Shown here: piece after piece, positions 1-34,751 of the stretch
Position numbering within the stretch: the first letter of the stretch is position 1
Layout: each line of letters begins with the position of its first letter
NCBI GenBank assembly: GCA_021325435.1
Contig: JAJPHE010000079.1
Coordinates: 1-34,751, forward strand
Direction: 5' to 3'
DNA: 34,751 bases
Source of the DNA: Actinomycetota bacterium
GTDB lineage: Bacteria > Actinomycetota > Acidimicrobiia > Acidimicrobiales > JAJPHE01
The notes under the pieces: generated by a model
Databases searched by the model: none
Told to the model about the DNA's origin: nothing
Seen by the model: only the letters and a program-made list of their open reading frames with translations
Program-made: the position numbers and the translations under genes

Positions 1-495
1 ACCTTCGACATCGACGCCAACGGCATCGTGCACGTCTCCGCCAAGGACCGGGCGACGGGCAAGGAGCAGTCGATGACCATCACCGGCCAGTCCTCCCTGT
101 CCAAGGACGAGATCGACCGGATGGTCCGCGACGCCGAGGCCCATGCGGCCGACGACCGGCGCCGCAAGGAGGAGGCCGACGCCCGCAACTCGGCCGACTC
201 GCTCGTCTATCAGACCGAGAAGCTGCTCAGCGAGCAGGGTGAGAAGTTCTCCGGCGACGAGAAGGCTCAGGTCGAAGGGGCGCTGTCCACCCTCAAGGAG
301 GCGCTGAACGGCTCGGATGTCGAAGCCATACGCAACGCCACCGAGGCCTTGATGAAGGCCAGCCAGGGCTTCGCCCAGCGCCTCTACGAGCAGGCTTCGA
401 CCTCGTCGGGTGAGGCCGCGGCCGGTGCCGCGGCCAGCGGGCCCTCTGATGACGAGGTCGTTGACGCCGAGATCGTGGACGAGAAGGGCGCGTGA
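1..495 (+). CDS. dnaK: Chaperone DnaK (Hsp70), C-terminal part, cut by the window edge
   Basis: Only the last 164 codons are present; the frame is open from base 1 and ends at TGA 493-495. The first residues ([16 protein letters not shown]) are the end of the Hsp70 substrate-binding beta-sandwich, followed by the [18 protein letters not shown] stretch typical of bacterial DnaK. The remainder is the helical lid and an Ala/Gly-rich tail ending in [10 protein letters not shown], which matches the acidic actinobacterial DnaK terminus. DnaK is the cytoplasmic ATP-dependent chaperone that works with DnaJ and GrpE, whose genes follow directly. Its stop overlaps the grpE start as GTGA. The ATPase domain and the operon promoter lie outside the window, so nothing can be said about them. 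Confidence 0.97.
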
Positions 496-1214
496 GCGGG
501 AACGGTCCCATGAGCGATCCCGACATCGAGGTCCACCTCGTCGAGACGGACACGGGCGCCGAAGCCGGTGACCCGCCGGACGAGGAGGTCGCCTCCCCGG
601 CGGGTGACGGCCGGGTGGACCCCGAGGCCGCCGATCTCCGACCCGAGGACAGCGGGCCGCCGGGGGAGGCCGGGTTCGCCGAGGCCGCCGAGCTCCGACC
701 CGAGGACAACGGGCCGCCGGCGGAGGCCGAGGTCCCTGAGGACGTCGTCGCCGGCCCGCAGCTCGACCCGGTCGAGGTCCTGCGGGCCGAGCGCGACGAC
801 TACCTGGACTCGCTGCGGCGGGTGCAGGCCGACTTCGAGAACTACAAGAAGCGGGTCCTGCGCCAGCAGACCGAGCACCTCGAGCGGGCGGCCGAAGGCC
901 TGGTGACCAAGCTGCTGCCGGTGCTCGACACCCTCGATCTGGCCCTGGGCCACGTCGACCCGGACGGTGAGGACGGCAAGGCTCTGTCCCAGGTGGGCGC
1001 GTCGCTGGTCGACGCCCTGCGCAAGGAAGGCCTCGAGCGGGTCGACCCGCTGGGTCAGCCCTTCGACCCGTCCGAGGCCGAGGCGGTCATGCACGAGCCG
1101 TCCGACGAGGAGGGGGGAGAGGGCCGGGTGCCCGAGGTGGTGGAGGTGCTGCGGGCCGGTTACCGGTGGCGGGGCCGGGTGATCCGGGCCGCCATGGTGA
1201 AGGTCAAGGGCTGA
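492..1214 (+). CDS. grpE: Nucleotide exchange factor GrpE
   Basis: GrpE releases ADP from DnaK and so resets the chaperone cycle. The 240-aa product has a long acidic Pro/Glu-rich N-terminal extension of about 95 residues, presumably disordered. It is followed by the family core: a coiled-coil stretch ([25 protein letters not shown], split here as [15 protein letters not shown] and [10 protein letters not shown]), then [12 protein letters not shown], and the C-terminal beta domain with [15 protein letters not shown] and [19 protein letters not shown] at 492 overlaps the dnaK stop; ATG at 510 is an in-frame alternative. The N-terminal extension contains a 19-residue tandem duplication (nt 624-737). 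It sits in the dnaK-grpE-dnaJ-hspR operon. The function is secure; only the exact start is open. Confidence 0.95.
624..737 (+). repeat. 57-bp tandem duplication inside grpE
   Basis: Two adjacent 57-nt units start at 624 and 681. Their first ~50 bases differ at only about three positions. They encode [17 protein letters not shown] and [17 protein letters not shown] in the acidic N-terminal extension. The unit is a multiple of three, so the frame is kept. Confidence 0.85.
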
Positions 1215-1254
1215 ACGCGGGATGGACGAGAGAACGGCGTAGAGGAGCGACCCG

Positions 1255-2352
1255 GTGGCACCGCAACGGGAGTGGTTCGAGAAGGACTACTACAAGGTGC
1301 TCGGCGTGCCGGAGGCGGCCACCGAGAAGGAGATCACCCGCGCCTACCGCAAGCTGGCCAAGCAGTACCACCCCGACGCTAACCCCGGCTCGGAGGAGCG
1401 CTTCAAGGAGATCTCCGCCGCCTACGACGTGCTGGGCGATCCGGCCCGTCGCAAGGAGTACGACGAGGTGCGCCGGCTCGGGCCGCTCGGCGGGTTCGGT
1501 GGGGCCGATGCGGGCGCCGGCTTCGGCGGGGGCTCATTCCGGGTCGACGACCTGTCCGACCTGCTGGGCGGCATCTTCGGGCGCGGCCAGCGCGGCTCGA
1601 CCCGGGTCGCCCCCCGGCGGGGCGAGGACGTCGAAGCGGAGCTGCATCTTTCTTTCGACGAGGCGGTGGAGGGCGTCACCACCACCGTCAACGTCACCAG
1701 TGAGGCGGCCTGCTCCACGTGCTCGGGCAGCGGCGCCGCCCCCGGATCCACGCCGACGGTGTGCTCGGTGTGCGGCGGCAGGGGTGTGCGCGACGAGAAC
1801 CAGGGTTTCTTCTCGTTCTCCCAGCCCTGCCAGGCGTGCGGCGGCCGCGGAGTGCGTATCGAGCAGCCCTGCCCCACGTGTCGGGGAACCGGCGTGGAGC
1901 GTCGGGCCCGCCAGGTGAAGGTGAGGGTGCCCGCCGGCGTCGAGGACGGCCAGCGGATCCGCCTGAAGGCGAGGGGGACGCCGGGGCGCAACGGTGGGCC
2001 CCCCGGCGACCTCTACGTCACCGTGCGGGTGGCTCGTCATCCGATGTTCGGCCGCAAGGGCCGCGACCTCACCCTGACACTGCCGGTCACCTTCGCCGAG
2101 GCCGCCCTCGGCGCCGACGTGAACGTGCCCACGCTGGACGGGTCGGTGCGGCTACGGATACCGGCCGGCACCCGCTCGGGCCGGACGTTCCGGGTCCGGG
2201 GCCGGGGGGTGCGCGCCAAGGGGGCCGGCGGGGACCTTCTCGTGACCGTCGAGGTGGCGGTGCCCCAAAGACTGTCGGACGAGCAACGCAAGGCGATCGA
2301 GGCCCTGGCCGACGCGTCGCCCGAGTCGCCCCGCGCCCATCTCGGAGTGTGA
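1255..2352 (+). CDS. dnaJ: Type I chaperone DnaJ (Hsp40)
   Basis: This 365-aa co-chaperone stimulates DnaK ATPase activity and delivers unfolded substrates. The N-terminal J domain covers about residues 10-72 with the HPD motif at 39-41. A Gly/Phe-rich linker (about 76-105) follows. The cysteine-rich zinc domain lies around residues 152-215 with four CxxCxGxG modules: CSTCSGSG, CSVCGGRG, CQACGGRG and CPTCRGTG. The C-terminal substrate-binding barrels follow (VRVPAGVEDGQRIRLKARG, GDLYVTVRVARHPMFGRKG). The GTG start at 1255 is preceded by GAGGAG at 1242-1247, a good ribosome-binding site. The stop overlaps or abuts the hspR start region. All four zinc modules are intact, so a full type I DnaJ is expected. 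Confidence 0.97.
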   Translation: MAPQREWFEKDYYKVLGVPEAATEKEITRAYRKLAKQYHPDANPGSEERFKEISAAYDVLGDPARRKEYDEVRRLGPLGGFGGADAGAGFGGGSFRVDDLSDLLGGIFGRGQRGSTRVAPRRGEDVEAELHLSFDEAVEGVTTTVNVTSEAACSTCSGSGAAPGSTPTVCSVCGGRGVRDENQGFFSFSQPCQACGGRGVRIEQPCPTCRGTGVERRARQVKVRVPAGVEDGQRIRLKARGTPGRNGGPPGDLYVTVRVARHPMFGRKGRDLTLTLPVTFAEAALGADVNVPTLDGSVRLRIPAGTRSGRTFRVRGRGVRAKGAGGDLLVTVEVAVPQRLSDEQRKAIEALADASPESPRAHLGV

Positions 2353-2357
2353 TTGTC

Positions 2358-2792
2358 ATGAGCACCCCATCACCCGAGTCGTCCCGCCGCAACCGGTCCG
2401 AGCGCGACCTCCAGCGCCGGTCGGACTCCGACCGGCGCGACCGCGCCGTCTACGTGATCTCGGTGGCGGCCGAGCTCGCCGGCGTCCATCCCCAGACGCT
2501 GCGGATCTACGAGCGGCGGGGCCTGGTCGACCCGGCCCGCACCGAGGGCGGCAACCGCCGCTACAGCGAGCACGACATCGACCGGCTGCGACGCATCCAG
2601 GAGCTGACGGCCGCCGGGCTCAACCTCGAGGGCGTCCGCCAGGTGATGGCCCTCGAGGACGAGAACGAGCTGCTCCGCCAGCAGCTGGCCCAGGCCCGCC
2701 TCGACGCCAAGGAGGCGGTCGAGGCGACCCATCGCCAGTACCGCCGCGACCTGGTGCCGGTGAAGCAGCTGCCGACGCTGTTCCGCCGGTGA
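2358..2792 (+). CDS. hspR: Heat-shock repressor HspR (MerR-type)
   Basis: A 144-aa MerR-family DNA-binding protein. The winged helix-turn-helix runs from about residue 31 to 85 (VYVISVAAELAGVHPQTLRI, then YERRGLVDPARTEGGNRRYS). It is followed by a coiled-coil dimerisation segment rich in Glu/Gln/Leu (EDENELLRQQLAQARLDAKE). In Streptomyces and Mycobacterium, HspR represses the dnaK operon and clpB at HAIR operators and uses DnaK as co-repressor; the location as fourth gene of the dnaK operon matches this. ATG 2358 is chosen. GTG 2349, overlapping the dnaJ stop as GTGA, would add three residues. A matching HAIR-like site lies upstream of clpB at 2851-2871. Confidence 0.93.
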   Translation: MSTPSPESSRRNRSERDLQRRSDSDRRDRAVYVISVAAELAGVHPQTLRIYERRGLVDPARTEGGNRRYSEHDIDRLRRIQELTAAGLNLEGVRQVMALEDENELLRQQLAQARLDAKEAVEATHRQYRRDLVPVKQLPTLFRR

Positions 2793-2830
2793 GCGGGCGG
2801 GGTTGACGGTCAGCCAGCCGGGCCAGCGAC

Positions 2831-2856
2831 GGGAACATCTGTGGGCCGAACTTGTT
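2831..2856 (+). promoter_or_regulatory. SigH/SigR-like promoter of clpB
   Basis: GGGAACA at 2831-2837 is followed after 16 nt by GTT at 2854-2856. This fits the actinobacterial SigH/SigR family pattern, GGAA(C/T) then about 16-18 nt then GTT. Transcription would begin inside the adjacent HAIR-like operator. Read by eye only. Confidence 0.5.
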
Positions 2857-2871
2857 AGTCATAGTGTCAAG
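2851..2871. promoter_or_regulatory. HAIR-like HspR operator upstream of clpB
   Basis: CTTGTTA, seven bases, TGTCAAG. The known HAIR consensus is CTTGAGT-N7-ACTCAAG, and this site keeps the outer CTTG and CAAG arms with exactly the consensus 13-nt separation. It lies 52 nt upstream of the clpB start and just after the hspR operon, which is where HspR control of clpB is expected. The inner three bases of each arm deviate from the consensus. Confidence 0.7.
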
Positions 2872-2923
2872 TTTTCTCAGTCGCTATAAAGCACCATTAA
2901 CCGACAGACCGAGGTAGAGCCCG

Positions 2924-8107
<5,184 letters not shown>

Positions 8108-8111
<4 letters not shown>

Positions 8112-8572
8112 GCCCGACGAGGCCCCGCAAGGTCGCCGTGCTCATGGGGTCGCCCAACGACGCCGCCAAGCTGGCCCCGGCCCTCGAGATGCTCGAGCGC
8201 TTCGGGCTGACCGCCGACGAGCGGGTGATGTCCGCCCACCGCACCCCCGACCAGGTCGCCGAGTTCGCCCGCAGCGCCCGCGACGAGGGCTACGCCGCCG
8301 TCATCTGCGGGGCGGGGATGGCCGCCCACCTGGCCGGGGTGGTGGCGGCCCACAGCACCCTGCCGGTGGTCGGCGTGCCCCTGTCGGGCGGGGCGCTCAA
8401 CGGCGTCGACGCCCTGTACGCCACGGTGCAGATGCCCCGGGGCATACCCGTGGCCACCGTTGCCATCGATGGGGCCGCCAACGCGGCCATCCTGGTGGTT
8501 GAGATGCTGGCGATCACCGACAAGACCCTCGCCGACCGGCTGGCCAAGTTCCGGGCCGAAGGGGCCCGGTGA
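8108..8572 (+). CDS. purE: N5-carboxyaminoimidazole ribonucleotide mutase PurE (class I)
   Basis: PurE moves the carboxylate of N5-CAIR to give CAIR (step 6b). The 154-aa length is typical of a stand-alone PurE. Visible motifs are [12 protein letters not shown] near the N-terminus, [27 protein letters not shown], and [25 protein letters not shown] (written here as [25 protein letters not shown]). The SAHRTP form is that of class I enzymes, which use N5-CAIR made by PurK, rather than the class II direct carboxylase. No purK is in the window. GTG 8108 follows GGAGGT and overlaps the purD stop; the purE stop overlaps the purB GTG. Confidence 0.95.
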
Positions 8573-9897
8573 TCCCTCGCTACTCCCCGCCGGAGATGGC
8601 GGGCCTGTTCACCGACGGCGCCCGGCTGGCCCGCTGGCTGGAGGTCGAGGTCCTGGCCGTCGAGGGATGGGCCAAGGTCGGGGTGGTCCCCCCGGAGCAC
8701 GCCGCCGCCGTGCGCGACGGCGCCGGCGCACTCCTCCAGGGGGAGGTGCTGGGCGACGACGTGGTCCGGGCCGTCGCCGAGCGCGAGGCGGTCACCGACC
8801 ATGACGTGGCCGCCTTCGTCGATGTCATCCAGGAGTCGATCGGCCCCCCCGCCGGCGTGTGGGTGCACTACGGCCTCACCTCGTCCGACGTGGTCGACAC
8901 CGCCCTGTGCTCCACCCTGGTGAAGGCGGCCGACCTGCTCATCGAGGCCAGCTCCGCCCTGGTCGACGCCCTTCGCCGCCGGGCCCGCGAGTTCCGCGGC
9001 ACGCCCGTGGTCGGTCGCACCCACGGCATCCACGCCGAGCCCACCACCTTCGGGGCCAAGCTCGCCCTGTGGTGCCTGCAGGCCGACCGCGACCGGGCCC
9101 GGCTGCGGGCCGCCCGCCGGGCGGTGGCGGTGGGCAAGCTCTCCGGTGCCGTCGGCACCTACTCCAACATCGACCCGGCCGTCGAGGACCACGTGTGCGC
9201 CGCCCTGGGGCTGCGCCCCGTGCCCGCCACCCAGGTGGTCGCCCGCGACCGCCACGCCGAGTACCTGTGGGCGTGCGCCTCGGTCGGGGCCAGCATCGAG
9301 GCCTTCGCCACCGAGGTCCGCCACCTGCAGCGCACCGAGGTGGGAGAGGTGTCGGAGCCCTTCGCCTCCGGGCGCCAGAAGGGCAGCTCGGCCATGCCCC
9401 ACAAGCGCAACCCGATCAAGACCGAACAGCTCTCGGGGCTGGCCCGGGTCCTGAGGGGCTACCTGGGCGCCGGCTTGGAGGATGTCGCCCTCTGGCACGA
9501 GCGCGACATCTCGCACTCGTCGGTCGAGCGGATCATCCTGCCCGACGCTAGCATCCTCGCCTACTACGCCATGCGCCGCATGACCGCGGTGGTGGACGGC
9601 CTGGTGGTGGACGCCGACCGCATGCTGGCCAACATCGACGCCTCCTACGGCCTCGTCTACAGCCAGCCGGTGCTCCTCGCCCTGGTGGCGTCGGGCATGG
9701 AGCGCGACACGGCCTACCGGATCGTGCAACGCAACGCCATGGCCGCATGGGAGGAGCGGGTCTCGTTCCGTTCGCTCCTCGAGGCCGACCCCGAGGTTTC
9801 CCTTTCCGCCGAGGCGTTGGACGACGCCTTCAGCCTCGAGCGGGCCCTGCGTAACACCGACCGCGTCTTCGACGCACTGGAGGAGGTCCAGCCGTGA
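8569..9897 (+). CDS. purB: Adenylosuccinate lyase PurB
   Basis: PurB removes fumarate twice in purine synthesis, from SAICAR to give AICAR and from adenylosuccinate to give AMP. The 442-aa protein belongs to the fumarase/aspartase superfamily. It shows [14 protein letters not shown], the catalytic-histidine region [14 protein letters not shown], and the superfamily signature [11 protein letters not shown] at residues 272-282, which carries the catalytic serine loop. [14 protein letters not shown] is also typical of PurB. GTG 8569 overlaps the purE stop (GTGA), and the purB stop overlaps the purC GTG in the same way, so translation is probably coupled throughout. Confidence 0.97.
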
Positions 9898-10778
9898 GCC
9901 CAACCGCCCCCGTCTATTCCGGCAAGGTCCGCGACGTCTACGACGCCGGCGACGACCTGTTGCTGATGGTCGCGTCCGATCGCATCTCAGCCTTCGACGT
10001 GATCATGGCCGAGCCCGTGCCCAACAAGGGCCGGGTGCTGACGGCCATGACCGACTTCTGGCTGGAGCAGCTCGCCGACATCGCTCCCAGCCACCTGGTC
10101 GCCGTGGACCCGGGCCGCTTCCCGGAGGTGGCGGCGGCGGTCCCCGACGTGGCGGGCCGGGCCATGCTCGTCCACCGGGCCGAGATGCTCGAGATCGAAT
10201 GCATCGTGCGGGGTTACCTGTCCGGATCGGCGTGGAAGGAGTACAAGTCGTCCGGCACCGTGCACGGCACGCCGATGCCCGAGGGGTTGCGCGAGTCCGA
10301 CCGGCTACCCCAACCGGTGTTCACCCCGTCCACCAAGGCCACCGAGGGCCACGACGTGAACATCAGCTTCGAGGAGGCCGTCGAGCTCGTCGGGCGCCAG
10401 AAGGCCGAGGCCGCCCGCGACATCTCGCTGGCCGCCTACACCCGGGCCGCCGACTGGGCCGCAGAGCGGGGGATCATCATCGCCGACACCAAGTTCGAGC
10501 TGGGCCTGATCGACGGTCGGCTGTCGATCTGCGACGAGGTGCTGACACCGGACTCGTCGCGCTTCTGGCCGGCGACCGGATGGGAGCCTGGCTCCACCCC
10601 GCCGTCGTTCGACAAGCAGCCGGTGCGCGACTGGCTCGAGGAGACCGGCTGGGACAAGACCCCGCCCCCGCCGGCTCTGCCCGACGAGGTGGTGGCGGCC
10701 ACGTCGGAGCGGTACGTGGCCGCCTACCAGACGATCACCGGCCGGCGCTTCTCCGAGTGGTACGGGGCGGGCGGTTGA
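9894..10778 (+). CDS. purC: SAICAR synthetase PurC
   Basis: PurC condenses CAIR with aspartate using ATP (step 7). The 294-aa product is of the long form found in actinobacteria and yeast. It starts [20 protein letters not shown], with the ATP-binding GKVRDVY motif, then [45 protein letters not shown] and [10 protein letters not shown] (metal and substrate binding), and [14 protein letters not shown] 9894 overlaps the purB stop. The TGA stop at 10776-10778 overlaps the proposed TTG start of purS. Confidence 0.97.
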
Positions 10779-11050
10779 GACACGAGGCGCTGGTCGAGGT
10801 GCGGACCCGGGCCGGTATCGCCGACCCGGAGGGGGCCACGATCGAGGCGGCCCTGCCCGCCCTCGGGTTCACCGACGTGAACGGGGTGAGGGTGGGAAAG
10901 GCCATCCGCCTGTCCGTCGAGGCGCCCGACGAGGACTCCGCCCGCCGGCGGATCGAGGAGCTGTGCTCCGCCATGCTGGCCAACCCGGTGATGGAGGAGG
11001 TGTCGGTGACCTTCGAGCGGTCACCGGCCGGGGCCGGAGGGAGCCGGTGA
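10775..11050 (+). CDS. purS: FGAM synthase subunit PurS
   Basis: A small 91-aa subunit that bridges PurQ and PurL and helps ammonia channel from one to the other. The sequence begins (M)[20 protein letters not shown] and continues to EAALPALGF and VRVGKAIRLSVEA, matching the PurS ferredoxin-like fold (VEV.....L.DP.G.....L..LG). It ends VMEEVSVTFERSP. I choose TTG 10775 because it gives the standard PurS N-terminus and overlaps the purC stop (TTGA) like the other junctions. The next in-frame GTG (10799) would cut off the first beta strand. The stop overlaps the purQ GTG. Confidence 0.9.
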   Translation: MRHEALVEVRTRAGIADPEGATIEAALPALGFTDVNGVRVGKAIRLSVEAPDEDSARRRIEELCSAMLANPVMEEVSVTFERSPAGAGGSR

Positions 11051-11733
11051 CGGTCCGGGTGGCGGTGGTGGTCTTCCCCGGCTCCAACTGCGAGCACGAC
11101 GTCGTCGAGTCGGTGGAGCGGCTCGGCGGCCGGGCCGAGGTGGTGTTCCACACCAGCGCCGCCCTCTCCGGGTTCGACGCCGTGGTCCTGCCCGGCGGCT
11201 TCGCCCACGGCGACTACCTCCGGCCCGGGGCCATCGCCCGCTTCTCGCCCGTCATGGCGGCCGTGGGCGAGTTCGCCGCCGCCGGCGGACCGGTGGTCGG
11301 CATCTGCAACGGCTTCCAGGTCCTCACCGAGGCCCGCCTCCTGCCCGGGGCCCTGCAGAAGAACGCCGGGCTGCGCTTCGTGTGCGCGCCGACCGCCCTG
11401 CGGGTCGAGACGTCCGCCTCGGTGCTGACCAAGGGCGTGGAGCCGGGCACCGTGCTCGAGCTGCCGATCAACCACTTCGAGGGCAACTACCTAGCCGACC
11501 CCGACACGCTGGCCCGGCTGCGCGACGAGGACCTCGTCGTGCTGCGCTACCTCGACAACCCCAACGGCTCGGCCGACGACATCGCCGGGGTCCGCAACCC
11601 CGAAGGCAATGTGGTGGGTCTGATGCCCCACCCCGAGCGGGCGACGGACCCGCTGACCGGGGGAACCGACGGCGCCGTCCTTTTGGGGGCGCTGCTGGCG
11701 GCGGCCACCGCCGGCCAGCCCGTCCGGCTGTAG
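11047..11733 (+). CDS. purQ: FGAM synthase glutaminase subunit PurQ
   Basis: PurQ is the class I glutamine amidotransferase that supplies ammonia to PurL (step 4). The 228-aa product starts VAVVVFPGSNCEHDVVESVE, typical of PurQ. LPGGFAHGDYLRPGAIA follows, then the nucleophile elbow GICNGFQ with Cys87, and the catalytic His/Glu pair in GLMPHPERA near the C-terminus. INHFEGNY is also a PurQ motif. GTG 11047 overlaps the purS stop. It is the last gene of the purA-purQ operon; its partner purL is separated by one gene in the opposite direction. Confidence 0.97.
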   Translation: MTVRVAVVVFPGSNCEHDVVESVERLGGRAEVVFHTSAALSGFDAVVLPGGFAHGDYLRPGAIARFSPVMAAVGEFAAAGGPVVGICNGFQVLTEARLLPGALQKNAGLRFVCAPTALRVETSASVLTKGVEPGTVLELPINHFEGNYLADPDTLARLRDEDLVVLRYLDNPNGSADDIAGVRNPEGNVVGLMPHPERATDPLTGGTDGAVLLGALLAAATAGQPVRL

Positions 11734-11738
11734 CGGCC

Positions 11739-12161
11739 TCAGTCGCGCGAGCCCCGGCCGATACCGGCCCGGCGCAGCACCGAGGGGTCGACCCCGATCT
11801 CGCGCCACACCGAATAGCTGATCCCCTTGCGCTCGCTGTAGGGCTTGGCCGCCTTCACGAACTCCTCCTCGAGGGCGGTGAGGTCCACTCCCTCCTCCAT
11901 CGACGCCAGCTCGGACTGGAGGTTCTCGCGGTCCTGGAGCAGGTTGAGGCGCTCCAGCGGGTCGGCGTCGGCGAGTTTCTGCTCGATGGCGCCCAACTGA
12001 CGGCGGATCGAGTCCGGGGTCCGCTTGCGGCCCCGGCGGGGGCGGTGACGCTCGAGGGCCTCGAGGTAGCGGCGGACCGCCCGGCTCTGCTCGCGCCCGA
12101 GCGCCAGGGCCTCCTTGTGCTCGGCCGACATGGCCGACTTGTTCTTCGCTGCCTGTGCCAT
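11739..12161 (-). CDS. Conserved actinobacterial protein of unknown function
   Basis: A 140-aa soluble, highly charged and mostly helical protein. The N-terminal half is Arg/Lys-rich (LEALERHRPRRGRKRTP), the middle is a Leu/Glu heptad-like region (IEQKLADADPLERLNLLQDREN), and the C-terminus reads YSERKGISYSVWREIGVDP. I recall similar proteins in many actinobacterial genomes annotated only as hypothetical; that is memory, not a search. The basic segment and the C-terminal KGISYSVWRE helix could suit nucleic-acid or ribosome binding, but this is speculation. It ends six bases from the purQ stop (convergent) and is divergent from purL. AATAAT six bases before the ATG suggests a leaderless promoter. 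No signal peptide or membrane segment. Confidence 0.8.
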   Translation of the reverse strand: MAQAAKNKSAMSAEHKEALALGREQSRAVRRYLEALERHRPRRGRKRTPDSIRRQLGAIEQKLADADPLERLNLLQDRENLQSELASMEEGVDLTALEEEFVKAAKPYSERKGISYSVWREIGVDPSVLRRAGIGRGSRD

Positions 12162-12167
12162 TTGGTC

Positions 12168-12173
12168 ATTATT
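12168..12173 (-). promoter_or_regulatory. -10-like hexamer AATAAT, six bases before the 140-aa gene
   Basis: On the minus strand AATAAT is followed by six bases and then the ATG at 12161. A transcript starting 6-8 nt after this hexamer would begin at the start codon. No Shine-Dalgarno is present. Confidence 0.5.
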
Positions 12174-12315
12174 GCACGGACCACAAGACGGAATTGAGGC
12201 GGTCGGAGCGGCGCCTATTTCCGGGATGAAGCGCGGTTCCCGCCGGCCCTCTTGACGGAATTACCGGCGGGCGGAATCCCTCACGGCGGTGCCCGCCGGC
12301 CGGGTGGAAGGGGGA

Positions 12316-12321
12316 TACCGT
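12316..12321 (+). promoter_or_regulatory. -10-like hexamer TACCGT at the purL start
   Basis: TACCGT is followed by seven bases and GTG 12329, which is in frame with the longer GTG 12320. If this is the real -10, purL is leaderless and starts at 12329. A TTGACG at 12252-12257 is too far upstream to be its -35. Confidence 0.4.
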
Positions 12322-14560
12322 GGGCCGGGTGGACGCCGTCGACGCCGAGCACATCCACCGGGCTCTCGGGCTGACCGACGACGAGGCCGAGTCGATCGCC
12401 GCCATCCTCGGCCGGCAGCCCAACCATCTCGAGCTGGCCATGTACGCGGTGATGTGGAGCGAGCACTGCTCCTACAAGTCCAGCCGGGTGCACCTGCGCC
12501 GGCTGCCCAGCCAGGGCGACCGGGTGCTGGTCGGTCCGGGGGAGAACGCCGGGGTCATCGACGCCGGCGGCGGCATCGCCGTGGCCATCCGCATCGAGAG
12601 CCACAACCATCCCTCGGCCATCGAGCCCTACCAGGGGGCGGCCACCGGGGTGGGGGGCATCCTGCGCGACATCTTCACCATGGGCGCCCGCCCCATCGCG
12701 GTGATGGACGCGCTCCGCTTCGGGCCGCTCTCGGATCCCCGCAGCCGCTGGATCTTCGACGGCGTCGTGCGGGGCATCTCCGGCTACGGCAACTCGGTGG
12801 GCGTCCCCACCGTGGGCGGGGAGCTGGCCTTCGACGACTGCTACGCCGGCAACCCGTTGGTCAACGTGCTGTGCGTCGGCATCATGCCCAAGGACCGCCT
12901 GGTGCTGGGCCGGGCGTCGGGCGAGGGCAACCTGGCCGTGCTGCTTGGGTCGCGCACCGGTCGCGACGGCATCGGCGGGGTCAGCGTCCTCGCCTCCGCC
13001 GGTTTCGACGAGGAAGGCTCGGCCAAGCGCCCGAGCGTCCAGGTCGGCGACCCGTTCGAGGAGAAGCGGCTCATCGAGGCGTGCCTGGAGCTGCTGTCGG
13101 AAGGGCTGGTGGTCGGCATCCAGGACCTCGGCGGCGCCGGGCTCACCTGCGCCACCTCCGAGACCGCCTCCCGTGGTGGGGTCGGCATGGACGTGTCGCT
13201 GGAGGAGGTCCCCCGGCGCCAGCCGGGCATGGAGCCGTTCGAGGTGATGACGTCGGAGAGCCAGGAGCGGATGTTGGCGATCGTCGCCCCCGGCGACGCC
13301 GACCGGGTCCTCGAGGTGTGCCGGCGCTGGGAGGTGCGGGCATCGGTCATCGGCAAGGTGACCGGCGACGGGGGCGCCCTGCGGGTCCTCGACCGGTTCG
13401 GCGGCGAGGTGCTGGCCGAGGTGCCGGCGGTGTCCCTGCACGAGGCGGCTCCGCTCTACCGGCGGCCGGCGGCGCCGCCGGCGGATCTCGACGCCCGTCG
13501 GTCCGATGGCGCCGCCCGGCTGGCTCCCCCCACCGACTGCGGCGCCGACATCCTCGCCCTCTTGGTCGACCCTTCCTGGGTGTACCGCCAGTACGACCAT
13601 CAGCTGTTCCTCAACACGGTGGTCGCCCCCGGGTCCGACGCCGCCGTGCTGAAGCTCAAGGCGCCGGGCGTCAACGCCACCAGCGCCGACCCTCTCTACC
13701 GTCCGGGGCCGCCTTCGGCCATCGCCCTTTCGACCGACGGCAACGGCCGCTGGTGCAGCGTCGATCCCCGGGTGGGAACCGAGCTGCTGGTCGCCGAGTC
13801 GGCGCTCAACGTGGCCTGCGCCGGGGCGACCCCGGTGGCCCTGGTCAACTGCCTGAACTTCGGCAACCCCGAGCATCCCGAGGTGATGTGGCAGCTGTCC
13901 GAGTCGATCGACGGCATGGCCGAGGCCTGCCGGCGACTGGGGACCCCGGTGGTCGGGGGCAACGTGAGCCTTTACAACGAGAGCAACGGGCGCGACATCG
14001 ACCCCACGCCCGTGGTCGCCGTGCTCGGGCTCATCGACCGGCTCGAGCGCCGGCCCGCCACCGCCACCCTCGAGCCGGAGTGCCGGCTGGTGCTGCTCGG
14101 GCCCCCGGCGGACAGCCTCGACGGCTCGGCGTGGGCGGGGCTGCGTCGCCACCGGGGCGGCGCCCTGGTGCCGGTCGACTACGACCTGCACAACCGGTTG
14201 CTGGGGTTGGTCGTCTCGCTGGTCGGTGAGGCGCTGGCCGTCGGGATCCACGACGTGTCCGACGGCGGCCTGGGCGTGGCCCTCGCCGAGATGTCGGTCC
14301 GCTCCGGGGTCGGTTTCCGGGTCGAAGGCGTCGACGGCCATGGCGCCCTGTTCTCCGAGGGCCCGTCGCGGGTGGTGGTGTGCACCAGCCAGCCGTCGCA
14401 GGTGATCGACCGGGCCCACGAGGCGGGCGTGCCCGCCGTCGACCTCGGTGTGACCGGCGGCCACCGCCTGGTGGTCGAGGGTCTGGTCGACCTGGCGGTG
14501 GAGGAGGCCACCGCCGCCTGGCGGGCCGCGCTGGCGACGCCGGCCGCCCTGGCCCACTGA
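12320..14560 (+). CDS. purL: FGAM synthase large subunit PurL (small form)
   Basis: PurL converts FGAR to FGAM using ATP and ammonia from PurQ (step 4). The 746-aa size is that of the multi-subunit small PurL. Motifs include the conserved [12 protein letters not shown] near residue 50, the ATP/metal region [20 protein letters not shown] (given as [20 protein letters not shown]), [50 protein letters not shown] and [17 protein letters not shown]. Two AIRS-like halves are evident. GTG 12320 has a G-rich stretch upstream; GTG 12329 is a plausible leaderless start. It is separated from purQ by the minus-strand 140-aa gene and is transcribed alone. The downstream gene is convergent, 24 bp away. Confidence 0.97.
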
Positions 14561-14584
14561 TCGGCCCCTAGCCGAGGGGGCGCC

Positions 14585-16132
14585 CTAGGAGATGGGGCCG
14601 GACGGCGGGGGCGGACGTCCGAAGGCCAGGCTGGATACCAGGGCGATGATCACGACCAAGGCGATGGCGGCGATCAGGAGCGGCACCCGGCTGCTCCCGC
14701 GCCCGAGAAGGGAGTGGGATCCACCCGCGGCCCGCGACTGCGGCTGGCCGGCGGCCGCGGCGGCGGCCGGCGCACCGGGTCGCGCACCCTGAGCGGCGGC
14801 GCCCGGGCGGGACGGGACGGGCGCGCCGGGTCGCGCCACGCCGGGCCGGGTGGGGGTGGCTGCGGCACCGGGCCGGCTCGGCGTCCCCTCCGGTGATGCG
14901 TTGGGCGCCAGCACGACCGGCTGCGTCGGGTTCTCCGGCCGCCAACCCTGGGCGTACCAGTGGAAGAGAAGCTGCTCGGCCGTCTTGCCTCGCGGGGTGC
15001 GGGTGTCGTCGTTCTGCGGGGCCTGGGTGGGGATGTACCACTCCCACCAGCTGGCGCCCAGCCACCAGCTCTTCGACTCGAAGGTCTGCAGCACCGCCTG
15101 GTAGAGGTCGGACTGCAGCTGCAGGTTCACGTTCGAGTAGTAGTTGAGGAACGGCTGGCGGGCGGCGTAGTCGCTCGACAGGTAGCCGACCTCGCCGAAG
15201 AGGATGGGCTTGCCCGTCGACAGAGCCAGGTGGGTGACGGCGCCCACCCAGTTGTGCCCCTGGGTGGCCGATGCCTGACTGTTGTTCCAGTCGTTGAGGA
15301 TGTCGGCGAGGGTCGGCGATGGTGAGTCGTCCAGCGGGAAGTAGGCGGAGACGCCGATCTCATCGAGGGCGTCGACGAACCTGGCGTTGCCGAGTACGTC
15401 CCAGTTCTCCTCGTAGGCCACCTGGCCGGTGAAGTAGGTGCGGGCCTCGCTGATCACCTGATGCCACTGTTGGGTCTGGCTCTCGAGCGAGGTCATCTCG
15501 CTGCCGACGAACAGGGTGTTGACCCCGTTGGCCTGAGCGAGTTGGGCGTAGTGATCGATGAACTGGCGGTAGGAGGCGAAGAAGGCGTTGGGGTCGCTGG
15601 GCTGCATGGTGCCCCGCCAACCCCCCTCGCACCCGCCGCAGTAGAAGATCGGCACGAGGATCACGTTCATGCCGAACTGGTGGGCGGCGGCGATCTGCAG
15701 CTCGAGGTTGGCGTCGGACTCCGTGGGGTTGCAGCCGTTGGCCGCGCTGTTGCAGCGGTACACCGTGTTGGAGTCCTGCTTGTCGGCCCACCACCACACG
15801 AACAGGCTGATGGTGTTGATCCCGTCCTGGTGGAGGCGCTGCACCTCGGCCGCGCTGCTCTGCGGGTCGACGTTGGGGATCGACATCCCCGCCACCTTGC
15901 CCATGGTGCCGTTGGGCACGACCGTCACACCCTGGGGCGGCGCAGGGGCGTTCGGCGGCGGCGGCGTCGTTCCGACCGCGGCGGCCGGTCGCCCGGCGCC
16001 CAGGCCGGTCAGGGCGACCACGAGGACCGACACGGCCAGGGCCAGGAGGATCCGAGCGCGCCGTGTCCGTTCGTGACCTGCTTCGACCATGCTGCGGTTG
16101 GTCACCCCCATGAATTCTGCGCCGGCCACCAT
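14585..16132 (-). CDS. Membrane-tethered GH113-like glycoside hydrolase
   Basis: A 515-aa exported protein. An N-terminal hydrophobic segment (about 28-46, ending AGRPAAAVG) is a signal peptide or anchor. A TIM-barrel-like domain runs from about 78 to 395. GSEMTS with Glu212 and LFGEVGY with Glu314 fit the acid/base and nucleophile positions of clan GH-A enzymes, most like family GH113 (beta-mannanase). Paired cysteines (C127/C134 and C165/C168) suggest disulfides outside the cytoplasm. A Pro/Ala/Gly/Arg linker (about 405-480) leads to a second membrane segment (484-504) and a short tail. It would act on a mannose- or glucose-containing polymer at the surface, plausibly the product of the adjacent glycosyltransferases. 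ATG 16132 or GTG 16129 follows GGGAGGGGGA. Substrate is unknown; the fold call is from motifs only. Confidence 0.75.
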   Translation of the reverse strand: MVAGAEFMGVTNRSMVEAGHERTRRARILLALAVSVLVVALTGLGAGRPAAAVGTTPPPPNAPAPPQGVTVVPNGTMGKVAGMSIPNVDPQSSAAEVQRLHQDGINTISLFVWWWADKQDSNTVYRCNSAANGCNPTESDANLELQIAAAHQFGMNVILVPIFYCGGCEGGWRGTMQPSDPNAFFASYRQFIDHYAQLAQANGVNTLFVGSEMTSLESQTQQWHQVISEARTYFTGQVAYEENWDVLGNARFVDALDEIGVSAYFPLDDSPSPTLADILNDWNNSQASATQGHNWVGAVTHLALSTGKPILFGEVGYLSSDYAARQPFLNYYSNVNLQLQSDLYQAVLQTFESKSWWLGASWWEWYIPTQAPQNDDTRTPRGKTAEQLLFHWYAQGWRPENPTQPVVLAPNASPEGTPSRPGAAATPTRPGVARPGAPVPSRPGAAAQGARPGAPAAAAAAGQPQSRAAGGSHSLLGRGSSRVPLLIAAIALVVIIALVSSLAFGRPPPPSGPIS

Positions 16133-16206
16133 TCCCCCTCCCCGGTCGGCTGGTTCGGGTTGCCAGCCGAGCGGGTGACCGGTCCGTACCCATCCGGGCC
16201 CCCGTC

Positions 16207-16212
16207 TAGCCT
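16207..16212 (+). promoter_or_regulatory. -10-like hexamer TAGCCT, nine bases before the 412-aa glycosyltransferase
   Basis: TAGCCT is followed by nine GC-rich bases and the GTG at 16222. There is no Shine-Dalgarno in between, consistent with a leaderless or near-leaderless mRNA. No clear -35. Confidence 0.4.
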
Positions 16213-16221
16213 CGCCCGGCC

Positions 16222-17460
16222 GTGACCGACGCGTCCCCGCCCAACCGGCCCCGGGCGCTGTGGGTCACCTCGGAGCCGCCCGACCACCAGCGAGGCGGCG
16301 GCGCGGTCCGCCAGGCCCATCTCATCGACGCCCTCGCCGACCGGGCCGAGGTGGACCTGCTGCTGGTCGGCGACCTCGCCGACCACGAGCTGCGCGTCCG
16401 GCTGCGCTCGACCGTCGCCCTTCCCGCCCCGCCGCCGCGTCCGCCCGAGTCGGTGTTCGCCCGGCGGGTGCGCGACCTGTGGCGGGTGGCGGTGGCCCGC
16501 CTTCCGTCCGAGGCGGCCGACCGCGCCGGGGAGCGCCGCCTGCTGTCGGGCGCGCTGGACGGCCGGCGCGGCCACCGCTACGACGTGGTGCACGTCGAGC
16601 ACCTCGGGCTGGCCGGCCTGGCGGGGGCGGCCCGGGCCGCGGCCGCAGTCGGGGGCCGGGTGTCGATCGACGTGCAGAACGTCCCGTCGCTGATGGCCGC
16701 CCACGCCCGTCGGCTCGCCCCCGGTGGACGCCAGCGGCTGCTCTGGGCGGGGGAGGAGGCGGCCGCCCGCCGGTTCCAGCGCAATCTCCTCCACTCCTTC
16801 GATGTGGTCTGCTGCGTGTCGGCCGACGACGCCGCCGCCCTCGCCGCCGGGCGCACGGTCGTGGTGCCGAACGGCGTGGACGTGAGCCGCTTCGAGGGGG
16901 CGGCGGCCCGGCCGTTACCGGAAGAGCCGCGGCTGGTGTTCACCGGCACCCTCGACTACCTACCGAACGTCGACGCCGCCGTGTGGTTCGCCACCTCCGT
17001 CCTGCCCGAGGTGCGCGCCGCGGTGCCGGCCGCCACCCTCGAGGTGGTCGGCCGGTCACCCACGGCCGAGGTCAGGGCGCTGGCCCGGCTGCCGGGTGTC
17101 ACCGTGCGCGCCGACGTAGCTGACGTGACCCCCCACCTGGCCGCGGCCCGGGTGGCGGTGGTGCCGGTGCGCATCGGCTCGGGCAGCCGCCTAAAGGCGC
17201 TCGAGGCCATGGCGGCCCGCCGGCCGGTGGTGGGCCACCCGGTGGGCCTCGAAGGCCTGGCCATCGAGGCGGGCACCCACGCCCTGGTGGCCGACGACGT
17301 GGCGGGGACGGCGGCGGCGGTGACGAAGCTGTTGACCGACGACGCTCTGGCCCGGCGGCTGGCCGCCTCGGGACGAGACCTGGTGGAGCGCCTCTACCGG
17401 TGGGAGCGGATCGGCGCCGTCTTCGCCGACGCCCTCATCGCGACGCCAGCCGGTACATGA
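16222..17460 (+). CDS. GT4-like glycosyltransferase
   Basis: A 412-aa GT-B fold transferase. The N-terminal half opens with LWVTSEPPDHQRGGGAVRQA, a Gly-rich acceptor-side loop, then YDVVHVEHLGLAG and VSIDVQNVPSLMA. The C-terminal donor-binding half has VVVPNGVDVSRFE, LVFTGTLDYLPNVDAAVWF, LEVVGRSPT and RIGSGSRLKALEAMAARRPVV, where the Glu in KALEAM corresponds to the second Glu of the GT4 EX7E motif. The pattern resembles TagF/ExpE7-like or sugar transferases of the PEP-CTERM/Stp1 type, which also carry IGSGSRLKxLEA. The sugar is unknown. GTG start, no Shine-Dalgarno. Its last 26 bp overlap the convergent GT4 gene. It is a cytoplasmic or membrane-peripheral enzyme. Confidence 0.88.
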   Translation: MTDASPPNRPRALWVTSEPPDHQRGGGAVRQAHLIDALADRAEVDLLLVGDLADHELRVRLRSTVALPAPPPRPPESVFARRVRDLWRVAVARLPSEAADRAGERRLLSGALDGRRGHRYDVVHVEHLGLAGLAGAARAAAAVGGRVSIDVQNVPSLMAAHARRLAPGGRQRLLWAGEEAAARRFQRNLLHSFDVVCCVSADDAAALAAGRTVVVPNGVDVSRFEGAAARPLPEEPRLVFTGTLDYLPNVDAAVWFATSVLPEVRAAVPAATLEVVGRSPTAEVRALARLPGVTVRADVADVTPHLAAARVAVVPVRIGSGSRLKALEAMAARRPVVGHPVGLEGLAIEAGTHALVADDVAGTAAAVTKLLTDDALARRLAASGRDLVERLYRWERIGAVFADALIATPAGT

Positions 17461-18544
17461 GGGCGATGTCGCCGGCCATAGTCCGCACGTCGAACCGCTC
17501 GGCCAGCCGGCGCCGGGCCGTCTCGACCATCCGCCGGGCGCTGGTCGGGTCGGCGAGGACCCGCAGGATGTCGCTCGCCAGGCCCTCGGTGTCACCCACC
17601 GGGGCGGTCAGGCCGGTGACGCCGTGCTCCACCACGTCGCGGCAGCCGACGGCGTCGGTCGTGACGACCGGCACCCCGGCCCGCATGGCTTCGAGGGCCA
17701 CGTAGGGGCAGCCCTCGTAGCGCGAGGGGAGCACGAGCACGTCGAGCTGGTCGATGGCCGCCGCCGCCCGGGGCACGTGTCCGGCCACGCCGACCACCCC
17801 GTCGAGGGAACGGGCGCCGATGGTGGACCTCACGCTCGCCTCCAGCCGGCCGGACCCGACGAGCACGAAGGCGGCGTCACCGCGGCGGTTGGCCACCGAG
17901 GCGGCGGCGGCGACGAAGTCGAGGGGCGCCTTCTGGGGCACCAGTCGGCCGACGAAGCCGATCAGCGGTCCGTCGCCGTGCAGCCCGGCCAGCCGCCGGA
18001 GGCTGGGCGCCTCGGCCGGCGCCGGATCCAGGTCCACGCCGTTGGGGATGGTGGCGATGCGGTGCGGGTCGGCCACTCCGCGCGCCGCGGCGATGCGGGC
18101 TTCACTGGGTGACACCGCCACCAACCGGTCCGTCCTCGACGACAACAGGCGCTCGGCGCCGCCGGCCAGGGCCGAGGGGTGCAGTCCGTTGGGGGTGTAG
18201 ACGCGGAAGGCGTCGCTGTCCCCGGCGGCCAGCCGGGCCAGGGCTCCGCCGACCGAGCTGTGCCCGTGGACGACGTCGGGGCGCAGCCGCCGGACGAGAA
18301 GCCCCAGCTGGGCCACGGCGGCGGCGTTGCGGGGGCTGACCGGCAGGCGGCGCATCTCGACCCGGTGGATGGTCGCCCCCGCCGCCCCCATCGCCGGCAC
18401 TGCCGTCTCGTCGGTGGCGCCGCCCCCCACCCGCCGGTCGGGCACGGCCACGTGATGCTCCACCTCGCCGACGTGGCGGACCACGTCGGTCACGTGCCGG
18501 GCGGTGCCGCCCTCCAGCGCCTCCAACACGTGCAGGACCCGCAT
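17435..18544 (-). CDS. GT4-like glycosyltransferase
   Basis: A 369-aa GT-B enzyme and the last gene of a five-gene minus-strand operon. It begins MRVLHVLEALEGGTARHVTD, the usual Gly-rich acceptor loop, and contains RPDVVHGHSSVGGALARLA, TIPNGVDLDP, IGFVGRLVPQKAPLDFVAAA (donor-binding GR.V..K) and PSRYEGCPYVALEAMRAGVP, the EX7E motif that defines GT4. The start codon ATG 18544 shares one base with the upstream gene's TGA (TGATG), so translation is coupled. Its 3' end overlaps the convergent 412-aa gene by 26 bp. The sugar donor and acceptor cannot be read from the sequence. Confidence 0.9.
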   Translation of the reverse strand: MRVLHVLEALEGGTARHVTDVVRHVGEVEHHVAVPDRRVGGGATDETAVPAMGAAGATIHRVEMRRLPVSPRNAAAVAQLGLLVRRLRPDVVHGHSSVGGALARLAAGDSDAFRVYTPNGLHPSALAGGAERLLSSRTDRLVAVSPSEARIAAARGVADPHRIATIPNGVDLDPAPAEAPSLRRLAGLHGDGPLIGFVGRLVPQKAPLDFVAAAASVANRRGDAAFVLVGSGRLEASVRSTIGARSLDGVVGVAGHVPRAAAAIDQLDVLVLPSRYEGCPYVALEAMRAGVPVVTTDAVGCRDVVEHGVTGLTAPVGDTEGLASDILRVLADPTSARRMVETARRRLAERFDVRTMAGDIALMYRLASR

Positions 18545-19635
18545 CAGGCCGCCGCCCGGCGGTAGATCTCGAGGTAGGCGTCGGCCGCCCGCTCCCAGCT
18601 GCGAGCCCCGGCGACCCGCCGGCCGGCGCCGGTCAGCCGGGCCCGCAGCTCCTCGTCGGCGCACACCCGCTCGAGGGCGTCGGCCCAACCGGCGGCGTCG
18701 GTCGCCGGCACCAGCACGGCGGCGTCCTCGACCGTGGCGGCCAGCCCCGGCGCGTCGCTGGCCACGACCGGAGTGCCGCACGCCATGGCCTCGAGGGCGG
18801 TGAGGCCGACCGACTCGTACAGCGACGGCACCGCCACCGCCTCGGCCCCGCAGTACAGGGCCGGCATCACCCCGTCGGCGACCCGCCCGAGCGCCCTCGC
18901 TCCGCTCACCCGGCCGCCGGCGGCCCGGGCCAGCTCGCCCGGGGTGGGCCCGGCGAGGACCAGCGGCGGCAGGCCCGGGCCCACCGCGGCCAGCAGGGTC
19001 GCCAGGTTCTTGTGCCACTTGGTCGTGCCCACGTACAGCAGGTAGGGGCGGCGCACGCCGACCACGGCCAGCCCCCGCGTGACGGTCTCCTCGTCGAGCG
19101 GGCGCCACTGCTGGTGATCGACGCCGTGCTCGACGACCGCCACGTCGGAGACGTCGAGCACCTCCTCCAGCTGGGCGGCGGCGAAGTCGGACACGGCCAC
19201 CACCGTCGCCGCCCGCTTCACCGCCGCCGGCATGACCGCCCGGTAGTAGGCGCGCGCCGCGGCCGAGCGGGCGTGGCGGCGGTGGGTGAGAGGGAACAGG
19301 TCGTGGACGGTCAGCACGACCGGAGCCGGAGCCGACCACGGCACCGACAGATGCGGCGAGTGGTGGACGCCCGCCCGGGCGGCCCGAATGGCGAGGGGCA
19401 GCTCGAACTGCTCGGTTACACCGAAGGGACGGGCCCGCACCCGCCGCCCCCCCGCCGGGTCGGCCAGGGCGGCGGGCCCCAACCAGCCCCGCGGCCGGCG
19501 GGCCGAGACCAGGGGCACGACCATGGTGTCGTGCGCCGGCGCCCGCCGTGCCAGGGCGGCCCCCAGCCCGGTCACGAAGCGACCGACCCCGGGCAGGGCG
19601 ACGGCGCGGGCGTCGAAGGTGACGACGAGGCTCAT
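18544..19635 (-). CDS. GT4-like glycosyltransferase (paralogue A)
   Basis: A 363-aa GT-B enzyme. The N-terminus (VVTFDARAVALPGVGRFVTG) has the D-R-GVGR pattern of mannosyltransferases of the WbdB/MtfB-like GT4 group. HHSPHLSVP and PVVLTVHDLFPLTH follow in the N-terminal domain. The C-terminal domain has VVEHGVDHQQWRP, YLLYVGTTKWHKNLATLLAA (donor binding) and PSLYESVGLTALEAMACGTP with the EX7E motif. ATG 19635 overlaps the TGA of the upstream GT2 gene (ATGA). It shares the DGR/DAR...GVG N-terminal layout with the two other GT4 genes in this operon. Probable transfer of mannose or a similar hexose, by family resemblance only. Confidence 0.9.
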   Translation of the reverse strand: MSLVVTFDARAVALPGVGRFVTGLGAALARRAPAHDTMVVPLVSARRPRGWLGPAALADPAGGRRVRARPFGVTEQFELPLAIRAARAGVHHSPHLSVPWSAPAPVVLTVHDLFPLTHRRHARSAAARAYYRAVMPAAVKRAATVVAVSDFAAAQLEEVLDVSDVAVVEHGVDHQQWRPLDEETVTRGLAVVGVRRPYLLYVGTTKWHKNLATLLAAVGPGLPPLVLAGPTPGELARAAGGRVSGARALGRVADGVMPALYCGAEAVAVPSLYESVGLTALEAMACGTPVVASDAPGLAATVEDAAVLVPATDAAGWADALERVCADEELRARLTGAGRRVAGARSWERAADAYLEIYRRAAA

Positions 19636-20540
19636 CGCCGCCCCTGGGCCCAGCGGTAGACGGGGGCGCCGGCGGCCACGGCCGCCAGCTTGGCCAACGC
19701 CCGGGCGGCGATGACGGCGGCGAGGAAGGGGCGAGCCCCCGGCGCGGACCGGTCGGCGAAGTACCGGTACATGCCTAGGTGCGACTGGACCACCCAGCGC
19801 AGCGGCGCCCCGGCCACGCTGACCCCGCCGACGTGGGTCACGACGGCGTCGGGGGCGAGGCGGACCTCCCACCCCGCCCGGGCGGCCCGCTCGGCCCAGT
19901 CGACGCCCTCCCAGTCCAGCCGGTACCGCTCGTCCTGCAGCCCGATGGAAGCGAGAGCCGACCGGCGCACGGCGTAGCAGGCCTCCGCCCCCCGCCCGAT
20001 GGGGCGGTCCTCGTCGTGGGACCAGCCGTGCCACCACGGGCCCGACGGCTCTGCCCGGCGGTGGCGTCCCCCGCGCCCGGCCGCCCACCTCCGCCGGGCC
20101 AGCGACCAGCTCCGGCCGACCAGGGCATCGCCCAACGACGGGAGGTCGCCGGCGCTCGTCTGCGGGGCCCCGTCGGGGAACACCAGGCGGGGAACGGCGA
20201 AGGCGGCGCCCGGGTGGCGCCGCAGCGACGCCACCAGCTCGTCGATCGAGCGCGGGCCGAACACCACGTCGGGGTTGGCGATGATCAGGAACTCGCCGCT
20301 GGTGGTGGAGATGCCCTGATTGTTGGCCGCCGCCAACCCCCGGTTGTGCCGGTTGCGGACGAGGCGCACGCCCGGTCGGCCGGCGGCGGCATCGCTGCCA
20401 TCGCCGGACGCGTTGTCGACCACCACCGCCTCCCACTCCGATGCCGGCGCGAAGCGCTGGAGTGAGTCGAGGCAGGCGGCCAGGGCCGGGCCCGAGTTCC
20501 AGTTGACGATCACCACCGATACGGCGGGACCGTCACTCAC
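19632..20540 (-). CDS. GT2-like glycosyltransferase (rhamnosyltransferase type)
   Basis: A 302-aa GT-A fold enzyme. It begins VSVVIVNWNSGPALAACLDS, with VVVDNASGDGS and RLVRNRHNRGLAAANNQGI, the nucleotide-sugar binding region, and ANPDVVF as the DXD-like metal site. The RLDWEGVDWAERAARAGWEV segment corresponds to the (E)DxDxxxR/W acceptor-side motif, and VTHVGGVS follows. The layout is that of WbbL-type rhamnosyltransferases, which put rhamnose on the actinobacterial cell-wall linkage unit; the assignment to rhamnose is not proven. The C-terminal 40 residues are Ala-rich and amphipathic, maybe membrane-associated. GTG 20540 overlaps the preceding gene by 8 bp. Confidence 0.88.
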   Translation of the reverse strand: MSDGPAVSVVIVNWNSGPALAACLDSLQRFAPASEWEAVVVDNASGDGSDAAAGRPGVRLVRNRHNRGLAAANNQGISTTSGEFLIIANPDVVFGPRSIDELVASLRRHPGAAFAVPRLVFPDGAPQTSAGDLPSLGDALVGRSWSLARRRWAAGRGGRHRRAEPSGPWWHGWSHDEDRPIGRGAEACYAVRRSALASIGLQDERYRLDWEGVDWAERAARAGWEVRLAPDAVVTHVGGVSVAGAPLRWVVQSHLGMYRYFADRSAPGARPFLAAVIAARALAKLAAVAAGAPVYRWAQGRR

Positions 20541-21615
20541 CGGCGGCCGCGGCGGCGTAGGCGTCGGCCACCCGGTCGGCCGCCTCGTCCCAGCCGGGGG
20601 AGGCCTCGGCCCGCTGGCGGGCCCGCCGCGACAGCCCTTCCGCTCTCGCGCCGTCGCCGCTGAGGCGCACGATCCCGTCGGCGAGCGGCCCCGGCTCGGG
20701 CGCCTCGCACCATTCGGCGTCGACGCCCAGCACTTCGGGCAGCGCCCCCACCGGGGCGCAGATCACCGGGCACCCGGCTGCCGCCGCTTCCAACGCCGGC
20801 AACCCGAACCCTTCGTAGGCCGTCGGGTACACGAACGCCACCGCCCCGGCCAGCAGCTCGGCCAGGGCGGCATCGTCGACGGGGCCGGCGTGCGACAGCC
20901 CCGGCGTCTCGGCCCCGCCGCCGGGCGGCTCGGGGCCCACCACCACCAGGTCGACATCGGCTCCCAGGCGGCGGGCCTGGCGCCAGGCCTGCACCGCCGC
21001 GGCCAGCCGCCGGCGGGGCGCCCCGCCCATGGCCACCAGATAGGGGCGGCCGGCGCCGGTCAGCTCGGCCCGCCGAGCGCCGGCGGCGAAGAAGCAGGCG
21101 TCGGCCGCCGGACGGGCCAGCCGCACCCGGCCCGCCGGCACGCCGAGACGGTCGGTCAGCTGCCCCGCCACCACTTCGGAGGAGGTCAGGACCACCCGGG
21201 CGGTGAGGGCGGCGTGGCGAGCCTGGGCGCGGAAGGCGACCAGCCGGCGCCGGCTGAACCACTCCGGATTGGTCTCGAACGTCAGGTCGTAGATGCTCAC
21301 GACCATGGGCACCGGCTGACGATACGGGAGCCCGTAGAACGGGCAGTGGAACACGCCCGGGTAGCGGTGGAGCCACAGCGGCACGGCCAGCTGCAGCCAG
21401 GCGGTGGCCGATGCCGACAGGGGGCCCCGCAGCCGGTGGGGGACCAGCGGAACGCCCCCCGTGCCCTGCGGCTGCGGACGGCGTTCGTCGAGGAGCAGGT
21501 CGACGGCGAACCGGCCGGCGAGGCGGGGCAGGACCCCGGCCAGCATGCGGCCCACTCCGCCGAGCGGGCTCTGCTGCAGGGTGCGGCCGTCCACCGCGAC
21601 CTTCGGTTCGCTCAC
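20533..21615 (-). CDS. GT4-like glycosyltransferase (paralogue B)
   Basis: A 360-aa GT-B enzyme. The N-terminus KVAVDGRTLQQSPLGGVGRM has the DGR...GVGR pattern shared with the neighbouring paralogues. VFHCPFYGLP and VVSIYDLTFETNPEW resemble the mannosyltransferase group. The donor-binding half has LVAMGGAPRRRLAAAVQAW, where the usual GT..PRKN motif is altered, and PTAYEGFGLPALEAAAAGCPVI with an intact EX7E. I chose GTG 21615 because it overlaps the upstream gene's TGA (GTGA) and gives the normal start; the frame is open further upstream but that part overlaps the next gene. The altered donor loop may affect donor choice. Confidence 0.87.
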   Translation of the reverse strand: MSEPKVAVDGRTLQQSPLGGVGRMLAGVLPRLAGRFAVDLLLDERRPQPQGTGGVPLVPHRLRGPLSASATAWLQLAVPLWLHRYPGVFHCPFYGLPYRQPVPMVVSIYDLTFETNPEWFSRRRLVAFRAQARHAALTARVVLTSSEVVAGQLTDRLGVPAGRVRLARPAADACFFAAGARRAELTGAGRPYLVAMGGAPRRRLAAAVQAWRQARRLGADVDLVVVGPEPPGGGAETPGLSHAGPVDDAALAELLAGAVAFVYPTAYEGFGLPALEAAAAGCPVICAPVGALPEVLGVDAEWCEAPEPGPLADGIVRLSGDGARAEGLSRRARQRAEASPGWDEAADRVADAYAAAAAGE

Positions 21616-22673
21616 GCCACCGACCGGAAGATCTCGGCGTGCGCCTCGGCGCTCTTCGCCCAGTCGAAGCGGGTCGCCCGCCGGGCGGCCGCCTCGGAGG
21701 CCTGCTTCCATGCCGCCGGGTCCGCCAGCAGGTGGCCCACCGCCCCGGCCATGGCGGCCGTGTCGCCGTCGGGGACGAGGATGCCGCCGTCGGCCACCAC
21801 CTCGCTGGTTGCCGTGTTGGCGAAGGCGACCACCGGGGTGGCGGTCGCCATGGCCTCGAGGGCCGGCAGACCGAAGCCCTCGTGCCGGCTGGGCACGATG
21901 AGGACGGAGGCCCGTTGGTAGTGGGGCAGCAGGTCCGGCACCCACCCGAGCAGGCGCACCGGGCTACCGGCGACGGCGGCTTCGACGGCGTGGCGGTTGG
22001 GCGCCGCCACCCGCCCGGTGATGCGCAGCTCGTGGTCGACGCCGGCGGCGGCCAGCAGGCGGGCCACCTCCGCCGCCTCGGCGAAACCCTTGTGCGGGCC
22101 GTACTCGGCCACCATGAGCAGGTACCGGTCGCGGTCCCCGCACCCGGGACGAAAGCGGGGATCGACGCCGTGGGGGACGACGTGCACCCGCGACGGATCG
22201 ACACCCAGCAGCTCGACCGCCTGGCCGGCGGAGTGGGCCGAGGGCGTGATTACCGCCGCCGCCGTGCGCACCCGGGGCGCAAAGCGCCGCCACCGCCGGC
22301 GCTCGACGGCCAGCGCCGGGTCGGACACCGCCAAGGGCAGCACGTCGTGGATGGTCTGCACCCAAGGGGTCGAGCAGCGTCGGGGAGGGTCGAGGGCCGG
22401 GCTGTGGGCCACGTCGGCACCGCCCCTCGCCAGGTCGCGGGGGAGGAGGAGGTGGTGCTCGGCGGTGGCCCAGCGGTCGGGCGCCAGCCGGCGCAGGGCC
22501 AAGCGCCCGACGCCGGGGGGCAGCGGCACGCCCGGTCGGACCAGGGCGGTCACCTCGACGTCGGAACGGGTGGCGAGCTGGGCGAGGAGCTGACGCAGGT
22601 AGGTGCCGACACCCCGCAGGGCCGAGGCGTCACCGAGGGCCCGGCCGTCGCAGACCACCCTGGTCGGCGCCAT
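21612..22673 (-). CDS. GT4-like glycosyltransferase (paralogue C), operon head
   Basis: A 353-aa GT-B enzyme, first gene of the minus-strand operon 22673 to 17435. The N-terminus RVVCDGRALGDASALRGVGT carries the DGR...GVG layout; DVAHSPALDPPRRC and WVQTIHDVLPLAV follow. The C-terminal half has HVVPHGVDPRFRPG, YLLMVAEYGPHKGFAEAAEV and PSRHEGFGLPALEAMATATPVV (EX7E). ATG 22673 is preceded by CAGAAT six bases upstream on the minus strand and there is no Shine-Dalgarno, so a leaderless start is likely. It is divergent from the 388-aa GT4 gene with only 31 bp between the two start codons. Confidence 0.9.
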   Translation of the reverse strand: MAPTRVVCDGRALGDASALRGVGTYLRQLLAQLATRSDVEVTALVRPGVPLPPGVGRLALRRLAPDRWATAEHHLLLPRDLARGGADVAHSPALDPPRRCSTPWVQTIHDVLPLAVSDPALAVERRRWRRFAPRVRTAAAVITPSAHSAGQAVELLGVDPSRVHVVPHGVDPRFRPGCGDRDRYLLMVAEYGPHKGFAEAAEVARLLAAAGVDHELRITGRVAAPNRHAVEAAVAGSPVRLLGWVPDLLPHYQRASVLIVPSRHEGFGLPALEAMATATPVVAFANTATSEVVADGGILVPDGDTAAMAGAVGHLLADPAAWKQASEAAARRATRFDWAKSAEAHAEIFRSVA

Positions 22674-22704
22674 CGGCCAATTCTGGCGCTACCGTCCGGC
22701 GGTC
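22674..22704. promoter_or_regulatory. 31-bp divergent promoter between two glycosyltransferase units
   Basis: Minus strand: CAGAAT (22685-22680) lies six bases before ATG 22673. Plus strand: TACCGT (22690-22695) lies nine bases before ATG 22705. Both -10-like elements sit back to back, so RNA polymerase could probably occupy only one direction at a time. Confidence 0.5.
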
Positions 22705-23871
22705 ATGGGCAGCTTGCGGGTGGCGCTCGTCCACCCGTTCTCCTGGCCCGAGGTGCGCCGGGGCGGGGAGCGGCTCCTCCACGACCTGGCCTGGTACCTG
22801 CAGAGCGCCGGCCACCACGTGGAGGTGGTCACCGCCGCCACTGGCGAGCCGGTCACCGAGGAGGTCGACGGCGTCGTGTTCCGCCGGCTGCGACTCCCCC
22901 GGCCGGCCGTCCTCGAGCGTCGCGGCCTCGGGCCGATCGACACCTTCGGCGCCCCCGCCCTCCTCGCCCTGGCCCGCCGGCGCTACGACGTGGTGCACTC
23001 GCTGACGCCGACGGGCGCCATCGCCGGTCGCCTTTCCGGGCACCGACCGGTGTACACGGTGCTGGGTCACCCCGCCGCCGAGGACTTCGCCCTGCGGCGG
23101 GGGAGTCTCGCCCTGTTCCGGGCCGGGGTGCGGGCCGCGGCGGCCACCGTCGCCCTCAGCCGCTCCGCCGCCTCACGCGTCGAGCAGCACACCGGCCACG
23201 CTCCGGAGGTGATACCTCCCGGGGTGCGCCTCGACCGCTTCACCCCCGACCTGGCGGCCCGGCGCGGCCCGGTGCGGGTGCTGTTCGCCTCGGACGCGTC
23301 GGAGATCCGCAAGGGGGTCCACGTGGCCATGGCCGCCGTGGTCCGGCTGCGCCGGCGCGGGGTGGACGCCCGCCTGGTGCTGGCCGGCCCCGGCGACCCG
23401 CGGTGGGCGCTCACCGGTGTCGGGGCCGGGGCCAGCCCGGTGCTGGCGCGGGTCGACCCGCTGGCCGTCGCCGGGCTCGGCGCCGACGGCGAGGCGGCCT
23501 TGGAGGCGACCGAGCAGGTGGAGGCAGACTCCTCGGCCATGCCCGAGCTGTACCGCTCCGCCACCGTCACCGTGCTGCCCTCATGGCAGGAGGCCTTCGG
23601 CCTGGTCCTCGCCGAGTCGCTGGCGTGCGGCACGCCCGTCGCCTGCGCGGACGACGGCGGCATGCTCGAGGTCGTCGACACCCCCGAGGTGGGCCGGACC
23701 GCCCCGTTCGGCGACCCCGACGCCCTGGCCGACGCCATCGCCGGCGCCGCCGAGCTGGCCGCCGATCCGGCCACCCCGGCCCGTTGCGCCGCTCACGCCC
23801 GTCGCTGGGGGTGGGCGGAGTCGGTGGGGCCGGCCTACGTCGACCTTTACCGCCGGGTGGTGCGGCGGTGA
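22705..23871 (+). CDS. GT4-like glycosyltransferase
   Basis: A 388-aa GT-B enzyme. It starts LRVALVHPFSWPEVRRGGER, the Gly-rich acceptor loop (RRGGERLLHDLAWYL), and has YDVVHSLTPTGAIAGRL and VALSRSAASRVEQH in the N-terminal domain. The donor half has VIPPGVRLDRFTPD, VLFASDASEIRKGVHVAMAA and PSWQEAFGLVLAESLACGTPV (EX7E). Between the LVLAGPG strand and the PELYRSATVTVLPS strand there is an insertion of about 50 residues rich in Ala/Gly/Asp that other GT4 members lack. ATG 22705 has TACCGT nine bases upstream. Its stop overlaps the next GT2 gene's GTG (GTGA), so the two are translated together. Confidence 0.88.
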   Translation: MGSLRVALVHPFSWPEVRRGGERLLHDLAWYLQSAGHHVEVVTAATGEPVTEEVDGVVFRRLRLPRPAVLERRGLGPIDTFGAPALLALARRRYDVVHSLTPTGAIAGRLSGHRPVYTVLGHPAAEDFALRRGSLALFRAGVRAAAATVALSRSAASRVEQHTGHAPEVIPPGVRLDRFTPDLAARRGPVRVLFASDASEIRKGVHVAMAAVVRLRRRGVDARLVLAGPGDPRWALTGVGAGASPVLARVDPLAVAGLGADGEAALEATEQVEADSSAMPELYRSATVTVLPSWQEAFGLVLAESLACGTPVACADDGGMLEVVDTPEVGRTAPFGDPDALADAIAGAAELAADPATPARCAAHARRWGWAESVGPAYVDLYRRVVRR

Positions 23872-24851
23872 GCGGGGACCGGGCCCAGGTCGACGTCGGG
23901 GTCGTCACCTGGAACACGGCTGATGTCACCCCCGATGCCCTCCGCCGGCTGCTCGACACCGACCAGGGGTGCGACATCCGCCTGCTGGTGCGCGACAACG
24001 GGTCCACCGACGGCACGGTGGAGGCTGTCGCCGCGCGGGTGCCCGAGGCCGAGATCGACGCCGACGACCGCAATCTCGGATTCGCCGCCGGCATGAACCG
24101 GCTCATCGCCCGCTCGACCGCCCCGTGGTTCCTGGCCCTCAACCCCGATGCCTGGCCCGAGCCGGGCGCCGTCGGGCGCCTGGTGGCGGCCGGGCTCAAG
24201 CACACCTCCGCCGGCGCCGTCGCTCCTCGCATCGAGCGCCCCGACGCCACCTTGGAGCACTCGACCCACCCGTTCCCGTCGCTGCCGGTCGCCCTGCTGC
24301 ACGCCACGGGCGGCCGAGCCTGGATGCCCCGGCGGGTCCAGGACTGGCTGATGCTCGAAGGCAGGTGGAACCACGACCGGGTGCGGTGGGTGGACTGGGC
24401 GGTGGGCGCCGCCCTGCTTCTCAACCGTCGGGCCCTCGACGACGTGGGCCCGTTCGACGAGGGCTTCTTCATGTACGCCGAGGACCTCGAGTGGTGCTGG
24501 CGGGCCCGCCGCCGCGGCTGGGGGGTCGTCTTCGAGCCGTCGTCCGTGTTCCGCCACGTGGGCAACGTGTCCGGCGCCCGGGCCTACGGCACCGGACGGA
24601 TCGAGGTCGAAACGCAGAGCGCCTACCGCTTCCACCGCATGGCCCACGGGCCGGTGGCTACCGCCGCCTACCGGGCCGTCAGCGCGGTGGCCGCCGCCGA
24701 GCTGTGGGCCCGGGCGCGGGCCCGGGGCGACCACGGGGCGGCCGAGCACTGGGCCCGGCGGGCGAGGGCCCACCTGGCCCGCCGTCCGGGTGAGCATCCG
24801 TCAGGCGGGGTGCCGTCGCCCGGTGGCGGTCAGAGCAGCAGGGCCCGGTAG
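23868..24851 (+). CDS. GT2-like glycosyltransferase (rhamnosyltransferase type)
   Basis: A 327-aa GT-A enzyme. VDVGVVTWNTADVTPDALRR opens the fold; RLLVRDNGSTDGTVEA and DDRNLGFAAGMNRLIA form the nucleotide site, and ALNPDAWPEPGAV holds the DXD-equivalent. The C-terminal half has WAVGAALLLNRRALDDVGPFDE, split as WAVGAALLLNRRALDD and VGPFDEGFFMYAEDLEWCWR, where the acidic DExxFMYxEDxExCxR motif is typical of this subfamily, then FRHVGNVSG. GTG 23868 overlaps the preceding GT4 stop. The 3' end overlaps the convergent GT2 gene by 22 bp. Acceptor and sugar are not determinable. The C-terminal tail is Arg/Gly-rich and poorly conserved in appearance. Confidence 0.88.
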   Translation: MSGDRAQVDVGVVTWNTADVTPDALRRLLDTDQGCDIRLLVRDNGSTDGTVEAVAARVPEAEIDADDRNLGFAAGMNRLIARSTAPWFLALNPDAWPEPGAVGRLVAAGLKHTSAGAVAPRIERPDATLEHSTHPFPSLPVALLHATGGRAWMPRRVQDWLMLEGRWNHDRVRWVDWAVGAALLLNRRALDDVGPFDEGFFMYAEDLEWCWRARRRGWGVVFEPSSVFRHVGNVSGARAYGTGRIEVETQSAYRFHRMAHGPVATAAYRAVSAVAAAELWARARARGDHGAAEHWARRARAHLARRPGEHPSGGVPSPGGGQSSRAR

Positions 24852-25816
24852 CGGGCCGAGGCCGCCACCAGCACCCCCACCTCGGCCAGGTCCGCCAGCC
24901 ACGCCAGGGCGATCACCGGCGCCAGGTTGCGCCGCCGGCAGGGGAGGGGCCGGTCCACCAGCCGGTGGTGGACGTAGGGAGCGGCCAGGGCGCCCGCCGT
25001 CAGCCACGCCGCCGGACGACGGGGGCCGGAGGCCACCACGGCGGCGCCGAGGGCGCCGAGCAACGCCCGGGGGTGGGAGCCCTGGTACCAGTAGGGCCGG
25101 TAGAAGTGGTGGCGGATGCCGGGGTGCAGGCGGGCGGCGAGGACGATGCCTTCCCGCCGGCCCCGGTCGCGCAGGTGCTGGGGCCAGCTCGACGGCCACA
25201 CCTCGTGGTGCACCACCGCCTCGGCCACGAAGGTGTCCCGGCTGCCCGACTCGATGGCCCGCCAGGCCAGGTCGGTGTCCTCGCCGAACGGCCGGCGGAA
25301 GCGTTCGTCGAACCCCCCGAGCTCCTCGAGGACCCGGCGGCGGTAGGCGATGTTGCAGGTGGCGTAGAAGCCGTCGGGCTCGAGCACCCACATGGTCCGG
25401 GCGAAGGGGCCCCGGCCGGGCGCCCGGTCCGGGTCGGGCTCGGTGAGGCCCTGGGCCAGGTCGTAGCCGGAGTCGGGGCCGAGGGCGGCGGCGAGCGCCT
25501 TCAGCCAGCCGGGCTGGGGCACGCAGTCGTCGTCCGTGAAGGCGACGATGTCGCCCGTCGCCCGCCGCCAGCCGAGGTTGCGGGCCGTCGCCGGGCCCGA
25601 GGCCCGGTCCAGCCGGAGGGGGACGACGGATACCCGGGCGGTGGCCTGCAGCGCCTCGAGTTCCTCCATGGTGCCGTCGTCGGAGCCGTCGTCGACGATC
25701 ACCACCTCGGCCGGCTGGAGCTGCTGGGCCTCGAGGGCGGCGACGAGGCGGGCGAGGAGGCGCCGGCGCCGGTGGGTTGCCACCACCACTGACACGGTCG
25801 GGGGCGGGCCGGGCAC
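24830..25816 (-). CDS. GT2-like glycosyltransferase with C-terminal membrane segments
   Basis: A 328-aa protein. The GT-A domain starts VSVVVATHRRRRLLARLVAA, with VVIVDDGSDDGTMEEL, GPATARNLGWRRATGDIVAF and TDDDCVPQPGW (DXD). YRRRVLEELGGFDERFRRPF and EDTDLAWRAIESG form the ED acceptor motif. About the last 90 residues contain hydrophobic stretches (LLGALGAAVVASG, AAWLTAGALAAPYV, NLAPVIALAWLADLAEVGVL) that look like membrane helices, so this enzyme probably sits on the cytoplasmic membrane and works on a lipid-linked acceptor. GTG 25816 has CACAAT six bases upstream on its strand and no Shine-Dalgarno. It is divergent from the methyltransferase gene and convergent, with overlap, to the previous GT2. 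Confidence 0.88.
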   Translation of the reverse strand: MPGPPPTVSVVVATHRRRRLLARLVAALEAQQLQPAEVVIVDDGSDDGTMEELEALQATARVSVVPLRLDRASGPATARNLGWRRATGDIVAFTDDDCVPQPGWLKALAAALGPDSGYDLAQGLTEPDPDRAPGRGPFARTMWVLEPDGFYATCNIAYRRRVLEELGGFDERFRRPFGEDTDLAWRAIESGSRDTFVAEAVVHHEVWPSSWPQHLRDRGRREGIVLAARLHPGIRHHFYRPYWYQGSHPRALLGALGAAVVASGPRRPAAWLTAGALAAPYVHHRLVDRPLPCRRRNLAPVIALAWLADLAEVGVLVAASARYRALLL

Positions 25817-25853
25817 GGCCCGATTGTGACAGGACGACCCCTACACTCCGGCG
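25817..25853. promoter_or_regulatory. 37-bp divergent promoter, glycosyltransferase and methyltransferase
   Basis: Minus strand: CACAAT (25828-25823) lies six bases before GTG 25816. Plus strand: TACACT (25842-25847) lies six bases before GTG 25854. Both fit leaderless promoters with the first transcribed base at or next to the start codon. Confidence 0.55.
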
Positions 25854-26636
25854 GTGCCCAGCGCCCGACGGACCTGGTACCACACCATCGACCTGCCCGA
25901 CGGCGGGGCCACCCCCGGCTGGTTCGACACCCGCCAGGCGCCGGCCCACGTTCCCTGGCCCGCCGATCTCGCCGGCAGCCGCTGCCTCGACGTCGGCACC
26001 TTCGACGGCTTCTGGGCCTTCGAGATGGAGCGCCGGGGCGCCGCCCACGTCGTCGCCGTCGACCTGGACGACCCCACCAAGATCGACTGGGCCTACGACC
26101 ACCGCGCCCGGGGGCCGGCCGCGGTCGAGGAGTGGGGATCGGGCAGGGGTCCGGGCTTCGCCGAGGCGGCCGCCGCCCTCGGCTCCCACGTCGAGTGGAG
26201 GCCCCGTTCCGTCTACGAGCTCGACCCTGGCCGCGACGGGACCTTCGACGTCGTGCTGTGCGGCGCCCTTCTGCTCCACTTGCGCGACCCCGTCCTCGCC
26301 CTGGAGAGGATGCGCGAGGTGTGCTCCCGCCACCTGATCCTGGTCGAGGCGGTCGACCCGCTGCTCGACGTGGTGGCGCGCAAGGTGCCCTGCGCCCGCC
26401 TGCGCCCGGAGAGCGACGAATGGTGGAGGGTCAACACCGCCGGGCTGCTCACCATGGCCGACACGGCCGGTTTCGAGGTGGTCGAGGTCGGTCCCCGCTT
26501 CGTCGTCCCCCACGGGCCCGGCGCCCCGGCCGACCACAAGCTGTCGGCCCTCGGCGGGCTGGTCGCCGGGCGACCCGGCCAGCGGGGCCTGCTCACCCGG
26601 GCCCTACGGGCCCGTCCCCGTCCCCCCCGGGGCTGA
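25854..26636 (+). CDS. SAM-dependent methyltransferase, CmoB-like
   Basis: A 260-aa class I (Rossmann) methyltransferase. SAM motif I is CLDVGTFDGFWAFEMERRGA (residues 44-63), followed by VVAVDLDD with Asp70 as the ribose-binding acid. FDVVLCGALLLHLRDPVLAL is motif IV/V. The N-terminal W-Y-H-x-I-D-L and PGWFDTR features recall the CmoB/DUF1698 group that acts on tRNA wobble uridine, but the protein lacks the long N-terminal extension of true CmoB (about 320 aa). Set among glycosyltransferases, it more likely methylates a sugar or a glycan end. GTG 25854 has TACACT six bases upstream. The last 33 bp overlap the convergent GT2 gene. Confidence 0.8.
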   Translation: MPSARRTWYHTIDLPDGGATPGWFDTRQAPAHVPWPADLAGSRCLDVGTFDGFWAFEMERRGAAHVVAVDLDDPTKIDWAYDHRARGPAAVEEWGSGRGPGFAEAAAALGSHVEWRPRSVYELDPGRDGTFDVVLCGALLLHLRDPVLALERMREVCSRHLILVEAVDPLLDVVARKVPCARLRPESDEWWRVNTAGLLTMADTAGFEVVEVGPRFVVPHGPGAPADHKLSALGGLVAGRPGQRGLLTRALRARPRPPRG

Positions 26637-27578
26637 GCCGCCGCCCCTGCCCGGCGCCCCGGGGTCCCTCGCCACCAGAGCGGAGGCCCCCTGGCGGAAG
26701 AACCCGGCGGCCCGGGCCACGGCCCCGGCGGCGTGGAGGGCGACCGCCGGTCGCCACGGCCCCTGGGGCACGATGTCGGCCAGCTCCTGGCTCAGCTGGC
26801 GGGCCGCCTGGGCCAGCCCGGCCGCCGGCGCCCCGGCCAACTGGCGCCGGTCGAGAAGCCAGTCGGAGCGGCCCTGGTTGTACAGCCGGCGCAACAGGTA
26901 GCGGGGGGACAGCCGGCCCACCGGCAGGTCGTGGACGACCACGGCGTCGGGCACGTACACCAGCCGCCCGCCCGCCTCGGCCAGGCGGCGGCACAGGTCG
27001 ACGTCGTCGTCGACCATGGGCCGGCCGGCGTTGGGGCCGAGGACAGTGTCGAGGCCGCCGATGGCCGTGACCGGTTCGGCCTGGAAGGCGGCGTTGGCGG
27101 TGAGCACCCAGTCCCCGGGGGGCAGGCGGACGGTCTCGCCGCCGCGGTCGTACTCGGCCAGGTAGGACAAGAGGGCGTCGCCGAGCCACCGGGGCCGGGG
27201 CACCGCCGGGTCGGCGACCACCCGGCCCCCCGCCCCCTCGGCCTCCCCGGAGAGGACCGGGGCGGTGATGCGGGTCAGCCACGTCGGCTCGGGCCGGCAG
27301 TCGTCGTCGAGGAAGGCGACGACCGGCCGGCTGACGGCCAGGCCCCGGTTGCGGGCGGCCGACGCCCCGGGCTGGGGCTCGTCGACCACCCGCAGCGGCA
27401 CCGGCACGGTCGAGGAGGCGGCGACCCGGTGGGCGTCGGGGTCGGCCGCGCTGGCCACCACCACCACCTCCCACGGGACGCCGGGGTCGTGCTGGCGGGC
27501 CACGCCGTCGAGGGCCCGGGCCAGCCCAACGGGCCGGCGCCAGGTGGGCACGACGACCGTGATTCCCTCGCCTCCCAT
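26604..27578 (-). CDS. GT2-like glycosyltransferase
   Basis: A 324-aa GT-A enzyme. It starts ITVVVPTWRRPVGLARALDG, then WEVVVVASAADPDAHR, GASAARNRGLAVSRPVVAFL and DDDCRPEPTWL (DXD). LTANAAFQAEPVTAIGGLD and MVDDDVDLCRRLAEAGGRLV give the acceptor-side acidic motif, and VVVHDLPVGRLSPRYLLRRL follows. The C-terminus has Ala-rich amphipathic helices and a Gly/Pro-rich tail. ATG 27578 has CATGCT nine bases upstream on its strand. It is divergent from the sugar-phosphate transferase gene and overlaps the methyltransferase 3' end by 33 bp. The donor loop VVVVASAADPD differs from the usual VDDGS, which could change nucleotide-sugar preference. Confidence 0.87.
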   Translation of the reverse strand: MGGEGITVVVPTWRRPVGLARALDGVARQHDPGVPWEVVVVASAADPDAHRVAASSTVPVPLRVVDEPQPGASAARNRGLAVSRPVVAFLDDDCRPEPTWLTRITAPVLSGEAEGAGGRVVADPAVPRPRWLGDALLSYLAEYDRGGETVRLPPGDWVLTANAAFQAEPVTAIGGLDTVLGPNAGRPMVDDDVDLCRRLAEAGGRLVYVPDAVVVHDLPVGRLSPRYLLRRLYNQGRSDWLLDRRQLAGAPAAGLAQAARQLSQELADIVPQGPWRPAVALHAAGAVARAAGFFRQGASALVARDPGAPGRGGGSAPGGTGTGP

Positions 27579-27587
27579 GGGCCGGCC

Positions 27588-27593
27588 AGCATG
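27588..27593 (-). promoter_or_regulatory. -10-like hexamer CATGCT, nine bases before the 324-aa glycosyltransferase
   Basis: On the minus strand CATGCT is followed by nine GC-rich bases and the ATG at 27578. No Shine-Dalgarno lies between. Weak on its own; listed because the same spacing recurs at other gene heads. Confidence 0.3.
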
Positions 27594-27637
27594 CCAGGGC
27601 CGCCCCCGGGCAGGGTGGGCGCCCGGCCTCGGCGAAC

Positions 27638-29107
27638 ATGTGGACGATGCCGGCCGTCGCCACCACCCGCCCTACCCCGGCCCTTCCGGCCCCATGGGGC
27701 CTGCGCCGGGTCGGTGCGCGCCCGGCCGTCGGGAGCCTCCCGGCCTGGTTGGCGTTGGCCGAGGCGGTGCACGGCGCCGCCCCTTCGCTGACCGTCATGG
27801 TGCTGGACGCGGCCGTGGCCGGCGTCGTCGCCTGGACGGTGCACGGGGTGCGCCGGGGCGGCACCCAGGCCGCCACCGTGTTCGTGGTCGCTGCCATCCT
27901 GTGCGGCCTCTACCGGCACCGCAGCCGGACCGAGACCGTCGGGGGGGCCTGGTACGCCCTGCGGGTGCTGCCTCCCGTCGCCGTGCTGGCGGCCATCGCC
28001 TGGGTCGCCCCGCCGGTGGTGAGCGGCCGGCCCGTCGTCGCCATGTCGCTGGCCTCGGCCGCCGCCGTGGGCGCCGCCCTGGTGTCGGTGCGGGCGGCGC
28101 TGTGGCCGCTCGTCCGGTGGGCCCGGCGCGACTGCGGGCTCGGACTGCGACCGGCGCTGGTCGTCGGAGGCGAGGCCGACTCCGCCCGGGTCGTCCGCCT
28201 GCTCGGCGCCCACCCCGAATGGGGGCTGGCCGCCGTCGCCGTCTACCGGCCCCACCCCGACGACGCCCAACTGGACGGCCCCGCCGCCGCCACCGTCGGC
28301 CCCCTTCTCACCCGCGGGGAGGTGGCCGAGGTGCTGGTGGCGCCCGGGCCGGCCGGTGAGGCGGCCATGGGCGCCTGTCTCAGCTGGGCCCGTCGTGGCG
28401 GCCCCCATCACACCCTGCTCCTGCCCCGGCGGCGGCTGGCCGCCGATCCGCTCCGCGGTCGCCTGGGGGACCTGGCCGCCCTGCGGCTGACCGACTTGCA
28501 CGACCTGCGTCGCCGGCGCCCGGCCAAGCGGGTTCTTGACGTCGCCGGCGCCCTGTTCCTCTTGGGTCTGCTGGCCCCGGTCGCCGCGGCCGTCGCCCTC
28601 GCCGTACGCCTCGAGGACGGCCACCCGGTCGTCTACCGCCAGGCCCGGGTGGGACGGGGCGGCCGGCTGTTCACCATCTTCAAGTTCCGGTCGATGGTCG
28701 TCGGCGCCGACGAGCTGGTCGGGGCCCTGGCCGCCGGCAACGCCTGCACCGGGCTGCTGTTCAAGCTGGAGCGCGACCCGAGGGTGAGCCGGGTCGGGGC
28801 GGTGATCCGCCGGTTGGCTGCCGACGAGCTGCCCCAGCTGGTGAACGTGCTGCGAGGTGAGATGAGCCTCGTCGGGCCCCGCCCGCTGCCGGTCGACCCG
28901 GCCACCTTCAGCCCCGCCGCCGCCCGCCGCCACTGCGTCGTGCCCGGCCTGACCGGGGCGTGGCAGGTGGAGGGAGGCAACCGCCTCACCTACGACGAGA
29001 TGGTCCAGCTCGACCTGGCCTACCTCGCCGGCTGGACCGTCACCCGCGACCTGTGGCTGATCGCCCGCACGCCCTTCGCCCTCGCCGCCCGGCGGGGGCC
29101 CTGCTGA
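27638..29107 (+). CDS. Membrane polyprenyl glycosylphosphotransferase (initiating sugar transferase)
   Basis: A 489-aa membrane enzyme that puts the first sugar-1-phosphate onto a polyprenyl-phosphate carrier. The N-terminal part has about four hydrophobic segments within residues 50-165 (LDAAVAGVVAWTVHGV, AATVFVVAAILCGLY, LPPVAVLAAIAWVAPPVV, MSLASAAAVGAALVSV). A Rossmann-like region follows (PALVVGGEADSARVV). The catalytic sugar-transferase domain starts near 295 with KRVLDVAGALFLLGLLAPVA, then the signature IFKFRSMVVGADE (Lys349), DELPQLVNVLRGEMSLVGPRP and PGLTGAWQVEGGNRLTYDEM. This is the WbaP/CpsE/EpsL-type architecture. It is the only initiating enzyme of the island. ATG 27638, with ATG 27647 as alternative; no clear ribosome-binding site. 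Confidence 0.92.
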   Translation: MWTMPAVATTRPTPALPAPWGLRRVGARPAVGSLPAWLALAEAVHGAAPSLTVMVLDAAVAGVVAWTVHGVRRGGTQAATVFVVAAILCGLYRHRSRTETVGGAWYALRVLPPVAVLAAIAWVAPPVVSGRPVVAMSLASAAAVGAALVSVRAALWPLVRWARRDCGLGLRPALVVGGEADSARVVRLLGAHPEWGLAAVAVYRPHPDDAQLDGPAAATVGPLLTRGEVAEVLVAPGPAGEAAMGACLSWARRGGPHHTLLLPRRRLAADPLRGRLGDLAALRLTDLHDLRRRRPAKRVLDVAGALFLLGLLAPVAAAVALAVRLEDGHPVVYRQARVGRGGRLFTIFKFRSMVVGADELVGALAAGNACTGLLFKLERDPRVSRVGAVIRRLAADELPQLVNVLRGEMSLVGPRPLPVDPATFSPAAARRHCVVPGLTGAWQVEGGNRLTYDEMVQLDLAYLAGWTVTRDLWLIARTPFALAARRGPC

Positions 29108-29117
29108 GCGACCGCCG

Positions 29118-29957
29118 TCAACGGGGCCGGCGGGCCTCCAGCTCCTCCAGGACCGAGTCGGGGACCTCGAGGTCGCCGGTGCCCCGGCCCACCGTGAGGT
29201 CGGGCTTGTAGCGACCGTGATGGTCCGAGCCCCCCGTGGCGACCATTCCGCAGCGGCGGGCCAGCTCGACCAGCTCACGCCGGCGCGGCGGTGAGTAGCG
29301 GCCGTAGTAGGACTCGAGGCCGGCGACCCCGTCCTCCGCCAGCTGGCGCAGGGTGGACTCGAGGGAGGACCCCTCCAATCCCAGGCTGACCGGATGGGCG
29401 ATCACCGCCACGCCCCCGGCCTGGCGGGCCAGCGCCGCCGCCTCGGTCACCGACAGCCGGGCCTTGTCGACGTAGCCGGGGCGGCCCCGGGCCAGCCAGC
29501 GGTCGAAGGCGTCCTGCACGGAGTCCGCCGCCCCTTTGGCCACCAGCACCGCCGCCATGTGCGGCCGGCCCACCCCCTCCCCGCCGGCCTCGGCCTCCAC
29601 CTCCTCCATGGTGATGGGAAGGCCCAGCCCGGCCAGGCGCGCCACCATCGTCACGTTGCGGTCGGCCCGCACCTGCTGCAGGCGGGCGAGGGCGTCGGCT
29701 AGGGGCCCGTCGCCGGGCTCCACGAAGTAGACGAGCAGGTGAAAGGTCCCCGGCTCCCACTGGCAGGAAAGCTCGCACCCCGGCACCAGCTCGACTCCGA
29801 GCCGGGTGGCCTCCCGCCGGGCCTCGGCGATGCCGTCGAGGCGGTCGTGGTCGGTGAGGGCGAAGGCCCGGCAGCCGGCCCGGTGGGCGAGGGCCGCCAC
29901 CGCCGCCGGCGGGTCGGAGCCGTCCGACACGGTGGAGTGGGTGTGCAGGTCGATCAC
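29118..29957 (-). CDS. PHP-domain phosphoesterase, RNase AM/YciV-like
   Basis: A 279-aa metal-dependent PHP enzyme. Metal ligands are visible in order: IDLHTHSTVSDGSDPP (residues 2-17), ALTDHDRLDGI, PGCELSC, GRPHMA, VIAHPVSLG and GGSDHHGRYK. This set, with the inserted small domain around residues 100-160, matches the YciV/TrpH group. Characterised members hydrolyse nucleoside 3',5'-bisphosphates such as pAp and trim 5' ends of RNA. GTG 29957 has TAGGGT nine bases upstream and no Shine-Dalgarno. It is divergent from purF with 51 bp between. It is cytoplasmic, and a role in nucleotide recycling would suit the purine context, but the exact substrate is inferred. Confidence 0.88.
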   Translation of the reverse strand: MIDLHTHSTVSDGSDPPAAVAALAHRAGCRAFALTDHDRLDGIAEARREATRLGVELVPGCELSCQWEPGTFHLLVYFVEPGDGPLADALARLQQVRADRNVTMVARLAGLGLPITMEEVEAEAGGEGVGRPHMAAVLVAKGAADSVQDAFDRWLARGRPGYVDKARLSVTEAAALARQAGGVAVIAHPVSLGLEGSSLESTLRQLAEDGVAGLESYYGRYSPPRRRELVELARRCGMVATGGSDHHGRYKPDLTVGRGTGDLEVPDSVLEELEARRPR

Positions 29958-29966
29958 CGGGCCGGC

Positions 29967-30010
29967 ACCCTACCGGCGTGGCGGGCCCCCGCCGCCGGCT
30001 GTGGGAGAAT
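29967..30010. promoter_or_regulatory. Divergent -10-like hexamers, PHP gene and purF
   Basis: Minus strand: TAGGGT (29972-29967) lies nine bases before GTG 29957. Plus strand: GAGAAT (30005-30010) lies seven bases before GTG 30018. The plus-strand hexamer overlaps the alternative purF ATG at 30009. Confidence 0.35.
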
Positions 30011-31532
30011 GGGGCACGTGACCGGTCACCACCGTGGGGCGGCGGCGGACGGCCCGCCGGAGGGGGCACCCCCCGGTCACCTCGACGACCCCGGCGATGG
30101 GCCCCCCAAAGAGGCGTGCGGGGTGTTCGGCGTCTACGCCCCGGGCATGCCGGTCGCCTTCATGACCTTCGACGGCCTGTACGCCTTGCAGCACCGGGGC
30201 CAGGAGTCGGCGGGCATGGCCGTCAGCGACGGCGACACCATCACCGTCGTCAAGGACATGGGCCTGGTGACCAACGTCTTCGACGAGCGCACCCTGGTGC
30301 CGCTGCAGGGACACCTGGCCATCGGCCACACCCGCTACTCGACCACCGGGTCGAGCACGTGGCGCAACGCCCAGCCCGTCTACCGCTCGGTCGGCGAGGC
30401 CGGCTTCGCCCTGGGACACAACGGCAACCTCACCAACACCGAGACGCTGGCCGCCGGGGCGGGGATGCTGCCGGGCGTCGTCGGCAGCGACAGCGACCTG
30501 GTGGCCGAGCTGATCGCCCGGCGCTTCCCCGCCGAGGGCCACGGGCGCAGCGACGGCCGCGACCTCGAAGCGGCTCTGCTCGAGGTGTTGCCGACCCTCG
30601 AGGGGGCCTTCTCGTTCGTGCTCATGGACACCGCCCACCTCGTCGGGGTGCGCGACCCGAACGGCTTCCGGCCGCTGTGCCTCGGGCGCCTCGACGGGGG
30701 CTGGGTGCTGGCCTCGGAGAGCCCCGCCCTCGACGTCATCGGCGCCCACTTCGTGCGCGAGATCGAGCCGGGGGAGATGGTCGTCATCGACGCCGCCGGC
30801 TGCCGCACGCTGCGCCCCTTCCCGGCCGAGCGGGTGGAGCCGAAGCTGTGCATCTTCGAGTTCGTGTACATCGCCCGCCCCGACACCCACCTGTACGCCA
30901 AGGAGGTGCACGGCGCCCGCCGGCGCATGGGGGAGCTGCTGGCCGAACAGGCGCCGGTCGCCGCCGACCTCGTCATGGGCGTGCCCGAGTCAGGCGTGCC
31001 CGCCGCCGAGGGCTTCGCCCGGCACAGCGGCATCCCCTACGGCCAGGGGCTGGTGAAGAACCGCTACATCGGCCGGACGTTCATCGCCCCGAACCAGGAG
31101 ATGCGGGCGGCGGGGGTGCGGCGCAAGCTCAACCCGCTGCGCGAGAACGTCGCCGGTAAGCGCCTGGTGGTGGTGGACGACTCGGTGGTGCGGGGCACGA
31201 CCCAGCGGGCCGTCACCCGCATGCTGCGCGAGGCGGGGGCGACCGAGGTGCACCTGCGCATCTCGTCCCCACCGTGGCGGTGGCCCTGCTTCTACGGCAT
31301 CGACGCCGGCAGCCGCTCCGAGCTGCTGGCCGCCAACATGACCGTGCCCGACATTCAGGAGTACCTCGGCGTCGACTCCATCGCCTACCTGACCCTCGAG
31401 AACCTGGTGCGGGCCATCGAGGCCCCCCGGGCCGGGTTCTGTGCCGCCTGCCTGACCGGCGAGTACCCGGTGGAGGTCCCCGTCACCCTCACCAAGGCGG
31501 TGCTCGAGGTCCCCGCCGCCTCCGGTGGCTGA
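30009..31532 (+). CDS. purF: Amidophosphoribosyltransferase PurF
   Basis: PurF makes phosphoribosylamine from PRPP and glutamine, the committed step of purine synthesis. The 507-aa product begins with a propeptide of 36 residues that must be removed to expose Cys37 in EACGVFGVYAPG, the Ntn glutaminase nucleophile. Glutaminase motifs HTRYSTTGSS and GHNGNLTN follow. The C-terminal phosphoribosyltransferase half has the PRPP loop VVVDDSVVRGTT. Cysteines in PKLCIFEF, PCFYGID and FCAACLTGEYP match the four [4Fe-4S] ligands of B. subtilis PurF. ATG 30009 and GTG 30018 are both in frame; the latter fits a leaderless promoter. The stop overlaps purM by 8 bp. Confidence 0.97.
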   Translation: MGHVTGHHRGAAADGPPEGAPPGHLDDPGDGPPKEACGVFGVYAPGMPVAFMTFDGLYALQHRGQESAGMAVSDGDTITVVKDMGLVTNVFDERTLVPLQGHLAIGHTRYSTTGSSTWRNAQPVYRSVGEAGFALGHNGNLTNTETLAAGAGMLPGVVGSDSDLVAELIARRFPAEGHGRSDGRDLEAALLEVLPTLEGAFSFVLMDTAHLVGVRDPNGFRPLCLGRLDGGWVLASESPALDVIGAHFVREIEPGEMVVIDAAGCRTLRPFPAERVEPKLCIFEFVYIARPDTHLYAKEVHGARRRMGELLAEQAPVAADLVMGVPESGVPAAEGFARHSGIPYGQGLVKNRYIGRTFIAPNQEMRAAGVRRKLNPLRENVAGKRLVVVDDSVVRGTTQRAVTRMLREAGATEVHLRISSPPWRWPCFYGIDAGSRSELLAANMTVPDIQEYLGVDSIAYLTLENLVRAIEAPRAGFCAACLTGEYPVEVPVTLTKAVLEVPAASGG

Positions 31533-32574
31533 GCCCCCCCTCACCTATTCGGGTGCCGGGGTCGACATCGGCGCCGGCGAGGAGGCGGTGGAGCGCATCA
31601 GGGCTTCGGTCCGCTCGACGTTCCGGCCTGAGGTGGTCGGCGACCTGGGCGGCTTCGCCGGCATGTTCGCCATCGACCCGTCGCGTTACCGCCAGCCGCT
31701 GCTGGTGTCCTCCACTGACGGGGTCGGCACCAAGGCCATGGTGGCCTCCGCCGCCGGCCGCTACTCGACCGTGGGCATCGACCTGGTCGCCATGTGCGTC
31801 GACGACCTGGTGTGCTCGGGGGCCGAGCCCTTGTTCTTCCTCGACTACCTGGTGGTCGGCCGCCTCGACCCCGCCCAGGCGGCCGAGCTGGTCGAGGGGG
31901 TGGCCGAGGGGTGCCGCCAGGCCGGCTGCGCCCTGGTCGGCGGCGAGATGGCCGAGCACCCCGGGGCGATGGAGCCGGGCGAGTTCGACCTCGCCGGGTT
32001 CGCCGTCGGCGTCGTCGAGGCCGACTCGGTCCTCGGGCCCGACCGGGTGCGACCCGGGGACGTGCTGGTCGGCATCGGATCCCCCGGCCTGCGCAGCAAC
32101 GGCTACTCGCTGGCCCGCCGGGCCCTATTGGAGGTCGACGGTCGCGACCTGCACGGCCCCGCCTGGCCCGGCGCCGAGTCGACCCTCGCCGACGAGCTCC
32201 TCCGCCCGTCGGTGGTCTACGCCCCGGCCGTGCTGGCCACCGTGGCCGAGCTCGGGGACGGCCTGCACGCCGCCGCCCACATCACCGGCGGGGGCATCCC
32301 CGGCAACCTGGCCCGGGTGCTGCCCGGGGGCTGCGCCGCGGTGGTGCGCCCGGCGTGGCCGGCGCCCCGCATCTTCGCCGAGGTGGCCGCCGCCGGTCGG
32401 GTGCCGGCCGAGGAGATGACCCGGGTCTTCAACCTCGGGGTCGGCATGATCCTGGTGGTGGCGCCCGACGCCGGCGACACTGCCGCCCGGACGCTCACCG
32501 GCCGCGGGTTGACGGCGGGGGTCGTCGGCGAGGTGGTCACGGGGGAGACGGCGGTGCACATGGAGGGTTGGTGA
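31525..32574 (+). CDS. purM: Phosphoribosylaminoimidazole synthetase PurM
   Basis: PurM (AIR synthetase) closes the imidazole ring of FGAM using ATP (step 5). The 349-aa protein starts with the family N-terminus LTYSGAGVDIGAGEEAVERI, followed by FAGMFAID, VSSTDGVGTKAMVA, the metal/ATP-binding DLVAMCVDDLVCSGAEPLFF, VGGEMAEHPG and GIGSPGLRSNGYSLAR, and ITGGGIPGNLARVLP near the C-terminus. GTG 31525 overlaps the purF end by 8 bp, so the two are translationally coupled. pyrE begins 2 bp after the stop. No defect was seen. Confidence 0.97.
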   Translation: MAEPPLTYSGAGVDIGAGEEAVERIRASVRSTFRPEVVGDLGGFAGMFAIDPSRYRQPLLVSSTDGVGTKAMVASAAGRYSTVGIDLVAMCVDDLVCSGAEPLFFLDYLVVGRLDPAQAAELVEGVAEGCRQAGCALVGGEMAEHPGAMEPGEFDLAGFAVGVVEADSVLGPDRVRPGDVLVGIGSPGLRSNGYSLARRALLEVDGRDLHGPAWPGAESTLADELLRPSVVYAPAVLATVAELGDGLHAAAHITGGGIPGNLARVLPGGCAAVVRPAWPAPRIFAEVAAAGRVPAEEMTRVFNLGVGMILVVAPDAGDTAARTLTGRGLTAGVVGEVVTGETAVHMEGW

Positions 32575-32575
32575 G

Positions 32576-33145
32576 ATGACCCGGACTGACGCCCTGACCC
32601 CCACCCTCGAGGCGCTGCGCGACCACCTGCTGGCCCACTCGGTCCGGCGGGGCAGCTTCGTGCTCAAGTCGGGCCGGACCAGCGAGTGGTTCCTCGACGC
32701 CAAGCAGACCCTGTGCCGGCCTGACGGGATGCTGCTGGTCGCCGACGCCATCGCTGCCGTCCTGCCCGACGACGCCACCGCCATCGGCGGGCTCACCATG
32801 GGGGCCGATCCCGTCGCCTTCGCCACCGCCGGCGTGTTGGCCGCCCGGGGCCGGGCGATCAAGGCGTTCAGCGTGCGCAAGGAGGTCAAGGACCACGGGG
32901 CCGGCGGCCGGGTCGCCGGAGCCCTCGAGGGCGGCGACCGGGTGGTCATCACCGAGGACACTGTCACCCGGGGCACCTCGGTTCTCGAGGCGGCCGGCGT
33001 CGTGCGCCAGGTCGGGGCCGAGCCGGTCCTCATCCTCACCGTGGTCGACCGGGGTGGCACCTGCGCGGCCATGGCCGCCGAGGCGGGGATCCCCTTCGCC
33101 GCCCTGCTCACCGCCCCGGACCTCGGCTTCGAGTTCGGCAGCTGA
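32576..33145 (+). CDS. pyrE: Orotate phosphoribosyltransferase PyrE
   Basis: PyrE joins orotate and PRPP to make OMP in pyrimidine synthesis, so this operon spends PRPP on both purines (PurF) and pyrimidines. The 189-aa protein has GSFVLKSGRTSEWFLDAKQT near the N-terminus (OPRTase signature KSG....Y.D.K, here with Trp/Phe-Leu), GLTMGADPVAFATA, AFSVRKEVKDHGAGGRVAGA (flexible catalytic loop with KxxKxHG) and the PRPP-binding loop VVITEDTVTRGTS. The loop has TVTRGTS where many family members have VxTTGxS. ATG 32576 is 2 bp after purM. It is the last gene of the purF-purM-pyrE unit; a GC hairpin follows at 33160. Confidence 0.93.
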   Translation: MTRTDALTPTLEALRDHLLAHSVRRGSFVLKSGRTSEWFLDAKQTLCRPDGMLLVADAIAAVLPDDATAIGGLTMGADPVAFATAGVLAARGRAIKAFSVRKEVKDHGAGGRVAGALEGGDRVVITEDTVTRGTSVLEAAGVVRQVGAEPVLILTVVDRGGTCAAMAAEAGIPFAALLTAPDLGFEFGS

Positions 33146-33159
33146 GAGTGCCCTGGACG

Positions 33160-33175
33160 CCCGGCCCCGGCCGGG
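33160..33175 (+). terminator. GC hairpin after pyrE
   Basis: CCCGGCC (33160-33166) can pair with GGCCGGG (33169-33175); realistically six pairs with a four-base loop. No clear U-tract follows (TTGGGCGGTTGG), so an intrinsic terminator is only possible. Confidence 0.35.
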
Positions 33176-33220
33176 TTGGGCGGTTGGTGGCTTCTGTCCC
33201 ATTTCTGCCGGAATAGGACT

Positions 33221-33246
33221 AGTCATCCAAAGGCCCACAGATGACT
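33221..33246. repeat. Perfect inverted repeat upstream of the bldC-like gene
   Basis: AGTCATC (33221-33227) and GATGACT (33240-33246) are perfect complements separated by 12 bp. They sit about 100 bp before the BldC-like start, within a 203-bp non-coding gap that is richer in A and T than its surroundings. The dyad could be an operator; no -10/-35 pair is convincing nearby. Confidence 0.55.
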
Positions 33247-33348
33247 CGACCGGGCTATCGACCACAAAGAGTGCTGGCCGTACCTTTCATACAGAAACGG
33301 ACGCGGCGCCCAAGGCGACCCGGCCCCGACACAACACACGAGGAAGCA

Positions 33349-33546
33349 ATGGCCGAGCAAAACCCCAAGGACGCACTTCTGACCCCAGCAGAGGTGGCGG
33401 CGATGTTTCGGGTGAACCCGAAGACCGTCACCCGTTGGGCCCGGGCGGGCAAGATCACCGCCATCCGGACCCTCGGCGGCCACCGCCGTTTCCGGGCGTC
33501 GGAGATCACCCGCTGCCTGGAGCAGATGGAGAACGAGGAGGTCTGA
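33349..33546 (+). CDS. BldC-like small MerR-type DNA-binding protein
   Basis: A 65-aa protein that is almost entirely a MerR-type winged helix-turn-helix: LLTPAEVAAMFRVNPKTVTR, then WARAGKITAIRTLGGHRRFR. Streptomyces BldC (68 aa) has nearly the same core (LLTPAEVATMFRVDPKTVTR), so this is the BldC family. BldC binds DNA cooperatively as head-to-tail oligomers on direct repeats and controls development in Streptomyces. In a presumably non-sporulating actinobacterium the role is unknown. ATG 33349 is chosen by the SD-like GAGGA at 33340-33344; the frame is open back to ATG 33241, but that stretch is Arg/Pro-rich and lies over the apparent control region. It has a long upstream gap, so it has its own promoter. 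Confidence 0.92.
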   Translation: MAEQNPKDALLTPAEVAAMFRVNPKTVTRWARAGKITAIRTLGGHRRFRASEITRCLEQMENEEV

Positions 33547-33561
33547 GCCTCCCCGGGGATC

Positions 33562-33582
33562 CCGGGCGTACTCGGCGCCCGG
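33562..33582 (+). terminator. Hairpin after the bldC-like gene
   Basis: CCGGGCG (33562-33568) and CGCCCGG (33576-33582) form a perfect seven-pair stem with a seven-base loop, 15 bp after the stop. No U-run follows. It lies just before the malic enzyme -10-like TAGCGT, so it may separate the two units. Confidence 0.45.
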
Positions 33583-33596
33583 AATCCTGCCGACGG

Positions 33597-33602
33597 TAGC
33601 GT
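33597..33602 (+). promoter_or_regulatory. -10-like hexamer TAGCGT, six bases before the malic enzyme
   Basis: TAGCGT is followed by CGGAGG and then ATG 33609. GGAGG touches the ATG directly and so is too close to act as a ribosome-binding site, which favours a leaderless start. Confidence 0.5.
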
Positions 33603-33608
33603 CGGAGG

Positions 33609-34751
<1,143 letters not shown>

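Follow-up and report, generated by a model that had tools for sequence, protein, structure and literature searches.

The joint control of heat-shock genes by the repressor HspR and the sigma factor SigH is already known, since it has been published for Mycobacterium tuberculosis and Corynebacterium glutamicum (PMC4803200, PMC3489674, PMC10012870). In the passages cited here, clpB of M. tuberculosis is described as repressed by HspR from a binding site overlapping the SigH promoter (PMC4803200), SigH and HspR are both reported to act on heat-shock genes of C. glutamicum (PMC3489674), and dnaK of the latter species is described with a sigma-A promoter (P1), a SigH/SigE promoter (P2) and a HAIR element (PMC10012870). 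The HAIR itself is given as CTTGAGT-N7-ACTCAAG (PMC6102357), and the optimum of the SigH promoter consensus as GGAAYR-N17-18-GTT (PMC4803200). Our literature search returned nothing on HspR together with HAIR in Acidimicrobi- taxa; the combination of HspR and Acidimicrobi- yielded only a genome paper on Microbacteriaceae, judged by its title. What we consider new in the present analysis is the spread of the arrangement in this order, a 3-base shift in the register of the promoter and, possibly, a swap between SigR-type and sigma-A-type promoters at an operator that stays in place.

The locus lies in a stretch of 34,751 nt (hereafter the window) from a member of the Acidimicrobiales, in which the genes follow the order dnaK (its end), grpE, dnaJ, hspR and clpB. 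Uncultured Actinomycetota, with a single Acidimicrobiaceae record, make up the nearest named hits of its ClpB. The 131 nt between hspR and clpB hold both a promoter string, GGGAACA-N16-GTT (2831-2856), and an operator string composed of CTTGTTA (2851-2857), GTCATAG (2858-2864) and TGTCAAG (2865-2871), which ends 52 nt before the clpB start (Table 1). All strings named in the preliminary description are found at their positions, and the GTT is common to the promoter and to the left arm of the operator, as had been claimed. The dnaK gene is split across draft contigs, with one part at positions 1-495 of the window (contig C76) and the other on contig C7 of the same genome (9588 to the end), in what looks like an assembly break.

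Table 1. Features of the hspR-clpB region, in coordinates of the window
Feature	Position	Strand	Basis and remarks
hspR, MerR-family heat-shock repressor gene	2358..2792	+	NF047375, 119.4 bits (cut-off 105); start codon by reading
SigR/SigH-type -35 box GGGAACA (core GGAACA 2832-2837)	2831..2837	+	sequence; box enrichment at clpB operators; kept in sister L005
Putative HspR-type operator CTTGTTA-N7-TGTCAAG	2851..2871	.	operator model score 33.6
GTT, presumed -10 of the GGGAACA promoter, inside the left operator arm	2854..2856	+	sequence; TTGTTAG kept in L005
TATAAA, possible sigma-A -10 (doubtful), with weak -35 GTGTCA (2864-2869) at 15 nt	2885..2890	+	sequence
Likely clpB ribosome-binding site GAGGTA	2911..2916	+	sequence, by reading
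clpB, disaggregase gene	2924..5413	+	TIGR03346, 1281.7 bits (cut-off 1232.1); predicted target of both elements

The window resembles M. tuberculosis clpB in the gene, in the two regulators predicted for it and in the predicted placement of the repressor site over a SigH promoter, a comparison made with the published description (PMC4803200); this published overlap also bears out the earlier statement that mycobacterial clpB is under both HspR and SigH. It differs in belonging to another actinobacterial order, in its inner arm letters and in a spacer one base short of the optimum. Like dnaK of C. glutamicum, it combines at a single chaperone gene a stress promoter of the GGAACA...GTT form with a HAIR, but the corynebacterial gene has two promoters, and the passage cited offers their joint control through this element as a supposition, whereas the window has one convincing promoter, and this at clpB (PMC10012870). 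The HAIRs described for dnaK, clpB and lon of Streptomyces have the same outer CTTG...CAAG, the same 7-nt centre and the same location before clpB and dnaK (PMC6102357, PMC2687793); they differ from the window in the inner arm letters, and here a SigR-type box shares the site.

The operator has the outer arms of a HAIR (CTTG-N13-CAAG, with TTG and CAA 13 nt apart) and stands before a known HspR target in a genome that encodes hspR, but its inner letters are TTA/TGT in place of AGT/ACT. We therefore call it a HAIR-like site, a clade variant rather than a textbook HAIR, because it fits the consensus of its own order even though the inner letters differ from those published. To establish this consensus we used 99 genomes (own and relatives), 97 of which gave a ClpB match; 82 clpB loci were taken and 81 upstream regions (the window and 80 relatives) were usable, one locus (L089) being without a usable match, and the set leaves out G005, with 25 nt upstream, and genomes lacking a clpB start. 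The operator is present in 47 of the 81 regions at a model score above 16, the next-best region scoring 0.3, against a background of 375 strips with a 99th percentile of 8.0 and a maximum of 18.2; because the model was trained on these clpB sites, the division into 47 and 34 is partly by construction. Outside the training set, the same model scores above 8 in 79 of 90 dnaK upstream regions, a cut-off chosen after the scores had been viewed, with the 11 regions below it including one that carries a promoter box (L186). The conserved block around the operator in the window reaches about 2849-2874 (AA...TTT).

The consensus of the clpB operators in the order is about AA[CG]TTGATA-N7-T[GA]TCAAGTTT, and at dnaK the left arm is mostly TTGATA or TTGACA, the right arm ACTCAA or GCTCAA. 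The preliminary description had read the inner arms as deviant and perhaps tuned for weak repression. The deviation from the textbook consensus stands, whereas the tuning finds no support and was dropped, since inner arms like these are usual in the order: TGTCAAG, the right arm of the window, is the commonest at clpB (12/47), left arms of the TTGATA, TTGACA and TTGCTA kind outnumber the textbook TTGAGT, and the dnaK operator of the same genome has TTGATA as well. In the window's operator a single letter is unusual, the T in fifth place of the left arm (39 of the 47 operators have A there, 4 have T and 4 have C), and this letter creates the GTT of the promoter. Genes for hspR lie directly upstream of clpB in 26 of the 34 regions without an operator and in 11 of the 47 with one, as expected if clpB genes of the former kind ride on the dnaK operon.

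The promoter string combines a -35 of the GGAAY(R) type with a -10 GTT, as in SigR/SigH-type promoters, with 16 nt between GGAACA and GTT. This spacing may be tolerated, because the same distance recurs in four other operator-bearing regions (L016, L049, L077, L084) and in two regions without an operator (L065, L091). The latter two, upstream of clpB in genomes G053 and G094, show GGGAACA-N16-GTT as what appears to be a SigR-type promoter alone, at the spacing of the window. Of the 47 clpB operators, 15 have a GGAAY box in the strip from -27 to -16 relative to the left arm and 32 have none there; five equally wide control strips yielded 0, 1, 1, 0 and 0. At the dnaK operators the same strip holds a box in 14 of 79 cases (controls 0, 1, 6, 1 and 6), 13 of them at exactly -23, and no other position between -60 and +40 exceeds 2. 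Boxes of the form GGGAAG were excluded from these counts (L008, L011 and L028 at clpB, L185 at dnaK).

Alignment of clpB upstream regions had been named beforehand as the comparison that could refute the two elements, and both came through it: the arms recur as described, the box is enriched, and the nearest relative with an operator (L005, ClpB 82% identical) keeps both. In an alignment of the gap with this relative, CGGGAACAT, TTGTTAG and TGTCAAGTTT are unchanged and TATAAA is not kept. The distance from the box to GTTA is 2 nt longer in L005 than in the window, which speaks against a strict promoter. Another genome of the same family (L043) has neither motif before clpB, with only 23 nt between its hspR match and clpB. 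Among 40 named actinobacterial loci, selected by title from 80 loci of the named ClpB hits, box and operator can be seen by eye to overlap, in the form GGAATA-N17-GTTGAGT, in those titled Micrococcus (L318) and Galactobacter (L337), and many of the others have a good HAIR without such a box; two uncultured loci (L274, L275) also show the overlap by eye.

A box at -23 places GGAAY-N18 before the first three letters of the arm, and these are GTT in 7 of the 13 dnaK cases; the same genome has GGGAAT-N18-ATT at its dnaK operator. In the window the GTT lies three letters deeper in the arm, by way of the T at position 5. At clpB, boxes at -22 to -25 go with a G as first arm letter (6/7 vs 14/40, p 0.018) and boxes at -19 to -21 with a letter other than A at position 5 (4/8 vs 4/39, p 0.020), both in post hoc tests uncorrected for kinship and for the number of tests. 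A tie between box register and arm letters is suggestive at clpB; it is absent at dnaK (7/13 vs 31/66, p 0.44, likewise post hoc and uncorrected). Both dnaK and trxB of the order favour GGAAY-N18-GTT, one base more than clpB of the window. For trxB, a search of 59 genomes returned 30 loci, and the string occurs within about 300 nt upstream in 17 of them; in 10 of the 17 it spells Gly-Ile-Phe or Gly-Ile-Leu codons and in one more Gly-Ile-Val, which probably represent the end of the upstream gene, so that 6 or 7 are free of doubt by reading. Where GGAAT-N18-GTT coincides with the recurring Gly-Ile-Phe run (e.g. L248, L253), it could be a promoter inside coding sequence or a mere conserved peptide.

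Dinucleotide shuffling of the 131-nt gap (20,000 shuffles) produced GGAAY-N16-18-GTT in 1.4% of cases and CTTG-N13-CAAG in 0.14%, and never the two together. When as many as 3 mismatches are allowed, the operator motif occurs once in the window, without mismatch (shuffle mean 0.23; at least one occurrence in 20 of 100 shuffles), and the promoter string once exactly and once with one mismatch (shuffle mean 0.75). Bare CTTG-N13-CAAG is not enriched in the own genome, where it has 9 sites and its backwards control 36, and was dropped as a genome-wide marker. The stricter TTGNTA-N9-TCAAG has 2 sites in the 4.0 Mb of the genome, and GGGAAY-N15-19-TTG-N12-TCAA likewise two, in both cases at dnaK and clpB and with none for the control. 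Across 149 genomes of the phylum (own included), the box-plus-operator pattern matches in 55 and gives 82 matches in all, compared with 29 when it is read backwards; most of these matches look like chance and a few look like true sites. GGGAAY-N17-18-GTTR has 25 sites in the own genome, its backwards version 10, and many of the 25, which lie inside long frames, are probably due to chance.

The genome also encodes the machinery that such a promoter calls for. A sigma factor gene of the SigR/SigH type on contig C147 (TIGR02947, 256.1 bits, cut-off 251.55) is followed directly by a gene for an anti-sigma factor of the RsrA type (TIGR03988, 76.9 bits, cut-off 62.5). With E values up to 0.001 accepted, 98 of the 99 genomes match the SigH model, 10 of them above the cut-off. 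In other actinobacteria SigR-type factors drive the group-2 sigma gene hrdD. SigH is reported to drive the group-2 sigma gene sigB (PMC3489674). GGGAAY-N18-GTTG stands before two principal-type sigma genes and a gene for an HtpX-like protease (L216:1501, L218:1501 and L227; C18, C27 and C97 of the own genome), which are candidate SigR targets; the principal-type sigma and HtpX-like matches fall below the curated family cut-offs, and clpB is also among the genes that follow a GGGAAY-N17-18-GTTR hit.

We propose, at a probability of about 0.68, that clpB is driven from its own SigR/SigH-type stress promoter in the gap and that HspR bound at the operator would block it. RNA polymerase with the SigR/SigH-type ECF sigma factor would read GGGAACA as -35 and the GTT as -10, with transcription starting at about 2861-2866 as judged from the motif positions, and HspR would cover both the -10 and the start point. 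Strong expression of clpB would then need two events, the departure of HspR from the DNA and the freeing of the sigma factor. In Streptomyces, HspR leaves the DNA when DnaK is drawn to misfolded protein; the sigma factor, for its part, would be freed from its RsrA-type zinc anti-sigma factor by oxidation and heat. The fifth-position T in the left arm would serve the promoter and not a weaker repression. Our main doubts concern the spacer, which is one base short, and the several ECF factors of the genome that could read GGAAC. The 32 clpB operators that lack a box, the longer distance in L005 and the absence of both motifs before clpB of L043 also weigh against the proposal.

One might suppose instead that the operator is real and governs a sigma-A promoter, formed by GTGTCA and TATAAA, with GGGAACA and GTT a product of chance or a relic. 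Elsewhere in the order sequences that suit such a promoter do occur at the operator: TANNNT stands at +34 to +38 from the left arm in 14 of the 32 clpB operators without a box, where the right arm would fit as a -35, and in 0 of the 15 with one, and it stands at +26 in 37 of 79 dnaK operators. In the window itself, however, the two hexamers are just 15 nt apart and the -35 is weak, a scan of 2740-2940 gave no match of the sigma-70 type, TANNNT does not occur at +24 to +42, and L005 retains the box and the GTT but not TATAAA, so that we regard this explanation as unlikely. Somewhat less probable still is that operator and promoter are both real and another ECF factor (e.g. SigE-like) reads the promoter, alone or with SigR; this is a variant of the reading we prefer and not contrary to it. 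The SigH model finds 16 matches in the own genome, one over the cut-off, and SigE and SigH of C. glutamicum are described as sharing GGAAC-N18-19-GTT promoters, including that of dnaK (PMC10012870), but the sixth base of the -35 is A, a purine, as SigH is reported to prefer (PMC4803200). That neither element works and clpB is read through from dnaK-grpE-dnaJ-hspR, the motifs being chance or relics, would agree with the finding of no terminator-like site in the hspR-clpB gap and is made plausible, in the clade and in the window, by the frequency of hspR next to clpB, but it is very improbable in view of the gap shuffles, the conservation of operator and box, and the restriction of such sites in the own genome to the classic HspR targets dnaK and clpB.

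Taken over the order, the two types of promoter seem to avoid each other at clpB, where TANNNT (+24 to +42) accompanies 18 of the 32 box-less operators and 1 of the 15 that have a box (Fisher p 0.0013). A ClpB tree of 47 rows, including two short ones, calls for no fewer than 12 changes of state in the box and no fewer than 6 in the sigma-A -10; a kinship-corrected test of the exclusion had 6 pairs, which is too few (median p 1). At dnaK there is no exclusion, with a sigma-A-like -10 in 13 of 14 operators with a box and in 48 of 65 without. The TANNNT at +26 in the dnaK loci (L125-L214) often takes the form TTTGCTATACT, an extended -10 that abuts the right arm, and the left arm TTGATA could serve as its -35 at the long distance of 19 nt. 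We tentatively suggest, as an idea with the odds somewhat against it, that the clpB operator is a fixed anchor around which promoters come and go, that the GTT of the left arm acts as a SigR -10 in two registers 3 bases apart and TTGTCA-type letters of the right arm as a sigma-A -35, and that the inner letters would thus record the driving sigma factor.

These results extend the shared regulation of chaperone genes through HspR and an ECF sigma factor, predicted here at both dnaK and clpB, from mycobacteria and corynebacteria to a little-studied order. One stretch of 40 nt can accommodate two DNA-binding proteins with different requirements, and what appear to be deviations in an operator may be read as letters of a promoter instead of a tuning of repression. 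If the operator does act as such an anchor, the type of stress that induces clpB would be readable from the letters of its operator.
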